In this document: piece by piece, positions 1-64,000 of the stretch
How positions within the stretch are numbered: the stretch's first letter is position 1
How the letters are laid out: the number at the start of each line of letters is the position of its first letter
Assembly: GCF_000380165.1 (NCBI RefSeq)
Contig: NZ_KB904713.1
Location: 45,639-109,638 of the forward strand
Direction of reading: 5' to 3'
Length of the DNA stretch: 64,000 nucleotides
DNA from: Wenjunlia vitaminophila DSM 41686
GTDB taxonomy: Bacteria; Actinomycetota; Actinomycetes; Streptomycetales; Streptomycetaceae
Position numbers and translations under genes: made by a program
The notes under the pieces: generated by a model
The model's database searches: none
Told to the model about the DNA's origin: nothing
What the model saw: the letters and a program-made list of their open reading frames with translations, nothing else

Positions 1-60
1 GGGAACAACGGGACCGCACCGGCGGAATCCAGCCCCACCAGCACCCAAGGGGCACCGGGG

Positions 61-90
61 CGGGCGGCGCGGAAACCCCCGCGCCGCCCG
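61..90. terminator. GC-rich hairpin, likely terminator of an upstream gene
   Basis: A perfect 12-bp inverted repeat (CGGGCGGCGCGG / CCGCGCCGCCCG) with a 6-nt loop lies in the non-coding left edge of the window. It has no T-run, which is common for actinomycete terminators. The gene it would serve is outside the window. Confidence 0.55.
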
Positions 91-207
91 CCCTCCGCCG
101 TGCCGCCCCGCCCCGCCCCGCCCCCCGCCTGACCAGCCGCCCGTCGGTCCCCCTCCCTGGCGCCGTGTATGTTCCGGAGCGCACGAGCCATGGAAGGGAC
201 AGAAGCG

Positions 208-810
208 GTGAACGAGAAGGTGGCCACTGCACTGGCCGGTGCGGCCCTGGCGGCGCTCGCCCTGGCGGGATGCGGCGGGGGCGACGACAACTCCAAGGAG
301 ATGGAGGCCTGGGCCAAGGACGTCTGCGGTTCGATGAAGACGCTCCTGGACCGGGCGGAGCAGGCCGAGAAGGACACCGGGGTGGTCAAGGAGGGCGAGA
401 AGCCGGCGGACCTCAAGAAGCGCCTCTCCCAGGACATGGACACCGCCGCGACCTCCTACCGTGAGCTGGCCGACGACGTGAACGGCGCCGGCCCGCCACC
501 GGTGGACGACGGCGAGCAGCTCCACCGCGACGCGGTCGAACAGCTCCGGAACTCCGCCAAGGCGTACGAGGACCTCAAGCAGCAGGTGGACGAGCTCGAC
601 ACCAAGAACCAGGGGAACTTCGCCGAGGGCCTCACCGACGTCAGCAAGGAGCAGCAGGCCCTGGGCAAGATGGACAGTGAGGCCCTGCGCAAGCTCGGCA
701 CCGGAGAGACCGGACGAGCCATGGCGGAACAGCCCGGCTGCAAGGCCTCCTCCTCGGCCCCGGAGGCGTCCTCCGACTCCGGAACGGCGTCGCAGGACGC
801 CGCCGACTGA
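208..810 (+). CDS. small secreted lipoprotein, function unknown
   Basis: Predicted 200-residue exported lipoprotein. The GTG start at 208 is chosen because GGAAGGGA at 192-199 is well spaced before it. The N-terminus is a short charged segment, a hydrophobic Ala/Leu stretch and a lipobox ALAGC with the lipidated Cys near residue 22, followed by a Gly/Asp linker. The mature part is a charged, probably helical domain (Glu/Lys/Gln-rich) with a CGSM motif soon after the lipobox and a later Cys near the end (PGCKAS), so one disulfide is possible. Such small secreted proteins are often seen near topA in Streptomyces; I know no function for them. It precedes the methyltransferase gene by 63 nt and could share its transcript. 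Confidence 0.8.
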   Translation: MNEKVATALAGAALAALALAGCGGGDDNSKEMEAWAKDVCGSMKTLLDRAEQAEKDTGVVKEGEKPADLKKRLSQDMDTAATSYRELADDVNGAGPPPVDDGEQLHRDAVEQLRNSAKAYEDLKQQVDELDTKNQGNFAEGLTDVSKEQQALGKMDSEALRKLGTGETGRAMAEQPGCKASSSAPEASSDSGTASQDAAD

Positions 811-873
811 CCGCGGCGTCCGCCCGTTCCCCCGAGCGCCCGCCGGCCACCGACTCGCTGGAGAACCCCCCGC

Positions 874-2442
874 ATGCACCGGCTGCCCAGCCCCAGCCCC
901 GCCACCTGCGCCGTCCTGCGCACCGCGCTGCGCCGCGCCGACTTCACCCCGGACGGTTGTCGGGACCTCCTCGGCGCCACCGCCTACGCGGCGCTGGCCA
1001 GGAACGAGGTGGTCCCCGCCCTGCGGGTCACCCACGGCGGCAGCCCGCTGGAGACCCTGCTGCGGTTGTTCCTGTTGGGGGCGGACGTGCCCCGCGAACA
1101 GGCGGAGGCCGCGCTGCCCGTCGAGCAGTGCCTGGCCGGCGGCTGGGTCGAGCCGGCCGGGGACGGGGCCGACCAGGACGCGGTGCGGGCCACCGTGGAC
1201 ATCCGTCCCTACGCGGGCGAGCCGGCACCGCGTCCCGGCGGGGCCGCCGCCGACTGGTGGATCGTGTCCGACCTCGGGTGTTCGGCTGGCGGTTCGGGCA
1301 GCGCGGGGCGGCCTGCCGACGTGGTCCTGGGGGCGTACGGGGCCTCGGCGACGCTGGCCGGGATCACCGTGCGCCGACCGGTGGGCACCGCCCTCGACAT
1401 CGGCACCGGCTCCGGTGTCCAGGCGCTGCACGCCTCGCGCCACGCGGGACGGGTCACCGCCACGGACGTCAACCCGCGAGCGCTGCACTTCGCCGCCCTG
1501 ACCCTGGCCCTGTCCGGGGTGGACAACGTGGACCTGGTGCGCGGGAGCCTGTTCGAGCCCGTGGGCGAGGCCCGCTACGACCTGGTCGTGGCCAATCCGC
1601 CGTACGTCATCTCGCCCGCGCCACCGACGTCCGTCCCCACCGCCGCGGTCCCGTCGCCCCTGACCAGGCACACCTACCGGGACGGGGGGATGGAGGGCGA
1701 CGACCTGTGCCGGACGCTGGTCACGCGGGCCGCCCACCACCTGGCCGACGGCGGCTACTGCCAGTTGCTGGCCAACTGGCAGCACGTCGAGGGGCAGGAC
1801 TGGCGGGACCGGCTCGCGGACTGGGTCCGCCCGACCGGGTGTGACGCGCTGGTGATCCAGCGTGAGGTGCAGGACCCGGCACAGTACGTCGAGCTGTGGC
1901 TCCGGGACAGTGGGGACCACCTCTCCGACCCGGCACGCTACGCCGCGCGTTACGACGCCTGGCTGGGCGGGTTCGAGCGGCAGCGGGTCAGTGGGATCGG
2001 CTTCGGATGGATCACCCTGCGCAGGTCCGGCGCGGACCACCCGGTCGTCCGGATCGAGGAGTGGCCGCACCCGGTGGAGCAGCCGCTGGGGGAGCATCTC
2101 GAACGCTGGTTCGACCGTCAGGACTTCCTGCGTGCCCACGACGACGCGGGACTGCTCACCTCCCGGCTGCGGCTCGCCGACGGGGTGGTCCAGGAGCAGG
2201 TCGGGGTCCCGGGCGCGGAGGACCCCGAGCACCTGGTGCTGCGGCACGAACGGGGGCTGCGCCGCGCGACGCGGGTGGACACGGTGGGCGCCGGGTTCGC
2301 CGGCGCGTGCGACGGGACCCTGCCCGCGGGCACCATCCTGGACGCCATCGCCCAGTTGATCGGGGAGGACCCGGTACTGCTGCGGGACAGGACTCCGGAC
2401 ACCATCCGCCTCCTGGTGGAGCAGGGCTTCCTGGAGCCGTGA
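874..2442 (+). CDS. class I SAM-dependent methyltransferase (HemK/PrmC-like, with extra domains)
   Basis: 522-residue protein, probably an N-methyltransferase of the HemK/PrmC type. The SAM-binding motif DIGTGSGVQALHA lies near residues 174-186 and the catalytic NPPY motif is at residues 241-244, which is diagnostic for methylation of a planar amide or amine nitrogen. An N-terminal region of about 150 residues (winged-helix-like in family members) precedes the catalytic domain, and a C-terminal domain follows from about residue 390. This long architecture is typical of actinobacteria and differs from true PrmC, so the target (protein, RNA or DNA) is uncertain. The ATG at 874 has only a weak upstream GGAG. 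It ends 18 nt from the convergent DUF2752 gene. Confidence 0.85.
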   Translation: MHRLPSPSPATCAVLRTALRRADFTPDGCRDLLGATAYAALARNEVVPALRVTHGGSPLETLLRLFLLGADVPREQAEAALPVEQCLAGGWVEPAGDGADQDAVRATVDIRPYAGEPAPRPGGAAADWWIVSDLGCSAGGSGSAGRPADVVLGAYGASATLAGITVRRPVGTALDIGTGSGVQALHASRHAGRVTATDVNPRALHFAALTLALSGVDNVDLVRGSLFEPVGEARYDLVVANPPYVISPAPPTSVPTAAVPSPLTRHTYRDGGMEGDDLCRTLVTRAAHHLADGGYCQLLANWQHVEGQDWRDRLADWVRPTGCDALVIQREVQDPAQYVELWLRDSGDHLSDPARYAARYDAWLGGFERQRVSGIGFGWITLRRSGADHPVVRIEEWPHPVEQPLGEHLERWFDRQDFLRAHDDAGLLTSRLRLADGVVQEQVGVPGAEDPEHLVLRHERGLRRATRVDTVGAGFAGACDGTLPAGTILDAIAQLIGEDPVLLRDRTPDTIRLLVEQGFLEP

Positions 2443-2460
2443 GCCGGGCGGGGCGCCAGC

Positions 2461-2913
2461 TCACCACAGGTTCCGGGTCACACCCCAGACGGCCGCGAGG
2501 AGGAGCACCGACGCCGTGCCCCGGGCGCCCAGACGGAAGCGGTAGCGCCGGCCGCGGAGCCCCTCGACCAGCCAGCGCGCGACGAGCACCGCCACCAGGG
2601 GGGTGACGAGCAGCAGCGCGGCGTTGTCGTGCCAGGCGGCCACCAGGTCGACGTGGAGCAGGTCGTAGGTCATCCGGGTGCCGCCGCAGGCGGGGCAGTC
2701 GAGTCCGGTGAGCCAGTTGAACGGGCAGCGGGGGAGCAGCGAGCCCGACTCGTGGGGGTTCGTCCCCCAGAGGTAGACGCAGCCGGCGAGCCCGGCCAGC
2801 AGCAGCCCGATCGGTGCCGCGGCCGGGTGGGTGAGGCGCCTGCGCAGCCCGTGGCGGGCGGTGTTGACCCGTTGGCGCAGCCGCCCCCCGGGGGCTCCGG
2901 CGTCAACCGCCAC
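2461..2913 (-). CDS. DUF2752 membrane protein
   Basis: 150-residue integral membrane protein of the DUF2752 family. Three hydrophobic segments are visible: one before the signature, one after HDNAALLL and one at the C-terminus. The family hallmark is a Cys/Trp-rich stretch, here [19 protein letters not shown], with three Cys that could bind metal or form a disulfide. The N-terminal 35 residues are basic. The gene starts 11 nt inside the end of the upstream TM2 gene on the same strand, so the two are almost certainly co-transcribed. Pairing of TM2 and DUF2752 proteins is common in actinobacteria; the function is unknown. Confidence 0.8.
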
Positions 2914-3373
2914 GGAGCGGGCGCCCCTGGGCGTCGGTGACCGTGCCGCTGGTGAGGATGATGATCCCGTCGATCAGGGCCCATATGCCCAGGCCGCCGC
3001 AGGTCAGTAGCTGCGCCACGGCCATTCCGGTGTGGCCGGTGTAGAAGCGGCCGACGCCGAAGCACCCGAGGAAGATCTGGAGGAGGCCGGCGGTGGTCTT
3101 CGACTTGTCCGAGTAGGGACGGCCGTAGGGGTCGTAGCCGTACGGCGCCATGGGGTCCCCGTACCCGGGCGGGTACCCGGGGTATCCCGCCGGCCCGGGG
3201 TACCCGTAACCCCCCGGCGCATACCCTCCCGGTGCGTAACCACCCGCGACGGGCCCGGGCTGTCCGTACCCCGCCCCGTAACCCGGCTGGCCCGGGTCCG
3301 CCGGTGGCGGCGGGGTGGAACCGTCGGGGGCGGAGTGGGGTGGCGGTGGGCCGAAAGGTGATTGATCGGACAT
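2903..3373 (-). CDS. TM2 domain membrane protein with Pro/Gly/Tyr-rich N-terminus
   Basis: 156-residue protein. Residues 1-95 are a disordered stretch rich in Pro, Gly and Tyr, with repeats such as [17 protein letters not shown]. The C-terminal 60 residues form a TM2 domain: two membrane helices, with [18 protein letters not shown] and the Asp-containing [13 protein letters not shown] typical of the family. A good ribosome site (GGAGG) precedes the ATG. The proline-rich cytoplasmic tail suggests interaction with other membrane or envelope proteins, but no function is established. It heads a two-gene operon with the DUF2752 gene and is divergent from topA. Confidence 0.85.
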
Positions 3374-3482
3374 GGACAGCCTCCGTATCGCTCGTCTGCC
3401 ATCATCTTTTCAGGGGAGTGACGCCGCTGGGTGGGGGGCTCGGTTCCCGGCGCCCAACCAGTACGGGGACGGCGCCGAATCC

Positions 3483-3512
3483 GCACCGACGCACCGACGC
3501 ACCGACGCACCG
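3483..3512. repeat. 8-bp tandem repeat (GCACCGAC, 3.75 copies)
   Basis: The unit GCACCGAC is repeated perfectly three times and followed by GCACCG within the 468-nt gap between the TM2 gene and topA. The rest of this gap (3374-3841) holds no credible gene and should carry both divergent promoters. Confidence 0.8.
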
Positions 3513-3770
3513 TCAGCGCCGGCTCCCCGGGCGTCGGTCCGGGCCGGTCGGCACGGCGCCCCGCCCCGTCCCGCGGTTCCCCGCCGCACCCGGAGGCGGC
3601 CGGTCGGGCTCCGTGGGCAGACCGGCGGGTCTCGGCCCCCGATCGCACATAAAGCCGATCTTAGACAATGTGTGTCTGTATGATGACGAATCGGACATGG
3701 GCGGCGGTCCGTGCGGCATGAATACCGGTTGTCGGGTTACCGTTCGAGTGGCGTTGTGGGCTTTTCCCGT

Positions 3771-3776
3771 TTGACA
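3771..3776 (+). promoter_or_regulatory. candidate -35 box for topA
   Basis: A consensus TTGACA lies 66 nt before the topA start in a relatively AT-rich patch. No convincing -10 box is found at 16-18 nt, so this is only a weak promoter candidate. A second AT-rich patch with TATGAT at 3679-3684 is an alternative. Confidence 0.25.
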
Positions 3777-3841
3777 CGGGGGGCTGGGTTACGGTCACAC
3801 TCCGCGACGTCACCCTTTTCGACCCGGAGAGAAGAGCGAAG

Positions 3842-6760
3842 TTGTCCCCGACCAGCGAGACCGCGCGCAACGGCCGCCGACTCGTCATCGTCGAGTCGCC
3901 GGCCAAGGCGAAGACGATCAAGGGCTACCTGGGCCCTGGCTACGTGGTCGAAGCCAGTGTGGGGCACATCCGCGACCTGCCCAACGGGGCCGCCGAAGTG
4001 CCCGCCAAGTACAAGAGCGAGCCGTGGGCCCGCCTCGGCGTGAACGTGGACCGGGACTTCGAGCCGATCTATGTCGTGAACAGCGACAAGAAGGCCCAGG
4101 TCACCAAGCTCAAGAGCCTGCTCGCCGACGCTGACGAGCTCTTCCTCGCCACGGACGAGGACCGCGAGGGCGAGGCGATCGCCTGGCACCTGCAGGAGGT
4201 GCTCAAGCCCAAGGTCCCGGTCCGCCGGATGGTCTTCCACGAGATCACCAAGGACGCGATCCAGCAGGCCGTCGCCAACCCGCGTGACCTGAACAAGCGT
4301 CTGGTGGACGCCCAGGAGACCCGTCGCATCCTGGACCGCCTCTACGGCTACGAGGTCTCCCCCGTGCTGTGGAAGAAGGTCATGCCGCGTCTCTCGGCGG
4401 GGCGGGTGCAGTCGGTGGCGACCCGCCTGGTGGTGGAGCGGGAGAGGGAGCGCATGGCGTTCACCTCCGCCGAGTACTGGGACCTGACGGCGACCTTCGC
4501 CACCGGTCGGGCCGGTGACGTCTCGGACCCCGGCACGTTCGGAGCCCGGCTGACCTCGGTGGACGGCACCCGGGTCGCCCAGGGCCGCGACTTCGGCCCC
4601 GACGGACGGCTCAAGTCCGCGGCGCGGGTGCTGCACCTGGACGAGCAGGCGGCCAGGGGGCTCGCCGCGGCCCTGCAGGGCGTGGAGTTCGGCGTGCGCG
4701 GGGTGGAGTCCAAGCCGTACCGCCGCAGCCCCTACGCGCCGTTCCGCACCACCACCCTGCAGCAGGAGGCGTCCCGCAAGCTGGGCTTCGGCGCCAAGCG
4801 CGCCATGCAGGTCGCGCAGCGGCTGTACGAGAACGGCCACATCACCTACATGCGGACCGACTCCACGACCCTCTCGGCGACCGCGGTGACGGCTGCGCGG
4901 GCGCAGGTGGAGCAGCTCTACGGCCGTGACTACCTGCCGGACGCGCCGCGCACCTACGCCGGCAAGGTGAAGAACGCCCAGGAGGCGCACGAGGCGATCC
5001 GTCCTTCGGGGGACCGTTTCCGCACCCCCGCCGAGACGGGTCTGTCCGGGGACGAGTTCCGGCTGTACGAGCTGATCTGGATGCGCACCGTCGCCTCCCA
5101 GATGAAGGACGCCGTGGGCCAGTCGGTGACGGTGCGGGTCGGCGGACGGACCGGGGACGGACGGGAAGCGGAGTTCTCCGCCTCCGGCAAGATCATCACC
5201 TTCCACGGCTTCCTGAAGGCGTACGTCGAGGGCCGGGACGACCCCGAGGCGGAGCTGGACGACCGGGAGCGCCGGCTGCCGCAGGTCACCGAGGGCGATG
5301 AGCTGACCGCGGACGCCATCACCGCCGACGGCCACTCCACCAAGCCCCCGGCCCGTTACACCGAGGCCAGCCTGGTCAAGGAGCTCGAGGAGCGGGAGAT
5401 CGGTCGCCCCTCCACCTACGCGACGATCCTGGGCACGATCCTGGACCGCGGCTACGTGTTCAAGAAGGGCACGGCCCTGGTCCCGTCGTTCCTGTCGTTC
5501 GCCGTCGTCGGGCTGCTGGAGAAGCACTTCGGCCGTCTGGTCGACTACGACTTCACCGCCCGGATGGAGGACGACCTCGACCGCATCGCCCGGGGCGAGG
5601 CGCAGGCCGTGCCGTGGCTGCGCCGCTTCTACTTCGGCACCGACCAGGAGGGGCCGGAGGCCGGCTCCGCCGCCGACGTGGCCGGTGACCACCTCGGCGG
5701 GCTCAAGGAACTGGTGACCGACCTGGGGGCGATCGACGCCCGCGAGGTCTCCTCGTTCCCCGTCGGGGACGGCATCGTGCTGCGGGTGGGCCGCTACGGC
5801 CCCTACGTCGAGAAGGGCGGCAAGGAGGGGCAGCGTGCCGACGTCCCGGACGACCTGCCGCCGGACGAGCTGACCGTCGAGCTCGCCGAGGAGCTGCTGG
5901 CCAAGCCGAGCGGCGACCGGCTGCTGGGCGAGGACCCGCGCACCGGGCGCCCGATCGTGGCCAAGGACGGGCGCTACGGGCCGTACGTCACCGAGGTGCT
6001 CCCCGAGGACACCCCCAAGACCGGCAAGCACGCCGTCAAGCCACGCACCGCGTCGCTGTTCAAGTCGATGGCACTGGACACGGTCACGCTCCAGGACGCG
6101 CTGAAGCTGTTCGACCTGCCGCGGGTGGTCGGGGTGGACCCGGCGTCCGGCGAGGAGATCACCGCGCAGAACGGGCGCTACGGCCCCTACCTGAAGAAGG
6201 GCACCGACTCCCGTTCGCTGCAGGACGAGGAGCAGCTCTTCACGGTGACGCTTGAGGAGGCGCTCGCCCTGTACGCGCAGCCCAAGCAGCGCGGACGGGC
6301 GGCGGCCAAGCCGCCGTTGAAGGAGCTGGGCAACGACCCGGTGACCCAGCGCCCCGTGGTGGTCAAGGACGGTCGCTTCGGCCCCTACGTCACCGACGGC
6401 GAGACCAACGCGACGCTGCGCCGGGACGACGACGTGGAGACGATCACGCCCGAGCGCGGCTACGAGCTGTTGGCGGAGAAGCGGGCCAAGGGGCCGGCCA
6501 AGAAGACGGTGAAGAAGGCCGCGGCCAAGAAGTCCACGGCCAAGAAGACGGCGACGAAGAAGACCGCCGCGAAGAAGACCACCCCGTCCACGGCCAAGAA
6601 GACCGCCGCCGCGAAGACGACGGCCAAGAAGGCACCCGCGAAGAAGTCCGCCGCGGGTGGGTCGGCGGCCAAGCGGGGGACCGCCAGGACCGCGGCCGCC
6701 GGGCGGAGCACCGCCAACGAGGTCGTCGTGCCCAGCTCGAAGGGGACGGACCCCCACTGA
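3842..6760 (+). CDS. topA: DNA topoisomerase I with lysine-rich tail
   Basis: 972-residue type IA topoisomerase that relaxes negative supercoils through a transient 5'-phosphotyrosine link. The Toprim domain opens with VIVESPAKAKTI and carries DEDREGEAIAWHL near residue 105. The active-site Tyr is Y336 in HITYMRTDS. Several C-terminal repeats of the DGRYGPYV type follow, and residues 885-950 are a histone-H1-like tail of KK(T/A)AAKK repeats seen in actinobacterial TopA, thought to add non-specific DNA binding and processivity. The start is TTG, supported by GGAGAGAAG just upstream and by alignment of VIVESPAKAKT near the N-terminus as usual. It lacks the zinc fingers of the E. coli enzyme. 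Confidence 0.97.
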   Translation: MSPTSETARNGRRLVIVESPAKAKTIKGYLGPGYVVEASVGHIRDLPNGAAEVPAKYKSEPWARLGVNVDRDFEPIYVVNSDKKAQVTKLKSLLADADELFLATDEDREGEAIAWHLQEVLKPKVPVRRMVFHEITKDAIQQAVANPRDLNKRLVDAQETRRILDRLYGYEVSPVLWKKVMPRLSAGRVQSVATRLVVERERERMAFTSAEYWDLTATFATGRAGDVSDPGTFGARLTSVDGTRVAQGRDFGPDGRLKSAARVLHLDEQAARGLAAALQGVEFGVRGVESKPYRRSPYAPFRTTTLQQEASRKLGFGAKRAMQVAQRLYENGHITYMRTDSTTLSATAVTAARAQVEQLYGRDYLPDAPRTYAGKVKNAQEAHEAIRPSGDRFRTPAETGLSGDEFRLYELIWMRTVASQMKDAVGQSVTVRVGGRTGDGREAEFSASGKIITFHGFLKAYVEGRDDPEAELDDRERRLPQVTEGDELTADAITADGHSTKPPARYTEASLVKELEEREIGRPSTYATILGTILDRGYVFKKGTALVPSFLSFAVVGLLEKHFGRLVDYDFTARMEDDLDRIARGEAQAVPWLRRFYFGTDQEGPEAGSAADVAGDHLGGLKELVTDLGAIDAREVSSFPVGDGIVLRVGRYGPYVEKGGKEGQRADVPDDLPPDELTVELAEELLAKPSGDRLLGEDPRTGRPIVAKDGRYGPYVTEVLPEDTPKTGKHAVKPRTASLFKSMALDTVTLQDALKLFDLPRVVGVDPASGEEITAQNGRYGPYLKKGTDSRSLQDEEQLFTVTLEEALALYAQPKQRGRAAAKPPLKELGNDPVTQRPVVVKDGRFGPYVTDGETNATLRRDDDVETITPERGYELLAEKRAKGPAKKTVKKAAAKKSTAKKTATKKTAAKKTTPSTAKKTAAAKTTAKKAPAKKSAAGGSAAKRGTARTAAAGRSTANEVVVPSSKGTDPH

Positions 6761-6839
6761 TCCGCACCCCCGGCGACTGTCGTCCGTTTGTTCGGCCAGC
6801 CCCCGACGGGAAGGAGTACGCGCCGGATAGGCTGGCGGA

Positions 6840-9800
6840 ATGACGCGTGCCGACCAGCCCACGGACGTGACCGGACAGACCAACGACGCTGGCGCCGACG
6901 CCCTCACCGCCGACGCCCGTGACCGCGCCGTCGGAGCCCTGCTACGCATCCCCGCCCTGCGCAAGTTGTGGACGGCGCAGCTCCTGGGGGGCATCGGTGA
7001 CCGGCTCGCGCTGCTGGCGCTGGTCGTGCTCGCCGTCCAGGCGGCCGGGGCAGCCCTGTCGTTCGGCGGCGAGTACGGGGGCGTGGCGGTCGCGGTCGCC
7101 CTGGTGTTCGCAGCCAGGCTGTCGGGCATCCTGCTCATCGGCGTGGTGCTGCTCGGGCCGGTGTCCACTCTCACCGCGCCGGAGGGCCCCCTCGACCGAC
7201 GCTGGACCATGATCGGCTCAGACGTGCTGCGGGTGCTCCTGCTGGTCTGCGCCCCGCTGTGGGTCTCCTGGACCGAGTCCTCGGCCGTGGTGTGGCTGTT
7301 GGTCACCGCGTTCCTCGTGGGGGCGGCCGAACGGGTGTGGACCGTGTCCAAGGACAGCGTCACCCCCGCCCTGCTGCCCGGCACCCCGCCCGAGCCACTG
7401 GCCGCCAGGGTCGCCATCGCCGGCCTGACCGACGCCCCGGACCAGACCGTGCGCCCCGCCGACGCCGCCGCACCCACCGTGCGCGTCCCGGTCGAGGACG
7501 GTGCCGCGGGCCAGCCCGCCGGGACGTCCCCAGGAACCGCACCGGCAGGGGCCGCCGGAGGCCTGGCAGTACCCACCAAGCCCGGTCAGGAGGCCGCAGC
7601 CGCCAGCCCCGGTCCGAAGACCGCCCAACCCAGTCAGAAGGCCGCGAAACCGGCGAAGGCGCCCAGGAAGCCCGGTGTCGTCGTCCGCCCGCCCGCCGAG
7701 CACCTCGACGCGCTGCGTCGACTGGACCTGCGGACCGGCTACGGCGCCCTGCCGGCAGCCGCCGCGGTCCTCATCGGCATCACCCTGATCAGCAACCTGT
7801 TCGCCGTCGGCATCGACTGGTTCCACACCCACCAGGTCGCGCTCGCCACCTACACCGCCGCGGGTCTCTTCGCCGCGTCCGTCGCCGTTCTGTACCTGCT
7901 GGAGCTGCCCGAGGCCAGCGGCCCGCGGCTCCGTTCCCCGCTGGAGGGCCTGCGGCTGCGCGGGCAGGGCCAGTCCGCTCCCGGGCACGGGGGTGCCGGG
8001 GCGAAGGGCCGCACCGGCTCCGTCCCCGTCCTGGTCCTGAGCACCGCCGCCACGTGCGCGGCCGTCGCCGCCGCGGTGGCGGTCGCCGTGCTGCACGCCG
8101 CCGACCTCGGCGGCGGGCCGATCGCCTACGGGCTGCTGGTGCTGGCGCTGACCGGCGGATCGGTCGTCGGAGCCCGGACGGCGCAGCGCCTGCTGCCCGG
8201 TTTCTCCCAGCGTCGGCTGTTCGCCCTCGCCATCGCCGTGGTCGGTTCGGCGTTGTTCGTCGCCGGGCTCGTCCCCGACCTGACCACCGTGCTGCTGCTG
8301 GCGCTGCTGGCCGGCTACGGCCTGGGTGTGGTCGCCAACACCGGCCACCGACTGCTGGACCTGGAGGTCGAGGAGGCCCAGCGGGGCCGGCTCACGGCCC
8401 ACCTGCACGCCGTGGTCCGGCTCTGCACCGGTGTCACGGTCGTGGGCGGCCCCCTGCTGGCCGCCGCGATCGGACCGCACCGGGTGGAGGAGGGCGCGTT
8501 CACCTTCGACCACGGCGGCGCCTCCTTCGTCCTGATCCTCATCGGGGCGCTGTTGCTGCCGGTCGCCGCGGTGGCCCTGGGCCGCACCGACCACCGCAGG
8601 GGCGTCCCGCTGCGCCGGGACCTGTGGGAAGCGGTGCGCGGTGGGGCCGAGCCGAGGACCCGTCCCGCGCCCACCGGCTACTTCCTCGCCATCGAGGGCG
8701 GGGACGGCGCGGGTAAGTCCACCCAGGTCGAGATGCTGGCCGAGTGGGTTCGCAACAAGGGGCACGAGGTCGTGGTGACCCGCGAGCCGGGCGCCACCGC
8801 GGTCGGCAAGCGACTGCGGTCCATCCTCCTCGACGTCTCCACCACCGGGATCTCCCACCGCACCGAGGCCCTGCTCTACGCCGCCGACCGCGCCGAACAC
8901 ATCGAGTCGGTGGTCCGGCCTGCGCTCGCCCGTGGGGCCGTGGTGATCAGCGACCGTTACATCGACTCCTCGGTGGCGTACCAGGGCGCGGGCCGTGACC
9001 TGTCGCCGGTCGAGGTGGCCCGGATCTCCCGGTGGGCCACGGACGGCCTGGTGCCCCACCTCACCGTGCTCCTGGACATCGCGCCCGAGACCGCACGGGA
9101 ACGGTTCACCGAGGCCCCCGACCGGCTGGAGTCCGAGTCGGCCGAGTTCCACCAGCGGGTGCGGAACGGCTTCCTGGCACTGGCCTCCGCCGACCCGTCC
9201 CGCTACCTCGTGGTGGACGCCGGGCAGGACCCGGACGACGTGGCCACCACCATCCGGCACCGCCTCGACCGCGACCTCCCGCTGTCCGAGCAGGAGATCC
9301 GGGCACGCGCCGAGGCCGAACGCCGGGCGGCCGAGGAGGCGCGGCGGCGCGCCGAGGAGGAGGCCAGGCGGAAGGCCGAGGAGGAGCGCCTGGAACGCGA
9401 GCGGCAGGAGCAGCTCGCCCGGCTGCGCGCGGAGGCCGAGGAGCGCCGGCGTGCCGAGGCGGAGGAGGCCCGCCGCAAGGAGGAGGAGCGCAAGGCGGAG
9501 GAGGCCAGGCGCCTCGCCGCCGAGGCCCGCCGACTGGCCGAGGAGGAGGCCCGCCGCAGGGAGGCCGAGGAGAAGGCCCGCCGCGAGCAGGAGGAGCGGG
9601 CGCGTCGCCAGGCCGAGGAGGAGGCCAGGCTCCGCCAGGAGGCCGAGGAGCGGCGCCTGGAGAAGCAGCGCAAGGCCGAGGAGGCGCTGCTGCGCGCGGA
9701 GGAGGCCCGCCGACTCGCCGAGGAGGAGGCCCGCCGCCAGGCGGAGGCCGAACGCCTGGAGACCGCCCGCCGCGAGGCCGAGCGGCGTGCCGAGGCCGAG

Positions 9801-10547
9801 CGCCTCGCGGCCGAGGAACAGCGGCTGGCCGAGGAGCGCAGGGCCGCGGAGGAGCGCAGGGCCGCTCAGGAGCGCCTGGCCGCGGAGGAGGAGGCCCGCC
9901 GGGAACGGGAGGCCGCCGCGGCGGACACCGTGCAGACCCCGCAGCCCGCCGCCCCCCACCCCGGGTCCGAGGACGACACCAGGACCGTGGAGACCCCGCG
10001 GGTGGTGCAGGACGAGGCGCCGGCCGACGACCAGGACCAGCACACCCGCACGGTGCCGACCCGGCGCCCCACCAGCGGACCCGACGACGAGACCACCGCG
10101 TTGCCGCAGGTCACCGACCGTCCCGAGCCCCACTCCGGGGGCCGGCGCGCCCCGGGCGACGAGGACGAGACCACCGTGCTGCCGCAGGTTCCCCACCCGT
10201 CCGCCGACTCCCCCGCACCCCGTCGGTCGGCGGGGCCCGCGGACCAGGACTCGGACCCCGCCGACCGCGTCCCCCCGTGGCTCTGGCGCCCCGAGCCGCA
10301 GCCCGCCGACGAGGTCGAGCGCACCCGTGAGCTGCCCCAGCCGCAGGTCGATCCGGACGCCGGCGGGCCCCGGCGCCGCTCCCGCCGCCCGTACTGGGCG
10401 GAGGAGACCCCGCTGGACGACCTGCCGACCCTCGCCGACGAGCTGTTGGGCCCGCGCGAGGACGGCGCCGTGGACTACGGTGACGAGGACCCGGCAGAAC
10501 CGGACCAGGGGGGCCGCCGCGGCTGGGGCCGCCGCGGTCACCGCTGA
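6840..10547 (+). CDS. tmk: MFS-like membrane protein fused to thymidylate kinase
   Basis: 1235-residue fusion. Residues 1-600 are a polytopic MFS-like region (about ten hydrophobic segments) interrupted near residues 195-285 by an Ala/Pro/Lys linker. Residues 612-815 are a complete dTMP kinase, which makes dTDP for DNA synthesis: P-loop EGGDGAGKST near 618, and DRYIDSSVAYQG near 706. Residues 820-1025 are a long Glu/Ala/Arg heptad-rich coiled coil, and an acidic, Pro-rich tail with repeated TTALPQV/TTVLPQV-like motifs ends the protein. Streptomyces Tmk proteins are known to be very long in this way; a membrane-tethered kinase is inferred. No strong ribosome site is seen before the ATG. It follows topA by 79 nt and precedes holB. 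Confidence 0.9.
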   Translation: MTRADQPTDVTGQTNDAGADALTADARDRAVGALLRIPALRKLWTAQLLGGIGDRLALLALVVLAVQAAGAALSFGGEYGGVAVAVALVFAARLSGILLIGVVLLGPVSTLTAPEGPLDRRWTMIGSDVLRVLLLVCAPLWVSWTESSAVVWLLVTAFLVGAAERVWTVSKDSVTPALLPGTPPEPLAARVAIAGLTDAPDQTVRPADAAAPTVRVPVEDGAAGQPAGTSPGTAPAGAAGGLAVPTKPGQEAAAASPGPKTAQPSQKAAKPAKAPRKPGVVVRPPAEHLDALRRLDLRTGYGALPAAAAVLIGITLISNLFAVGIDWFHTHQVALATYTAAGLFAASVAVLYLLELPEASGPRLRSPLEGLRLRGQGQSAPGHGGAGAKGRTGSVPVLVLSTAATCAAVAAAVAVAVLHAADLGGGPIAYGLLVLALTGGSVVGARTAQRLLPGFSQRRLFALAIAVVGSALFVAGLVPDLTTVLLLALLAGYGLGVVANTGHRLLDLEVEEAQRGRLTAHLHAVVRLCTGVTVVGGPLLAAAIGPHRVEEGAFTFDHGGASFVLILIGALLLPVAAVALGRTDHRRGVPLRRDLWEAVRGGAEPRTRPAPTGYFLAIEGGDGAGKSTQVEMLAEWVRNKGHEVVVTREPGATAVGKRLRSILLDVSTTGISHRTEALLYAADRAEHIESVVRPALARGAVVISDRYIDSSVAYQGAGRDLSPVEVARISRWATDGLVPHLTVLLDIAPETARERFTEAPDRLESESAEFHQRVRNGFLALASADPSRYLVVDAGQDPDDVATTIRHRLDRDLPLSEQEIRARAEAERRAAEEARRRAEEEARRKAEEERLERERQEQLARLRAEAEERRRAEAEEARRKEEERKAEEARRLAAEARRLAEEEARRREAEEKARREQEERARRQAEEEARLRQEAEERRLEKQRKAEEALLRAEEARRLAEEEARRQAEAERLETARREAERRAEAERLAAEEQRLAEERRAAEERRAAQERLAAEEEARREREAAAADTVQTPQPAAPHPGSEDDTRTVETPRVVQDEAPADDQDQHTRTVPTRRPTSGPDDETTALPQVTDRPEPHSGGRRAPGDEDETTVLPQVPHPSADSPAPRRSAGPADQDSDPADRVPPWLWRPEPQPADEVERTRELPQPQVDPDAGGPRRRSRRPYWAEETPLDDLPTLADELLGPREDGAVDYGDEDPAEPDQGGRRGWGRRGHR

Positions 10548-10632
10548 CCGGCCGGCCCGTCCGTTCCGGCGAACCGACCCGTCCGCCCCGACCCATCCGC
10601 AACCCCACGAGCACAGGTAACGGTAGGAGCCC

Positions 10633-11838
10633 ATGACCGTCTGGGACGACGTGGTCGGACAGCAGCGGGTGGTGGACCAGCTCAGCGCGGCGGCCCTGGC
10701 CGCCGGCGCCCTGATCACCGCCGACCCCGCCGAGGCCCGGCCCGACTCGTCGGCGATGACCCACGCCTGGCTGTTCACCGGCCCGCCCGGCTCCGGGCGG
10801 GCCACCGCCGCCCGGGCGTTCGCCGCCGCGTTGCAGTGCGTCAGCCCGGACCGGGCGCTCGGCGCCGCGCCGGGCTGCGGCTTCTGCGAGGGCTGCCACA
10901 CCACCCTGGTCGGCACCCACGCGGACGTCGAGGTCGTCCGCACCGACCTGCTCACCATCGGGGTGAAGGACACCCGGGACCTGGTCCGCCGCTCCTCCCT
11001 CACGCCCGCCGGTGGCCGCTGGCAGGTCATCGTCCTCGAGGACGCCGACCGGCTCACCGAAGGCGCGGGGAACGTCCTGCTCAAAGCGGTGGAGGAGCCG
11101 GCGCCGCGCACCGTCTGGCTGCTGTGCGCCCCCTCCCTGGAGGACGTGCTGCCCACCATCCGCTCCCGCTGCCGCGCCCTGGTGCTGCGCACCCCGCCCG
11201 CCGAGGCGATCGCGGACACGCTGGTGCGCAGGGACGGGGTGGACCCGCAGATGGCGGCGTTCGCGGCCCGCGCGGCCCACGGCCACATCGGCCGCGCACG
11301 CCGACTGGCCACCGACGAGGGCGCCAGGACCAGGCGTGAGGAGGTCCTGCGCATCCCCCAGATGGTCTCCGACATCGGCGGCTGCCTGAAGGCGGCGCAG
11401 CAGCTCGTGGACTCCGCCGTCGAGGACGCCCGGCAGGTCGCCGAGGGGACCGACGCCAAGGAGACCGAGGAACTGCGGGCCGCCCTCGGTGCGTCCGGGG
11501 CCGGCAGCCGGCTGCCCCGCGGTACCGCGGGAGTGCTGAAGGACCTCCAGGACCGGCAGAAGCGACGGGCCACCCGCACCCAGCGGGACACCCTGGACCG
11601 GGCCCTGATCGACCTGGCCGGCTTCTACCGGGACGTGCTCGCGGTCCAGGTCGGCGCGGCCACCGAGCTGTGCAACGCGGAGCTGCGGCCGACGATCGAC
11701 CGCTTCGCCGCCTCCTCCACACCGGAGCACACGTTGCGCCGGATCGAGGCGGTGCTCGACTGCCGCCGCGCCCTGGACCGCAACGTCGCCCCGTTGTTGG
11801 CCCTGGAGGCGATGACCGTGTCCCTGCGCGCCGCCTGA
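10633..11838 (+). CDS. holB: DNA polymerase III subunit delta prime
   Basis: 401-residue clamp-loader subunit of the AAA+ superfamily, which helps load the sliding clamp on DNA. A P-loop-like GPPGSGRAT lies near residue 50; a zinc-module-like Cys set is in CGFCEGCH. The sensor-type sequence TIRSRCRAL is the SRC motif that serves as arginine finger in delta prime. A GGTAGGAG ribosome site precedes the ATG. The order tmk-holB is the classic neighbourhood, and the 85-nt gap allows co-transcription. Confidence 0.95.
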   Translation: MTVWDDVVGQQRVVDQLSAAALAAGALITADPAEARPDSSAMTHAWLFTGPPGSGRATAARAFAAALQCVSPDRALGAAPGCGFCEGCHTTLVGTHADVEVVRTDLLTIGVKDTRDLVRRSSLTPAGGRWQVIVLEDADRLTEGAGNVLLKAVEEPAPRTVWLLCAPSLEDVLPTIRSRCRALVLRTPPAEAIADTLVRRDGVDPQMAAFAARAAHGHIGRARRLATDEGARTRREEVLRIPQMVSDIGGCLKAAQQLVDSAVEDARQVAEGTDAKETEELRAALGASGAGSRLPRGTAGVLKDLQDRQKRRATRTQRDTLDRALIDLAGFYRDVLAVQVGAATELCNAELRPTIDRFAASSTPEHTLRRIEAVLDCRRALDRNVAPLLALEAMTVSLRAA

Positions 11839-12040
11839 TTCCGGCCCCCGTGCCCCCCGTCCCCCCGTCCCCGTCCCCGCCTTCGTCCCCCGTCCCGTCC
11901 CCAGGTGGCAGACCCGAACACCGGCGCTGCCGCGGCCCCGCCCGGCGGACCCGGACGGCGCGGCGAACGCGAGGTCCCCGGCGAGCGCCCCGGCTGCGAC
12001 TACCCTCCGTCATGACGCCGAACGTGAGGAGCACGATCCC

Positions 12041-13669
12041 ATGCCCACCGTCCACGCGCTCCGCTCCCTCGCGACCTGGACCTCGGCAGCGATCGTGGTG
12101 CTGTCCGCCTGCTCGCTCACCTCCGCGGAAGAGGCGGCCAGCCCCGCCCGGGACGCCGGCTCCCCGAGCGCCAGCGGCCTGCCCGACTCCGCCAAGTCCC
12201 CCCGGTCACCGAAGCCCGGGACGTCCGCCACGCTGGCCCCGTTGCCCTCCACGACCGACCCGGAGCTACGCCCCTACTACCAGCAGGAGCTGAACTGGCG
12301 GGCCTGCGGGGCCTCCGGGTTCGAGTGCACCACCATGCGGGTGCCGCTGGACTACGACAACCCCCGCCGCGGGGACGACGTCAAGCTCGCCGTCGCCCGC
12401 AAACGCGCCGAGAGCACCGCCGACCGCATCGGTTCCCTGCTGGTCAACCCGGGCGGCCCCGGAGGGTCGGCCATCGACTACCTCCAGCAGCAGGCCGCGT
12501 TGGGCTACCCGGCGCCGGTCAGGGCCCGCTACGACATGGTGGCGTTCGACCCCCGGGGGGTGAAACGCAGCCAACCGGTGACCTGCCTGTCCGACCTCCG
12601 GATGGACGCGTTCACCAGGGTGGACATCACACCCGACGACCAGGGCGAGATCGACAAGCTGGTGGACGCCAACAAGGCGTTCGCCCGGGGCTGCGCCCAG
12701 AACTCCGGCAAGCTCCTGCCGCACATGGGGACCATCGAGGCGGCCCGGGACATGGACGTGCTCAGGGCCCTCGTCGGCGACGACAAGCTGCACTACGACG
12801 GCCTGTCCTACGGCACGATGCTCGGCGCCACCTACGCGGGGCTGTTCCCCGACCGCGTGGGCCGGCTGGTCCTGGACGGGGCCATGGACCCGTCGATCAG
12901 CGCACTGGAGTCCTCCCGCGCCCAGGCCGGCGGCTTCGAGACCGCGTTCACCGCCTTCGCCAGCGACTGCGTCAAGCGCGAGGACTGCCCGCTGGGCACC
13001 TCGTCGGTCAACGCCGCGGGCCGGAACCTCGACGAGTTCTTCAAGGACCTGGACCGCAAGCCGCTGCCCACCCAGGACGGCTCCCGCACCCTCGACGAGC
13101 CCCTGGCCACCACCGGCGTGCTGCTCGCCATGTACGACGAGGGCTACTGGCCCGTGCTGCGCCAGGCCCTGGCCGCCGCCAAGAAGGGCGACGGCACCCG
13201 GCTGCTGCGGATGTCGGACGTCTACTACGAGCGCGAGGGCGGCGTCTACAGCAACATCATGTACGCCAACGCCGCCGTCAACTGCCTGGACCTGCCCCCG
13301 GCGGCCCGAACCCCCGACGACGTCAAGCGCGCCCTGCCCTCGTTCACCGACACCTCGCCCCGCTTCGGCACCAGCATGGCCTGGGCCTCCCTGATTTGCG
13401 GAAGCTGGCCGGTCAAGCCCCAGGGCACCCCGCACCGCATCGAGGCCAAGGGCGCCGACCCCATCCTCGTCGTCGGCACCACCCGGGACCCGGCCACCCC
13501 CTACACCTGGGCCCAGTCCCTCGCCGGCCAACTCGACTCCGCGACCCTGCTGACCTACGAGGGCGACGGCCACACCGCCTACGGCCGCGGGAGCGCCTGC
13601 GTGGACTCCGTCGTCAACGACTACCTCCTCAACGGCCGCGTCCCCGCCACCGACAAGCGCTGCACCTGA
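12041..13669 (+). CDS. secreted tripeptidyl aminopeptidase-type alpha/beta hydrolase (lipoprotein)
   Basis: 542-residue exported peptidase of the TAP/SlpD-SlpE family (S33), which removes tripeptides from the N-termini of extracellular peptides. The signal peptide ends in a lipobox-like VVLSACS, so membrane anchoring through Cys near residue 24 is expected. The alpha/beta hydrolase core has the oxyanion region NPGGPGGS, nucleophile Ser256 in GLSYG, Asp483 in TTRDPATPY and His511 in GDGHTAYG, with a C-terminal TAP-like domain. Its place after holB and before tRNA-Thr matches Streptomyces. A GAGGAG element lies 9 nt before the ATG. Confidence 0.9.
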   Translation: MPTVHALRSLATWTSAAIVVLSACSLTSAEEAASPARDAGSPSASGLPDSAKSPRSPKPGTSATLAPLPSTTDPELRPYYQQELNWRACGASGFECTTMRVPLDYDNPRRGDDVKLAVARKRAESTADRIGSLLVNPGGPGGSAIDYLQQQAALGYPAPVRARYDMVAFDPRGVKRSQPVTCLSDLRMDAFTRVDITPDDQGEIDKLVDANKAFARGCAQNSGKLLPHMGTIEAARDMDVLRALVGDDKLHYDGLSYGTMLGATYAGLFPDRVGRLVLDGAMDPSISALESSRAQAGGFETAFTAFASDCVKREDCPLGTSSVNAAGRNLDEFFKDLDRKPLPTQDGSRTLDEPLATTGVLLAMYDEGYWPVLRQALAAAKKGDGTRLLRMSDVYYEREGGVYSNIMYANAAVNCLDLPPAARTPDDVKRALPSFTDTSPRFGTSMAWASLICGSWPVKPQGTPHRIEAKGADPILVVGTTRDPATPYTWAQSLAGQLDSATLLTYEGDGHTAYGRGSACVDSVVNDYLLNGRVPATDKRCT

Positions 13670-13728
13670 CGGCGACGGCGCCCCGCCACGGAGCCCGCAC
13701 CCATGCCCGGCAAGGGGACGCCGGCCCG

Positions 13729-13746
13729 TTCGGGGCACCCCCCGAA
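13729..13746 (+). terminator. short hairpin after the peptidase gene
   Basis: TTCGGGG / CCCCGAA form a 7-bp stem with a 4-nt loop, about 60 nt after the peptidase stop and before tRNA-Thr. It is weak, but it is the only terminator candidate in this gap. Confidence 0.4.
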
Positions 13747-13811
13747 ACTGTGTAGACTCTCCCCGGTGTCGCTGGCACCCTCGTGGTACGCGCACGGGAG
13801 TCCAGCACCCC

Positions 13812-13885
13812 GCCGCCTTAGCTCAGTCGGCCAGAGCGACGCACTCGTAATGCGTAGGTCAAGGGTTCGATTCCCTTAGGCGGCT
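13812..13885 (+). tRNA. tRNA-Thr (anticodon CGT)
   Basis: A 74-nt cloverleaf: acceptor GCCGCCT paired with AGGCGGC, D arm with GCTC/GAGC, anticodon stem ACGCA/TGCGT around loop CTCGTAA, T arm AAGGG-TTCGATT-CCCTT, discriminator T. Anticodon CGT reads ACG (threonine). CCA is not encoded. Its 3' half, together with the downstream hairpin, is repeated at 20472-20554, so it is the likely attachment site of the adjoining island. Confidence 0.97.
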
Positions 13886-13886
13886 C
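13844..13886 (+). repeat. left attachment-site repeat (tRNA-Thr 3' half)
   Basis: Forty-three nucleotides from the anticodon loop to the tRNA end match 20472-20514 with about six mismatches. Integrases often recombine within the anticodon or T arm of a tRNA and leave such repeats. The similarity continues into the following terminator. Confidence 0.7.
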
Positions 13887-13890
13887 AGAG

Positions 13891-13926
13891 AAACCCCAGG
13901 TCAGGGATCCGCTGACCTGGGGTTTT
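13891..13926 (+). terminator. rho-independent terminator of tRNA-Thr
   Basis: AAACCCCAGGTCAG pairs with CTGACCTGGGGTTTT across a 7-nt loop and ends in TTTT, a classic intrinsic terminator directly after the tRNA. Confidence 0.85.
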
Positions 13927-14073
13927 GTGTTGCTCGGGGCATGAGGCGCCACACTGCCACGACGCTGTGGAAGGGCTTGCGTGGGCGATGCGTGAGCGAC
14001 ACCGTCACCAAGGCATCCCGGCGCCCGCCGGCCCGATTCCTTGCTAGTTTCGCTCCGTTGCCAAGGAGGTCCA

Positions 14074-14931
14074 GTGTCGTCTTCCCTGTCCACCAGAGCC
14101 CCAGTGGATCTGCGGATTGAACCCGTTGACCGTGTGCTGGACGAGGTCGAGCGTGCCCTTCAAACGCAGTTGGACAGAGGGACGCTGGTGCGGAAGCGGC
14201 GGTCGCTGGGGGCGCGTACAGACCGTGGTACGTGGGTACGGGTTGAGCGGCGCCGCTTCGACAAGATCGGTGGCCAGGGCTGGAACGGCACCGAATGCGC
14301 TGCCCTCCTAGAGGGAGTGGCCAGGCCGCAGTGGCACCGAGGCGCCGCTTGGAGACAGCCTGGGGACACTGTGATGTGGCGGGCCGACGAGACGGATCTC
14401 CTGCCCGGAGCGCCGATCGGCAGCAGTGTCCTGGCTACCGAACCCGTGCTGTCGGACCAGTGGTGGCAGGCGTTCAATGCGTCGCTGGATGCCCTGGCCG
14501 AGCAGCATACGAGCCGCGTCGCCACCCCGGACACTGTGATGATCACGCAGAGCGGTGTCGCCGAGGCGATCCACCGCTTTCTCCGCAACGGTGTCGACAC
14601 GACGGTGGAACAGTGGCTGCCGGCACACGCGGATCTCAATTGGGCGAACATGACCGGGCCGGAGTTCTGCCTGTTCGACTGGGAGGACTGGGGCGTGGCC
14701 CCTCAAGGGCTGGATGCCGCGTCGCTGTGGGGCAGTTCCCTCGCCGTCCCGGCCCTGGCAGAGCGAGTCCGCCACGAGCGGCGCCGCGATCTGGAGAGCC
14801 GGGACGGCAAGCTGATGACCTTGTTCGTCTGCGCGAAGATCCTGGCCCCGGACGCCCATCCCGAGGACCCTCGCCTTGAACCCGCACGCGTCATGGCCGA
14901 GGAAGTCGCGGAGGATCTTCAGAGCGACTGA
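14074..14931 (+). CDS. APH-fold phosphotransferase-like protein
   Basis: 285-residue protein of the aminoglycoside/choline kinase fold. The GTG at 14074 is taken as start because AAGGAGGT lies at 14063-14070. The C-terminal half carries the APH signature: the catalytic loop HADLNWANMTG (Brenner-type motif, His/Asp/Asn) and a metal-binding CLFDWEDWG that replaces the usual IDWE/IDFG. The N-terminal lobe is divergent and the ATP-binding Lys is not obvious. It is the first gene after the tRNA and converges with the aldo/keto reductase gene, overlapping by 13 nt. A small-molecule kinase is the default call. APH-like kinases also act on RiPP precursors in class V lanthipeptide systems, so a link to the nearby peptide gene is possible but unproven. 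Confidence 0.75.
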   Translation: MSSSLSTRAPVDLRIEPVDRVLDEVERALQTQLDRGTLVRKRRSLGARTDRGTWVRVERRRFDKIGGQGWNGTECAALLEGVARPQWHRGAAWRQPGDTVMWRADETDLLPGAPIGSSVLATEPVLSDQWWQAFNASLDALAEQHTSRVATPDTVMITQSGVAEAIHRFLRNGVDTTVEQWLPAHADLNWANMTGPEFCLFDWEDWGVAPQGLDAASLWGSSLAVPALAERVRHERRRDLESRDGKLMTLFVCAKILAPDAHPEDPRLEPARVMAEEVAEDLQSD

Positions 14932-15779
14932 CGATCTCGCTGTTCACGGAGAAGGCGACGGTAGGTACTGAGATTGTCTGCATCGGCTTCGTATCGCAGG
15001 GCGTCGACGAGTTCCCCGAGGTGCGAGGGGGTGTCCGTACCGACGGCGATCCTTCCCACCCTCGGCAGCCAGTAGGCCACACGGAATGTGGCCTGCACGG
15101 CCGATAGGCCGTCGTGTGGTTCCTGGATGAACACCCGTGGGTCCAACTCGTCCCACAGCGACTGCGCAGTACTGCCCCCGAAAGGGCTCATGCCCCAGAG
15201 CTGGTCCGGGACGAGGTCCCAGCGGGCCGCCAACGCTTCGGAGGCTTTCAGGACATCGATTCCGGCGAGGAGTCCCGCACGGACCATGACAGCATCGGGT
15301 CTGGGCAGGGTGGCATCCACGAGACCGGGCAATGGGCGGGGGTCCCATGAGGAAATGCCCCAGCCTCCGCACAGTCCCTTGGCCGCCGCCTTCTCCACGG
15401 CAGCGCATGCCGTACCGAGCCTGTCCCGGGCGGCTTCCGAGGAGCCGGTCAGCGACCGCTCCGGATTGTGGAGGAACACCAGATCCGGGGCGCGCCCCAA
15501 GTCGCGATTGCTCTGCTCCACGGCTTCCCGGAGACGATCGGGATCGAGAGAGTGCTCGACCCGGCCAACGGCCGGGAAGAAGCCGACCTTGGTGGAGAGC
15601 TTGAAGCGGGGGAGGATGTCGCGTCCAGCGCCCGCCAAGGCGGTGTGAGCGGAGAAGCTGTGGTAGTTGAAGCTGGTGTCGATCGCGTCGACACCGAGTT
15701 CCAGGGCGCTGGTCAGGATCCGGCGCTCGTAGCGAGACCGGTGTAACCCGAGAACAATTCGGGGGTCAGACCCGCGCAC
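14919..15779 (-). CDS. aldo/keto reductase
   Basis: 286-residue AKR-superfamily TIM-barrel oxidoreductase, expected to use NADPH to reduce a carbonyl. The catalytic tetrad can be traced: Asp and Tyr in DAIDTSFNYHSF, Lys in KLSTKVGFF, His in VFLHNPERS. The C-terminal cofactor-binding region is shorter and less typical (RIAVGTDTPSHLGELVDAL). The GTG at 15779 has a strong GGAGGAGGAG just upstream and lies 67 nt inside the end of the JmjC gene, so translation is probably coupled. It belongs with the JmjC and peptide genes in one minus-strand operon, where it would be a tailoring enzyme (inference). Confidence 0.85.
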   Translation of the reverse strand: MRGSDPRIVLGLHRSRYERRILTSALELGVDAIDTSFNYHSFSAHTALAGAGRDILPRFKLSTKVGFFPAVGRVEHSLDPDRLREAVEQSNRDLGRAPDLVFLHNPERSLTGSSEAARDRLGTACAAVEKAAAKGLCGGWGISSWDPRPLPGLVDATLPRPDAVMVRAGLLAGIDVLKASEALAARWDLVPDQLWGMSPFGGSTAQSLWDELDPRVFIQEPHDGLSAVQATFRVAYWLPRVGRIAVGTDTPSHLGELVDALRYEADADNLSTYRRLLREQRDRQSL

Positions 15780-16924
15780 AGCTCCTCCTCCACCAGGATC
15801 TTCGCCAGTGCCTCCACCTCGGCGCCCACCAGTCGAGCAGCCTCATCCAGCCGCACGGGGTGGCCGCTCAGGAGCAAGCGGAGCCCCGGCAGAGCCTTGG
15901 CCACGAAGGTGAGCTTCTTGCCCGCAGCCACCACGACGACTGCCTCTCCGTCCTGCGTGATCAAGGGCGGGAACTCGCTGACGCACGCCACGGCTTCAAG
16001 CGGGCCGAAGATGTCGAGGAACGGGACGTGGCGTCCAGGAGGAGCTTCCTGCTCACGGAGCCGAAGGAACTGTGCCGGGTCGCGGGCGTCGATGAGCTGG
16101 GAGGCCGCGGCGGTCAGCGATAGCCGCTGGGCCTGCTGTTCCTCGGGGCTGCCCCAGCGATCGAGGTCGTGGCGGAACACCTCGTCCTGCCGGGACCAGT
16201 CGGCGAGCCAGGTGAGCCAGCTCACGGCGGTGCGCTTCGCGAAGCCGAACGTCACGTGGGTGCTGTGACCGCGGCCGTGGCCCACGCGGGTGGCCGCATG
16301 CCAGTAGCCACGGGGGATATGCATCACGTCTCCGGCCCTCATGGTGCCGATCCACACGATCTCTTCGCTGGGGGTGTTGTTCCGCTCAGCGTCTCGGAAC
16401 ATCGGTACGGGACGGGAGGCACCGCGTACCTCCCATTGTTTCTCGCCGGCGAGCTGCACGATGAGGACGTCGTGGTCGTCCCAGTGCAAGTCGAAGCCGG
16501 ACGCGTCATTCGTGGTCAGGTAGACGTTCGCCTGCACGTGCTCCCGGGACCACCACTGCATGGCCCGGCACGCCACTTCCATCGTGGGATCGAAGACGTT
16601 CGACTGGTCCAGGACCAGCGTCGCTCCCTCGCGCAGCAGGCTGCCCACACGGCGCATGTCCGCTATCGGTATCGCCTGCCCCCGCGGCGTGACTTGCCGG
16701 TTCAGATAGGCGTCGGGGTGCAGCTCCTTACCACCCTTGAAGAGCCGGAACTGCGGGTTGGCCAAGCTCCGGCGCATGACCATGTCCAGCATCCGCGAAG
16801 GCGTGAGCAGCCTCTCCAGGACTTCGCGGTCGCTGACGCTTCCGCGGGCGAACTCCCTCCCGAGCAGGGCGGCGCCGTCCCACCCAAGTGCCTCTTCGAC
16901 AGCGCGGACCAAACGGTGCTCCAC
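15713..16924 (-). CDS. JmjC/cupin-type Fe(II)/2-oxoglutarate oxygenase (RiPP-tailoring candidate)
   Basis: 403-residue protein of the cupin-4/JmjC hydroxylase class (ROXA/MINA53/YcfD-like), which hydroxylates peptide or protein side chains. The metal site is visible: H147-x-D149 in FDLHWDDHDVL and a distal His at the HIPRGYWH motif (H202 or H209), with a VQLAGEKQWEV strand typical of the family. A C-terminal winged-helix-like region follows. I prefer the GTG at 16924, preceded by AGGAGGGAGAAG, over a GTG 30 nt upstream that lacks a ribosome site. It lies 85 nt after the small peptide gene, separated from it by a hairpin, and overlaps the aldo/keto reductase gene. Modification of that peptide is inferred from position. 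Confidence 0.8.
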   Translation of the reverse strand: MEHRLVRAVEEALGWDGAALLGREFARGSVSDREVLERLLTPSRMLDMVMRRSLANPQFRLFKGGKELHPDAYLNRQVTPRGQAIPIADMRRVGSLLREGATLVLDQSNVFDPTMEVACRAMQWWSREHVQANVYLTTNDASGFDLHWDDHDVLIVQLAGEKQWEVRGASRPVPMFRDAERNNTPSEEIVWIGTMRAGDVMHIPRGYWHAATRVGHGRGHSTHVTFGFAKRTAVSWLTWLADWSRQDEVFRHDLDRWGSPEEQQAQRLSLTAAASQLIDARDPAQFLRLREQEAPPGRHVPFLDIFGPLEAVACVSEFPPLITQDGEAVVVVAAGKKLTFVAKALPGLRLLLSGHPVRLDEAARLVGAEVEALAKILVEEELCAGLTPELFSGYTGLATSAGS

Positions 16925-16965
16925 GATTCGCTTCTCCCTCCTTGCGTCAGACACGGGACCTGGGA

Positions 16966-16996
16966 GGCGGAGGGGCCGGTACGCTGCCCCTCCGCC
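16966..16996 (-). terminator. hairpin between peptide gene and JmjC gene (attenuator-like)
   Basis: A perfect 11-bp inverted repeat (GGCGGAGGGGC / GCCCCTCCGCC) with a 9-nt loop starts 13 nt after the stop of the peptide gene and ends before the JmjC start. Hairpins in this position in precursor-first operons let the peptide transcript outnumber the enzyme transcript; that role is inferred. Confidence 0.6.
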
Positions 16997-17009
16997 AGAG
17001 AACTGGCGG

Positions 17010-17171
17010 CTACGCCGCGTGGTTCAGCCCGTCTCCGCCAGGCCAGGGGCCGTCACCGGACGAGCCCTGCCCAGGGTCGGAGGCGTTGCTGTCGTGCCGG
17101 TCATGGACGCTCGTGAGGACTTCCACGGCGACCAGGAGGCCTGCCTCGACGGAGGGCTTCTTGTCTTCCAC
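17010..17171 (-). CDS. 53-residue peptide, candidate RiPP precursor
   Basis: A short gene that standard ORF calling misses. It starts with GTG at 17171, six nt after a perfect AAGGAG, and ends with TAG at 17010. The N-terminal part is MEDKKPSVEAGLLVAVEVL: acidic/basic, then a hydrophobic helix, as in RiPP leaders. The second part, TSVHDRHDSNASDPGQGSS then GDGPWPGGDGLNHAA, is polar and rich in Gly, Asp, Ser, His and Pro with one Trp and no Cys. His, Asp and Arg side chains in VHDRHD are the kind of residues JmjC-type hydroxylases modify. It is followed by a hairpin and then the JmjC and aldo/keto reductase genes on the same strand. No known precursor family was recognised, so RiPP is an inference. 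Confidence 0.6.
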   Translation of the reverse strand: MEDKKPSVEAGLLVAVEVLTSVHDRHDSNASDPGQGSSGDGPWPGGDGLNHAA

Positions 17172-17196
17172 TTCGTGCTCCTTCCCCTACCGGTCT

Positions 17197-17214
17197 CCCG
17201 CCGGTTCCGGCGGG
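17197..17214 (-). promoter_or_regulatory. perfect palindrome in the leader of the peptide gene
   Basis: CCCGCCGG and CCGGCGGG with a 2-nt centre (TT on the plus strand) form an 18-bp palindrome that ends 14 nt before the AAGGAG of the peptide gene. It could be an operator or an mRNA hairpin that controls translation. Confidence 0.35.
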
Positions 17215-17326
17215 ACGTTTGCGGCGTGCGGAGGTGCTCGTGATGCGGGTGGGGACGTGCCCGTGGGCGCGAGGGGGCGTGGCAGGGAACGATGTCGAGG
17301 GCCGGGTGCCGTAGCGCAGCCAGCGC

Positions 17327-17599
17327 TCAGTGCCGGCGCAGGAATCCGCCGCGCGCTCGGTGCCCACCTCCGCGGTGGCCGCCCGACGGCTCTGCTTCAG
17401 GTGCAACTTCGACTTGCGCGGACCTGGCCGACCCATCGCTGAGAAGGATGCACTGCCAGACCTGGTCCTGAAGTATCCGGATGCACGGCCCGCAGGCGTA
17501 CATCGGCGCCCGGGTGCCACCCACGCTCATGTTCCAGAACACGAGGCGACCCCCGAGATCATTTGGAAAGGGCAGCCACGGCGCTCTGGTCCACAGCAT
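17327..17599 (-). CDS. small hypothetical ORF, doubtful
   Basis: A 90-codon reading frame upstream of the peptide gene on the same strand. A shorter form could begin at an internal ATG (MSVGGTRAPMYACGPCIRI...). The stretch YACGPCIRILQDQVW has a CxxC pair and looks protein-like, but the C-terminal third is Gly/Arg low-complexity and no good ribosome site is seen. The rest of the 17172-17816 gap shows nothing else convincing; the promoter of the peptide operon should lie here. Confidence 0.25.
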   Translation of the reverse strand: MLWTRAPWLPFPNDLGGRLVFWNMSVGGTRAPMYACGPCIRILQDQVWQCILLSDGSARSAQVEVAPEAEPSGGHRGGGHRARGGFLRRH

Positions 17600-17816
17600 G
17601 CCGGAGCCGTGTGCCGTGGGATCAGTTCCAGTACCCGACTTTGCAGCAGTGTGGCAGCTCTACGCACAACATCCGGATCTTGCGTACAGAGGTGTCTTGC
17701 CCGATCACGAATGAGCCCCCTTGGCCATTTCTCTGGTTGGAAACCTGATGGTGGCTGAGTAGACGGGGACCGCATCACCCCGCACACGGACGCCTTCAAA
17801 GACGTCCTGGGACCTT

Positions 17817-18509
17817 TCAGCGTGCCGCGAAGCGCTCCAGAATCCGCAGTAGCTGCGCCGTATCCGACAGATCTGGTAGGACTACATCGGCGCCGGCAGC
17901 AGCCAGTTCTTCTGGGCTGTGAACCCCTGAGGCAACTGCCACGATTCCGGAGTCCGTGGCAAGAGCGGCCTCGACGTCCCGGGGTGTGTCTCCCACCAGC
18001 ACCACGTGTACGTCAACCCGCACTCCGCGGAGGCGTTGAGCCCGCTTCCGGGCGACACTGACCAGATCAGGGCGCTGCTCCGCATCAGCCCCGTAGGCCC
18101 CGACAGGCAAGTCCAGCAAGGGAGCAAGGTGAAAGGCCGACAGCTTCAAGCGTGCGTTGGCCGCGATGTTGCCCGTCAGAACCGAGGATATCCAGCCGTC
18201 ATGCTCCGACGCCGCCTTGAGCGCCTCGCTCACTCTCGGCAGCACGGTTCCGCGCTCACCGGGAATCTTAAGGCGCTCTTCACCGGCAAGGGCAAGGGCG
18301 GCCTCAACGACGGCCCAGTCCGGCTCGGACAGGCCATGGCGCACGAATAATTCCCGCATGATCAGGCGATCCGTTCGCCCCTCTGTCCGCGCAGGCCCGG
18401 TGGGTGGGTCTCCCGCCAAGGCTGAGAACGCTGCGGCGTAGATCTCCTTGCTCACCCCCGAGTTCTCGATGAGCGTGTGATCGATGTCCCACAGGACGAT
18501 GAGCTCCAT
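17817..18509 (-). CDS. HAD-family hydrolase (phosphatase)
   Basis: 230-residue haloacid-dehalogenase-type phosphatase. Motif I WDIDHTLIEN begins seven residues after the start, motif II is SSVLTGN, and motif IV VLVGDTPRDVEAA is intact; the helical cap lies between motifs I and II. The ATG at 18509 is chosen because motif I must be close to the N-terminus; the 111 codons upstream in frame look random. The ribosome site is weak. Such proteins dephosphorylate small metabolites; the substrate is unknown. It is divergent from the XRE regulator gene with an 85-nt shared upstream region. Confidence 0.85.
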   Translation of the reverse strand: MELIVLWDIDHTLIENSGVSKEIYAAAFSALAGDPPTGPARTEGRTDRLIMRELFVRHGLSEPDWAVVEAALALAGEERLKIPGERGTVLPRVSEALKAASEHDGWISSVLTGNIAANARLKLSAFHLAPLLDLPVGAYGADAEQRPDLVSVARKRAQRLRGVRVDVHVVLVGDTPRDVEAALATDSGIVAVASGVHSPEELAAAGADVVLPDLSDTAQLLRILERFAAR

Positions 18510-18594
18510 GCCGCCAGAGTAGGGATCGGTCAAAGCCTCGGCTCCTGAAGACGTCCCAAATCGTCCTTGCCGGATCACGGCCGCCTCAACTTCC

Positions 18595-19377
18595 ATGACA
18601 TCCGTGAACGAGCGACTGCACTCCGTACTCGCCCAGCGTGGCGTCTCACCAGAGTCGCTCGCCGAGGCCTGCGAGGTGGACCCCAAGACCGTCAGCCGCT
18701 GGCTCGGCGGGCGCGTGCCGCACCGGCGCCACCGCTTCCGTGCCGCCCAACACCTGTGCGTAGAGGAGACGTTCCTCTGGCCCATCCCACGCCCCCAGGG
18801 CAGCCGACCTGACGCAGGCTTGGGCACCGAACTCGTAGGCACCTACCAGAACCGGGCCAGTGTCCCCCGAGACATATGGCTCCAACTCCTGGCAGAGGCG
18901 CGGGAGGAGATCGGCGTACTCGTCTTCTCCGGGACCTTCTTCGTCCAGTCCAATCCCCGCGTCGCCAAGATGCTTTCCGAGCGCGCGACTGCCGGCGTGC
19001 GGGTGCGGCTGTGCTTCGGCGACCCGAGTGGTCAGGCGGTCGTCGTCCGGGGCCGCGAGGAGGGCATCGGCGACACCCTCGCCGCCAAGATCCGCGCCTC
19101 CCTCACCTACTACCGCCCCCTACTTCCCGAGCCGGGCTGCGACGTGCGACTGCACGACACCACGCTGTATGCCTCGTTGTTCCGCTACGACGATGACCTG
19201 CTGGTCAATCCGCACGTGTGGGGACAGCCAGCCAGCGCCAACCCGGTTCTTCATCTCAAGAGGGCTGACGCCACAGGGTGGTTTGACAGCTACGCTCAGA
19301 GCTTCGAAACAATCTGGGCCGGCGCACGGCCCTGGACCCCCGACGAGGAGGGCACCGCCGCACATGGGCAGGACTGA
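18595..19377 (+). CDS. XRE-type regulator with phospholipase-D-like C-terminal domain
   Basis: 260-residue protein. Residues 3-60 are a helix-turn-helix (RGVSPESLAEACEVDPKTVSRWLGGR). Residues 75-250 resemble the PLD-like region of many Streptomyces XRE proteins, with ILVFSGTFFVQSN-type beta strand sequence (here IGVLVFSGTFFVQSN) and LHDTTLYASLFRYDDDLLVNPHVWG late in the domain. A single H-x-D/T-like element (RLHDTTLY) is seen instead of a full HKD pair, so ligand sensing rather than catalysis is likely. Its stop lies 14 nt inside the NUDIX gene, so the two are translationally coupled. Nucleotide-related signalling is inferred from that pairing. Confidence 0.75.
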   Translation: MTSVNERLHSVLAQRGVSPESLAEACEVDPKTVSRWLGGRVPHRRHRFRAAQHLCVEETFLWPIPRPQGSRPDAGLGTELVGTYQNRASVPRDIWLQLLAEAREEIGVLVFSGTFFVQSNPRVAKMLSERATAGVRVRLCFGDPSGQAVVVRGREEGIGDTLAAKIRASLTYYRPLLPEPGCDVRLHDTTLYASLFRYDDDLLVNPHVWGQPASANPVLHLKRADATGWFDSYAQSFETIWAGARPWTPDEEGTAAHGQD

Positions 19378-19831
19378 GTACTACAACGATCCCACCGCCC
19401 CGAAGGCGAACACCCTCATCCCCGCCAGCAATCTGCTCGTTGTCGACGACGAGGGCGCGATCCTGCTTCAGCGCCGTCGCGACACCGGTCAGTGGGCCCT
19501 GCCTGGCGGTGCCCAGGACATCGGAGAGACAGCGGCACAGTGCGCGGTGCGCGAATGCCTGGAGGAGACCGGCATTGTCGCCGAGATCACCGGCTTCCTC
19601 GGGGTCTACACCAACCCCCACCACATCGTCGCCTACACCGACGGCGAGATCCGCCAGCAGTACGAGAACACCTACATCGGCCGCCCGATCGGCGGCGAGC
19701 CCACCGTCAACGATGAGGCCAACGGTGTCCGCTTCGTCCAGCCCGCCGACCTCGACCAGTACGACATCCACCCCAGCATGCGCCAGCAGATCGGCGACTA
19801 CCTCGCCGGCACCTACCCCTACCTCGGCTGA
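19364..19831 (+). CDS. NUDIX hydrolase
   Basis: 155-residue hydrolase of nucleoside-diphosphate-linked substrates. The Nudix box is complete: G-AQDIG-E then AVRECLEETGIV (GX5EX7REUXEEXGU). Upstream LLQRRRDTGQWALPGG is the usual substrate-binding strand. The ATG at 19364 overlaps the end of the XRE gene by 14 nt, which fixes the start. The substrate cannot be read from sequence. It converges with the HD-domain gene with a 13-nt overlap. Confidence 0.92.
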   Translation: MGRTEYYNDPTAPKANTLIPASNLLVVDDEGAILLQRRRDTGQWALPGGAQDIGETAAQCAVRECLEETGIVAEITGFLGVYTNPHHIVAYTDGEIRQQYENTYIGRPIGGEPTVNDEANGVRFVQPADLDQYDIHPSMRQQIGDYLAGTYPYLG

Positions 19832-20394
19832 GCCGCCAGCGCCGCCTCCACCCTCCCCACCGCGGCGAAGATCTCCGGCGCCGCCCGACGGATGAACCGC
19901 CCGACGATGCTGTCGGCCCCGTAGCGGCCCACGATCTCCGCCACTCGCTCCTGGGCCGTCGTTGGTTCCCCGAAGGGCGTTGTCGTCATGTCGCAGTAGA
20001 CCAGCGCGTCCACCAGGAGCGGCTCCTCCAACAACGGGAACTCCGCCTCCAACTCCTCGCGCAGCCTGCGCTCCTCGGCCTCCAACGACGCGAACGAGTG
20101 GTTCGCCACCAACCGCACCAGCCGCTCGTCGGCACCATGCTCGTCACGGAGGAACCGGGCACCGTCGAGCGGATGAAATCCCGTCGCCGCTAGGCGCGGC
20201 GCGTAGCCCACATCGTGAAGCGTTGCGGCAGCTAGCAGCAGACCAGTGTCCTCCCTGAGGATTTGTCCAAGATTGGCCGCTCGACGCGCGACCCCTCGTG
20301 AGTGCGCCCACCGCCGAGGAAGCACAGCACTCAGCTCCGCTTCTGCTACTTGCATCGCCCAGTCCACTAACGATCCATCCACGGTTTGGTTCAT
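19819..20394 (-). CDS. HD-domain protein (metal-dependent phosphohydrolase-like)
   Basis: 191-residue protein. An HD signature is visible: His in RRWAHSRGVARRA, the LLAAATLHDVGYAP motif with the HD pair, and further ligands HPLDGARFL and LVANHSFAS. Family members hydrolyse nucleotides or phosphates. The ATG at 20394 is preferred; the upstream in-frame extension reads through the tRNA-Thr-like repeat in antisense (residues like GIEHLTYALR), a well-known annotation artefact. No clear ribosome site precedes the ATG. It is the last gene before the right attachment repeat. Confidence 0.8.
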   Translation of the reverse strand: MNQTVDGSLVDWAMQVAEAELSAVLPRRWAHSRGVARRAANLGQILREDTGLLLAAATLHDVGYAPRLAATGFHPLDGARFLRDEHGADERLVRLVANHSFASLEAEERRLREELEAEFPLLEEPLLVDALVYCDMTTTPFGEPTTAQERVAEIVGRYGADSIVGRFIRRAAPEIFAAVGRVEAALAAQPR

Positions 20395-20406
20395 GCCCAA
20401 GTACTG

Positions 20407-20435
20407 CTGTGGGCAGTCGACAGAACTGCCCACAG
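20407..20435. promoter_or_regulatory. perfect inverted repeat upstream of the HD gene
   Basis: CTGTGGGCAGT and ACTGCCCACAG form an 11-bp inverted repeat with a 7-nt spacer, 13 nt before the HD gene start. It may be an operator or a 5' mRNA hairpin; it also sits close to the island end. Confidence 0.45.
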
Positions 20436-20471
20436 GGCAGGGCCGTTCCCCCCGTCCCGGTCTTGCACCCC

Positions 20472-20514
20472 CTCGTAACGCGTAGGTCAAGTGTTCGATT
20501 CCCATGGGTAGCTC
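20472..20514 (+). repeat. right attachment-site repeat (degenerate tRNA-Thr 3' half)
   Basis: This segment repeats the tRNA-Thr anticodon loop CTCGTAA, variable region and T loop TTCGATT, with about 37 of 43 positions equal to 13844-13886. The 5' half of a tRNA is absent and the acceptor end no longer pairs, so it is not a functional tRNA. Confidence 0.7.
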
Positions 20515-20519
20515 GGTAG

Positions 20520-20554
20520 AAGGCCAGGCCAGGTAGTCCCTGACCTGGCCTTTT
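20520..20554 (+). terminator. terminator copy beside the right attachment repeat
   Basis: AAGGCCAGGCCAGG pairs imperfectly with CCTGACCTGGCCTTTT, ending in TTTT. It resembles the terminator after tRNA-Thr in both sequence (CCTGACCTGG) and spacing, so it belongs to the duplicated unit. Confidence 0.6.
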
Positions 20555-20686
20555 CGACGTCAACTGGTCCGGCGGGGGAAGGTCACGAGGCAGGCGGGAA
20601 CGCCCTCGCGCGTGTGCGGGGCCGTAGCCGGTTCCCGTGTCCCGGAGCGGCTCGCCCGCCCCTTCGGGATGGGGCATCCTGGGCAC

Positions 20687-21010
20687 ATGAGCAGGTACGC
20701 GGAGTCGCGGCCGTATGTGCTGCCGGAGTCCCTGGCCGAGCTGAACGGGCCGACGGAGGGCGTGGTGTGGTTGCCCAGGCACCTGGACTGGGGACCGGCG
20801 TACGGCTACGACCTGGGGGACGCCGCGGACCTCGCCGTGATGTACGAACGGGTGATCCGAGAGGCCCGGTCGCGGGAGGACCTCCGGGCGTACCTCGAGG
20901 GTGGCACGGTGCGGCGACTGTGGAGCCGGCTCGTCCTCCCGTCTCCGGTGCGGGCGCTGTGGGAACGGCGGTTCCCTGAGCTCGTGGTCCCGCCCTCGGC
21001 AGCCGCGTAG
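20687..21010 (+). CDS. small partner protein of the AbiEii-like gene
   Basis: 107-residue protein, mostly helical and charged (DLAVMYERVIREARSREDLRAYL), with no recognised domain. Its stop overlaps the start of the next gene by one nucleotide (TAGTG), which suggests a two-gene toxin-antitoxin-like unit. This small protein is commonly found in front of AbiEii-type nucleotidyltransferases in actinobacteria; I infer it is the antidote or an accessory subunit. It does not resemble the usual AbiEi regulator. Confidence 0.6.
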   Translation: MSRYAESRPYVLPESLAELNGPTEGVVWLPRHLDWGPAYGYDLGDAADLAVMYERVIREARSREDLRAYLEGGTVRRLWSRLVLPSPVRALWERRFPELVVPPSAAA

Positions 21011-21657
21011 TGGACGACCTGCACCTGCGGTTGATCCGTCTCGGCCTGGAGACGCTGAGCGACGACTTCGGGTTCGCCCTGGCCGGGGGGTATGCGGTCC
21101 GGGCACACGGCGTCCTCGAGCGGTCGAGTGACGACGTGGACCTGTTCATGCCCATCGAGCGCCGCGACGAGATGCCGGCGGCCACCGAGCGGCTCGTGAC
21201 GGTCCTGCGCGATCACGGATACGGGGTCGAGGTCGTCCAGCGGGTCGAGGCGTACGTGCGGCTGGTGGTGACCGACCCGGTCAGTGGGCGGGACACCAAG
21301 GTGGAGCTGGTGGCCGAGTTCCTCCAGCACCCTCCGGTGCCATCGCGGTGGGGGCCGGTGCTGCACCGGGACGACGTGGCAGCGGGCAAGGTCCAGGCGT
21401 TGTTCTCCCGCGCGGAGGCCCGGGACTTCCTCGACGTCCACGCGCTCCTGCGGGCCGGCTACACCCGGCAGCGGCTGGTCGAGCTCGCGGCCGCGCGCGA
21501 CGCCGGATTCGACCGCTCGGTGCTGGCTGACATGCTCGCCGGGGTGGGTCGGTTCAGCGACAGGCAGTTCCTCGTCTACGGGGTGGATCAGCCCAGGATC
21601 GATGCCGTACGCGCGGAGTTCGCCGACTGGCGGGCCGAACTCCTGAGCCGGGCGTAG
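21010..21657 (+). CDS. AbiEii/AbiGii-type nucleotidyltransferase (toxin-like)
   Basis: 215-residue protein of the DUF1814/AbiEii nucleotidyltransferase family. The motif FALAGGYAVRAHGVLERSSDDVDLF contains the GG and the DVD-type metal-binding acidic pair of the fold; DTKVELVAEF supplies a further strand and acidic residue, and KVQALFSRAEARDFLDVHAL is the conserved helix (K..A...R...D..D). AbiEii enzymes are toxins of abortive-infection systems that transfer nucleotides to RNA. The GTG start overlaps the stop of the upstream partner gene. It lies just outside the island end. Confidence 0.8.
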   Translation: MDDLHLRLIRLGLETLSDDFGFALAGGYAVRAHGVLERSSDDVDLFMPIERRDEMPAATERLVTVLRDHGYGVEVVQRVEAYVRLVVTDPVSGRDTKVELVAEFLQHPPVPSRWGPVLHRDDVAAGKVQALFSRAEARDFLDVHALLRAGYTRQRLVELAAARDAGFDRSVLADMLAGVGRFSDRQFLVYGVDQPRIDAVRAEFADWRAELLSRA

Positions 21658-21741
21658 CCATCGGCGGTTTGCCCGTGGCTCCCGCCCCGCCGTGGCACGG
21701 AGGCGCTCGGCGACGCTGTGTTGGGAGTTCCCCGCTGTTGG

Positions 21742-22134
21742 TCACACCGTGGTGACTTCGATCGTGTCTCCGCAGAGCAAGCCGATGTCCTCGGGGTCGG
21801 AGGTGAGGACGGTGACGGGGCCGTGTGCGGTTCGTGCGACGGCGGCGAGGACAGCGTCGATCGCGTACTTGTGGCCGCGGAGGTGGTGGTTGCGCAGCAG
21901 GGCTGCTGCCTCGTCTGCCACGCTCTTCGTGACGTCATGGATATCGATCCGGGAGAGGACCCACCGGATGCGGGCGGGGTGGACACGCTCGTAGTCCGCC
22001 TCAAGGGTGGTCATCGCGGTCGTGGCCACCCGGGTGCCCTCTTCCAGGGCCGCTTGCACGAGGATCATCACGGCACGGTCCTTGAGGTACAGCTTGGAGA
22101 GGCCCTCGCTGTCCAGCAGAAGCGTCCCCGGCAT
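21742..22134 (-). CDS. PIN-domain toxin, VapC-like
   Basis: 130-residue PIN ribonuclease. Acidic metal ligands can be placed at LLLDSEGLSK (Asp), TTLEADYERV (Glu) and KYAIDAVLAAVA (Asp), with a late DPEDI. VapC toxins cleave tRNA or rRNA. The ATG overlaps the antitoxin stop by one nt (TGATG), the usual coupling in vapBC pairs. Confidence 0.82.
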   Translation of the reverse strand: MPGTLLLDSEGLSKLYLKDRAVMILVQAALEEGTRVATTAMTTLEADYERVHPARIRWVLSRIDIHDVTKSVADEAAALLRNHHLRGHKYAIDAVLAAVARTAHGPVTVLTSDPEDIGLLCGDTIEVTTV

Positions 22135-22385
22135 CAGGCTGCGGCACCGCCCGTGCTGCGGTGGTCATGCCGCAGCAGTGCGCGGGCCGCTTCGACCTCG
22201 TCCCGGGAGAGCGGGTTGTTGTCGGTCTCGAAGTCGGCGACGATTTCGCGCAGCTTGTCCATGGCCACCCGCTGCTCCAGGGCTTCGGCCACATAAGCCG
22301 AGAAGCCACCGGGGCCGACATGAGCTCGCACGCTTTCTGCGAGGTCCTCGGGGAGGCTGATCGAGTACTTCCTGCTACCGGCCAT
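22134..22385 (-). CDS. ribbon-helix-helix antitoxin, VapB-like
   Basis: 83-residue protein. The N-terminus RKYSISLPEDLAESVRAHVG then GGFSAYVAEALEQRV has the ribbon-helix-helix pattern that binds DNA as a dimer; the acidic C-terminal part (VADFETDNNPLSRDEVEAA) would mask the toxin. It probably represses its own operon through the palindrome at 22396-22408. Confidence 0.82.
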   Translation of the reverse strand: MAGSRKYSISLPEDLAESVRAHVGPGGFSAYVAEALEQRVAMDKLREIVADFETDNNPLSRDEVEAARALLRHDHRSTGGAAA

Positions 22386-22395
22386 GTCGCCAATC

Positions 22396-22408
22396 CTACC
22401 ACTGGTAG
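22396..22408 (-). promoter_or_regulatory. palindrome upstream of the vapBC-like operon
   Basis: CTACCA-C-TGGTAG lies 11 nt before the antitoxin ATG in an AT-richer patch. Position and symmetry fit autoregulation by the ribbon-helix-helix protein. Confidence 0.5.
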
Positions 22409-22434
22409 TAAGAATCTGTTCGGTGCCTGGGAAG

Positions 22435-23115
22435 TCACCCGCCGGCGCGGAGTTCGAGCAGTTCGGGGGCGAGGACGTGGACGGTGCCGCGCTGGACGGT
22501 GATCAGGCCGTCCTGGCTCAGCCGGGCGAGGGCCCGGTTGACCGTGACTCGGGTGACGCCGAGGAGGTCGGCCAGGTGCTGCTGGCCGCCCGGCAGCGGG
22601 ATGCGGCTGGTGCCGGTCGCCGCCCGGCGCAACAGCCAGGCCGCGAGGCGGGCCTCGGTGGGGAGCGTGGTGGTGGCCGCCCACCGTTCCTGCTGGGTGC
22701 GGGCGTGGTCGGCGAGGACGCGCAGGACGTGCCGCCGCACCGGGGCCACGTCCTCGACCAGCGCCAGGAAGCGCTGCCGCGGCAGGCTCAGGACCTGGGC
22801 GGGCGCCTCGACGGTGAGCGTGGCGGTGTGGCCACCGCCGTCGATCACGGCGACCTTGTCCAGCGCGCAGGGAGCGGACCACTCCCCGAAGCGGACGACA
22901 CGACCTGCGGGCGTCGTCGCGCTGGCCGACACCCGGCCGTCCAGCAGGAGCAACAGGTGCGTCGCCGGGTCACCGACGGCGCGCAGTACGTGCCCCGCCT
23001 CGTGACGGCGGCCCACGGAACCGTCCCGGACGGCACGCAGCGCCTCCTCCGCCAGCCCCGCGAGCAGTGGCACAGCCCTCAGGGCGCGTGTATCGGCCGA
23101 TACAGATCCCGTCAC
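22435..23115 (-). CDS. Crp/Fnr-family transcriptional regulator
   Basis: 226-residue regulator. Residues 15-130 are a cyclic-nucleotide-binding-like beta roll (LLLLLDGRVSASATT, VRFGEWSAPCALDKVAVIDG) and residues 145-215 a winged helix of the Crp type (HLADLLGVTRVTVNRALARLSQDGLI). The effector is not evident: the usual cAMP-binding Arg is not clear and no Cys cluster is present. The start at 23115 is the longest; a GTG at 23073 would place the palindrome 23089-23104 upstream of the gene and is a fair alternative. It is divergent from the YciI-like gene. Confidence 0.82.
   Translation of the reverse strand: MTGSVSADTRALRAVPLLAGLAEEALRAVRDGSVGRRHEAGHVLRAVGDPATHLLLLLDGRVSASATTPAGRVVRFGEWSAPCALDKVAVIDGGGHTATLTVEAPAQVLSLPRQRFLALVEDVAPVRRHVLRVLADHARTQQERWAATTTLPTEARLAAWLLRRAATGTSRIPLPGGQQHLADLLGVTRVTVNRALARLSQDGLITVQRGTVHVLAPELLELRAGG
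23089..23104. promoter_or_regulatory. 16-bp perfect palindrome, candidate Crp-type operator
   Basis: TGTATCGGCCGATACA is fully self-complementary. It lies between the divergent Crp/Fnr-like and YciI-like genes (or inside the first codons of the former). The TGTA...TACA ends resemble Crp/Fnr-family sites, so autoregulation plus control of the YciI gene is likely. Confidence 0.6.
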
Positions 23116-23138
23116 GGCCCCGACCGTACGGTCGCCAC

Positions 23139-23399
23139 ATGCTGATCGTCGAACTCGCCTTCACCGGCGCCCCCGAACGCCTCGCCGCCCGCCCCGCACA
23201 CCGCGCGCATCTGAACCGTCTCCACCAGGAGGGCCACCTCCTGGCCGCCGGCCCCTGGGCTGACGAGTCCGGCGCCCTCCTGGTCTTCACCGTTGATCGC
23301 CCGGAGCTGGACGCCATCCTCGAGGCCGACCCCTACTACCGCACGCCCGGGGTGGAGGTTGCCAGCGTCCGGGAGTGGAAGCCGGTCGTCACGCCCTGA
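23139..23399 (+). CDS. YciI-like protein
   Basis: 86-residue single-domain protein with a YciI/ferredoxin-like fold. HRAHLNRLHQEGHLLAAGPW and the late DPYYRTPGVEVASVREWKPV match the family pattern, including the His near residue 23 and the EW-K end. The family is suspected to hold small enzymes, but few activities are known. The ATG lies 23 nt from the divergent regulator start, so the palindrome there may control it. Confidence 0.8.
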   Translation: MLIVELAFTGAPERLAARPAHRAHLNRLHQEGHLLAAGPWADESGALLVFTVDRPELDAILEADPYYRTPGVEVASVREWKPVVTP

Positions 23400-23434
23400 C
23401 CCACGCACGGGAGTTCCGTCGCCGCGGGCGGGGC

Positions 23435-23902
23435 CTACTCTCCCACTCCGAGGTCGTTGCGCATGGCGACGCGTAGTTCGTCGAGGAGCGCGATGAACGC
23501 CTCGTGGGTGTGGACCCAGGTGCCGTCGGTGTGCACGTCTCCGGCTTCGAGCCGGTCAACCAGGTCCCGCAGCGTGTGCAGGGTGCGGACGGACAGGGCG
23601 CTGACGGGCTCCGGCGCGATGAGGACCATCTGGTGGCGGAGTTCGTAGGCGCCGCCGGAACGGAAGGCCCTCCCGGCCTCACGGCCTCGTTCGTCAGCCG
23701 GGGTCGTATGGGAGCGGGCCAGCGCGCGCAGCTCGTTGCGGGTGCGGGACAGGGCGGCGAGGTACTCGCCGTAGAGCTGGCGCTTCTCGGCTCGTTCGCG
23801 AGCCGAGGTCTCCCGCTTCCAGCGGGAGCGTTCCGCCAGCATGGTCGCGCTGATGCCGACGGAGGCACCGAGCGCGGTTCCTATGAGGGTGCCCCAGTCC
23901 AC
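23435..23902 (-). CDS. hypothetical protein with N-terminal membrane anchor
   Basis: 155-residue protein. Residues 4-22 (GTLIGTALGASVGISATML) form a single hydrophobic helix, followed by a basic, charged helical region (RWKRETSARERAEKRQLYGEYLAALSR) and a mostly helical cytoplasmic domain. Proteins of this layout are common in Streptomyces; I know no function. It is transcribed toward the Crp/Fnr gene but is separated from it by the YciI gene on the other strand. Confidence 0.7.
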   Translation of the reverse strand: MDWGTLIGTALGASVGISATMLAERSRWKRETSARERAEKRQLYGEYLAALSRTRNELRALARSHTTPADERGREAGRAFRSGGAYELRHQMVLIAPEPVSALSVRTLHTLRDLVDRLEAGDVHTDGTWVHTHEAFIALLDELRVAMRNDLGVGE

Positions 23903-23996
23903 ATGATGATCGTAGGAGATCGGGGGAAGCCGTCACCGGGCCTCCAGGGGGCGGTGCGCTCGGGCGGGTGGAGTCGCACGGGGGCGGCAGGTGCCG

Positions 23997-24218
23997 TCAG
24001 GGGCGGAGTTCACCGGCCCTGACGGCCGCGACGAAGGATGACCAGGCCGCGACGGAGAAGACGAGCGCGGGGCCGTGTGGGTCCTTGGAGTCGCGTACGG
24101 GGACGCCGGCGGGGTGGTCGTCGAGGACTTCGAGGCAGCTACCGCCCTCGTCGTTGCTCCGCGACGACTTGCGCCAGCCGTTGAGCGCGGAAGCGTCCGG
24201 AACTACGAGGTCACTCAT
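23997..24218 (-). CDS. DUF397 protein
   Basis: 73-residue protein with the DUF397 hallmarks: GWRKSSRSNDEGGSCLEV near the start, VRDSKDPHGPALVFS in the middle and WSSFVAAVRAG at the end. DUF397 proteins pair with XRE/DUF5753 regulators in Streptomyces (BldB-related and Scr-type systems) and often act as their antagonists. It overlaps the upstream XRE gene by 8 nt. Confidence 0.92.
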   Translation of the reverse strand: MSDLVVPDASALNGWRKSSRSNDEGGSCLEVLDDHPAGVPVRDSKDPHGPALVFSVAAWSSFVAAVRAGELRP

Positions 24219-25023
24219 GGCGTCCGTACTCCCTTGCGGTCGCCCGCAGTAGTGCCAGTGATTCCTTCGTGGGCAGGGCCTCGCTCAGCCCGAGAGCGTA
24301 CCGGCCCTGGAGGCGGCGGACCACGGCCGGGGAGTCGTGGACCTTGCCGATGGTTAGGCCCTCGCTGTAGGCGACCGGCGGTTGGTCCTCGAACCACATG
24401 AGGGTCAACGCGCCAGCCATCAGTTGGTGGTAGCCGACGCTGAAGGGCAGGACATGGGCTCTGATGCGCCCGCTCTCCGCCAGGCGGACGATGTGTGAGA
24501 TCTGTTCGGCCATGACATCAGGGCCACCGACCGCGCGCCGGAGCGACGCCTCGTCCAGTAGCACCCACATGTCCGGTGTCATGGGGTCGGCGAGGATCTT
24601 CCCGCGCCCCAGTCGTGTGGCGACGTGCCGGTCACGCTCCTCCTCGCCCAGTGCGGGATAGGCCGCCCCGATGACGAACCGTGCGTACGCCTCCGTCTGG
24701 AGGATGCCCGGCACGAACGTCAACGCGAACTCGCGGATCTCCGTGGCCTGCTGTTCCAGGTGCCGTGCCGGCTCGAAGTAGTCGGCGACGGTGTCGTCCC
24801 GCTGGGGGAGGAAGTTGCTCAGCACGTCGCCCGTACCCAGCGCCTGGTCCAGACGCCGGGCGTCCTCCTTGGAGGGGATGCGGCGGCCGGCCTCGAGGTG
24901 GGCGATGTGGGTGCGCGTCATGATCGCGGCTTCGGCCAGTTGTTCCTGGGTGAGACCGGCCGCCTGGCGCTGGGTCTTCAGCCAGTCGCCGTAGGCATTG
25001 GGCTCGCCGTAGGCATTGGGCAT
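24211..25023 (-). CDS. XRE-family regulator with DUF5753
   Basis: 270-residue regulator. Residues 12-65 are a helix-turn-helix (LKTQRQAAGLTQEQLAEAAI, THIAHLEAGRR) and residues 85-265 the DUF5753 domain (FALTFVPGILQTEAYAR, LGRGKIL, PFSVGYHQLMAGALTLM). The ATG at 25023 is chosen because GGGAG lies 7 nt upstream. The first 12 codons contain an 18-bp tandem duplication that encodes PNAYGE/PNAYGD. It forms the typical regulator-DUF397 pair with the overlapping downstream gene; such pairs act in development or antibiotic control. Confidence 0.9.
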   Translation of the reverse strand: MPNAYGEPNAYGDWLKTQRQAAGLTQEQLAEAAIMTRTHIAHLEAGRRIPSKEDARRLDQALGTGDVLSNFLPQRDDTVADYFEPARHLEQQATEIREFALTFVPGILQTEAYARFVIGAAYPALGEEERDRHVATRLGRGKILADPMTPDMWVLLDEASLRRAVGGPDVMAEQISHIVRLAESGRIRAHVLPFSVGYHQLMAGALTLMWFEDQPPVAYSEGLTIGKVHDSPAVVRRLQGRYALGLSEALPTKESLALLRATAREYGRHE

Positions 25024-25104
25024 CGTCAAGACTCCCGTGTCGGACGTCGTCCCCCGAGTCTGCGACGAGGCTAGCGCCGTTCGTGTCGTTGTGTGCGTGG
25101 ATTG

Positions 25105-26280
25105 CTACACCGCGTGCGGGGCGGCGGCCGGGAAGGCCACGGTGATGTCCAGGCCGCCCTCCGGGCCCGGCAGGGCGGTGACGTCGGCGTCGTGTGCGGT
25201 GGCGACGGCGGCCACGATGGACAGGCCGAGGCCGTGGCCGTCGGGGCTGCCGGTACGGGAATCGCTGCGCTGGAAGGGCTGGAAGAGTGCGTCGATGCGG
25301 TCGTGGGGGATGTGGGGGCCGCTGTTGGCCACGCGCAGGAGGGCCCCGCCGTCCGCGACGCGGGTGGTGACACGGACCCAGCCGTCAGGCGCGTTGTGCC
25401 GCAGGGCGTTGTCGAGGAGGTTGCTGACCAGTCGCTCGACGAGGCGGGGGTCTCCGACGGTCCAGGCGGGCGCCAGGTCGTGTTCGACGCGGACGGGGCC
25501 GGTGTGCCGGTCGTGCAGGGTTGCGCGGACGACGGGGGCGAGGTCGGTCGGCTCGCGGCGCTCGAGACCGCGGTGGCTGCGGGTGAGCGTGAGCAGTCCG
25601 TCGATGAGGTGTTCCTGGTGTTCCCCGGCGGCCAGGACCCGTTCGCAGACGGCGCGCAGGGACTCCGTGCTGGCGGTCGGGTTGGCCAGGGCCACCTCGA
25701 TCATCGCGCGTTGCAGGGTGAGCGGGGTCCGCAGCTCGTGGGAGGCGTTGGCGGCGAAGCGGCGTTGGGCGTCGAAGGCGGCGTCGAGGCGGCCGAGGAG
25801 CTCGTCGAAGGTGTCACCGAGTTCTTTGAACTCGTCGTTGGGCCCGGTGACGTCGAGGCGTTCGTGGAGGTTGCGGTCGGAGATGCTGCGGGCCCGGTCC
25901 GCCATGGTGCGCACCGGCCGCAGGACGCGTCCGGCGACCAGCCAGCCCGTGGCCACGGAGGTGGCGGACATCAGGGCGAGAGCGGTGGCCGACTGGGTGA
26001 GGAGCTGGCGCATGGACTCGTCGTACTGGTCCTGCGCGTTCTTGGCTTGTTGCAGCAGGTCGGGTTCGGCTGCTCGCAGTTCGTTGCCCGGCACGATCGC
26101 CTTGACGACGATCTTCGGCTCGCCGCGGGTGGCGACCAGCAGGTAGGTGATGGTCAGCAGCGCCGCGCCGGAGAGCAGGAAGAGGCCGCCGTACAGGATG
26201 GTCAGGCGAAGCCGGGCGGACCAGCGCAGGCGGCGTGGCCCGCGGGCCACGGCGGGGCGGTCAGATGCGGTAGCCGGCAT
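25105..26280 (-). CDS. sensor histidine kinase
   Basis: 391-residue membrane kinase. Two membrane helices (about 28-50 and 100-122) flank a short extracellular loop of some 50 residues. A HAMP domain follows (GRVLRPVRTMADRARSI), then the H-box ASHELRTPLT, N-box LVSNLLDNALRHNAPDG and G-box GHGLGLSIVAAVATAH. It phosphorylates the response regulator encoded just upstream; the genes overlap by 20 nt. The divergent lipoprotein/ABC export operon is the likely target, as in envelope-stress or peptide-sensing systems. Confidence 0.93.
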   Translation of the reverse strand: MPATASDRPAVARGPRRLRWSARLRLTILYGGLFLLSGAALLTITYLLVATRGEPKIVVKAIVPGNELRAAEPDLLQQAKNAQDQYDESMRQLLTQSATALALMSATSVATGWLVAGRVLRPVRTMADRARSISDRNLHERLDVTGPNDEFKELGDTFDELLGRLDAAFDAQRRFAANASHELRTPLTLQRAMIEVALANPTASTESLRAVCERVLAAGEHQEHLIDGLLTLTRSHRGLERREPTDLAPVVRATLHDRHTGPVRVEHDLAPAWTVGDPRLVERLVSNLLDNALRHNAPDGWVRVTTRVADGGALLRVANSGPHIPHDRIDALFQPFQRSDSRTGSPDGHGLGLSIVAAVATAHDADVTALPGPEGGLDITVAFPAAAPHAV

Positions 26281-26914
26281 GGGGCACCGTTTCGATGACG
26301 GGCGGTTCGCCCAGCTTGCGGCGGAGGCGGCTGACGGTGACCTTCACGGTGTTGGTGAAGGGGTCGGCCGCCTGGTCCCAGGCGCGTTCCAGGAGTTGCT
26401 CGGCGGAGACGACCCCACCGCGGGCGGCCAGCAGCAGTTCCAGGACGGCGAGTTCCTTGGGGGTGAGGTTGAGGCGGCGACCGGCACGGGTGGCGACCCG
26501 CTGGGTGGAGTCCAGGGTGAGGTCACGATGGGTCAGCACCGGCGGCACCGCGGGCTGGGACCGTCGGGCGAGGGCCCTGACCCGGGCGATCAGCTCGGCG
26601 AAGGCGAACGGTTTGGCGAGGTAGTCGTCGGCGCCCAGGCCGAGGCCCTCCACGCGGTCCTCCAGGGTGGTGGAGGCGGTGAGCATCAGCAGCCGGGCGC
26701 GGCCACCGTCGTTGACCAGGGCCCGGCACACCTCGTCGCCGTGGACGACGGGCAGGTCGCGGTCGAGCACGATGACGTCGTAGTCATGGACCGTCGCCAT
26801 GTCGAGGGCCTCCCGGCCGTCGAGGGCGAGATCGACGGCCATGCCGTCCTGCCGCAGCCCGGTGGCCACGGTCTCCGCGAGTTCCCGGTGGTCTTCGACG
26901 ATCAGTACGCGCAT
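26261..26914 (-). CDS. OmpR/PhoB-family response regulator
   Basis: 217-residue regulator. The receiver has the acidic pocket (IVEDHRELAE) and the phospho-acceptor Asp in YDVIVLDRDLPVVHGDEV, with KPFAFAEL as the conserved Lys loop. The C-terminal winged helix (LTPKELAVLELLLAARGGVVSAEQLLERAW, TVKVTVSRLRRKLG) binds direct or inverted repeats. The start ATG lies 86 nt from the divergent lipoprotein gene, and an inverted repeat in that gap is a likely binding site. Confidence 0.94.
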   Translation of the reverse strand: MRVLIVEDHRELAETVATGLRQDGMAVDLALDGREALDMATVHDYDVIVLDRDLPVVHGDEVCRALVNDGGRARLLMLTASTTLEDRVEGLGLGADDYLAKPFAFAELIARVRALARRSQPAVPPVLTHRDLTLDSTQRVATRAGRRLNLTPKELAVLELLLAARGGVVSAEQLLERAWDQAADPFTNTVKVTVSRLRRKLGEPPVIETVPHAGYRI

Positions 26915-26935
26915 GGGGCCAGCATGCAGCAGCCG

Positions 26936-26978
26936 GGGTTACACGGGGATCACAGGATCTGTTCCCGCGGTGTAACCC
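26936..26978. promoter_or_regulatory. inverted repeat in the divergent regulator/lipoprotein promoter region
   Basis: GGGTTACAC and GTGTAACCC, 9-bp arms with 25 nt between, lie between the response regulator and the lipoprotein gene. The placement suits a response-regulator dimer pair controlling both operons. Confidence 0.6.
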
Positions 26979-27000
26979 GCGGGTCGGTACTCCTTGACGC

Positions 27001-27573
27001 ATGACACGTACCCGCAAACACGTACGAACCTGGGTGATCGTCCCACTGCTCCTGAGCGGGGCGCTGCTCGCCGGCTGCTCCGACGACGCCTCCTCGTCCG
27101 GCAAGGACTCCGGTAGCGCCTCGTCCGGCGAGGACGCCGGCGGCGGGACCACACCCACTGACCCGCGGGACCGTGCGCTGGCCTACGCCCAGTGCATGAG
27201 GGAGAACGGGGTGCCCAAGTTCCCGGACCCGAGCGACGGCGGCGCACTCAAGATCACTCCGGAGACGGGCGTCGATCCCGGGTCTCCCGAGTTCGCCGAG
27301 GCCCAGGAGGCGTGCCAGGACCTGTCGCCCCAGGCACAGTCCCAGAACAGCGGCCCGCTGGACTCGGCGAAGGTGGCCGAGTGGGCCCAGTGCATCCGTG
27401 ACCACGGGGTGCCGGCGTTCCCGGACCCGCAGATCAACGGCGGAGCGATGGAGATCGATCTCGGCAAGGCGGGCATCGGCCGGGACGACTCCGCGTTCCA
27501 GGAGGCCATGCAGGCATGTCAGTCCGCGTGGCCCGGCGGCGGCGTCATGATCCGGGGCGGCGGGCCGAAGTGA
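27001..27573 (+). CDS. lipoprotein with duplicated CxR(E/D)xGVPxFPDP motif
   Basis: 190-residue exported lipoprotein. The lipobox LLAGCSDD places the lipidated Cys near residue 23, followed by a Ser/Gly/Asp linker. The mature domain has two copies of a motif: AQCMRENGVPKFPDP and AQCIRDHGVPAFPDP, each followed by a later Cys (EACQDL, QACQSA), so two similar disulfide-linked units are likely. It overlaps the next gene by 4 nt and leads an ABC-type export operon; such lipoproteins accompany MacAB-like systems in actinobacteria. A substrate-binding or sensing role is inferred. Confidence 0.85.
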   Translation: MTRTRKHVRTWVIVPLLLSGALLAGCSDDASSSGKDSGSASSGEDAGGGTTPTDPRDRALAYAQCMRENGVPKFPDPSDGGALKITPETGVDPGSPEFAEAQEACQDLSPQAQSQNSGPLDSAKVAEWAQCIRDHGVPAFPDPQINGGAMEIDLGKAGIGRDDSAFQEAMQACQSAWPGGGVMIRGGGPK

Positions 27574-28832
27574 CGCAGTCGCAGGAGAACAGTGGTGTGC
27601 GGACGCCGGCGGACCCCCCTCCGGCCCAAGGGGTCGGCCGGCCAGCGGACCCCGCGGTCGCCGGCCACGAGGGCGGCGACGGGTCCGCGCCGCGTCGCCG
27701 CCGCCCGGTGCGCACCTCCCTGGTGGCGCTGGCCGTGGTCGTGGTCGCGGCGGCCAGCGGCCTCGCGGCGACCGGCGCGCTGGGCAGCGACGGCGGGGGT
27801 TCCGCCGCTGCCGCCCCGTCCGGGCCGGCGAGGACGGCCAAGGTGGAGAAGGCCACACTGACCCGCACCGAGACGGTGGACGGCACCCTCGGCTACGGGG
27901 AGGCCACCGCGGTGCGGGCCCCCGGTTCTGGCACCCCGGCGGAGGACGGCGGGCAGGGCGGCGCGCCCGCGGGACGGGCCACGGCCGGGGACGGCAGTGG
28001 CGTCCTCACCCAACTGCCCGGGGAGGGCCAGGTGATCAGGCGCGGGGACCCCGTGTACAGCGTGGACGAGCGGAGGGTTCCCCTGCTGTACGGCTCCACG
28101 CCGCTGTACCGCACGCTCGACGTCGGCGCCGAGGGCGGGGACGTCCAGGTGCTGGAGCGGAATCTCGCCGCGCTCGGCCACACCGGGTTCACCGTGGACC
28201 GGGAGTACACCTCCGGCACCGCCGAGGCGGTGCGGGCCTGGCAGGAGGACCTGGGCCGGGAGGAGACCGGAACGGTGGCGCCCGGGGACGCGGTGGTGGC
28301 CCCCGGTGCCAGGCGGGTCGCCGAGGTCAAGGCGTCGATCGCCACCGTGCCCAGCGGGGACGTCCTCACCTGGACCGGTACCACGCGCCTGGTCAGCGTG
28401 GACCTCGATGTCCGGTACGAGGACCTGGTGGACGAGGGCACCGAGGCCACCGTGGCGCTGCCCGACGGCACCAGGGTCAACGCGGTGGTGGCCGACGTCG
28501 GCAACGCCGCCACGGCCAGGCCGGCACAGGAGGACGGCGGCTCCGACGGCGCCACCCTGCCGGTCGAACTCACCGTGCGGGACCAGGAGCAGCTCGGCCG
28601 CTACCAGGCCGCCCCGGTGGACGTGACCCTCGCCGCCGAGACCCGGCGGGACGTGCTCGCGGTGCCGGTCAACGCGCTGGTCGCCCGGCAGGGCGGCGGC
28701 TACGCCGTGCAGGTCGTCACCGACGGCGGCGTGGAGTACCGACCGGTGCGGCTCGGCATGTTCGCCGACGGCAGGGTCGAGGTTTCCGGCGCCGGTGTCA
28801 CCGAGGGCCTGGACGTGGGAGTGCCCGGATGA
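27570..28832 (+). CDS. periplasmic adaptor-like protein (RND/MacA type) with peptidoglycan-binding-like domain
   Basis: 420-residue protein. The GTG at 27570 overlaps the lipoprotein stop (GTGA). Residues 50-75 form one membrane helix (SLVALAVVVVAAASGLAA). A beta-rich adaptor part follows (VEKATLTRTETVDGTLGYG), and a peptidoglycan-binding-like helical module sits near residues 190-225 (VLERNLAALGHTGFTVDREY). The C-terminal part (RDVLAVPVNALVARQGGGYAV) is typical of membrane-fusion proteins. In Gram-positive bacteria these proteins complete MacB-like mechanotransmission ABC systems. It is directly followed by the ATPase and permease genes. Confidence 0.88.
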   Translation: MTQSQENSGVRTPADPPPAQGVGRPADPAVAGHEGGDGSAPRRRRPVRTSLVALAVVVVAAASGLAATGALGSDGGGSAAAAPSGPARTAKVEKATLTRTETVDGTLGYGEATAVRAPGSGTPAEDGGQGGAPAGRATAGDGSGVLTQLPGEGQVIRRGDPVYSVDERRVPLLYGSTPLYRTLDVGAEGGDVQVLERNLAALGHTGFTVDREYTSGTAEAVRAWQEDLGREETGTVAPGDAVVAPGARRVAEVKASIATVPSGDVLTWTGTTRLVSVDLDVRYEDLVDEGTEATVALPDGTRVNAVVADVGNAATARPAQEDGGSDGATLPVELTVRDQEQLGRYQAAPVDVTLAAETRRDVLAVPVNALVARQGGGYAVQVVTDGGVEYRPVRLGMFADGRVEVSGAGVTEGLDVGVPG

Positions 28833-29527
28833 CCCCGCCCGTCGTCGAGCTCTCCGGTGTCTCCAAGACCTACGGCGGCGTGACCGCGCTCGCGGGCGTC
28901 GATCTGGTCGTCCGGCGCGGTGAACTCCTCGCCGTGGTGGGTCCTTCGGGTTCGGGCAAGTCCACCCTGCTCAACCTCATGGGCACCCTCTCCCGGCCGT
29001 CCTGCGGGACCGTGCGCATCGACGGCCACGCCGTGCAGGAGCTGTCGGACCGTGAGTTGTCCGCGCTGCGCGCGTCCACCATCGGTTTCGTCTTCCAGTC
29101 GTTCCACCTGGCCCCCGGGGTGCCGGCGATCGACGCGGTGGCGGACGGCCTGCTGTACGGCGGACGGCCCCGGGGCGAACGCCGCCGGCTCGCCGAGCGC
29201 GCGTTGCGCCGGATGGGGCTGGGCCACCGTCTCCACAACGCGCCGCACCAGCTCTCCGGGGGTGAGAAGCAGCGTGTGGCCATCGCCCGGGCGGTGTTGG
29301 GCGACCCGCCGCTGCTGCTGGCCGACGAGCCGACCGGGGCGTTGGACTCGCGCTCCGGCGCGGCGGTGATGGACCTGCTCCACGAACTGCACCGCGCCGG
29401 CACCACCGTCGTGGTGATCACCCACGACCGGGACATCGCCGCGTCGCTGCCCCGGGAAGTGCGGATCAGGGACGGTCGCGTCGAACGCGACTCCGGTGTC
29501 CCCGTGGGTGGGGCGGTGGGCGGGTGA
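28829..29527 (+). CDS. ABC transporter ATPase, MacB/LolD type
   Basis: 232-residue ATPase. Walker A GPSGSGKST, signature LSGGEKQRVAIARA, Walker B LLLADEPTGALD and the switch His in VVVITHDRDIA are all intact; the Q-loop is in FVFQSFHLAPG. It powers the permease encoded next; overlaps of 4 nt on both sides (ATGA and GTGA) show a tight operon. The MacB/LolD subgroup works by mechanotransmission rather than channel transport. Confidence 0.96.
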   Translation: MTPPVVELSGVSKTYGGVTALAGVDLVVRRGELLAVVGPSGSGKSTLLNLMGTLSRPSCGTVRIDGHAVQELSDRELSALRASTIGFVFQSFHLAPGVPAIDAVADGLLYGGRPRGERRRLAERALRRMGLGHRLHNAPHQLSGGEKQRVAIARAVLGDPPLLLADEPTGALDSRSGAAVMDLLHELHRAGTTVVVITHDRDIAASLPREVRIRDGRVERDSGVPVGGAVGG

Positions 29528-30750
29528 GCACCGCGGCACCGTCCCGGCAGCGGGTGGCCCGCCCCAGGCCGGCACGGCTGAGCGCCGTGGACGTCATCCG
29601 CGTCGGTGGCTCCGGGTTGCGTTCCCGGCCCGTGCGGGTGTTCCTCTCCGCCTTGGGCATCGCGATCGGCATCGCCGCGATGATCGGCGTGGTCGGCATC
29701 TCCACCTCCAGCCAGGAGGAACTGGATCGGAAGTTGGACGCGCTGGGCACCAACCTGCTCACCGCAGGACCCGGACAGTCCTTCGGCGGGGACCAGGCCC
29801 ACCTGCCCGACGAGGCCGTCGGCATGGTCGCCGCCGCCGACGCGGTGGAGTCCGTCTCGGCGGTCGGCAGGGTGAGCGCCGAGGTCTACCGCAACGACCA
29901 CGTCCCCGAGGAGCAGACCGGTGGCATCGGCGTCTACGCCGCCCGCACCGACCTGCCCCGGACGGTGGGGGCGCAGGTCGTGGACGGTCGGTGGCTCGAC
30001 GCCGCCAACGCGAGGTACCCCTGCGTGGTCCTGGGCGCCAGGGCCGCCGCGCACCTCGGCGTCCACCGGGCGGACCCCGGGACCCGGGTGTGGCTGGGCG
30101 ACCGCTGGTTCACCGTGGTCGGCGTCCTCGCCCCCAACGAACTGGTCCCCGAGCTGGATTCGGCCGCTCTGGTCGGCTGGCCGGTGGCGCGGCAGGAGCT
30201 CGGCTTCGACGGGTACGCGACCACCGTCTACACCCGCGCCGAGGAGTCCGCCGTGGGCGACCTGCAGGGGGTCCTGGGGGCCACCGTCAACCCGGAGCAC
30301 CCCAACGAGGTGCAGGTCTCCCGCCCCTCCGACGCGCTGGCCGCCAAGCAGGCCACCGACGACGCGCTCTCCGGCCTGCTGCTCGGCCTGGGCGCGGTGG
30401 CGCTGCTGGTCGGCGGCGTGGGGGTGGCCAACACCATGGTCATCTCGGTGCTGGAGCGCCGTGCGGAGATCGGTCTGCGCCGCTCGCTGGGCGCCACCCA
30501 CGGGCAGATCCGGACCCAGTTCCTGTGCGAGTCGTTGCTGCTGTCCGCCCTCGGCGGCCTCGGCGGCGTCGTCCTGGGCATCGCGGTGACCGCGGGCTAC
30601 GCCGGCTACCAGGGCTGGCCGACGCTGGTACCGCTGTGGGCGACGGTGGGCGGCGTGGCAGCCACCCTGGTCATCGGTGGCCTGGCCGGTTTCTACCCGG
30701 CCGTCCGTGCCTCCCGCCTGCCCCCGACCGAGGCCCTCGCCGCCGGATAG
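29524..30750 (+). CDS. ABC transporter permease, MacB/FtsX type
   Basis: 408-residue permease with the MacB topology: one N-terminal helix (residues 38-65), a large extracellular MacB-PCD-like domain (ELDRKLDALGTNLLTAGPG...), and three C-terminal helices including GVGVANTMVISVLERRAEIGLRRSLGAT, the coupling-helix signature of the FtsX family. With the ATPase, adaptor and lipoprotein it should form one envelope complex that exports or senses a peptide or antibiotic; the divergent two-component system is a likely regulator. Confidence 0.94.
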   Translation: MSTAAPSRQRVARPRPARLSAVDVIRVGGSGLRSRPVRVFLSALGIAIGIAAMIGVVGISTSSQEELDRKLDALGTNLLTAGPGQSFGGDQAHLPDEAVGMVAAADAVESVSAVGRVSAEVYRNDHVPEEQTGGIGVYAARTDLPRTVGAQVVDGRWLDAANARYPCVVLGARAAAHLGVHRADPGTRVWLGDRWFTVVGVLAPNELVPELDSAALVGWPVARQELGFDGYATTVYTRAEESAVGDLQGVLGATVNPEHPNEVQVSRPSDALAAKQATDDALSGLLLGLGAVALLVGGVGVANTMVISVLERRAEIGLRRSLGATHGQIRTQFLCESLLLSALGGLGGVVLGIAVTAGYAGYQGWPTLVPLWATVGGVAATLVIGGLAGFYPAVRASRLPPTEALAAG

Positions 30751-30764
30751 TCTCCCGCCGGCCC

Positions 30765-30807
30765 GGTGCCCCCGCCGTGGACCTCCCCGGAGGGCGGCGG
30801 GGGCACC
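30765..30807 (+). terminator. terminator of the ABC export operon
   Basis: GGTGCCCCCGCC and GGCGGGGGCACC form a perfect 12-bp stem 14 nt after the permease stop. No T-run follows. Confidence 0.65.
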
Positions 30808-30904
30808 GCCACGTCCAACGGACCTTCCCGGGAACCCCGACCGGGTTGCGGACAGGGAGGAGGGAGCGGTCACCGCGACCGAGCGGTGCCCCTTCACACG
30901 GGAG

Positions 30905-33900
30905 GTGTCCGAGTTGCGCACGTGGGGAAGAGCCCGGGCCACGGCGGTGGCCCTGACGAGCGTGCTGGCGGTGGCGGTGGCGGGCGGTGCCCACGGGGCG
31001 CCGTCGGCGCGGAACGGGCCGGGGGCCGAGCCCGGTCAGGGGGTGTCCTGGCGGGCGGGTGGGGCAGCGGAGGGTCCGGGGGCCCGCACCGTGACCCTGC
31101 TCACCGGTGACCGGGTGACGGTTGACGCCCGGGGACAGGTGATCGAGGTGACGGCGCGTCCCGGCCGGGAGAAAGCGCTGGTGGACATCCAGGAGCTGGA
31201 CGGCCACACCTACGCGGTGCCGTCCGACGCCCGGCGCCTACTGGCGCGGGGCGTGCTCGACCGGCGGCTCTTCGACGTGACCGGGCTGCTGGAGGCGGGG
31301 TACGGCGACGACGCCCGCAAGACGCTGCCGTTGATCGTGACCTACCGCGGGCAGCGCGCCGACCAGGTGAGGTCCACGCTCCGCGACGCCGGGGTGGAGG
31401 TACGGCGTGCGCTGCCGGTGGTCCACGGCGACGCGGTCACCGTGCCCAAGGCCACGCCCGCGGCGTGGGACGCCCTCACCCGGCGCTCGGGGGCCCATGC
31501 GGAGGAACTCACCAGCGGTGTCGCGGCGGTGTGGCTGGACGGGGTCCGCCGGGCGAGCCTCGACCGCAGCGTGCCGCAGATCGGGGCGCCCACGGCCTGG
31601 GACGCCGGGTTCACCGGGGAGGGGGTCAAGGTCGCGGTGTTGGACACCGGAGTGGACCAGGGCCACCCGGACCTCGCCGGGGTGGAGGTCGCCGAGAAGA
31701 ACTTCTCCGAGTCCCCGGACACCGTGGACCGGAACGGACACGGCACCCATGTGGCGTCCACGGTGGCGGGTTCCGGTGCGCGGTCGTCCGGCCAGTACCG
31801 GGGCGTGGCACCAGGTGCCCGCATCCTGGATGCCAAGGTACTGGCCGACGACGGCTGGGGTGCCGACTCCGCGGTCATCGCCGGGATGGGGTGGGCCGTC
31901 GAGCAGGGCGCGAAGGTCGTGAACCTCAGCCTCGGCTCGCCGGACCGCCCGGGCACCGATCCGCTGGAGGAGGCGGTCGATCGTCTCTCCCGCGACCACG
32001 GGGTGCTGTTCGTCATCGCCGCGGGCAACGACGGCACGCGGGGGGTGGACTCGCCGGGCAGTGCCGAACAGGCACTGACCGTGGGGGCGGTGGACCGCGA
32101 GGACCGGCTGGCCCCGTTCTCCGGCGTCGGGCCCACCGCCGCCGCGACGCTCAAGCCGGACCTCACCGCGCCCGGGGTGGGCATCGTCGCGGCCAGGTCC
32201 ACCCAGGTGCCGCAGGGGCAGGAAGACTCCGCCCCGGAGGGCTACCAGGCGGCGTCCGGCACCTCCATGGCCACACCACACGTCGCGGGTGCCGCGGCAC
32301 TGCTGGCCCAGCAGCACCCCGACTGGACCGGGCAGCAGCTCAAGCGGGCACTGACGAGCTCGGCCGAGCCGACCGCTGGCCTGACCGCGGACCAGCAGGG
32401 CACCGGGCGGACCGCGGTGGGCCGTGCGGTGAACGCGACAGTGGTCAGTGAGTCCCCCGCGTTGGACTTCGGCGTCCAGCGGTGGCCGCACCAGGACGAC
32501 GAGCCGGTGGCCCGGACCGTCACCTACCGCAACCACGGCAGCGCCTCCGTCACCCTGTCGCTGTCGGTGGGGGTCGCGGGGCCCGACGGCCAGCCGAGTG
32601 CGGACGGCATGATCACCCTGTCCACGCAGCGGCTCACCGTTCCGGCCGGAGGCACCGCCGGCGTTGAGGTGACCGCGGACACCAGGGTCGCCGCGGCGGA
32701 CGGCCGCCACAGCGGTGCGCTGGTGGCCACGGCCGACGACCAGGCGGTCCGCACCGCGCTCGCGGTGACCCGCGAGGCCGAGTCGTACGACGTGACGCTG
32801 GACGTGACCGGTGACGACGGGAAGCCCACCAGTGACTTCTTCGCCGAGCTGTGGAACCTCGACGAGGAGGAGTACACCGAGGTGAGGGCGGACCTCGGGG
32901 AGTCCCGCACCGTCCGGCTGCCCAGGGGCACGTACACCGTCAGTGTGTCCACCCTGGTGGACCCGGTCATGATGATCTGGCCGAAGCTGACCGTGGACCG
33001 GGACACCACGACGACCTTCGACATCCGCCGGGCGAAGCACATCCGGGTCACGGCGCCCGATCCACAGGTGGCGATCGCTCCCCGGTACGTCAGCTTCCGA
33101 GTCACCGGGGAGCGCGCGACCTTGCAGAGGGGCATGTTCGGCATCCCCGACCTGTCCTGGCTGCGGATCGGTCACGCGGGCCCCGAGGTCCCGGACGGTG
33201 AGTTCAAGGCGTACGTCGCCGCGTCGAACGAGGGTGGTGGCACCGGCTACAGCTTCGTCCACAGCCGCGAGGGACGTTTCTTCGACGGCTTCGAGCACCA
33301 GGTCACCATGGACGAACTGGCCCGGATCGACGTGACCTCCGCGGTGGCTGCCCCCGGCAAGTCCGGGAGGGTCAGTGCCTGGTGGTCGGACGGCCACCAG
33401 CAGGGTACTGGCGGGCCGGCACTGGTGGACCGGCTCCCCGGCTCCGGGCGGCACTACGTCACCACCCCGCCGGGTGTGGAGTGGGGCTTCCACGTCCGAC
33501 AGCTCGACGCCAACGGAGACACGGAGGTGGCCCAGTACGACGGGCCGCTGCACAGCTACCAGGCCGGGCAGGGCTACCGGGCCCGGGCCAACCCAGGGGT
33601 CTACGGGCCGGCCGTCGGCCTGCACGCCGACTCCCCCGTGGCCTACCGCGAGAAGAACTCGATCGACCTCTGCCCGTCGATGTTCGGTGACGGTCAGGGC
33701 CGCCTCGGGGAGTCCGTGGTGACGTCGGCCAGGGCCGAGCTCACCATCGACGACCGCACCGTGCTCGAGCTCGACGAGGTGCCCTGCGGCACGCTCAGCG
33801 GCGCACCCGAGGAGTTGGCGGGGTACCGACTGGACGTCAGCGCATCCCGCGACACCGCCGTGTCGGAGCTGACCACCCGCTCCGAGGCCACCTGGACGTT

Positions 33901-34249
33901 CTCCTCCGAGCACACCGACACCAGGACGTCGCTGCCGCTGTCCAGCGTGCGGTTCTCGCCGGAGCTGTCGCTGACGGGCACGGCCGAGGCCGGGGAGACG
34001 CTACGGGTGCCGGTGACCGTTGACGGCGCGGCGCGGAGCGTGGGGACGCGGTCGCTGAGCGTCGAGGTCTCCTACGACGGCGGTGGCACCTGGCGGGCCG
34101 TTCCGGTCGGCGAGGACGACGGCAAGCTCCACGTCGAACTGGAGCACCCGAACGACGGCGGGAGCGTCTCGCTGCGTGCGGACCTCACGGACCAGCAGGG
34201 CAACTCCGTCTCCCAGTCCATCATCGACGCCTATCGCCTCGTCAGGTGA
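30905..34249 (+). CDS. large secreted S8 (subtilisin-type) serine peptidase
   Basis: About 1114 residues. After a signal peptide (RARATAVALTSVLAVAVAGGAHGA) comes a propeptide with TVTLLTGDRVTVD, then the subtilisin domain with Asp247 (VAVLDTGVDQGHPDL), His279 (GHGTHVASTVAG) and Ser454 (GTSMATPHVAGAAAL). Roughly 600 further residues are beta-rich repeats that likely bind cell-wall or substrate. The GTG at 30905 is used, but a TTG at 30914 has the better-spaced GGGAGGTG and is equally possible. The protein should be an extracellular protease of the Streptomyces type. It stands alone between two terminators. Confidence 0.92.
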   Translation: MSELRTWGRARATAVALTSVLAVAVAGGAHGAPSARNGPGAEPGQGVSWRAGGAAEGPGARTVTLLTGDRVTVDARGQVIEVTARPGREKALVDIQELDGHTYAVPSDARRLLARGVLDRRLFDVTGLLEAGYGDDARKTLPLIVTYRGQRADQVRSTLRDAGVEVRRALPVVHGDAVTVPKATPAAWDALTRRSGAHAEELTSGVAAVWLDGVRRASLDRSVPQIGAPTAWDAGFTGEGVKVAVLDTGVDQGHPDLAGVEVAEKNFSESPDTVDRNGHGTHVASTVAGSGARSSGQYRGVAPGARILDAKVLADDGWGADSAVIAGMGWAVEQGAKVVNLSLGSPDRPGTDPLEEAVDRLSRDHGVLFVIAAGNDGTRGVDSPGSAEQALTVGAVDREDRLAPFSGVGPTAAATLKPDLTAPGVGIVAARSTQVPQGQEDSAPEGYQAASGTSMATPHVAGAAALLAQQHPDWTGQQLKRALTSSAEPTAGLTADQQGTGRTAVGRAVNATVVSESPALDFGVQRWPHQDDEPVARTVTYRNHGSASVTLSLSVGVAGPDGQPSADGMITLSTQRLTVPAGGTAGVEVTADTRVAAADGRHSGALVATADDQAVRTALAVTREAESYDVTLDVTGDDGKPTSDFFAELWNLDEEEYTEVRADLGESRTVRLPRGTYTVSVSTLVDPVMMIWPKLTVDRDTTTTFDIRRAKHIRVTAPDPQVAIAPRYVSFRVTGERATLQRGMFGIPDLSWLRIGHAGPEVPDGEFKAYVAASNEGGGTGYSFVHSREGRFFDGFEHQVTMDELARIDVTSAVAAPGKSGRVSAWWSDGHQQGTGGPALVDRLPGSGRHYVTTPPGVEWGFHVRQLDANGDTEVAQYDGPLHSYQAGQGYRARANPGVYGPAVGLHADSPVAYREKNSIDLCPSMFGDGQGRLGESVVTSARAELTIDDRTVLELDEVPCGTLSGAPEELAGYRLDVSASRDTAVSELTTRSEATWTFSSEHTDTRTSLPLSSVRFSPELSLTGTAEAGETLRVPVTVDGAARSVGTRSLSVEVSYDGGGTWRAVPVGEDDGKLHVELEHPNDGGSVSLRADLTDQQGNSVSQSIIDAYRLVR

Positions 34250-34281
34250 GGCGCGGGGCCACGGGCCGGTGGCCGTGACGT

Positions 34282-34320
34282 GACCTCGGGCCCGCCGGCG
34301 CGTCCGGCGGGCCCGAGGTC
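34282..34320 (+). terminator. strong hairpin after the S8 peptidase gene
   Basis: A perfect 17-bp inverted repeat (GACCTCGGGCCCGCCGG / CCGGCGGGCCCGAGGTC) with a 5-nt loop lies 33 nt after the stop codon. It may also end transcription of the convergent acyl-CoA dehydrogenase operon. Confidence 0.8.
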
Positions 34321-34412
34321 GCTGAGCCGGGTGGGGAAGAGCTGGTTCTCGCAGCTCGGGGCAACCCCTTGGCGGGGCACCGCCCGCCCCGCCCGTCCGG
34401 CAGCCGTGGGAC

Positions 34413-35660
34413 TCAACATCGTTGGTAGTGGGCGAGGACAGGGGTCCGGTGCGGGGACCACGGTCCGTCGGCGGGGGCCAGTTTGTCCGCCAGCCGCTGG
34501 GACCACTGCTGCCCCGGGGACGTTCCGAGGGCGAACTCGGCGAGGCGGTGGAGTTGGACGTCGCCGGTTCCCGCCGGGGCCCAGATGTGCTGGACGTCGC
34601 GGTTGAGGCGCTCGACGGGGAGGTTCGTGCGCAGGCCCGCCGCGGCGTGGATCTCCATGGCCGCGCCGGCCGACGTCCGGGCCGACTCGTAGTTCAGGTA
34701 CTTGGCGTTCAACAGGTGGGGGTCGCAGGGCTGGCCGGCGTCCAACAGTTGGGATGCGTGGTAGGTGGTCAGGCGGGCGGTCATCAATCGGGCGTGCATC
34801 TCACCGATCTTGTGGCCCACGGGGGACAGGAGGGAGAGCGGTTTGCCGTAGCGACGGCGGGTGGAGGCGAAGCCGACCGTCTGCTCGAGGACGGCCTGGT
34901 GCAGTCCGAGTGCGACGGCGGCCAGGTTGAGCCGGCCGTACAGCACGCTGGAGGAGTAGGCGACGCTGAGGCCGTCGCCTATGTCGCCGATCATGTTGGA
35001 GGCCGGGACACGGCAGTTGGTGAAGGTGATGTCGCCGAAGGAGAACCCGCGCAGTCCCATGGTGGGCTGGTAGGGCTCGAGTTGGACCCCCGGCCGGTCG
35101 GACTCGACGAGGAAGGCGGTGAGACCTCGTGAACCGGGGCCGGTGCGGACGACGACGCCGTGCAGGTGGCCGATGTGGGAGTTGCCGACGAAGGCCTTCC
35201 GGCCGTTGAGTATGTAGTCGTTCCCGGAGCGGTGAGCGGTTGACTGCATGCCCAGGACGTGACTTCCGCTTTCGGGCTCGGTCACCGCGATGGTGGGGAG
35301 GCACGTGCCGTCAGCGACCTGCGGAAGCCAGGTGCGTTTCTGTTCCTCGGTGCCGTAGTGGACGATTTTCGCAACGCCGAGTTGGGAGGCCTGCACCATG
35401 GCCCCCATGGCCCCGCTCACCCGCGAGAGTTCCTCGATGATGATGGTCTTCGCGAGGTGCCCGGCGCTCATGCCGCCGTACGCGGAGTCGACGGTGGCGG
35501 CGATCCAGCCCTGTCGGGCGATGAGCGCGGCGAGCTCGTGGTCGAAGGAGGTGGGGGAATCCTCCATCGCCGCCACGCGGGGAGCGATCTCTGTTTCAGC
35601 GAAGGCGCGCACCTGGTCGCGCAAGGCCTTGTGGGCCTCCGTCAGTAACGCGTCGGACAT
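34413..35660 (-). CDS. acyl-CoA dehydrogenase family protein
   Basis: 415-residue flavoenzyme of the acyl-CoA dehydrogenase superfamily, which oxidises acyl thioesters or related substrates using FAD. The N-terminal helical domain, the central beta domain (TIAVTEPESGSHVLGM, NDYILNGRKAFVGNS) and the C-terminal four-helix domain (RRRYGKPLSLLSPVGHKIGEM, AGLRTNLPVERLNRDVQHI) are in order. The catalytic Glu at the usual C-terminal position is not obvious (WAPAGTGDVQLHRLAEFALG), so a biosynthetic or atypical role is possible. It is the last gene of the conservon-type operon, 25 nt after the GAF gene. Confidence 0.88.
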   Translation of the reverse strand: MSDALLTEAHKALRDQVRAFAETEIAPRVAAMEDSPTSFDHELAALIARQGWIAATVDSAYGGMSAGHLAKTIIIEELSRVSGAMGAMVQASQLGVAKIVHYGTEEQKRTWLPQVADGTCLPTIAVTEPESGSHVLGMQSTAHRSGNDYILNGRKAFVGNSHIGHLHGVVVRTGPGSRGLTAFLVESDRPGVQLEPYQPTMGLRGFSFGDITFTNCRVPASNMIGDIGDGLSVAYSSSVLYGRLNLAAVALGLHQAVLEQTVGFASTRRRYGKPLSLLSPVGHKIGEMHARLMTARLTTYHASQLLDAGQPCDPHLLNAKYLNYESARTSAGAAMEIHAAAGLRTNLPVERLNRDVQHIWAPAGTGDVQLHRLAEFALGTSPGQQWSQRLADKLAPADGPWSPHRTPVLAHYQRC

Positions 35661-35685
35661 CCTGATCCTCTCCCTGAGACGCCTG

Positions 35686-36222
35686 TCAGGGCGTCGGGTA
35701 AGTGGTGCGCTGGTTGATGATCTCCATGAGGGTGTCGCGGTATTTCTTGATCAGGGCCAGTGTGGGCTGCCCGGTGGACCACGGGCGCTGGGTCGGCCCT
35801 ATCACGCACACGGTGCCGAGGAGGGTGTCCGTGGGACCGTGGATGAGCGGGGCGCCGGCGTAGGTGCGGACCCCGAGTTGGTCCACGACGGGGTTGCCGG
35901 CGAACCGGGGGTTCATCATCACGTCCGGCAGCACCAGGGGCTTGCGCCGGTCTAAGACGTCGGGGCAGAAGCCGTGCGTGCGGGGCATGGTGCGCCCGAC
36001 GTCGGCGCCGGGAGGCGCGTGCAGGCCAGCGAAGTGCTGCTCCTCCACGATGAAGTTGACCATCGCGTAGGGGGTGCCGGCGGCGCGGGCGAGTTCGGCC
36101 GCGAACTGGTCGAACTCCTCGTCGGGATCGCCGAGGCCGAGTTCCTCGAGCAGCTTCTTGCGCTGTTCGAGGGCGGTGTCCTCCGCTTGGACGTACAAAC
36201 CGGAGTTGCTGTCGTACTTCAT
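35686..36222 (-). CDS. GAF-domain protein
   Basis: 178-residue protein with one GAF domain (about residues 35-165): VNFIVEEQHFAGLHAPPG, THGFCPDVLDRRKPLVLPDVM, RTYAGAPLIHGPTDTLLGTVCVIG. GAF domains bind small ligands or sense redox state; a Cys in HGFCPDVL is at a frequent ligand position. The ATG overlaps the stop of the CvnD-type GTPase gene (ATGA). It extends the usual four-gene conservon and may act as an additional sensor (inference). Confidence 0.88.
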   Translation of the reverse strand: MKYDSNSGLYVQAEDTALEQRKKLLEELGLGDPDEEFDQFAAELARAAGTPYAMVNFIVEEQHFAGLHAPPGADVGRTMPRTHGFCPDVLDRRKPLVLPDVMMNPRFAGNPVVDQLGVRTYAGAPLIHGPTDTLLGTVCVIGPTQRPWSTGQPTLALIKKYRDTLMEIINQRTTYPTP

Positions 36223-36830
36223 GGGCGGACTCCAGGAGAGGCGAGTGAGGACCGGGCACGGGTGAGGGCGTGCTGGACCAGCGTGATCAGGACGTTGATC
36301 GCGGACGGTGTTCTACGGGCGTCACACAGCCGGACGGGAACCTGCTCCGGCAGGTCGAGGGCCTGCCGGATCTCGTCGGGGCTGTAGCGGTGGGGGGCGT
36401 CGTCGAACTCGTTGACCGCGACCACGAAGGGCAGGCCGAGCTGCTCGAAGTAGCCCACCGCGGGGAAGCAGTCCTGTAGGCGACGGGTGTCGGCGAGGAC
36501 GATCGCGCCGATGGCGCCGCTGGACAGGTCGTCCCACGTGAACCAGAACCGCTCCTGTCCCGGCGTGCCGAAGAGGAGCAACCGCATGGGTTGTGGCTCG
36601 GTGAAGGTGCAGCGGCCGAAGTCGATCGCGACCGTGGTGGTCGTCTTGGCCTCGACCCCGTTGAGGGAGTCCACGCTGGCGCTGGCGGAGGTCAGGTACT
36701 CCTCCGTGGTCAGTGGCTCGATCTCGCTGACCGCACTGACCAGTGTGGTCTTCCCCGCTCCGAACCCCCCCGCTACGACGATCTTGAGCAGGAGAGGAGC
36801 CGGTTCCACCGGCCCGCCGTCAGGCCGCAT
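36219..36830 (-). CDS. conservon GTP-binding protein (CvnD type)
   Basis: 203-residue Ras-like GTPase of the Streptomyces conservon type. G1 is GGFGAGKTTLV near residue 21, G3 is FGTPGQERF and G4 is VAVNEFDD. The ATG at 36830 is chosen since it overlaps the DUF742 stop by 11 nt and leaves a normal short N-terminus. In conservons, the kinase-like CvnA, roadblock CvnB, DUF742 CvnC and GTPase CvnD form a membrane-associated complex that resembles eukaryotic G-protein signalling. Confidence 0.92.
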   Translation of the reverse strand: MRPDGGPVEPAPLLLKIVVAGGFGAGKTTLVSAVSEIEPLTTEEYLTSASASVDSLNGVEAKTTTTVAIDFGRCTFTEPQPMRLLLFGTPGQERFWFTWDDLSSGAIGAIVLADTRRLQDCFPAVGYFEQLGLPFVVAVNEFDDAPHRYSPDEIRQALDLPEQVPVRLCDARRTPSAINVLITLVQHALTRARSSLASPGVRP

Positions 36831-37200
36831 CGGGGAACTTCTTGCGTAGCCCGACAAGGAGCGCCTCCAGAGCATTCACGTCGCGGCTTGGTGAGGTTTC
36901 GGAGATCTGGATCGAGAGCACATCGGCGTCGAGAAGGTCCGATAAAATCACCTTTGTGACCTGTACCGGCAGTCCGAGGTGCCCGGCGAGCTCGGCCACG
37001 GACCGTGGTTCGTCACGGCACAGGGCCACGGCCTGCTCGGCTTCGGGAGGGAGCGGGTCAGCGGGGGGAGAGGAACCGGGCGCGAGCAGGGAGACGAGCC
37101 GCATCGTGTGACGTGGTCGGGTCCGCCCCCCCGTGACCATGTACGGACGCACGTCCTGCTGATCCACCTGACTCCACGCCCGGTTGCCATCGGTCTCCAT
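36820..37200 (-). CDS. DUF742 protein (CvnC type)
   Basis: 126-residue protein. The DUF742 core is visible: VRPYMVTGGRTRP at the N-terminus and the winged-helix-like AELAGHLGLPVQVTKVILSDLLDADVL. It lies one nt after the roadblock gene stop and overlaps the GTPase gene. DUF742 proteins are the third component of conservons and may bind DNA or the GTPase. Confidence 0.92.
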   Translation of the reverse strand: METDGNRAWSQVDQQDVRPYMVTGGRTRPRHTMRLVSLLAPGSSPPADPLPPEAEQAVALCRDEPRSVAELAGHLGLPVQVTKVILSDLLDADVLSIQISETSPSRDVNALEALLVGLRKKFPDAA

Positions 37201-37201
37201 G

Positions 37202-37699
37202 TCACCGACTCTCGTCGGCGATGTGGCGCGCGTCGGTCACCAGGTGCTCGGCCACACTCCTGATCATCGTGGTCATCTGGTGACCGATGGCGCGAACGTC
37301 CGCGTCGGGGGCGGCGAGCACGCCCAGGATGCTGCTGACCTTGCTGGCGTCGGCCCCGACCTGCACGCGCACCCCGTGCGGCAGTCCGTCGCCGGCCACC
37401 ATCAGGAACAGCGTCGTGGTGTTCAGCTCCGTGACCACCTGGAGCACCTGTGCGTGTCCGTGCGGCTGGGGCGTGAGCTGGTTGACGCCGCGGGCCAGTG
37501 AGTACATGGACGCGACGAGCGCGGCGGCTGCCTCCGCCTGGTTGTGGGGCAGGTTGGCCTGAGCGAGCAGGATGCCGTCACTGGAGGCCAGGAACGCGCT
37601 CTGGGTTCCTGGCTCGCGTTCAACGAAGCGTTCCAACAGCCAACTCAGGTGGGACATCGTCTGGCTCTGGAACGTGTGGGCGTCGATCGTCATGGACAT
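37202..37699 (-). CDS. roadblock/LC7 protein (CvnB type)
   Basis: 165-residue protein with a roadblock/LC7 fold: SHLSWLLERFVEREPGTQSA, SDGILLAQANLPHNQAEAAAA, GDGLPHGVRVQVGADASKV. Such proteins act as GTPase-activating or scaffold partners (MglB-like) for small GTPases. It follows the kinase gene by 26 nt and forms part of the conservon. Confidence 0.93.
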   Translation of the reverse strand: MSMTIDAHTFQSQTMSHLSWLLERFVEREPGTQSAFLASSDGILLAQANLPHNQAEAAAALVASMYSLARGVNQLTPQPHGHAQVLQVVTELNTTTLFLMVAGDGLPHGVRVQVGADASKVSSILGVLAAPDADVRAIGHQMTTMIRSVAEHLVTDARHIADESR

Positions 37700-37725
37700 C
37701 TCCCGATGTGAAGGGGGCGCGGAAG

Positions 37726-39366
37726 TCAGTCGGTGGCGTTGTCGTCCAGTGCGCCGGCCACGGGCTCACGTGTTCTTGCCTCCTGCTGCCCCCCGGTGAA
37801 CGCGGCCCACAGGCCCGCGCTGGGCTCGACGTCGGCCGGTGGTGGGGCGGAGGGGGAAGGGTCGGCGGGAAGGGGCTGCCGACGCGTGCGCTGAGGGAGC
37901 TTCGGACGGTCGGTTTTCTCCGCGGCGTTTTCCGCACGGGGCGTCTGCGGGAGGGGCTGGGCCTGCGTTCCCCCGCGGTTCGCCGCCCCGGGGCCCGACG
38001 ACGCGCTGGGCTGGACGGGATCGGCGGGCGGGCACGGCGTCGGGGCCGGCTTCGGGTCGGCCGGGGGTGCCGTGGAAGCGGGGGGTGCCGGAGGCGCCGG
38101 GGACGCCGGGGACGCCACCGCGGTGGCCTGTGCCTCTTCCGGGGTGAGGAGCAGGGCGTGCGGGAGGACCACGATCGCCTGCGTACCGCCGAGGAGGTTG
38201 CGGCGCAGCTCGATGCCGATGCCGTGCTGGATCGCGAGTCGAGCGGCGACCAGCAGGCCGATCTGCCCGGCGGCGAGCTGTTCGCGCACATCGACGCTCT
38301 CCGGGGCCGCCAGCAACTGGTTCATCCGGCTGAGCTTCCCGTCCGGCATGGACAGGCCGCGGTCCTCGACCTCGACGACGAGGCCGGCGGGCACCTCCTG
38401 GACCCGCACGATCACCTGCGTCTCCGGCGGGGAGAACTCCGCGGCGTTCTCGATCAGCTCGGCGAGCAGGTGGATCACGTCAGGGCCCGCGTGGCCCGGC
38501 AGCCGCAACTCCGTGGTGGGCGTGACCACCCTCACGCGCCGGTACTGCTCGATCTCGGCGACCGCCTGCCGCAGCACCGTGGACAGCATCAGCGGATCGC
38601 GCACCTGGCGGGCCTGCTCCCCGCCGAGCACCGCGAGGCTCTCCGCCGCACGGCGGATCAGCGTGACCTGGTGGTCCAGGGTGAACAGGTCAAGGAGGAG
38701 GTCCGGGTCCTCCACCTCACGTTCGAGGTCGGACAGCTTCTGGAGTGCCCGGCGGACCAGCGCGTGCAGGCGCCGCGCCACGTTGAGGTAGACCTCCATC
38801 TGGTCGCGGTGCGCACGGTGCGAGGCGGCCTCGCTCGCCACATCGGCGATCGCTGCCAGCGTTTGGTGGCGGATCGTCTCGAGCGCCGCGGCCAGGTCCC
38901 CGAACGGATCGCCCGTCCGCTCGGACGGCTCTCCGGGCTCCGTGGTCGGGGCCTCGCCACGGCCGACCTGCTCCGCCGCCAGGGTGACGTCCTTGTCGAT
39001 CTGCTCGATCAGCGCGTCGTAGTGCCTCAGCCAGCCGCTGATCCGCTCGTTGAGGTCAACGCGCTCGCGCAGGAGTCCCTTCGCCACGGCGGCGGTGTGC
39101 CGCACGCCCACCATCACCGTCACCGCGCTGCCGACCCCGGCGCCGGCCACGGCCCACACCGCCGGCACGCCGGCCAGGGCGTGCGTCGCCCAGGCGGAAC
39201 CCACGACGGCCGCGGACAGGAACGTGGGCACCGCGCCCTGTCTCCGCAGTCGCGCCCGCAGCGCCCGCTCGGCGCGGCGGGTGGAGCCACCGGCTTCGCC
39301 CAGTGTGGCGCCCTGAGGCGGACGGGACTGTGGGCGTGAGAAGAGGCGGTGTGTCGGCATCGGCAT
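37726..39366 (-). CDS. conservon sensor kinase-like ATPase (CvnA type)
   Basis: 546-residue membrane protein. Two membrane helices lie around residues 45-90 (FLSAAVVGSAWATHALAG, AVWAVAGAGVGSAVTVMV), followed by a long coiled-coil region and a histidine-kinase-like ATPase domain with N-box LLAELIENAAEFSPP and G-box region AAGQIGLLVAARLAIQHG. The His of a normal H-box is not clear, which is usual in this class. The last 150 residues are Pro/Ala-rich and probably disordered. It leads the cvn operon. The ATG at 39366 or 39360 may be used. Confidence 0.9.
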   Translation of the reverse strand: MPMPTHRLFSRPQSRPPQGATLGEAGGSTRRAERALRARLRRQGAVPTFLSAAVVGSAWATHALAGVPAVWAVAGAGVGSAVTVMVGVRHTAAVAKGLLRERVDLNERISGWLRHYDALIEQIDKDVTLAAEQVGRGEAPTTEPGEPSERTGDPFGDLAAALETIRHQTLAAIADVASEAASHRAHRDQMEVYLNVARRLHALVRRALQKLSDLEREVEDPDLLLDLFTLDHQVTLIRRAAESLAVLGGEQARQVRDPLMLSTVLRQAVAEIEQYRRVRVVTPTTELRLPGHAGPDVIHLLAELIENAAEFSPPETQVIVRVQEVPAGLVVEVEDRGLSMPDGKLSRMNQLLAAPESVDVREQLAAGQIGLLVAARLAIQHGIGIELRRNLLGGTQAIVVLPHALLLTPEEAQATAVASPASPAPPAPPASTAPPADPKPAPTPCPPADPVQPSASSGPGAANRGGTQAQPLPQTPRAENAAEKTDRPKLPQRTRRQPLPADPSPSAPPPADVEPSAGLWAAFTGGQQEARTREPVAGALDDNATD

Positions 39367-40173
39367 CCTCGGGGATTGGCTCGGTCGGCCATGAACGCGT
39401 ATGGGCCAGCTCCACTTTCAGTACCGGGCGGTGCTGGCATGACCGCAGCACACAGCACCGTCGCGGCGCACCGGGCCGAAGCCGGTGCGCCGGTGACGGG
39501 CGGCGGTGGGCAGCCCCGACGTCCCCGCGACCGGGTACCAGCGACCGTTCCGGCGGAACAGCGGGCGGCACTGAGCCGCACCAAGCTCGAACTGCCTTTC
39601 GGCCTTCTGGTGGCTGCGGGAACTAAGAGGGGCATGTGGCCCTGAGCGTAGTGGAAACCGCGGGCGTGAGGAGGCCACTGCCGGGGAGTCGGCACCCCCC
39701 GAGCCGGACGACTGCAGGATGTGCACCATGGCGTCCTGGATGGTCACTGAACGGATCTCCATTGCCTGCTGGCGGTGGTTCCACGGCCGGCGGCCCGAAC
39801 TGTCGGGACCGTGGGCGCGGACTGTCTGCCGGGCACGGGCCGAAGCCGGATCGACCACCCCGTCGCGCCACCGTTCCCGTGTCGCGAGGGGCAGTTCCCG
39901 GGCACCCGAGGGTCGTGCGGTCACCCGCACGCGTCTCCCCGCGAGGCCGGCCCGGACGAGGCCGCAGTGCGAGTGCACTGCGGTCGGGCGCCACGTGAGG
40001 TGGTTGTCTCCCAGGACTCGTCCAAGATCAGACCCATGGTTGGGGGTATATCAGGAACCGACTGCTCCATGTGAGTGGCTTCACAAACCCCGCCGGAGAT
40101 TTCTGGATAACCGTTTCCAGTTGACCGGCCGGACCGGACCGGACCGGATCGAGGCGGCGGCGCCGCGGCGCGG
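39367..40173. other. 807-nt stretch without a convincing gene
   Basis: Several overlapping reading frames exist, but all have Arg/Pro/Ala-rich random composition and no ribosome site. The segment should contain the conservon promoter. A hairpin (39962-39983) and a short (CCGGA)n run near 40132 are the only structures seen. Confidence 0.6.
39962..39983. promoter_or_regulatory. inverted repeat in the gap before the glycoside hydrolase
   Basis: CCGCAGTGC and GCACTGCGG (9-bp arms, 4-nt centre GAGT) form a perfect inverted repeat about 190 nt past the end of the glycoside hydrolase gene. Operator or terminator cannot be decided. Confidence 0.4.
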
Positions 40174-41493
40174 TCAGCGGGTGTCGGACGGGTGGAGCAG
40201 TTCGGTGATGCCCCGTGCCGCGAGGTGGTCGGGGTCGTGGGCGCGGCCGGCGAGGACCACGGCGGGGCGCAGCCCCCGGGAGGCGAGGCGCATCCAGGCG
40301 TCGAAGTACTCCCCGCCTGGGGCGCAGACCGAGCGCCGGGGCGCGGTGTCCTCGTCACCCGCGTCCAACACCAGCGCGGTGGAGCGGTGGACCGGCCGGG
40401 GCGGCTCCTGCCGCAGCCGGGCGACGACGTCGGCGACGGCCCGCCCGGCCGGCTTGACCTCGCGATCGGCGGTGAGCAGGCCGAGCCCGTACTCCAGCTC
40501 CGGGAAGTCGGCGAGGGAACGGGACACGTCGTGCGAGCACCACCAGGTGATGCCGTACAGGTCGGCACAGGTCAGGGCGTTGGCGATGGTGGCCTCGGTG
40601 AACGCGGCGGCGTGCTCGGCCGGGACCAGCGGGGCCGGGGCGCCGACCTCCTGCAACCACACCGGCCGGCGCGGGTCCAGCGCCCACGCCTTGGACAGTT
40701 CCAGCAGGTACTCGGCGAGGTGGACCGTCCCGGTGCCGTCGTGGCCGTGGCGTTGGGCGGCACCGTTGAACACCCACGAGTGCACGGTGGTCATCCGGCC
40801 GACCCTGGAGGCGTGTGCGGGGGTGAAGGGGTGCCCGTCCTGGAACCAGACGGCGTCGTACTCGGAGTGGGTGTGGTTCCGTCCGGGGGCGGCGCGCTCG
40901 CAAGCGGCCAGCAGTTGGTCGAGCCACGCCCCGGCCTCGGTGTGGGTGCACGGGTCGGGGTCGGGGTGCGGCCGGTCGGAGAACTGGTTCACCTCGTTGC
41001 CGAGGGTGAGCCCGAGGAAGTTCGGCCGGTCCGCGAGGGACACGGCCAGCGTCTCCAGGTAGTGGACCTCGCCCTGGACCGCCTCCGGATCGGTGAACAT
41101 GTTGCGGCGGTGCCAGGTGCGCAGCCAGGACGGCACGAAGTCGAAGCTGGACAGGTGGCCCTGGAGCGCGTCGACGGCCACGTCGAGGCCGCACTCGGCA
41201 GCCGCGTCCACCATCTGCCCCAGTTGTTCGACGGCGCGGGGCCGAACGAGGGCGCGGTTGGGCTGGAAGACCGGCCAGAGGGCGAACACCCGGACGTGGT
41301 CGAGGCCGAGCGCGGCCAGGGAGTCCAGGTCCCGGCGGACCTCGTCGAGGTCGAAGTCGAGCCAGTGGTGGAACCACCCCCTGGTCGGGGTGTAGTTGGC
41401 GCCGAGGCGGACGGGCTGGGCGGGGGTGTGGGGCACGGTGTGGCTGCTTTCCTGCGGGGGCGGGTGGGAACGGGCGCTGACTGCCCCGGCCAT
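40174..41493 (-). CDS. glycoside hydrolase, GH5-like clan A
   Basis: 439-residue TIM-barrel hydrolase. The acid/base Glu167 is in LTLGNEVNQF at the end of strand 4, and the nucleophile Glu282 is in PVWLQEVGAP at the end of strand 7, with HSWVFNGA and ITWWCSHDVSR around the active site. No signal peptide is evident, so it is probably intracellular, or the N-terminus is misplaced. The substrate (beta-mannan, glucan or a small glycoside) cannot be read. The start ATG lies 88 nt from the divergent ArsR gene. Confidence 0.82.
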   Translation of the reverse strand: MAGAVSARSHPPPQESSHTVPHTPAQPVRLGANYTPTRGWFHHWLDFDLDEVRRDLDSLAALGLDHVRVFALWPVFQPNRALVRPRAVEQLGQMVDAAAECGLDVAVDALQGHLSSFDFVPSWLRTWHRRNMFTDPEAVQGEVHYLETLAVSLADRPNFLGLTLGNEVNQFSDRPHPDPDPCTHTEAGAWLDQLLAACERAAPGRNHTHSEYDAVWFQDGHPFTPAHASRVGRMTTVHSWVFNGAAQRHGHDGTGTVHLAEYLLELSKAWALDPRRPVWLQEVGAPAPLVPAEHAAAFTEATIANALTCADLYGITWWCSHDVSRSLADFPELEYGLGLLTADREVKPAGRAVADVVARLRQEPPRPVHRSTALVLDAGDEDTAPRRSVCAPGGEYFDAWMRLASRGLRPAVVLAGRAHDPDHLAARGITELLHPSDTR

Positions 41494-41544
41494 CGTCGTC
41501 CCGATGGTCGTCCCGGTCGAGAAGTAGGAGTGCGGCGAGGGGAA

Positions 41545-41576
41545 TTGACGGCCCCTAATGGTAAGTTGATACTTAC
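41545..41576 (+). promoter_or_regulatory. promoter and operator of the arsR-like gene
   Basis: A -35 box TTGACG (41545-41550) and a -10 box GATACT (41568-41573) are 17 nt apart. The inverted repeat GTAAGT-TGAT-ACTTAC (41561-41576) overlaps the -10 box. Transcription would begin close to the GTG at 41582, so the mRNA is probably leaderless. Autorepression by the ArsR protein is the simplest reading. Confidence 0.7.
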
Positions 41577-41581
41577 GGTTC

Positions 41582-41905
41582 GTGGGGACTTACCAAGAGG
41601 GGTTGGGTGCGCTGGGTGACCCGACCCGCCGAGCGATCTTCGAACGTCTGGGTCGAGGGCCGTGTGCGGTGGGCGAGTTGGCGGCGGAGCTGCCGGTGAG
41701 CAGGCCGGCGGTGTCACAGCACCTCAAGGTTCTCGTCCGGGTGGGGCTGGTCACCTGTGAGGCGGTCGGGACGCGGCGCGTGTACCGGCTCGATCCTCAG
41801 GGCGTGGACGCCCTACGGACGTACTTCGAACATTTCTGGACACAGGCGCTCACCGGCTTCTCTCAGGCTGTCGAAGCGCCGCCACGGGAGGACAACGACA
41901 CGTGA
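41582..41905 (+). CDS. ArsR-family transcriptional regulator
   Basis: 107-residue winged-helix regulator. ALGDPTRRAIFERLGRGPCAVGELAAELPVSRPAVSQHLKVLVRVGLV is the complete DNA-binding domain. No metal-binding Cys cluster (ELCVCDL) is present, so this is the non-metal subclass that pairs with SRPBCC proteins. The GTG at 41582 is nearly at the predicted transcription start. It overlaps the next gene by 4 nt. Confidence 0.93.
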   Translation: MGTYQEGLGALGDPTRRAIFERLGRGPCAVGELAAELPVSRPAVSQHLKVLVRVGLVTCEAVGTRRVYRLDPQGVDALRTYFEHFWTQALTGFSQAVEAPPREDNDT

Positions 41906-42387
41906 ACGAGTACGTGCAGGGGAAGGACGTCCGGGTCCAGGTCACCGTCGGCGCCCCGGTGGAACGCGCGTTCCAGGTGTTCACCGAGCAGGCCCACCGT
42001 TGGTGGCCCGCCCCCTACAGGATCGGTGCGGGTGGGGAGCGGACCGACCTGGTGATCGAGCCGAAGCCCGGTGGACGCTGGTACGAGGTCACCGACGACG
42101 GCGCGGAATGCGCCTGGGGCACCGTCCTGGAATGGGACGCCCCGCACCACCTGGCACTGTCGTGGGCGATCACCCCCGCCTTCCGTCCCGAGACGGACGG
42201 GGCGAAGGCCAGCCGGGTGGACGTCGCCTTCACCGCCGACGGGCCCAACCGCACGGTGGTCACGCTGGTCCACTCCGGGCTGGAGCGGCACGGGTCGGGC
42301 TGGGAGCAGGCCCGCGACGCCCTGGCGGCCGACGGAGCCTGGCCCGGTGTGTTGGGCTCCTACGCCGCGGTCACCGATGCCGTCTGA
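41902..42387 (+). CDS. SRPBCC/AHSA1-family protein
   Basis: 161-residue START-like protein (AHSA1/CalC type). VTVGAPVERAFQVFTEQAHRWWP begins the fold, with EPKPGGRWYEVTDDGAECAWG and a C-terminal helix SGWEQARDALAADGAWPGVL. These proteins bind small hydrophobic ligands. ArsR-SRPBCC operons are frequent in actinobacteria; the ligand is not known. The GTG overlaps the regulator stop (GTGA). Confidence 0.92.
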   Translation: MNEYVQGKDVRVQVTVGAPVERAFQVFTEQAHRWWPAPYRIGAGGERTDLVIEPKPGGRWYEVTDDGAECAWGTVLEWDAPHHLALSWAITPAFRPETDGAKASRVDVAFTADGPNRTVVTLVHSGLERHGSGWEQARDALAADGAWPGVLGSYAAVTDAV

Positions 42388-42396
42388 GAGCGAATC

Positions 42397-42442
42397 GCGC
42401 CGTCGAGCCGCGTCGGGGTGAACCGGCGCGGCTCGACGGCGC
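42397..42442. terminator. bidirectional terminator
   Basis: GCGCCGTCGAGCCGCG and CGCGGCTCGACGGCGC form a perfect 16-bp stem with a 14-nt loop between two convergent genes (SRPBCC and ABC permease). Confidence 0.8.
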
Positions 42443-42501
42443 TCGGCGCCTTCCTCCGGGAGCGGGAGGCCCCCGTGGTCGGCAACGGGGAGCCGCCGCC
42501 G

Positions 42502-44853
42502 TTACTCGGTGCGCAGGCCGTCCGGGCGGGTCATCCGCAACAGGGGCGGGATGCTGAGGGCGGTCACCGCCAGGACCACGCCCGCGCCCACGGCCGTCAT
42601 GGTCAGCACGCCGGACCAGTCCACGGTGACCGGCACGGCCACCATCCGCAGCAGGACCCCGCCCAGGACCAGGCCCACCGCGGACGCCAGGAGGAGACCG
42701 AGAGCGACGGGGACGGCGGTCTGCCACAGCACCGAGAGCCCCAGGGTGCGCCGTCGGGTGCCGAACGCCACCAGCGTGGACAGCAGTTTCCTGCGTTCGC
42801 GGAGCTGCTCGAGCTGAGTGACCAGCAGGCTGGCGCCGATGAGCGCCAGGACGCAGGCCGCGCCGACGAAGAGGCCGGTCCTGATGGACGCGAACTCCTC
42901 CACCTCGGTGGATTCGGTGAGGGTGATGGTGGTGGTCAGGGGGTCGAGCCTTGCCGCCGAGTTGCGCACCAGGTCCACCGCGTCGGGCACCGAGGTGTCG
43001 AGCTGCACCCAGGCCTGGGCCCGGGCGTCGGCGACGACCTCACGTGGGAGCGCGCTCGGGGTGGCCAGGATCCCACCGTTCTCCCAACCGGTCGGGTCGG
43101 GACGTGGCCCGGCCTTCTTCGCGGTGAGCGGCAGCCGCCAGGGAACCGCAGCGCTGTCGTCCTCGCCGTACCCGGGGTCGGCGTAGAACATCCGGCCGGG
43201 GCGGGCGATGCGGGGGGTGTCCGCATAGTTCTCGGCCCCGTGGACGACGAACACGTCGCCGTCCGAACAGGAGGGCAGCCGGGCCACCTCCCGCAGCGCG
43301 GAGCAGCCCCCGATGGTCAGGTCCACCACGTCCTCGGAGTTACCACGCCGGCCCCCGAGGGAGGAGACGGACACCACCGTGGCCCGGCGCACGCCTTCGC
43401 TCCGGGCCACCTGACGGTCCACCTGGTCGACAGAGACTCCCTGCCGCACGTAGATCTGTACCTGGGCGCGCGTCAGGTCGCTGTCCGACTCGACGGTGTA
43501 GTCGCCCTCGACGCCGGTGAACAGCATCTGGAGGGCGATGGCGCTGGCCACCGCGACCGCGACGCCGTTGACCATGCGGGCCGCCGTACCGCTGTTCAAC
43601 TGGAGCCTGCGGACGGCGAGCTGCCAGGACACGCCGCCCGAGCCGAGACGGGTCACCACCGCCTCGACGATCCAGGGCAACAGCGCCGTGACGCCGACCA
43701 GCAGCAGCACGGTGCCGCCGATCACCAACTCCTCGTTGAACTCGCCGTTGTCGTGGCCCTGTCCGACCATCGGGTACAGCAGGGCGAGGCCACCGAGCGG
43801 GAGGAGCAGCCGCCACCACAACCGGCGCCGCGTCGGTCTGGTGGAGCGGACGACCCCGAGCGGTTCGACCACCACGCCCCGCAGGGCCATCAGGGTCACC
43901 GCGACCGAGGCTGCGGGCACGGCGAGCGCCACCAGGGCGGCCAGGGTCCAACTGGGGTCGAGGTCGTGAGGGAAGATGCTCTGCCCGTACACCTCGACGC
44001 GGCCCGCGAGCGTGCGGCCCCAGGCGAAGAACAGGGCGCCGGCGAACAGGCCGAGCACGGCGCCGACCAGGGCCTCGCCGGCGGCGATCCGCCGCGTCAT
44101 GGACCGGTCCGCGCCGACCAGGCGCAGCGCGGCGAGCCGGCGGTCCCGGCGCTCCCCGCCGAACCGCACGGCCGTGGCGACGAAGACCCCCACCGGTGTC
44201 AGCAGCGCCACGACGACGACCACCACCAGCAGGAGCAGCACCGGGTCGAGCCCGTCGCCGTGGTACGGGCCGTACGGGTGGAAGGCGGTGATGCGCTGCA
44301 CCCCGTTCTGGCCCGCCTCGATCTCGTCGCTTCCCGCGTAGTAGGCGAGCTCGTTGGGGCTGGTCAGGCCGGCGTCGCCGACGGTCCCAGAGATCCGGTA
44401 CGGCAACCGGTCCCGCAGCAGTTCGCCCTCGTCGGACTCCAGCAGCCCCTTCAGGGACGGGGAGACGACCATCTCGCCCGGCGCGGGGAAGTCGCTGACG
44501 CCGGGCGGCAGCGGGGGGCGGGGCCCGTCGGACCGCAGCAACCTGCCACGGATGTCGTGGTCGCGGTAGGTGGTGCTGATCTCGGCGATGAGCAGGGCGC
44601 GCGTCGCCGCGTCCCCGTGTGTCTCGGTGGCCTGGGTGTAACCCAGATCGCCGCGTGCCCGTTCCCGGTCGTCCCGCGCCGACAGGGCGTTCGGTATCGC
44701 GGTGGTGAGTAGCAACAGCGCCACCCCGAGGCCCACGCCGACTCCGGTCAGCAGCAGGCGCACCCAGCTCTCACGTCCGCCGGTGACGGCCAGCCGGGCG
44801 CCGAGTGTCAGGTCCCGCGCCCAGCTCCTCGCGTTGGTCCTCGCCGGTGTCAT
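42502..44853 (-). CDS. ABC transporter permease, FtsX type (large, two-domain)
   Basis: 783-residue permease with eight to ten membrane helices. An N-terminal helix (VRLLLTGVGVGLGVALLLL), a large extracellular part, a central block (LLLLVVVVVVALLTPVGVFVATAVRFGGERRDRRLAALRLVGA) and a duplicated C-terminal FtsX block (LRERRKLLSTLVAFGTRRRTLGLSVL) are visible. The layout matches permeases paired with one LolD/SalX-type ATPase for antimicrobial peptide resistance or lipid export. It overlaps the ATPase gene by 4 nt and belongs to a PadR-controlled operon. Confidence 0.92.
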   Translation of the reverse strand: MTPARTNARSWARDLTLGARLAVTGGRESWVRLLLTGVGVGLGVALLLLTTAIPNALSARDDRERARGDLGYTQATETHGDAATRALLIAEISTTYRDHDIRGRLLRSDGPRPPLPPGVSDFPAPGEMVVSPSLKGLLESDEGELLRDRLPYRISGTVGDAGLTSPNELAYYAGSDEIEAGQNGVQRITAFHPYGPYHGDGLDPVLLLLVVVVVVALLTPVGVFVATAVRFGGERRDRRLAALRLVGADRSMTRRIAAGEALVGAVLGLFAGALFFAWGRTLAGRVEVYGQSIFPHDLDPSWTLAALVALAVPAASVAVTLMALRGVVVEPLGVVRSTRPTRRRLWWRLLLPLGGLALLYPMVGQGHDNGEFNEELVIGGTVLLLVGVTALLPWIVEAVVTRLGSGGVSWQLAVRRLQLNSGTAARMVNGVAVAVASAIALQMLFTGVEGDYTVESDSDLTRAQVQIYVRQGVSVDQVDRQVARSEGVRRATVVSVSSLGGRRGNSEDVVDLTIGGCSALREVARLPSCSDGDVFVVHGAENYADTPRIARPGRMFYADPGYGEDDSAAVPWRLPLTAKKAGPRPDPTGWENGGILATPSALPREVVADARAQAWVQLDTSVPDAVDLVRNSAARLDPLTTTITLTESTEVEEFASIRTGLFVGAACVLALIGASLLVTQLEQLRERRKLLSTLVAFGTRRRTLGLSVLWQTAVPVALGLLLASAVGLVLGGVLLRMVAVPVTVDWSGVLTMTAVGAGVVLAVTALSIPPLLRMTRPDGLRTE

Positions 44854-45536
44854 GCCACCCGCTCCAGGTCACGGGACCTGCCGTCGCGCACCACGACCTC
44901 GCGGTCGGAGTAGGCCGCGACCCGGGCCTCGTGGGTGACCAGGACCACCGCGGCGCCGGTCGAGCGGGAAGCCTCGGTCAGCAGGTGCATGACGCGTTCG
45001 CCGTTGAGGGAGTCCAGGGCGCCGGTGGGCTCGTCGGCGAAGACCACACGCGGCTCGGTCGCCAGGGCACGGGCCACGGCGACGCGTTGGCCCTGGCCGC
45101 CCGAGATCTCGCCGGGGCGCTTGTTCCGCACGTCATCGACCTCGAGCTGTTCCAGCCGGGCCAGGGCGGCGCGCTCGGCCGCCCTGCGGCCGGTGCCGTT
45201 GAGGCGCAGCGGCAGTGCGACGTTCTCCAGGCAGGTCAGTTCGGGCACGAGCTGGCCGAACTGGAAGACGAACCCGAACTCGCCGCGCCGCAGGGCGCTG
45301 CGCCGCGAGTCGCTCATGGCCGACAGTTCGCGACCGTCGTAGACGATGGTTCCCGCGTCGGGCGTCACGATGCCGGCGAGGCAGTGCAGCAGCGTGGACT
45401 TGCCCGAACCGGACGGGCCCATGACGGCGACCACCTCGCCGGGCCGGATGGAGAAGTCGGCGCCGTCGAGCGCCGGCGTCGGCCCGTACGTCTTGCGTAG
45501 GCCCGTGGCGACGAGCAGGGGGCCGGTGGGCTTCAT
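44850..45536 (-). CDS. ABC transporter ATPase, LolD/SalX type
   Basis: 228-residue ATPase. Walker A GPSGSGKST, Q-loop FVFQFGQLVPEL, signature ISGGQGQRVAVARA, Walker B VVFADEPTGALD and the His switch VVLVTHEARVA are intact. The ATG at 45536 overlaps the PadR stop (ATGA), which fixes the start. It energises the permease encoded next. Confidence 0.96.
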   Translation of the reverse strand: MKPTGPLLVATGLRKTYGPTPALDGADFSIRPGEVVAVMGPSGSGKSTLLHCLAGIVTPDAGTIVYDGRELSAMSDSRRSALRRGEFGFVFQFGQLVPELTCLENVALPLRLNGTGRRAAERAALARLEQLEVDDVRNKRPGEISGGQGQRVAVARALATEPRVVFADEPTGALDSLNGERVMHLLTEASRSTGAAVVLVTHEARVAAYSDREVVVRDGRSRDLERVA

Positions 45537-46057
45537 CGGCGCACCTCCGTGGCGAGCCTGTCGAGCCGCGCGGCGGTCAGCTCCAGCCAACGCAGGTCGG
45601 CTTCGAGGTGGAACAGGGCGTGGTCGCAGATGAGTTGGTCGGCGAGGTCGCCCTGTTGCTTGCGCCTGGTGAGGACGCGCATCGCGCTCAGGTGCTCGGC
45701 CCGCTGGGTGTCGAGGACGTCGCTGGCGTCCCGACCGGTGAGCAGGGCGAGGACGACCTTGGTGTAGAGCGTGGAGTGCAGGTACTGGTCCGGCTTCTCC
45801 GGGGTGGCGAGCCACTGTTGGACGTCTGAGACACCGGCGTCGGTGATCGCGTACCGCTTGCGTTCCGGGCCGCCTCCGGGCTCGATGGCCTCCACCTCGA
45901 CGAGGCCGTTCTTCAGCAGGCGGGACATGGTCGAGTAGACCTGCCCGTAGTGCAGTGGGCGGTCGTGCCCGAACCTCTGGTCGAAGGAGCGCTTGAGGTC
46001 GTACCCGTGCCGGGGGCCGGACTCCAGGAGCCCGAGGAGCGTGTGACTGATGGACAT
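45533..46057 (-). CDS. PadR-family transcriptional regulator
   Basis: 174-residue regulator. ISHTLLGLLESGPRHGYDLKRSFDQRFG starts the winged helix, LHYGQVYSTMSRLLKNGLVEVE completes it, and the C-terminal half is the PadR dimerisation region (VTRRKQQGDLADQL-like). PadR proteins sense small molecules such as drugs or phenolics and repress exporter operons. It leads the ABC operon; palindromic sites 10-45 nt upstream are likely operators. Confidence 0.94.
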   Translation of the reverse strand: MSISHTLLGLLESGPRHGYDLKRSFDQRFGHDRPLHYGQVYSTMSRLLKNGLVEVEAIEPGGGPERKRYAITDAGVSDVQQWLATPEKPDQYLHSTLYTKVVLALLTGRDASDVLDTQRAEHLSAMRVLTRRKQQGDLADQLICDHALFHLEADLRWLELTAARLDRLATEVRR

Positions 46058-46067
46058 GCGAGACGAC

Positions 46068-46099
46068 TATACATGCGGTGTATACGTGGCGTGTATACA
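46068..46099 (-). promoter_or_regulatory. PadR-type operator repeats
   Basis: TATACA-tgcgg-TGTATA (46068-46084) and the perfect palindrome TGTATACA (46092-46099) lie directly upstream of the padR gene in an otherwise GC-rich region. PadR operators commonly have ATGTAT/ATACAT arms, so autorepression of the exporter operon is likely. Confidence 0.7.
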
Positions 46100-46161
46100 T
46101 GCCGCGCATACCCGCTCCGGGACCTGTCGGGGGCGTCTGGCCCCGGCTGCTGGAACCCTTG

Positions 46162-46195
46162 TCCCTCGGTGGCGCGGACCGGCGCCACCGAGGGA
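46162..46195. terminator. 14-bp hairpin before the MazG-like gene
   Basis: TCCCTCGGTGGCGC and GCGCCACCGAGGGA (6-nt loop) form a perfect hairpin between the divergent PadR and MazG-like genes. As no gene ends here, it may be a 5' leader structure of the MazG-like mRNA or a relic terminator. Confidence 0.45.
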
Positions 46196-46220
46196 ACCGT
46201 CGATCGTCGCCGGAGGAACC

Positions 46221-46610
46221 GTGGACATCCGTTCCGCGCAGCAGCTCGCCTGGGAGAACAAGCTCGACAAGGGGTTCAACGTCACCGACGTCGCCGTCGA
46301 GTTCGGCCTGCTCACCGCGGAGGTGGGGGAGGCGTTCACGGCCTGGCGCAAGGGACTGCCCGACTTCGGCGAGGAGTTGGCGGACGTCTTCCTCTACCTC
46401 GTCGCGGTGGCGCAGATGAACGGCATCGACCTCCAGGGCGAGGTCGAACGCAAGATCGCCAAGAACCGGGACCGGGTGTACGTGCGGGACGCGCGGGGGG
46501 TGCTGCACCGGGTGGAGGGTCCGCCCGCGGGGGCCGGCCCGGGGGAAGGGGCCCCGGGCGGCGACGGCCCCCAGCCCGCCGGCCGCGGTGGGCGGCGGGG
46601 CGAGGGGTGA
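46221..46610 (+). CDS. MazG-like nucleotide pyrophosphohydrolase
   Basis: 129-residue protein. The MazG-type metal site is visible as LTAEVGEAFTAW (EXXE-like) and EELADVFLYLVAVA (EXXD), with an NxxK-type IAKNRDRVY after it. Such all-alpha NTP pyrophosphatases remove non-canonical nucleotides. The GTG at 46221 follows GGAGGAA closely. The final 35 residues are Gly/Pro/Ala-rich low complexity. It stands alone downstream of a hairpin. Confidence 0.82.
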   Translation: MDIRSAQQLAWENKLDKGFNVTDVAVEFGLLTAEVGEAFTAWRKGLPDFGEELADVFLYLVAVAQMNGIDLQGEVERKIAKNRDRVYVRDARGVLHRVEGPPAGAGPGEGAPGGDGPQPAGRGGRRGEG

Positions 46611-46619
46611 CCCCCGGCG

Positions 46620-46829
46620 TCAGGCCGCGCCGTCCCTCGGGCCGTCCGCCGGTGCCGACGTCCCGGGACGGCCCCCCGAGCGCCGCCGCCTCCTTCGCGG
46701 GCCCGAGCGGTTGACCGCTGGCGCCCCCCGGGCGGCCAGCGGCCCGAGCGCGTCGTTGAGGCGCACGCCGTCCTCGGTCAGCGGGTGCTCGACGCGGGGC
46801 GGCACCTCATCGTGGGAGACGCGGCGCAC
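46620..46829 (-). pseudogene. remnant of an HxlR-family regulator gene
   Basis: The translated segment VSHDEVPPRVEHPLTEDGVRLNDALGPLAA matches the C-terminal wing of HxlR regulators (the VPPRVEY-LT-G-L pattern). The helix-turn-helix part is absent upstream in any frame, and downstream residues turn into Arg/Gly-rich noise. I read it as a 3' fragment of a lost regulator gene. Confidence 0.5.
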
Positions 46830-46874
46830 GGCCGGCCGGTGACGGTGTAGGCGTGCACGGACCTAGGGGGAGGT

Positions 46875-47657
46875 TCAGTCAGCCAGCGAGCCGGTGAAGA
46901 TCTGCCACGCCAGGAGTGACTTCGCCGCGAGGCTGAGGACCAGGTAGGACTTCTCGCCGTATGCGTAGTCGGACCACCGGCCGACTCCGCGGTACTGGAG
47001 CCACTGGTTGACACCGAAGCTGAAGAAGAGAACGGCCTGGACGAGAACGATTCCGTACACGAAGCCGGGGACGGTCCTGGCCGCGACGATGTTGTACGCG
47101 ATGGAGACCCACGGCGTGACGCCGACCAGCGTCCCGAACCAGAACGGCAGCATCCTGGTCCTCGCCCGCCCCGGCGGGTTCATCACCTCCTCGACCCAGC
47201 CGAAGAGAATCATCCCGACGTTGGCGCCGACGACGGCGATGACGGCATTGAGGCTGGTGACGCCCGCGTAGAAGCCGATGAGGAGCACCATCAGGGTCGC
47301 GCTCAGCGCGTACTCCAGCCACCGGAAACGGTTGATGCCACGTCTGAGGTCGCGCTCGTAGACGCGGCGGCACACCGTCGCCGTCAGCAGGTGGTCCACT
47401 GCGGCGAGGACGAGGAACACGGCGACGGCCCAGCCGATCGGCACGTCGAACAACGCCTCCGGGGCGGGCGCTGTCGTTCCCGGTGGCCCCTCGGGGACGG
47501 ATGAGGTGATGGTGATCGAGAAGCTTCCGGCGAGCAGGACGACGGCCACGGCCTGGAGCAGGTGCAGCAGCGTGAGCCCCAGGTTCCACCTGCGGAGCCC
47601 AGCGAGGCGCTCGGCGGTGACACCGGTGGCCACCGATGTGCCGCCCTCTCGCTTCAC
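46875..47657 (-). CDS. heliorhodopsin
   Basis: 260-residue seven-helix membrane protein of the heliorhodopsin family, retinal-binding and with inverted topology relative to other rhodopsins. The Schiff-base Lys is K246 in SLAAKSLLAWQIF; the counterion Glu is E115 in RWLEYALSATLM; conserved His are H32 (LLHLLQ) and H89 (AVDHLLTA). Further signatures are ILFGWVEEVMN, PGFVYGI and YGEKSYLVLSL. The GTG at 47657 is set by GGGAGGAA just upstream; longer in-frame extensions read into non-coding sequence. No retinal synthase gene is nearby, so retinal must come from elsewhere. It lies divergent to a secreted ferritin-like protein. A light-sensing or regulatory role is known for few family members only. 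Confidence 0.93.
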   Translation of the reverse strand: MKREGGTSVATGVTAERLAGLRRWNLGLTLLHLLQAVAVVLLAGSFSITITSSVPEGPPGTTAPAPEALFDVPIGWAVAVFLVLAAVDHLLTATVCRRVYERDLRRGINRFRWLEYALSATLMVLLIGFYAGVTSLNAVIAVVGANVGMILFGWVEEVMNPPGRARTRMLPFWFGTLVGVTPWVSIAYNIVAARTVPGFVYGIVLVQAVLFFSFGVNQWLQYRGVGRWSDYAYGEKSYLVLSLAAKSLLAWQIFTGSLAD

Positions 47658-48056
47658 AGTTCCTCCCCGGTGGCCGGCGCCGCGGTACGTCAGCATGGTG
47701 GTACCCGTCCGGCCGGGAGCCACGGCAGTCACGCCACCGCCCCGCCGGAAAGTCGCCCGAGTGGCGCCCGGGAATCCGCCGGGCCGGTCGCGTTCGTAGC
47801 GGCGTGTGACCAGGCCGGTGGCCCGGTCCAGGTGGGTGGGGCGGGCCAGGCGACCCGCCGGGCGCCGGGCCGCACGCCCCTGGCCGGGGGCGCCCGAACG
47901 GCGTAGTCCGATGACCCGGACGCCACACGGAGTCGTTTCCTTTCGGGGGGTTCTCCCGTGGTGCGCCGTCGCGGTCACGGAGCGGACGGCGGGGGGGTTG
48001 CAGCATGGGCTGCCGTCTACACCCCCCCCGTGACGCCTTCGTGAAAGGAACCCCCC
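47658..48056. promoter_or_regulatory. 399-nt divergent promoter region
   Basis: No gene is supported here. The segment separates the heliorhodopsin and ferritin-like genes and must carry their promoters. A GGGTAC element (minus strand, about 47700-47705) resembles the -10 of Streptomyces SigB-type promoters, but a matching -35 (GNNT) is not clear. GGGGGGTTC (about 47945) and GAACCCCCC (48048-48056) form a long-range inverted repeat that reaches the ferritin-like start. Confidence 0.35.
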
Positions 48057-48998
48057 ATGGCTTCTCCCCTGCGGCGCGCGGTGACGTCCGCCGGACTGGC
48101 CCTCGCCACGGTCCTCGTGACCGCGCCGCTCGCCCAAGCCGGCGCCCAGCAGCCCTGGGCGCCGTTGGCCCTGAGCACGGTCCAGGACACGCGGGCCGCG
48201 ATGCGCGGCGAGGCGTTCGCCCACGCGTCGTACACGCTCTTCGCGGTCCAGGCCCGCCACGAGGACCAGGACGCCGCGGCCACGCTGTTCCGCTCCACGG
48301 CCGCGACGGAGCTGAACGAGCACTTCACCGAGGAGGGCGAACTCATCGACTTCGTCGGCAGCGACGAGTCCAACATCCGGCAGGCCATCGAGGGGGAGCG
48401 CCACGAGGCCGCCACCATGTACCCGAGCTTCGCCGAGGAGGCACGGGAGGACGGTGACACCAAGGCCGCCGAACTGTTCACCGAGCTCGCCGCGGACGAG
48501 GACCAGCACCGCAAGCTGCTGACGACGGCGTTGAAGGCGTTGACCACGGGAACGGTGGACGTCCCGGCGCCGCCGACGGTGGACCCGGTAAAGGTCCGCG
48601 CGGGGCTCCCGAAGGTCTCGTCCGCGCGCACCCGGCACAACCTGGACGAGGCCATGCACGGGGAGGCGCTGGCGAACGCCGCCTACACCCTGTACGCCCG
48701 GCACGCCGAGCTGAAGGGCCAGCACAAGCTGGCCGAGCTGTTCCGCGGGCTGGCCAAGGTGGAGCTGCGCGAACACTTCGCGGGTGAGGCCAAGCTGGCC
48801 GGACTCGTCTCGCGCACGGCGAACAACCTGCGCGCCAGCATCGCCGGGGAACGCTACGAGGCGAAGGTGATGTACCCGGCCTTCGCCGCCCGGGCCCGTG
48901 CCGCCGGTGACGTCAAGGCGGCCGACCTGTTCGCCGAGATCGCCGGTGACGAGGCCAGGCACGCCGCGGCCTTCAAGGAGGCCCTGGAGGACCTCTGA
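48057..48998 (+). CDS. secreted protein with two ferritin-like (rubrerythrin-type) domains
   Basis: 313-residue exported protein. A signal peptide ends near residue 28 (LVTAPLAQAGA). Two homologous halves follow: residues 45-160 and 195-313, each with GEA-A-ASYTL/YTLYA, an E(L)xEHF motif, a GER-E-MYP motif and a final DE-xH (DEDQHRKLL, DEARHAAAF), the Glu/His pattern of diiron four-helix bundles. No rubredoxin Cys4 site is present. The tandem, secreted form suggests extracytoplasmic handling of iron or peroxide (inference). AAGGAA precedes the ATG. It is divergent from the heliorhodopsin gene. Confidence 0.85.
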   Translation: MASPLRRAVTSAGLALATVLVTAPLAQAGAQQPWAPLALSTVQDTRAAMRGEAFAHASYTLFAVQARHEDQDAAATLFRSTAATELNEHFTEEGELIDFVGSDESNIRQAIEGERHEAATMYPSFAEEAREDGDTKAAELFTELAADEDQHRKLLTTALKALTTGTVDVPAPPTVDPVKVRAGLPKVSSARTRHNLDEAMHGEALANAAYTLYARHAELKGQHKLAELFRGLAKVELREHFAGEAKLAGLVSRTANNLRASIAGERYEAKVMYPAFAARARAAGDVKAADLFAEIAGDEARHAAAFKEALEDL

Positions 48999-49057
48999 CG
49001 CCACGGGGCGCCGGTTCCGGTCCGGTCGGTTGGCCGGGCCGGTTCCCCGGCCCCCGG

Positions 49058-51418
49058 TCAGGGGGCGAGGGAGAAGTAGCTCTCCTCCTCCTGGGTGAAG
49101 TGCAGGCGCAGCACGGCGTGCAGGCCGTACAGGCAGGCCCGCAGGTCGTCGAGCTGTTCGGGGCGGGGCGCGGCTTCCTGGCCGGGCCCCGCCCGTTCGT
49201 CGGCCAGGGCGAGGTGGGTGCTGATCCGCTGGGCGAGCCGTTCGATCTCGCTGTGCGTCCGGCTCATGGTGGCGGTGGCCTCGGTCCCGCCGAGTGCCGC
49301 GGCGAGCGCCGGGTACAGTTCCCTCTCCTCCGCGCGCTCGTGCGGCAGCAGGCGTTCCGTGAGCAACGTCTGGGCGTCGTGCACCGCGGCCAGGGCCGCC
49401 GGCCCGGGGTCGGCGGAGAGCAGGTCGGCGGCCTTCCGCACCGCCTCGAGGACTTCCCGCAGCTCGGCGTGTTCGGCGGCGAAGCGGCGCAGCAGATCCT
49501 CGGTGTCGGGGGCCACCACGGTCCGGGTCCCCCGGTCCGGGCGCAGGGCCCGCAGGGCGTTGAGGATGACGGTGACGTCGATGCCCTCCTGGAGCAGGGC
49601 GCCGGGCGCGGGGGGCAGCAGGCCCAGTGCGGCGGCGGCCATCGCGGCGGTGGACATCAGCATGCCGCCCAGGGCGCTCTGCACGGCGATGCGCCGGGCC
49701 CGGGCGGCGATGGTCACCGCCTCGGCGAGCCGATCGACCCGGTCGGTGGTCAGCACCACGTCGGCGGCCTCGGACGAGGCGCTGGAGCCGTGTGCGCCCA
49801 TGGCCACGCCGATGTCGGCGACGGCCAGCGCCGGGGCGTCGTTCACGCCGTCACCCGTCATGATCGTCACCGCGCGTTCCCGTTCGGCCCGCACCGCCGC
49901 CACCTTCTGGGCGGGGGTCTGCTCGGCGTACACGCCGTCGAGGCCGAGGACCGCGGCCACCTCGCGGGCCGGCTCGGCCCGGTCCCCGGTGAGCATCAGC
50001 AGTCGCTCGATGCCGGCGGCGCGCAGCCGGCGCAGGGTCCGTGGCGCGTCGGCGCGCAACGGGTCGCGCAGCAGCACGGCGCCGGTGAGGGTTCCGTCGA
50101 GAGTCAGCCAGACCACGGCGGCGTTGTCCAGCCTCGCCCGGTTCTCCGCGGCGCGCGCCCAGGTGGGCAGGGCCTCCTCGGCGTCCCGCTTGCCGACCGT
50201 GACCCGGTGCCCGTCCACCGTGCCGGTGGCCCCGCGGCCCGGCTCCTCGGTCACGTCCACCGGCCGCGTCAGCTCCATCCCCCTGTGGTGCGCCTCGTCC
50301 ACCAGGGCGCGGGCCAGGACGTGCGGGGAGTACTGGTCCAGGGAGGCGGCGAACCGCAGGACGTCGGGTACCGGGCGCCCAGGCGCGGCGACGACGTCGG
50401 TCACCCGCGGCCGGCCCGTGGTGAGCGTGCCCGTCTTGTCCAGCACGACGGTGCGGGCGTGCCCGAGGCGTTCCAGGGCGCCTCCGTCCCGCACCACGAC
50501 GCCCTGCCGGGAGGCCCTGGCCAGCCCCGAGACGATGGCCACCGGTGCGGCCAGGAGCAGCGGGCAGGGCGTCGCGACCACCAGCACGGCGACCCCGCGG
50601 ACCGGGGAGCTGCTGGCGAGCCAGGCCGCCGCCGCCACGGCGAGGGTGAGCGGGACGAACCAGGCCGCGTACCGGTCGGCGAGGCGGACGACGGGGGCGC
50701 TGGTGGCGCTGGCCTGCTGCGCCAGGCGCACGATCTCGGCGTAGGTGCTGTCCCGTTCCGTGGCGGTGGCCAGGAGCTCGAACGCGCCGCCCGCGTTGAG
50801 CACCCCGCTGCGCACCCGTTCGTCCCGCGGCAGCTCGGTCTGCCGCGGCTCGCCGGTGAGCGCCGACTCGTCCAGCACGGCGGTGGCGCTGGCCACCCGT
50901 CCGTCCACGGGCACCACCTCCCCGGGGCCGATCACCAGCAGGTCCCCGGGGGCCACCTGGTCCAGGGGAACGACCCGCACCTGCTCGCCTTCCCGGCGGC
51001 GGGCCGAGCGCGGCACCCGTTCCAGCAGGGCGCGCAGGTCACGTGACGCCCGGCGTTCGGCAGCCGACTCCAGCCACCTCCCGGTGGCCAGCATCAACCC
51101 CACCAGCGCCCCGGCCAGGTACTCCCGCACGGCCAGGGTGCCGGCGAGCGCCAGCACCGCGATCAGGTCCACCCCGGTGTGGCCGTGGACCAGTTCCCTG
51201 ACCACCCACCACAGGGCGGGCCCGAGGGCGGCCACGGTGCCGACGGCCCAGAACACGTCGGCGAGCAGGGTGGCCCCGGTCAGCCAGGCGATCCCACCGG
51301 CGACCAGGGCACCGCCGGTCACCAGGGTCAGGGCCGGTGCCGCGCCGTGTCGAAGCAGGGCGGTGAGCGCGTGACGGTACCGCATCCGTGACGCGTCGGG
51401 CTCCTGGGGCCGGACCAT
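49058..51418 (-). CDS. P1B-type metal ATPase fused to a C-terminal hemerythrin domain
   Basis: 786-residue fusion. Residues 1-630 are a heavy-metal P-type ATPase: A-domain LDESALTGEP, membrane metal site VVATPCPLLLAAP, phosphorylation site D327KTGTLT, and GDGVNDAPAL hinge. The usual CPC is replaced by TPC, which changes the expected metal (Co/Fe/Zn subtypes rather than Cu). No N-terminal HMA domain is seen. Residues 640-786 are a hemerythrin-like four-helix domain with HAELREVL, LPHERAEERELYPAL, THSEIERL and LRLHFTQEEESYF, a non-haem diiron O2/iron sensor. The ATG at 51418 follows GGAGGGAA. An O2- or iron-responsive metal exporter is inferred. Confidence 0.9.
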   Translation of the reverse strand: MVRPQEPDASRMRYRHALTALLRHGAAPALTLVTGGALVAGGIAWLTGATLLADVFWAVGTVAALGPALWWVVRELVHGHTGVDLIAVLALAGTLAVREYLAGALVGLMLATGRWLESAAERRASRDLRALLERVPRSARRREGEQVRVVPLDQVAPGDLLVIGPGEVVPVDGRVASATAVLDESALTGEPRQTELPRDERVRSGVLNAGGAFELLATATERDSTYAEIVRLAQQASATSAPVVRLADRYAAWFVPLTLAVAAAAWLASSSPVRGVAVLVVATPCPLLLAAPVAIVSGLARASRQGVVVRDGGALERLGHARTVVLDKTGTLTTGRPRVTDVVAAPGRPVPDVLRFAASLDQYSPHVLARALVDEAHHRGMELTRPVDVTEEPGRGATGTVDGHRVTVGKRDAEEALPTWARAAENRARLDNAAVVWLTLDGTLTGAVLLRDPLRADAPRTLRRLRAAGIERLLMLTGDRAEPAREVAAVLGLDGVYAEQTPAQKVAAVRAERERAVTIMTGDGVNDAPALAVADIGVAMGAHGSSASSEAADVVLTTDRVDRLAEAVTIAARARRIAVQSALGGMLMSTAAMAAAALGLLPPAPGALLQEGIDVTVILNALRALRPDRGTRTVVAPDTEDLLRRFAAEHAELREVLEAVRKAADLLSADPGPAALAAVHDAQTLLTERLLPHERAEERELYPALAAALGGTEATATMSRTHSEIERLAQRISTHLALADERAGPGQEAAPRPEQLDDLRACLYGLHAVLRLHFTQEEESYFSLAP

Positions 51419-51584
51419 GTCGTTCCCTCCGGTCGGTGGTCGGCGGCCGGGAACTCCCGGTCCGGCCGGTCCACTCCCGGTACCCGGTGACGGGCCGTGG
51501 CCGACGCCCGACTCACCCGGACGGGTGTCGGTGGGGCGGGACAACGAGCGGGGGCGGTGTTCCCGGTGGCAGTGACAGAACCAT

Positions 51585-51607
51585 AGTTGAGTGAGTTAGA
51601 CTCAACT
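51585..51607 (+). promoter_or_regulatory. HAIR element (HspR operator) upstream of clpB
   Basis: AGTTGAGT-N7-ACTCAACT is a perfect inverted repeat whose core TTGAGT-N7-ACTCAA equals the HspR-binding HAIR consensus (CTTGAGT-N7-ACTCAAG). It lies 35 nt before the clpB start, in the promoter region; a GTGACA / GTTAGA pair (51572-51577, 51595-51600) is a possible promoter overlapped by it. In Streptomyces HspR represses dnaK and clpB, so heat-shock control is well supported. Confidence 0.88.
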
Positions 51608-51641
51608 AGACTGCGCGTGAGGACAGGAGGTTCCGAGTCAC

Positions 51642-54260
51642 GTGGACGCCGAGCTGACCAACAAGAGCCGTGAGGCCATCAACCTCGCCACGTCGCGGGC
51701 TGTCTCCGCCGGGCACCCGGACCTCAGCCCCGCCCATCTGCTGCTCGCCCTGCTCGAACAGGGCGACAACGAGAACATCCAGGACCTGCTGGTGGACGTC
51801 GGTGCCGACCCCGCGGAGGTGCGCGCCGGCACCGAGCACGTCCTCGCCGGGCTCCCCAGGGCCCAGGGGGCGACCGTCGGACCGCCGCAGCCCTCCCGGG
51901 ACCTGCTCGCCGTGCTCACCGAGGCCGGCAGGCGCGCCAAGGACCTGGGCGACCAGTACCTGTCCACCGAGCACCTGCTGATCGCGCTCGCCGCCAAGGG
52001 CGGCCCGGTGGCCGACCTGCTCGCCCGGCACGGCGCCCGGCCCAAGCGGTTGGACTCCTCGTTCCGGGCGCGGCGCGGGGAGTCCCGGATCACCAGCCCG
52101 GACCCGGAGACCACCTACAAGGCGCTGGAGAAGTACGGCACCGACTTCACCGCCGCCGCCCGCACTGGCAGGCTCGACCCGGTGATCGGCCGCGACCAGG
52201 AGATCCGCCGGGTGGTGCAGGTGCTCTCCCGGCGCACCAAGAACAACCCCGTGCTCATCGGGGAGCCGGGCGTCGGCAAGACCGCCGTGGTGGAGGGGCT
52301 CGCCCAGCGCATCGTCAAGGGCGACGTCCCCGAGTCCCTGCGGAACAAGCGCCTGGTCGCCCTCGACCTCGGGGCGATGGTGGCCGGCGCCAAGTACCGC
52401 GGCGAGTTCGAGGAGCGGCTCAAGGCGGTGCTCAACGAGATCAAGGCCAGCGAGGGCCGGATCATCACCTTCATCGACGAGCTGCACACCGTGGTGGGCG
52501 CGGGCGCCGGCGGTGACTCGGCGATGGACGCCGGCAACATGCTCAAGCCCATGCTCGCCCGCGGCGAGCTGCGCATGGTCGGCGCCACCACCCTCGACGA
52601 GTACCGCGAACGCATCGAGAAGGACCCGGCGCTCGAGCGGCGGTTCCAGCAGGTGCTGGTCGCCGAGCCCAATGTGCCGGACACCATCGCGATCCTGCGC
52701 GGCCTCAAGGGCCGTTACGAGGCGCACCACAAGGTGCAGATCGCCGACTCGGCGCTGGTGGCCGCCGCCACCATGTCCCACCGTTACATCACCTCCAGGT
52801 TCCTCCCGGACAAGGCCATCGACCTGGTGGACGAGGCCGCCTCACGGCTCCGGATGGAGATCGACTCCTCCCCGGTGGAGATCGACGAGCTGCAGCGCGC
52901 CGTGGACCGGCTGCGGATGGAGGAGATGGCGATCGCCAACGACTCCGACCCGTTCGCCAAGGAGCGCCTGGAGCGGCTGCGCAAGGACCTCGCCAACCGG
53001 GAGGAGGAGCTGCGCAGCCTCACCGCCCGCTGGGAGCAGGAGAAGAGCAACCTCAACCGGGTGGGCGCGGTCAAGGAGCGCCTCGACGAACTCACCGTGC
53101 AGCTCGAGCTCGCCGAGGACGCCGGGAACCTGGAGGAGGCGTCGAGGCTGCGTTACGCGGAGATCCCCGCGGCCGAACGCGAGCTGGCGGAGGCGGCCAG
53201 GGTCGAGGCCGACGCCGAGGGGCGGCCCACCATGGTCAAGGAGGAGGTCGGCCCCGACGACATCGCCGACGTGGTGGCCTCGTGGACCGGCATCCCGGCA
53301 GGCCGGCTCCTCCAGGGGGAGACGGCGAAGCTGCTGCGGATGGAGGACGAGCTCGGTCGCCGGCTGATCGGACAGCGCGAGGCGGTCCGGGCGGTCTCCG
53401 ACGCGGTGCGCCGCTCCCGCGCGGGGATCGCCGACCCGGACCGGCCCACCGGCTCGTTCCTGTTCCTCGGCCCCACCGGGGTGGGCAAGACGGAGCTGGC
53501 CAAGGCGCTCGCCGACTTCCTCTTCGACGACGAGCGGGCCATGGTCAGGATCGACATGAGCGAGTACGGGGAGAAGCACAGCGTCGCCCGTCTCGTCGGT
53601 GCCCCGCCCGGGTACGTCGGTTACGAGGAGGGCGGGCAGCTCACCGAGGCGGTGCGCCGCCGGCCCTACAGCGTGGTCCTCCTCGACGAGGTGGAGAAGG
53701 CGCACCCGGAGGTCTTCGACGTCCTCCTGCAGGTCCTCGACGACGGCCGGCTGACCGACGGGCAGGGCCGCACCGTGGACTTCCGCAACACGCTGCTCAT
53801 CCTCACCTCCAACCTCGGTTCCCAGCACCTGATCGACCTGACCCTGAGCGAGGAGGAGAAGCGGGAAGAGGTCCTCGAGGTGGTCCGCAGCTCGTTCAAA
53901 CCCGAGTTCCTGAACCGGCTGGACGAGGTCGTGGTGTTCTCCGCGCTGAACAAGGAGCAGCTCGCCCGGATCGCCGAGTTGCAACTGGCCCGGCTCACCC
54001 GGCGCCTCGCCGACCGCAGGTTGGAGCTGGAGGTAACCCCGGCCGCGCTGGAGTGGCTGGCGGACGAGGGCAACGACCCGGCGTACGGCGCCCGGCCGCT
54101 GCGCCGCCTGGTGCAGACCGCGATCGGGGACCGGTTGGCCAGGTCGCTGTTGTCCGGGGAGATCAGGGACGGCGACACGGTGCTGGTGGACCGGTCGGGC
54201 GACGGGCTCACGGTCTCCTCGACGGGCGAACGGCCGGGGCTTGCACGTTCCGGGCAGTGA
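51642..54260 (+). CDS. clpB: ATP-dependent chaperone ClpB
   Basis: 872-residue Hsp100 disaggregase that rescues aggregated proteins with DnaK. It has two Clp-N repeats (residues 1-145), NBD1 with Walker A GEPGVGKT (about 207-214), a middle coiled-coil domain (about 400-520, RLEELRKDL-type heptads) that separates ClpB from ClpA/C, and NBD2 with GPTGVGKT (about 610-617), followed by [20 protein letters not shown] and the C-terminal ATPase-associated domain. The GTG start follows AGGAGG. The HAIR operator upstream marks it as HspR-regulated. It stands alone downstream of the ATPase-hemerythrin gene, divergent from it. Confidence 0.97.
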
Positions 54261-54300
54261 TGAGGGAGGATGGCCGGGTCCACAGAAGGGAAAACCCACA

Positions 54301-54888
54301 GTGAGCATCGACCCGTCCGCGATTCCCAACTTCGGTGGCCAGCAGCGGCCGACCCCGCAATCGGCGCCCGGCGGCTCGCCGGTGGTCAATCCCGACCAGG
54401 ACCTGGTCAAACAGTTGCTTGACCAGATGGAGCTGAAGTACCTCGTCGATGACGAGGGTGACCTGGCGGCGCCCTGGGAGAACTTCCGCGTCTACTTCAT
54501 GTTCCGTGGGGAGAACAAGGAGCTGTACGCGGTGCGGACCTTCTACGACCGCGCCTACCCGCTGGACGACAAGCCCCGTCTGCTCGAGGTCATCGACGAG
54601 TGGAACAGGGACACCCTGTGGCCGAAGGTCTACACCCACACCCATGACGACGGGGTGGTGCGGCTGATCGGCGAGGCGCAGATGGTCCTGGCCGGCGGGG
54701 TGAACCTGGAGCACTTCGTCTCCAGCACCGCGAGCTGGGTCCAGGCCGCGATCGGCTTCGACCAGTGGCTGACCGAGCGCCTCGGCCCCGCCGAGGGCAA
54801 GGCCGCGGAGGCGGCCGAGGAGGCCCAGGCCGAGGCCGGGGACCAGGAGGGCGAGCAGGCCGGCGGCGAGCGGACCGACGAGGGCTGA
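54301..54888 (+). CDS. YbjN-domain protein
   Basis: 195-residue cytoplasmic protein. A YbjN-type alpha/beta fold spans about residues 30-150 (LLDQMELKYLVDDEGDLAA, LYAVRTFYDRAYPLDDKPRLLEVI, LAGGVNLEHFVSSTASWVQAA). The last 40 residues are acidic and Ala/Gln-rich. The GTG at 54301 is preceded by GAAGGGAA and follows clpB by 40 nt, so it may be read with it. YbjN proteins are linked to chaperone-like or secretion-related roles; no activity is set. Confidence 0.82.
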   Translation: MSIDPSAIPNFGGQQRPTPQSAPGGSPVVNPDQDLVKQLLDQMELKYLVDDEGDLAAPWENFRVYFMFRGENKELYAVRTFYDRAYPLDDKPRLLEVIDEWNRDTLWPKVYTHTHDDGVVRLIGEAQMVLAGGVNLEHFVSSTASWVQAAIGFDQWLTERLGPAEGKAAEAAEEAQAEAGDQEGEQAGGERTDEG

Positions 54889-54914
54889 GGCCCGGGGCAC
54901 CGAACGCACGAGCA

Positions 54915-54960
54915 CCGGCGGGGCCGGTCCTGGAGGGAACTCCCGGACCGGCCCCGCCGG
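54915..54960 (+). terminator. terminator after the YbjN gene
   Basis: CCGGCGGGGCCGGTCC and GGACCGGCCCCGCCGG form a perfect 16-bp stem with a 14-nt loop 26 nt after the stop codon. No T-run follows. Confidence 0.75.
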
Positions 54961-55110
54961 CGTGTGGGGGGCCGGTCGGCCACCAGCCGCCGGGCCCCCG
55001 CCGGACGAGCGGCGTTTGTCCGTCACGCCCCGGGTTACCCAACTGCCCGACGGCCCGCGACCGGCCCACACCGGGGCCGGTGGCGCGCGACCGCACAGGG
55101 AGTAGGAGCG

Positions 55111-56349
55111 ATGACGCAGCTAGAACCGACGTTCGTGGTCGTGGGAGCGAGCCTGGCCGGGGCCAAGGCGGCGGAGGAGCTGCGGGAACGCGGTTTCGAC
55201 GGTCCCGTGGTGCTCATCGGGGACGAGGACGAGCCCCCGTACGAGCGACCACCGCTGTCCAAGGGCTACCTGCGGGACAGGCAGCGGCGCGACGAGGCGT
55301 TCGTCCACGACCTGCAGTGGTACGCCGACCACGGGATCGAGCTGCGCCTGGGAGCCGCGGTCACGGCCATCGACCGGGACCGGCGCGAGGTCGTCGTCCA
55401 GGACGGGGAACGGATCGGCTACACCAGGCTGCTGCTGACCACCGGGGCCTCCCCGCGACGGCTGCCGGTCCCCGGAGCCGACCTCGACGGCGTGCTGTAC
55501 CTGCGGCGCCTCGGCGACTGCGAGGCCATCAAGGAGGTCTTCCGGACCTGCTCCCGCGTCGCCCTGGTCGGCGGGGGCTGGATCGGCCTGGAGGTGGCCG
55601 CCGCCGCCCGCGAGGCGGGCCTGGAGGTGGCGGTGCTCGAGGCCGGGGAACTCCCGCTGCTGAACGTCCTGGGCCCCCGGGTGGCCCGGGTCTTCGCCGA
55701 CCTGCACCGCGAGCACGGCGTGGACCTGAGGCCGGGGGTGCGGGTCACCGGGATCGCGGCGGAGGGCGGGCGGGCCGTCGGGGTGGAGCTGGCCGACGGC
55801 TCCCGTGTCGCCGCGGACGCCGTGGTGGTCGGCGTCGGCGCCGTTCCCAACACGGCCCTGGCCCTCGACGCGGGACTCCAGGTGGACAACGGCATCGTGG
55901 TGGACGCCGCGCTGCGCACCTCCGACCCCGACATCCACGCGGCGGGGGACGTGGCCAACGCCTTCCACCCCGCGCTGGGCAGGGCCGTCCGGGTGGAGCA
56001 CTGGGCCAACGCCGTCCACCAGCCCGTGGTCGCCGCCCGGTCGATGCTCGGCGAGTCCGCGTCCTACGAACGGGTGCCGTACTTCTTCACCGACCAGTAC
56101 GACCTGGGCATGGAGTACGCCGGCCACGTCGAGCCCGGGCACCTGGACGACCTGGTGGTCCGCGGGGACCTCGCCGCCCGGGAGTTCGTCGCCTTCTGGA
56201 TGGCGCAGGACCGGGTACTCGCCGGCATGAACGTGAACGTGTGGGACGTCAACGACTCGATCCAGCGGCTCGTGCGTTCGGGGGCGCGGGTGGACCGTGA
56301 CCGGCTCGCCGACCCGCACACCCCCCTGGAGCAGGTCACCGCCCGGTGA
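55111..56349 (+). CDS. NAD(P)/FAD-dependent oxidoreductase, ferredoxin-reductase type
   Basis: 412-residue flavoprotein of the rubredoxin/ferredoxin reductase group. FAD site VVVGASLAGAKAAEELRERG at the N-terminus, NAD(P) site VALVGGGWIGLEVAAAAREAG near residue 150, second FAD motif DPDIHAAGDVANAF near 273, and the C-terminal reductase domain. PLSKGYL and YERPPLS are typical of BenD/AlkT-like enzymes. It likely reduces a ferredoxin for a P450 or dioxygenase, but none is adjacent. The ATG follows AGTAGGAG. Confidence 0.92.
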   Translation: MTQLEPTFVVVGASLAGAKAAEELRERGFDGPVVLIGDEDEPPYERPPLSKGYLRDRQRRDEAFVHDLQWYADHGIELRLGAAVTAIDRDRREVVVQDGERIGYTRLLLTTGASPRRLPVPGADLDGVLYLRRLGDCEAIKEVFRTCSRVALVGGGWIGLEVAAAAREAGLEVAVLEAGELPLLNVLGPRVARVFADLHREHGVDLRPGVRVTGIAAEGGRAVGVELADGSRVAADAVVVGVGAVPNTALALDAGLQVDNGIVVDAALRTSDPDIHAAGDVANAFHPALGRAVRVEHWANAVHQPVVAARSMLGESASYERVPYFFTDQYDLGMEYAGHVEPGHLDDLVVRGDLAAREFVAFWMAQDRVLAGMNVNVWDVNDSIQRLVRSGARVDRDRLADPHTPLEQVTAR

Positions 56350-57163
56350 CGTCGCCCCCGTCCGTCCCTCCCGGCAGCCCGGCGACGGCGGCACCGCGCC
56401 GCAGGACCTCGCGCAGCATGGCGGGGGTGAGCCGGCCGGTGAAGGTGTTGCGCTGGCTCGGGTGGTAGCAGCCGAGCAGGTGGACCTGCCGGTTGCCGGT
56501 GTCGGAAAGCAGCGCGTGCGCGCCGTGCCCGAAGGCCGGGCGCGGACGCGGGAGCTGCCACCCGGCGTCGTGCAGCACGGGCAGCAGCGCCTGCCAGGCG
56601 AACCCGCCGAGCACGACGATCGCCCGCAGGGTGGGGCGCAGCAGCTCCAGCTCCCGGGCGAGCCACGGCCGGCAGGTGTCCCGCTCCCCGGTGGTGGGCC
56701 GGTTGGCCGGGGGAGCGCAGTGCACCGGGACGGTGATCCGCACACCGCGCAGCGCCATCCCGTCGTCGCGTCGGGTGGCGGTGGGCTGGGAGGCCAGCCC
56801 CACGGCGTGCAGGGCGGGGTAGAGGACGTCACCGGAGGGGTCCCCGGTGAAGATGCGCCCCGTGCGGTTGCCGCCGTGCGCGGCCGGGGCCAGCCCCACG
56901 ACCGCGAGGGCGGCGTCCGACGGCCCGAAACCGGACACCGGCCTGGCCCAGTAGGTCCAGTCCTGGTAGGCCTTGCGCTTGCTGTGGCCGACCTCCTCCC
57001 GCCAGGCCACGAGGCGCGGACAGGCACGGCAGGTGGTGACCGCCTCGTCCAGCGCGGGCACCGTCCTCGTCCGGGACGCGGTCACCGCGGGGAAGCGCTG
57101 CTCCCCCGGCGTGGCGGACGTCGGAGGGCGGCGCCGGCCGTCACCGGATGGGTCGCCGCGCAT
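56336..57163 (-). CDS. uracil-DNA glycosylase, family 5 (UDGb)
   Basis: 275-residue DNA-repair glycosylase with a [4Fe-4S] cluster. CRACPRLVAWREEV provides the first Cys pair; the active-site motif A is GLAPAAHGGNRTGRIFTGDPSG, in which the catalytic Asp/Asn of other UDGs is replaced as is normal for UDGb; motif B is CYHPSQRNTFTGRL, with the third or fourth cluster Cys. It removes uracil and other deaminated bases. The ATG at 57163 is preceded by GGAGGAGG. Convergent with the reductase gene (14-nt overlap). Confidence 0.92.
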   Translation of the reverse strand: MRGDPSGDGRRRPPTSATPGEQRFPAVTASRTRTVPALDEAVTTCRACPRLVAWREEVGHSKRKAYQDWTYWARPVSGFGPSDAALAVVGLAPAAHGGNRTGRIFTGDPSGDVLYPALHAVGLASQPTATRRDDGMALRGVRITVPVHCAPPANRPTTGERDTCRPWLARELELLRPTLRAIVVLGGFAWQALLPVLHDAGWQLPRPRPAFGHGAHALLSDTGNRQVHLLGCYHPSQRNTFTGRLTPAMLREVLRRGAAVAGLPGGTDGGDVTGR

Positions 57164-57337
57164 CCCGGTCCTCCTCCACCAGTGGCCGCGGGAGTGTGAG
57201 TGTGGTACCCGCCCGACCGTCAAAAAAGGACATGAGCGTCCAGTCTTCCTAAAATGGCGGTACCGAAACAGTCATTCCAACATGGACACAACGGTCGGTG
57301 GTCGACAGACCCCGACCAGCCATGGGGAAGGGGTGTC

Positions 57338-57718
57338 ATGGCCAAGCAGGTCACCTGCCACCGAGTCTATGAGGAGACCTCCCCCAGGGACGGCAAGCGC
57401 GTGCTCGTCGATCGGGTCTGGCCCCGCGGCATGCGCAAGGAGGACGCCCACCTCGACGAATGGCTGCGGGACGTCGCCCCCTCCACGGAGCTGCGTCGTT
57501 GGTACGCCCACGAACCCTCCCGCTTCGCCGAGTTCCGCCGCCGTTACCTCGCCGAGCTGCGCGACCCCGCGCACCGGGAGGCGGCCGGGCACCTGCGCGA
57601 CCTCGCCGCCCACACCAGGCTCACCCTCCTGACCGCCACCAGGGACGTCCAGCACAGCCAGGCCGCCGTCCTGGCGGAGTGGCTCAACGGCGACGGGGCC
57701 GGCCGGGCCCGGCGCTGA
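57338..57718 (+). CDS. DUF488 protein
   Basis: 126-residue protein with the DUF488 features: RVLVDRVWPRGMRKEDAHLDEWLRDVAPS near the start, WYAHEPSRFAEFRRRYLAEL in the middle, and TLLTATRDVQHSQAAVLAEWL at the end. The family is thought to include small regulatory or RNA-related proteins; the role is unknown. A Gly-rich purine run (GGGGAAGGGG) precedes the ATG. Confidence 0.92.
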   Translation: MAKQVTCHRVYEETSPRDGKRVLVDRVWPRGMRKEDAHLDEWLRDVAPSTELRRWYAHEPSRFAEFRRRYLAELRDPAHREAAGHLRDLAAHTRLTLLTATRDVQHSQAAVLAEWLNGDGAGRARR

Positions 57719-57806
57719 CTGTCCGCTCGGGCGATTTCCGGGGGTGCCCCTCCCGGGCCGGGCGTGTCCGGTCCCCTCCTCGTCGGGCCCGGGCGATGCT
57801 GGTGGG

Positions 57807-58532
57807 GTGACCACCGCCAACCCCACCAGGAGCGGCCCCCGCGCGCGGGCCGCCCGCTCCACGGTGGCGTTGAAGGCGGTCATGGCCGTGACCGGCCTGA
57901 TCATGGTGCTGTTCCTGCTGGCACACATGTACGGCAACCTCAAGCTCTTCGAGGGCTGGACCGCCTTCGACGACTACGCGCACCACCTGCGCACCATGGG
58001 CGAGCCCTACCTGCCCTACGGCGGTGGGCTGTGGATCATCCGGGTGGTGCTCCTGGCCAGCGTCGGCGCCCACATCTGGGCGGCGGCGGTCCTGTGGGCG
58101 CGGTCCCGCCGGGCCACCGGGGGCCGGGGCGGGGGGCGCTACGAGAGCCCCCGGGCGCGTCGCGGCGTCCAGCGCAGCTACGCGTCGTTCACCATGCGCT
58201 GGGGCGGGGTGACGGTGGCGCTCTTCGTCGCGTACCACCTGCTCCACCTGACCAGCAACACGATCCACCCGGGCGGTGCCTCGTCGAGCCCCTACGAGCG
58301 GACCGTGAACGGCTTCGAGATCTGGTGGGTCGTGGTGAGCTACACGGCGGCCATGCTCGCGATCGGCCTCCACCTGCGGCACGGGTTCTGGAGTTCGTTC
58401 GCGACGCTGGGAGCTAACACCTCCCTGCGTCGGCGGCAGCAGCTCAACGCCTGGGCGGTGGTGGTGGCGCTCGTGATCACCATCGGGTTCCTGGTGCCGC
58501 CGTACGCGGTGCTCCTCGGATGGGTGGGCTGA
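57807..58532 (+). CDS. sdhC: succinate dehydrogenase cytochrome b subunit (type B)
   Basis: 241-residue membrane subunit with five helices that binds two b haems and menaquinone. The haem-ligand His are plausible at [38 protein letters not shown] and [11 protein letters not shown]. The GTG at 57807 is chosen because upstream codons are Pro/Arg-rich. It is followed after one nt by sdhA. Together the three form a menaquinone-reducing complex, typical of Gram-positive bacteria, and probably a second SDH set. Confidence 0.9.
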
Positions 58533-58533
58533 C

Positions 58534-60494
<1,961 letters not shown>

Positions 60495-60498
<4 letters not shown>

Positions 60499-61244
60499 AC
60501 GTCACGCTCCGCGTCTGGCGGCAGGAGAACGGGGACCACGCGGGGAGGATGGTCACCTACCCGGTGGACGGTGTCTCCCCCGACATGTCGTTCCTCGAGG
60601 TGCTCGACGTGCTCAACGAGCGGCTCACCCTGGCGGGCGAGGACCCGGTCGCGTTCGACAGCGACTGCCGCGAGGGCATCTGCGGCAGCTGCGGGCTGGT
60701 GATCAACGGCGTCGCGCACGGACCGAAGGAGCTCGTCACCGCCTGCCAACTCCCCATGCGCACCTTCGCCGACGGCGAGGTGATCGAGGTCGAGCCGTGG
60801 CGGGCGGGCCCCTTCCCGGTGATCAAGGACCTCGTCGTTGACCGCGGTGCCCTCGACCGGATCATCCAGGCCGGCGGCTACATCAGCAGCCCCACCGGGA
60901 CGGCCCCCGAGGCCCACAGCGTGCTGGTGCCCAAACGGGACGCCGACGCCGCGTTCGACGCCGCCACCTGCATCGGCTGCGGCGCCTGCGTCGCGGCGTG
61001 CCCGAACGGCTCGGCAGCGCTCTTCCTCGGCGCCAAGATCACCCATCTGGGTCTGCTCCCGCAGGGCCAGCCGGAGCGACGCAGCCGCGCCCTGGGCATG
61101 ATCGGGCAGCACGACGCCGAGGGGTTCGGCGGCTGCACCCAGATCGGTGAGTGCACCGCGGTGTGTCCCAAGGGCATCCAGATGCATGTGATCTCCCGCT
61201 ACCACCGGGACGTCCTCGGCGCGCTCCGGCACCGCGACACCTAG
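60495..61244 (+). CDS. sdhB: succinate dehydrogenase iron-sulfur subunit
   Basis: 249-residue electron-transfer subunit. The N-terminal [2Fe-2S] site is [19 protein letters not shown] with a fourth Cys in VTACQLPMR; the C-terminal [4Fe-4S] and [3Fe-4S] sites are [15 protein letters not shown] and [11 protein letters not shown]. The GTG overlaps the sdhA stop. No terminator is seen downstream; only a short tandem repeat follows. Confidence 0.96.
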
Positions 61245-61246
61245 GC

Positions 61247-61279
61247 ACGGGGTCCGCCCAGCCACGGGGTCCGCCCAGG
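61247..61279. repeat. tandem 17-bp repeat after sdhB
   Basis: CACGGGGTCCGCCCAG occurs twice in tandem just after the sdhB stop, with a partial third copy. It may be a minor slippage product. Confidence 0.7.
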
Positions 61280-61354
61280 CACGTGATCCGCGGGCTTCGG
61301 GTCGCCTCACCCGACTGCTTCCCAGAGACATAGCGCGGACGCAATAGCCAGCGC

Positions 61355-61383
61355 TTGCAATAATAAGTACCTGCAATTATTTT
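61355..61383 (+). promoter_or_regulatory. promoter of the Old Yellow Enzyme gene
   Basis: TTGCAA (61355-61360) and TATTTT (61378-61383) are 17 nt apart in the most AT-rich patch of the window. TGCAATAAT and TGCAATTAT form an imperfect direct repeat within it, possibly a repressor site. The mRNA leader would be about 85 nt. Confidence 0.6.
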
Positions 61384-61476
61384 TGTACGTGGCAAAGCGC
61401 ACCTGCAAGCAACTCGTCCGTGTCGCCAGTCCCGCCCAGCGCCAGACGACGCTGGCCCTCCCACCAGGAGTCCGAC

Positions 61477-62580
61477 GTGAGCACCACCCTCTTCACCCCG
61501 TACGCCGTCAGGTCACTGACCATCCCCAACCGCATCTGGATGGCGGCGATGTGCCAGTACAGCGCCGCGCCGGACGGCGACGCGGCCGGCGTGGCAACGG
61601 ACTGGCACTTCGCCCACCTCGCGGCACGCGCCACCGGCGGCGCGGGGTTGATCATCACGGAGGCCACAGCCGTCAGCCCCGAGGGCCGCATCAGCCCCTA
61701 TGACCTCGGCATCTGGAACGACACCCAGGTGGCGGCCCTCCAGCGCATCACCTCATTCCTGGAGGCGCAGGGCGTCGTTCCCGGCATCCAGCTCGCCCAC
61801 GCCGGCCGCAAGGCGTCCACCGAGCGCACCTGGATCGACCGCGGACGCCGGATCGCCCCGGAGGAACCCCACGGCTGGAGGCCGGTCGCCCCCAGCGCCA
61901 TCCCCTTCGACCCGGCGTCGACCACACCGGACGAACTCACCGGGGAGCAGATAGGCGAGATCGTCCAGCAGTTCGCCGACGCCGCCCGACGCGCGATCGA
62001 AGCCGGCTTCCGGGTCGTCGAGATCCACGGCGCCCACGGCTACCTGATCCACGAGTTCCTCTCCCCCCACAGCAACCACCGCACCGACGCCTACGGCGGC
62101 TCCTTCGAGGGCCGCACCCGCTTCGCCCTGGAGGTCGTGGACGCCGTCCGCGCGGTGTGGCCCGAGGGACTGCCCGTCTTCTTCCGCGTCTCCGCGACCG
62201 ACTGGCTCACGGAGAACCCGGAGGACGACCGCGAGGGCTGGACGTCACGGGACACCGTTCGGCTGGCCAAGGAACTCCACGCCCACGGCGTGGACCTGTT
62301 GGACGTCTCCACCGGTGGCGTCGCCCCCGACGCCAAGATCCAGACCGGTCCCGGCTACCAGGTGCCCTTCGCCGAGTCCGTGCGCAACGAGACCGACATG
62401 CCCGTGGCGACCGTCGGCCTGATCACCGACGCCGTCCAGGCCCAGGACATCCTGGCCTCCGGCAAGGCGGACGCCGTCCTCCTGGGCCGCGAACTGCTGC
62501 GCAACCCGTACTGGCCGCGCCACGCAGCCGCCGTGCTCGGCGGCCAGGTCCCCACCCCCGTCCAGTACCACCTGGCCTGA
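61477..62580 (+). CDS. NADH:flavin oxidoreductase, Old Yellow Enzyme family (YqjM type)
   Basis: 367-residue FMN ene-reductase. TPYAVRSLTIPNRIWMAAMCQYSA at the start carries the Cys typical of YqjM-like enzymes; GIQLAHAGRKAST has the substrate-binding His pair region; HGAHGYLIHEFLSPHSNHRTDAYGGSFEGR (EIHGAHGYLIHEFLSP) is the central barrel motif, and ADAVLLGRELLRNPYW holds the FMN phosphate loop. These enzymes reduce activated alkenes such as enones or nitro compounds and serve stress detoxification. The GTG at 61477 follows AGGAG by 6 nt. Confidence 0.94.
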   Translation: MSTTLFTPYAVRSLTIPNRIWMAAMCQYSAAPDGDAAGVATDWHFAHLAARATGGAGLIITEATAVSPEGRISPYDLGIWNDTQVAALQRITSFLEAQGVVPGIQLAHAGRKASTERTWIDRGRRIAPEEPHGWRPVAPSAIPFDPASTTPDELTGEQIGEIVQQFADAARRAIEAGFRVVEIHGAHGYLIHEFLSPHSNHRTDAYGGSFEGRTRFALEVVDAVRAVWPEGLPVFFRVSATDWLTENPEDDREGWTSRDTVRLAKELHAHGVDLLDVSTGGVAPDAKIQTGPGYQVPFAESVRNETDMPVATVGLITDAVQAQDILASGKADAVLLGRELLRNPYWPRHAAAVLGGQVPTPVQYHLA

Positions 62581-62600
62581 GGCCCGTCTGCCGAATCCCG

Positions 62601-62648
62601 CCCGCGTCGCCACGCCGAGCACGGCCCGCGTCGCCACGCCGAGCGCGG
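62601..62648. repeat. 24-bp tandem repeat
   Basis: Two copies of a 24-bp unit beginning CCCGCGTCGCCACGCC differ at one position. They lie in the gap between the Old Yellow Enzyme gene and the frameshifted cupin gene. Confidence 0.75.
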
Positions 62649-62721
62649 CCCGGGACGCCGGCCGTGCGCCGTCCCCGTCCCGTGCGACCCAGGGCCGGCC
62701 CGGCGGTGGCAGACTCGGGCC

Positions 62722-63050
62722 ATGCGAATTTCCCTCGACGACCGGGTGCGCGACCAGGTGGAGCGGGCGAAGGAGTCCCCGTCTGGCAGGAGCGCCGAAA
62801 GCGTGTACGGCGGCCACGACAACGTGCTGCGGCAGACCCTCGTCGCGTTGCGCGCCGGCGCCTCCCTGGCCGAGCACGAGAGCCCCGGCGAGGCGACGCT
62901 GCTGGTGCTGCGCGGACGGGTGCGGCTGAACAGCGGCGACACCTCGTCGGAGGGGACGACCGGGGACCTCCTCGTGGTGCCCTCGGCCCGGCACAGCCTG
63001 GACGCGGTGAGGACGCCGCCGTCCTGCTGACGGTGGCCAAGGCCCGGTGA
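62722..63050 (+). pseudogene. small cupin protein gene with a one-base frameshift
   Basis: The ATG frame encodes a cupin (LRAGASLAEHESPGEATLLVLRGRVRLNSG, TTGDLLVVPSARHSLDAV) but then leaves the frame near 63008-63012 and stops after RTPPSC. In the +1 frame the expected C-terminus EDAAVLLTVAKAR continues to TGA at 63048-63050. One missing G (GTGAGGAC instead of GTGGAGGAC) explains this. It is either a decayed gene or a sequencing error. A cupin fold with the first His missing its full HxH partner suggests a small metal-binding or sensor protein. Confidence 0.75.
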
Positions 63051-63259
63051 CCCGAAGGCCGTTGCCGCCCGGGCCGCGGCGCTCGGCGACCTGCGCGTCA
63101 CACTCCGGGACGCGCCCGACACGACGCTGACCAGCGCCGCGTACGCGGAGCGCACCGAGGAGAACGCGAGAACCGTGGCGCGCCCCTTCCCCGCGCCGAC
63201 GAAGCACGGCGAGGGAGTCCTGGTCGCTGCTGCCGACCCCGCCCGAGGTCTTTGCGTGG

Positions 63260-63535
63260 GTGCGGCACCTGGACCCGGAGGAGGCGCGCGCGTTCACCGT
63301 GGAGCTGCTCGACGCGTTGTCAGACGCGGCCGAACTCGGCGGTGGGAAAGCCGTACACCGAGCTCTGGTGTCCTGGAGGGCGACGGCCCGCATCAACGCA
63401 GACCCAGAGCAGCTCAAGGCGGTGTCGCGTCCCCTGGACGGTGAGGACCCGGGCCCTGTCGAGGGGACGCAACGCCCGTCGAGGCGGGCGAGCGAGCCCG
63501 AAGCAGGGGCGACCGGGTCGATGTCCCGCCCCTGA
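63260..63535 (+). CDS. hypothetical protein, probable remnant
   Basis: 91 codons from a GTG at 63260. The N-terminal half VRHLDPEEARAFTVELLDAL ... VHRALVSWRATARINADPEQL is protein-like and recalls small conserved Streptomyces proteins, while the end is Arg/Ser/Gly noise. In-frame, similar-looking residues (SWSLLPTPPEVFAW) continue upstream of the GTG without a start codon, so the true 5' end is lost or in another frame. I treat it as a partial or broken gene. The 63051-63259 stretch holds another protein-like fragment without a start. Confidence 0.4.
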   Translation: MRHLDPEEARAFTVELLDALSDAAELGGGKAVHRALVSWRATARINADPEQLKAVSRPLDGEDPGPVEGTQRPSRRASEPEAGATGSMSRP

Positions 63536-63882
63536 GCGGGTGGACCCCTGGGGCCAGGGGGCCGCGACGGGCTGGGAGGGGCCGTGCCGAGGCGCGTCAG
63601 CGAACGCCCGCCGTCGCCCGAGGCGCTGCCCACCGCCCCACCCTCCCGTGACCACGGGAACCGTCAGCACCATTCGGGGGAGCCGCGCGACGCAGGACAC
63701 CGAACGGGCATTCGGACGAGCAGGTGACCCCAACCCCACTGTCACACCTTCGGACAACCCGCCCCAGAGTCGGGAAAATCGGCGGGCTGTGCGTGGTAGG
63801 TTCTGTGACCATCCCACTTCAAAGAGTGACCCCGGCAGCGTGCAACCGCCCCGGGGCCTGGCACAAGGACCACTTCTTCCTC

Positions 63883-64000
63883 ATGCACATTCATCGTAGC
63901 GCGCACAGCAGCGGCTTCACCGTACTGCCCAACACTCTGCTCCAGGACCGACGCCTTTCCTACACCGCCCGGGGCCTGCTCGTGGATCTCCTGTCCCGGC
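63883..64000 (+). CDS. helix-turn-helix protein, 5' end (cut by the window)
   Basis: The first 39 residues, MHIHRSAHSSGFTVLPNTLL then QDRRLSYTARGLLVDLLSR, match the N-terminus of a Streptomyces helix-turn-helix protein family related to plasmid or ICE replication initiators (FTVLPNxLLxDRRLSYTARGLLxDLLSRPDG). The gene continues beyond the window. These proteins occur on integrative elements and in variable regions. The upstream gap 63536-63882 shows no gene. Confidence 0.75.
   Translation, partial: MHIHRSAHSSGFTVLPNTLLQDRRLSYTARGLLVDLLSR

Follow-up and report, generated by a model that had tools for sequence, protein, structure and literature searches.

JmjC oxygenases and APH-like kinases have both been described in RiPP pathways, the former as BipG, a JmjC enzyme that hydroxylates ornithine in a RiPP (PMC12707348), and the latter as CaoK, which phosphorylates a RiPP precursor (PMC9486802). 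In addition, RRE-like domains fused to PF08007 JmjC proteins have been reported, with a passing mention of bacterial homologues in 'RiPP-like genomic contexts' in the part of the paper accessible to us (Bregman et al. 2025; PMC12710340). Apart from this brief mention, the RiPP literature found presents JmjC oxygenases only as biphenomycin-type tailoring enzymes, and no RiPP combining a JmjC oxygenase, an aldo/keto reductase (AKR) and a kinase was found in it. The locus described here lies in a window of 64,000 nucleotides from Wenjunlia vitaminophila DSM 41686 (contig NZ_KB904713.1, positions 45,639 to 109,638; coordinates below are those of the window unless a locus is named). Judging from its sequence it is probably a RiPP-type maturation locus, the chemistry of which we infer. 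Its features are the following:

14041..14931, plus strand: predicted APH-fold kinase, convergent with the AKR gene and overlapping its 3' end by 13 bp; weak PF01636 match, catalytic residues invariant
14919..15779, minus strand: AKR, PF00248, with a 67-bp overlap with the JmjC gene; tetrad conserved
15713..16924, minus strand: ROX-type JmjC_2 Fe(II)/2OG oxygenase of 403 aa, PF08007; triad invariant, AF2 pLDDT 94.5
15770..15964, minus strand: putative RRE-like winged helix (beta3-alpha3) at the C-terminus of the JmjC protein, from model secondary structure, a sub-threshold PqqD match and a leader strand in a fused prediction
16966..16996, minus strand: GC-rich hairpin without a T-run; across 10 relatives pairing holds in 98% of cells, with a single compensatory pair
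17010..17171, minus strand: 53-aa precursor-like peptide VEDKKPSVEAGLLVAVEVLTSVHDRHDSNASDPGQGSSGDGPWPGGDGLNHAA, with in-frame homologues beside JmjC genes; R25 and D32 invariant, dN/dS 0.20
17178..17183, minus strand: ribosome-binding site AAGGAG, 6 nt upstream of the GTG, read directly

The small gene had been put forward in a first-pass annotation as a 53-codon frame behind a perfect AAGGAG, and direct reading bears this out: the frame opens with GTG at 17171 and its stop ends at 17010. A JmjC-based scan returned 77 relatives, and an in-frame peptide stands upstream of nearly all actinobacterial JmjC genes among them (contigs cut near the gene were set aside), with a GGAG-type ribosome-binding site at the equivalent place. 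The homologous peptides, 37-64 aa long and encoded before nearly every related JmjC gene in actinobacteria and one planctomycete, follow the pattern LLVAVExLxxVxDR....SD...GD...GDGLN, in which R25 and D32 are the sole invariant positions across 39 aligned sequences. No curated family in Pfam or NCBIfam covers them. Among 12 close Streptomyces sequences the overall dN/dS of 0.20 resolves into 0.76 at the N-terminus, 0.16 for residues 9-30 and 0.083 for residues 31-53, the core; the peptide is under purifying selection, and this is strongest in the core. A frame decaying by its synonymous/non-synonymous ratio, the pattern that the annotation had named as fatal to its proposal, is not seen, and the homologous small ORF beside JmjC genes of other actinobacteria that it had suggested looking for is present, conserved leader included. 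Its picture of a conserved leader with a variable core holds for the leader, but the core is kept within clades and differs between clades rather than being hypervariable. Two observations concern individual small frames. The peptide at locus L039 of Streptomyces sp. AcH 505 (4733-6197) departs from the family in its C-terminal part and looks frameshifted, and the locus lacks both AKR and kinase, which gives the impression of a joint decay of peptide and partners. Upstream of the window peptide, at 17327-17599 on the minus strand, a further small ORF (MYACGPCI...LQDQVW) is conserved across roughly twelve Streptomyces-type loci.

Because the peptide profile had been derived from JmjC-linked loci, the reverse search was run with the profile alone against 395 actinomycete genomes. 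It marked 32 places in 26 genomes; 26 of these adjoin a JmjC gene of the same family and three adjoin AKR and/or kinase only, while the last three (L099, L102, L104) are borderline matches without system genes nearby and were taken as chance. The linkage holds in both directions: retrieval by JmjC leads to the peptide, and the peptide alone leads to JmjC or AKR/kinase loci. A short, genetically encoded precursor under selection and linked to modifying enzymes is the general mark of a RiPP, and this is what the locus presents. The earlier proposal of a candidate RiPP system is supported at the level of sequence by the conserved precursor, the two-way linkage and dN/dS. One point against it is that the core varies less than in many RiPPs.

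Peptide, JmjC, AKR and kinase form the most common set, and in the planctomycete locus all four genes stand in a row. The AKR (PF00248, E 1.5e-14) retains its tetrad D34, Y39, K64 and H104 in 42/42 sequences, and its gene is co-directional with that of the JmjC oxygenase and overlaps it, as annotated. The plus-strand product has a weak PF01636 match (E 0.0086), and H196, D198, N203 and D213 are invariant in 59/59 sequences, forming HxD....N and D-W motifs; weak Pfam matches and invariant motifs together argue for an APH-fold kinase, of which no solved relative was found by sequence. The original two-enzyme description is correct as to JmjC and AKR but incomplete, since it missed a fourth member, an APH-type kinase that some loci replace by a Suc_Fer-like protein. 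Among 102 JmjC loci the partner is a kinase, on either strand, in 65 and a Suc_Fer-like protein in 32, and the two never occur together. The upstream HAD hydrolase (P0004) was dropped as a member because outside close Streptomyces it does not adjoin the locus.

The system varies beyond this set. The genome of W. vitaminophila itself holds a second, divergent peptide-JmjC-AKR-kinase set on another contig (C53, about 3388-6800), with the core ESDGGGTGRSDGND. Three loci (L109-L111) have a peptide without an adjacent JmjC gene and a peptide-JmjC locus elsewhere in the same genome, and here one JmjC enzyme may serve two peptides. Small ORFs that are rich in Asp and Gly and often repetitive (e.g. 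EGTADGGSNPEGHDGGADG) precede the more distant JmjC genes of actinobacteria (L133-L144), which have Suc_Fer-like genes beside them; such repeat peptides, present in many other actinobacterial genomes, possibly represent a still larger precursor family. Several sets (L145-L159) reside on large actinobacterial plasmids, some of them mobilizable, and some of the AKR-less plasmid sets have a core without Ser before Asp. In one plasmid relative (L150, 1-4212) the small ORF and JmjC come directly after an M16-type peptidase gene, a neighbouring gene of unknown annotation and an MFS gene; the ORF, 51 aa long, does not resemble the main family, and the locus has neither AKR nor kinase. L150 is the only locus with an M16-type peptidase and MFS gene: a dedicated protease or exporter was found neither at the window locus nor as a conserved neighbour, which counts against a RiPP, although such genes are a frequent rather than an obligatory part of RiPP loci. 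An IMG/VR contig (L149) carries JmjC and two kinase genes, probably as bacterial flank. None of the locus proteins is represented in PADLOC.

These data bear on the possibility that the peptide is the precursor of a cofactor or signal in the manner of PQQ or mycofactocin, a small conserved molecule being carved from the core to serve the producer without secretion. The tighter constraint on core than on leader within a clade (dN/dS 0.083 vs 0.16) agrees with this, as does the lack of a conserved exporter among the neighbours, and the AKR suggests redox chemistry. However, cores vary much between clades, also in repeat number, and the sporadic spread (26/395 genomes) together with plasmid carriage suits an accessory product better, so that we consider a cofactor or signal unlikely.

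The core motif appears to follow the partner, being DG(S/T)D-rich where the Suc_Fer-like protein replaces the kinase. The corresponding motif test gave 28/29 vs 6/63 for a pattern picked after viewing the sequences and with ancestry ignored, and the only clean contrast is offered by Frankia. Its JmjC branches within the kinase clade, fully supported, but its partner is Suc_Fer-like and its core reads SDSDGSDG or a like form, i.e. a DGSD core; this switch is the best single argument, at the level of sequence, that core and second enzyme would belong together. A similar association concerns the Ser before D32, which is present in 65/66 AKR-positive loci and absent in 13/20 AKR-negative ones (65:1 vs 7:13). 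It was set aside as firm evidence, since only about four independent AKR changes underlie it (4 pairs, p 0.25), and is a lead only.

The acidobacterial precursors bear on which residue the JmjC enzyme would oxygenate. They resemble the window peptide in the leader (SGLLLSVEPL); otherwise they and other Suc_Fer-type precursors have little in common with it besides Asp-richness, which counts against the RiPP reading. Because they have no Arg equivalent to R25 but many Asp-Gly (SDGTD-type), Asp is favoured over Arg as the probable target. Hydroxylation of Arg25 within the same RiPP-type system, comparable to the action of YcfD on Arg, would accord with the invariance of this residue in 39/39 aligned peptides. 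It is nevertheless decidedly unlikely, given that related acidobacterial JmjC enzymes have SDGTD-type precursors without that Arg and that R25 sits in the leader-like part, near the docked strand described below. Kim et al. reportedly described conversion of Asp to aminomalonate in 2025, and work by Xia et al. of the same year is said to concern alpha-KG macrocyclisation in RiPPs; both are possibly relevant.

The JmjC gene ends at 15713, matches PF08007 (JmjC_2) with E 4e-21, and GTG 16924, after which relatives also read VEHRLV..., is a better start for it than 16954. The enzyme is intact, with the metal triad H147-x-D149...H209 invariant, and its AF2 model finds NO66 as the best solved match (Z 23.8), followed by MINA53 (Z 22.3) and YcfD-type hydroxylases (Z about 19); it combines the HxD...H triad with the ROX fold, as a ROX-type JmjC enzyme does. 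At locus L124 (4623-7048) the JmjC match is split by about 1.2 kb, perhaps by an insertion. The gene context suggests the peptide rather than a ribosomal protein as substrate. As to the C-terminal domain, one acidobacterial homologue has a weak, sub-threshold PqqD match (E 0.0013) and another a sub-threshold match to a ROXA-like winged helix. In a relative whose peptide and JmjC genes lie in one reading frame (L008) the intervening stop was read as Gly and the fused chain predicted, a modelling device that makes no claim about translation. Peptide residues 11-20 reach a mean pLDDT of 92, with a strand at 13-18 (LIAVEA), whereas residues 25-76, core and linker, stay below 50. A confident strand within a disordered tail suggests that the leader may dock on the enzyme, as leaders do on RREs; since a winged helix at the C-terminus is general among ROX proteins, the case for an RRE comes chiefly from this one artificial fusion model.

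ROX enzymes normally hydroxylate proteins, and the peptide could accordingly be a small stable protein that retains its leader and regulates a cell process through its hydroxylation or phosphorylation. The nearest solved folds, NO66, MINA53 and YcfD, speak for this, as does the lack of a protease at the locus. The core, however, is rich in Asp, Gly and Ser and expanded to repeats in Suc_Fer-type loci, and in the fused prediction the leader alone is ordered and the remainder disordered, which makes a stable protein improbable.

The hairpin reported after the peptide gene is indeed there: 16986-16996 pairs with 16966-16976. In most actinobacterial loci the stop of the peptide gene is followed by a stable stem despite unrelated sequences (median z -2.9 across 62 loci, 42 of them below -2; z only -1.8 for the window's own hairpin), and within the closest ten sequences one pair is altered on both sides. 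The stem is absent in Frankia and in short-gap loci, some of which have only 7-14 nt between the genes. An expression step between precursor and enzymes is common in RiPP operons, and the hairpin fits such a step. That the small ORF is instead a regulatory upstream ORF, an attenuator whose sequence is irrelevant beyond the hairpin directly 3' of it, is hardly credible, as its amino-acid conservation and dN/dS already contradict it at the level of codon pattern, some loci have a 7-14 nt gap without a hairpin, and the peptide also occurs with AKR/kinase alone.

The RiPP-type maturation pathway would then run as follows. The 53-aa peptide would be the precursor, and the operon-internal hairpin probably keeps its level above that of the enzymes. 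The leader segment LLVAVE is predicted in silico to join the RRE-like winged helix of the JmjC enzyme as an added beta-strand, and the enzyme would oxygenate the core, with the invariant Asp32 and further Asp residues in the (S)D/GDG motifs as the likeliest sites. The AKR may perform a redox step next to Asp32, possibly on the preceding Ser, and the APH-fold kinase may phosphorylate Ser/Thr of the peptide or the newly made hydroxyl, or protect the producer. In other lineages the Suc_Fer-like iron-sulfur protein stands in for the kinase, and the core is DG(S/T)D-rich. Leader removal and export would fall to enzymes encoded elsewhere. A broader reading, which we offer only tentatively, is that of a widespread RiPP class. 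Its maturase, a ROX-type JmjC protein uniting catalytic domain and RRE, would be self-contained and oxygenate Asp-rich cores, and two interchangeable second steps, APH kinase usually with AKR or the Suc_Fer-like protein, would each go with a core motif of their own. On this reading a large family of peptide maturases would share one design of peptide recognition with the eukaryotic and bacterial ROX oxygenases.

If the system is what it appears to be, a peptide-maturation pathway that many actinobacteria have, and that extends to Acidobacteria and a planctomycete, is obscured by present annotation: the precursor is often unannotated, and the enzymes are labelled 'cupin', 'aldo/keto reductase' or 'hypothetical'. 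The exchange of kinase for Suc_Fer-like partner would provide a natural comparison for assigning chemical steps, ROX-type oxygenases would gain a testable substrate, and an HMM and motif are ready for genome mining.

Precursor family, four-gene system and partner switch were not found described in the literature, and we regard the locus as a candidate for a new RiPP class. The proposal of a new system is supported as far as precursor family and locus are concerned; the oxygenase type was not wholly unsuspected. The RRE-JmjC fusions share PF08007 and, putatively, an RRE-like domain with the locus; the precursor family, partner genes, motif and distribution were not found in the accessible part of that paper (PMC12710340). 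Class V lanthipeptides and thioamitides (CaoK, LxmK, TvaC) likewise have an APH-family kinase beside a small precursor, but the genome has no HopA1 match and the peptide no Cys. Biphenomycin-type RiPPs, with the JmjC or cupin hydroxylases BipG, BpmG and PbsQ, also employ a JmjC-type Fe/2OG oxygenase on a ribosomal precursor (PMC12707348, PMC12257519). There the hydroxylase is a tailoring enzyme that works alongside MNIO, arginase and B12-radical-SAM enzymes, and the core is FRF, a motif found neither in the window peptide nor in its 38 aligned homologues; in the present system the only constant enzyme is JmjC, accompanied by AKR and kinase, and the core is rich in Asp and Gly. With the ROX ribosomal oxygenases NO66, MINA53 and YcfD, finally, the window enzyme shares fold, metal triad and C-terminal winged helix, but unlike them it is encoded with a dedicated small peptide, an AKR and a kinase.

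Follow-up and report, generated by a model that had tools for sequence, protein, structure and literature searches.

A probable P1B-5-ATPase of the Nia family with a hemerythrin-like tail, encoded beside a probably exported tandem rubrerythrin-like protein in Wenjunlia vitaminophila

Here we analyzed a stretch of 64,000 nucleotides from Wenjunlia vitaminophila DSM 41686 (called the window throughout) and found in it a gene whose product, judged from its sequence, is probably a Nia-family P1B-5-ATPase and as such an ordinary representative of a class already described. In the same judgment, which covers identity and function jointly, the protein would carry out the ATP-driven efflux of Fe2+, and perhaps of Ni2+, under the control of a cytosolic diiron tail. 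The pump being of an already-described kind, the fresh detail worth keeping is its pairing with a rubrerythrin-like protein, whose gene is convergent with the ATPase gene and separated from it by 60 bp. No description of such a pairing was found in the open-access papers searched, subscription papers lying outside the search; one review mentions P1B-5 and rubrerythrin once each, at different points of its text, and in PMC11841059 the P-type ATPase is of the copper type and stands beside a cbb3 oxidase.

Table 1. Features of the window discussed in the text (positions are those of the whole stretch)
Feature	Position	Strand	Basis or remark
Tandem rubrerythrin-like protein, probably exported, 313 aa, two ferritin-like domains	48057..48998	+	Pfam, alignment
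Putative P1B-5-type ATPase with C-terminal hemerythrin-like domain	49058..51418	-	786 aa, ATG at 51418
Hemerythrin-like domain, predicted four-helix bundle	49061..49480	-	Pfam, alignment, model
QEGID motif, last transmembrane helix	49577..49591	-	alignment; QExxD in 52/52 loci
TPCP motif, putative transmembrane metal site	50561..50572	-	alignment of 52 loci
Part of the intergenic stretch between ATPase and clpB, HspR/HAIR-like inverted repeat	51569..51620	.	read by eye

The open frame of the ATPase reaches at most from 49058 to 51544, which with a TTG start would give 828 amino acids; the ATG of Table 1 is codon 43 of that frame and has GGAGG upstream at normal spacing, and the length counted from it is the most likely one. 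The protein matched the E1-E2 ATPase and Hydrolase profiles of Pfam (146.6 and 91 bits, both well over their cut-offs), and its tail scored 56.4 bits with the HHE profile PF01814, Hemerythrin, whose cut-off is 25.3; an HMA domain gave no Pfam match at E 0.001. All the P-type catalytic motifs (TGE, DKTGT and TGDGxND) are present, and the complete set numbered from the ATG is TGEP 188, TPCP 283, DKTGT 327, SPH 364, TGDGVND 521 and QEGID 610, with the catalytic motifs, TPCP and QEGID positioned as expected. The initial annotation, which had read here a TPC-type P1B ATPase starting at that ATG, lacking an HMA domain, ending in a hemerythrin domain and akin to hemerythrin-linked P1B-5 pumps, is upheld by these matches and, for the kinship, by the QExxD motif and by the tree with Nia described below.

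P1B-5-ATPases are defined by TPC in the transmembrane metal site and QExxD in the last transmembrane helix, and P1B-4-ATPases by SPC together with HEGxx motifs. TPCP and QExxD were both found in all the 52 aligned P1B-5 loci, Nia included, a set made up of 40 places in the genomes of the phylum taken with their flanks, nine plasmid loci, two contig loci (L009 and L010) and the window. The two contig loci came from a pattern scan whose 80 loci were mostly unrelated P-type ATPases, one of the patterns being a catalytic motif, and from which only these two were taken as P1B-5 and five as outgroups. Maximum-likelihood analysis of 65 rows placed 55 P1B-5 rows including Nia in one group (support 96/79) against ten outgroups (CPC, CPH, SPC and other P-type ATPases, several of them long-branched), the protein of Acidothermus cellulolyticus being absent from the tree. 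Within the group, the window ATPase belongs to a clade of 12 rows (100/99) with Streptomyces, mycobacterial-type and other actinobacterial rows, and the P1B-5 relatives devoid of the hemerythrin-like tail fell outside the tail-bearing group at a weakly supported fork (83/96). The assignment follows from the domains, the motifs, TPC with QExxD, the tree and the identity to Nia of Sinorhizobium meliloti (SMa1163), which amounts to 46.6% over residues 79-811 of the window protein. The description of this ATPase class as uncommon did not stand, because TPC and QExxD are the marks of P1B-5, a class already known, and matches to the group were found in 47 of 396 genomes of the phylum (E 1e-100).

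Nia shares with the window protein the TPC and QExxD motifs and a C-terminal hemerythrin-like domain with H, HxxxD/E, HxE and HxxxE, and differs from it in having Asp at the place of E697 and Leu at the fifth place after the last histidine. The locus that we read as Nia/SMa1163 (L118, pSymA 637544-639730) carries no annotation in its record, and we identify it so because the listing at E 1e-70 gives no other place on that replicon. The Nia locus of 22 kb held no match to the tandem rubrerythrin family, unlike the window, where the ATPase gene converges on such a gene. Streptomyces homologues on a plasmid (L120) and on a chromosome contig (L009) are P1B-5-ATPases with a hemerythrin-like tail, 67-71% identical to the window protein. 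Their neighbourhoods differ from the window: no rubrerythrin match was found in them, and genes for universal stress, CBS and flavodoxin proteins are present.

The distribution of the pump gene fits that of a mobile accessory gene. Among the window's own genome and 20 relatives it occurred in just one other genome (G399, of the same family), and the only further genome belonging to the genus gave no match, while 259 plasmid records matched the ATPase at E 1e-70, of which 74 cover at least 80% of the query and the weaker ones may include other P1B types. At three places, in Armatimonadetes, Methylobacterium and an actinobacterial genome (L010:6707-11347, L126:7788-13234 and L154:940-6158), the P1B-5 gene adjoins a second, different P-type ATPase, annotated in L126 as cation-translocating.

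The tail, present in 41 of the 52 P1B-5 proteins, shows in the window the pattern H650, H693xxxE697, H722xE724 and H773xxxE777. In the 39 tails that were aligned (L155, mis-cut by the motif rule, and L156, whose tail lies in a second frame, were set aside) H650, H693, H722, E724, H773, E777 and E779 are invariant, and the place of E697 holds Glu or Asp; in the unaligned tail of L155 the fourth ligand histidine is lost, Gln standing at the place of H773. The initial annotation had expected five histidines and two acidic ligands. Five histidines are indeed there, yet the fifth, H767, is kept in 23 of the 39 tails and is not conserved, and HxE replaces the canonical HxxxH. Careful alignment, for which a complete lack of the ligands had been named as the refuting outcome, thus gave the variant ligand set of P1B-5 tails and not the canonical one. 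In PMC9388753 the P1B-5 tail pattern is given as H-HxxxE-HxE-HxxxxD and that of ordinary hemerythrins as H-HxxxE-HxxxH-HxxxxD, and the P1B-5 domain is described as sensing either oxygen/redox or iron, with the choice between them unclear. Judged by alignment, the window tail is the published P1B-5 ligand set except for Glu as the last acid. A canonical, oxygen-carrying hemerythrin is ruled out on its ligands, namely HxE in place of HxxxH and Glu as last acid.

As to the position of the last acid, the window tail has HxxxE/HxxxxE where PMC9388753 has HxxxxD. The same source describes for A. cellulolyticus (A0LQU2) a P1B-5-ATPase with a hemerythrin-like tail and a non-heme diiron centre, like the window protein, and by its description the last motif there is HxxxxD, against the HxxxE invariant in our alignment. 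Because the fifth place after the last histidine is Leu in Nia, which has Glu at the fourth, this fourth-place Glu is the better candidate for the last acid ligand, and it is kept in every aligned tail, Nia included. A model of the tail built from two sequences gave a four-helix bundle (mean pLDDT 87.7). Searches of this model with Foldseek and VIA-align returned no match at E 0.001, many kinds of helix bundle being tied, and the comparison with the PDB listed 3cax and 2p0n, which we take to be the hemerythrin-like proteins PF0695 and NMB1532, tied with unrelated helix bundles. What the fold search adds to the predicted tail is the term four-helix bundle, and nothing further.

The protein encoded next to the pump has an N-terminus that, read by eye, looks like a signal, and from its sequence it is probably exported. 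It gave a rubrerythrin match in Pfam, and an alignment of 44 rows (the window and 43 relatives) has two diiron sites whose Glu and His positions are each conserved in 40-44 of them; no rubredoxin domain was matched in it in Pfam, and the classic rubrerythrin model of NCBIfam stayed below its cut-off. On the other side of the ATPase lies clpB, divergent, with a TTGAGT-7 bases-ACTCAA repeat upstream of it at 51583-51610, which presumably resembles the HAIR element bound by HspR. Scans for promoters and terminators found none, and a low-oxygen regulator box, searched with a consensus and up to two mismatches, was matched 704 times in the window, where chance alone would give 982, a result that carries no information. 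Beyond the rubrerythrin-like gene we observed a heliorhodopsin gene (46875-47630, minus strand, open frame to 49004; NCBIfam HeR 258 bits against 100) containing the stretch SLAAKS, taken as that of the retinal lysine; heliorhodopsins are reported to be enriched near redox genes, in passages of a heliorhodopsin paper that do not name rubrerythrin. As a partner of the pump it was rejected, since no match was found in the other P1B-5 loci of the set of 52 or in 43 rubrerythrin loci.

Those 43 loci are the stretches outside the window that carry the tandem rubrerythrin family (L195-L204 and 33 more, with the single-domain L205 and L206 left out). In the phylum only the window's own genome of 396 matched the family at E 1e-20; in a draw of the class 48 of 394 genomes matched at 1e-15, eight with a full-length tandem copy; in the order of genome G428 37 of 297 matched at 1e-40; and among plasmids 9 of 72,556 records matched at 1e-10. 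A P1B-5-ATPase bearing the tail, or whose tail falls at a contig end, stands within 10 kb of the rubrerythrin family in eight of the 43 loci, where about 0.1 would be expected by chance even with a pump in every genome (no stretch being longer than 19.7 kb and the genomes measuring about 8 Mb). Five of the eight belong to five genomes of one genus (L197, L199, L251, L256 and L258) and one to another genus (L243, convergent with a small gap, as in the window), and the last two (L201 and L204) are two contig ends of a single genome, G418, with P1B-5 fragments only. The other neighbours in the window, namely clpB, ybjN, a reductase and the heliorhodopsin gene, recurred in none of the 43.

On plasmids, Mycolicibacterium aubagnense (L119) resembles the window in having a tailed P1B-5-ATPase beside a tandem rubrerythrin that is exported and shares 46.3% identity with the one in the window; there, unlike in the window, the two genes lie on the same strand 135 bp apart and are followed by a VIT-family gene, and the rubrerythrin looks by eye like a lipoprotein where the window's looks secreted. 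A Methylocapsa polymorpha plasmid has a single-domain exported rubrerythrin, a universal stress gene and a frame-broken P1B-5 gene within 7 kb. In this plasmid, pRX1 (L172:21-3595), the P1B-5 gene is split over two frames; the second carries the hemerythrin-like tail and continues, with no intervening stop, into an RND/HlyD-type adaptor. The gene may be broken, the break may be a sequencing error, or pump and adaptor may be fused. Because the lineages are related, the eight loci are not eight events. Counted as separate settings, there are four on chromosomes (the window, the two genera and G418); two more are plasmids from other lineages, one of which has the rubrerythrin in single-domain form and the pump broken.

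In a comparison of class genomes, a tailed P1B-5-ATPase occurred in four of seven genomes with a tandem copy and in two of 40 without (Fisher's test, P = 0.003; five of seven and P = 0.0003 if the contig-end fragment of G418 is counted), the window's own genome being left out, the two of 40 becoming six if forms without the tail count, and the result being only indicative as the groups were unmatched for kinship and the 40 were a stepped choice. Among 13 further class genomes with a single-domain rubrerythrin match, three had a P1B-5-like match. A general linkage between P1B-5-ATPases and rubrerythrins is rejected, only two of the 52 P1B-5 loci (the window and L119) having it, and 35 of the 43 rubrerythrin loci have no P1B-5 gene nearby. 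ATPases with CPC or SPC and of the calcium type also occur near the rubrerythrin family, among them an SPC/HEG neighbour in L199, in contrast to the TPC/QExxD of the window. In the genus of L243, two loci (L244:10321-13209 and L245:6602-9400) have in the spot of its P1B-5 gene a P-type ATPase of the calcium type (matched by NCBIfam type IIA models below their cut-off), whose gene converges on that of the rubrerythrin at a distance of a few bases.

The linkage supports a role in iron or oxygen handling, and it could also reflect shared stress islands. According to this alternative, which we rate at somewhat under an even chance and which concerns the pairing and not the identity of the pump, the two proteins share no pathway and both are passengers of stress or low-oxygen islands containing universal stress, CBS, pyruvate phosphate dikinase (PPDK) and phosphoketolase genes. 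Universal stress genes are present in 15 of the 52 P1B-5 loci, L256 joins rubrerythrin, P1B-5, universal stress, PPDK and GH65 genes, and in L198, L244 and L245 the place beside the rubrerythrin gene is taken by another P-type ATPase. However, around the window copy no universal stress or CBS gene was matched between 38000 and 62000 although the pump and rubrerythrin genes lie 60 bp apart, and the closeness of the pairs in L119 and L243 also speaks against mere passengers. Pump and rubrerythrin could instead form a two-sided iron-safety module that has arisen or spread repeatedly, a tentative proposal that we hold to be rather doubtful. The settings taken for it are the window, G418, the two genera from the order to which G428 belongs, the Mycolicibacterium plasmid and the Methylocapsa plasmid, the last with its single-domain form and frame-broken pump. 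In such a module the diiron tail would gate ATP-driven export of Fe2+ on the cytosolic side, and the paired rubrerythrin-type sites outside the membrane would oxidise or hold the exported iron and remove peroxide.

Regarding the metal, Fe2+ and Ni2+ are reported as substrates of Nia; PMC4932525 states that these two metals induce Nia and accumulate in the nia mutant, and that in S. meliloti CCNWSX0020 a nia deletion left tolerance to Cu, Zn, Cd, Pb and Ni unchanged, the list of metals given there being without iron. We infer a pump that would use ATP to export Fe2+, and possibly Ni2+, from the cytoplasm under the control of a cytosolic diiron tail whose loading or oxidation would depend on iron and oxygen; with less assurance, the exported double rubrerythrin may oxidise the iron at the outer face, hold it or make it peroxide-proof. 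The iron context comes from the rubrerythrin-like neighbour in the window and in M. aubagnense, in the latter together with the VIT-family gene. A member of the Nia family whose substrate in the cell is Ni2+ or some other divalent metal, iron being merely the cofactor of the regulatory tail, would agree with the report of both metals for Nia and with a Cellulomonas plasmid homologue placed beside genes for an ArsR/SmtB-type regulator, a DtxR-like metal-dependent regulator and NRAMP, which fit several divalent metals. We regard it as unlikely, as iron accounts better for the rubrerythrin and VIT neighbours and, in the one strain of PMC4932525 mentioned, loss of nia did not alter Ni tolerance. 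That the pump is a P1B-4 (SPC) or P1B-2 protein with an unrelated tail is highly improbable and was rejected on motifs and tree: the best NCBIfam subfamily names, heavy-metal and cadmium-type, suggest it, but the window has TPC and QExxD and not SPC/HEG or CPC and groups with Nia apart from such outgroups, and the cadmium-type model also matches the P1B-5-ATPase of L243 and so does not discriminate.

Retaining then the reading of an iron-exporting P1B-5-ATPase of the Nia family as the probable one, the pairing bears on two questions about the P1B-5 group, namely which substrate these pumps move and what role the hemerythrin-like tail plays; the diiron-site neighbour, probably exported, points to iron.
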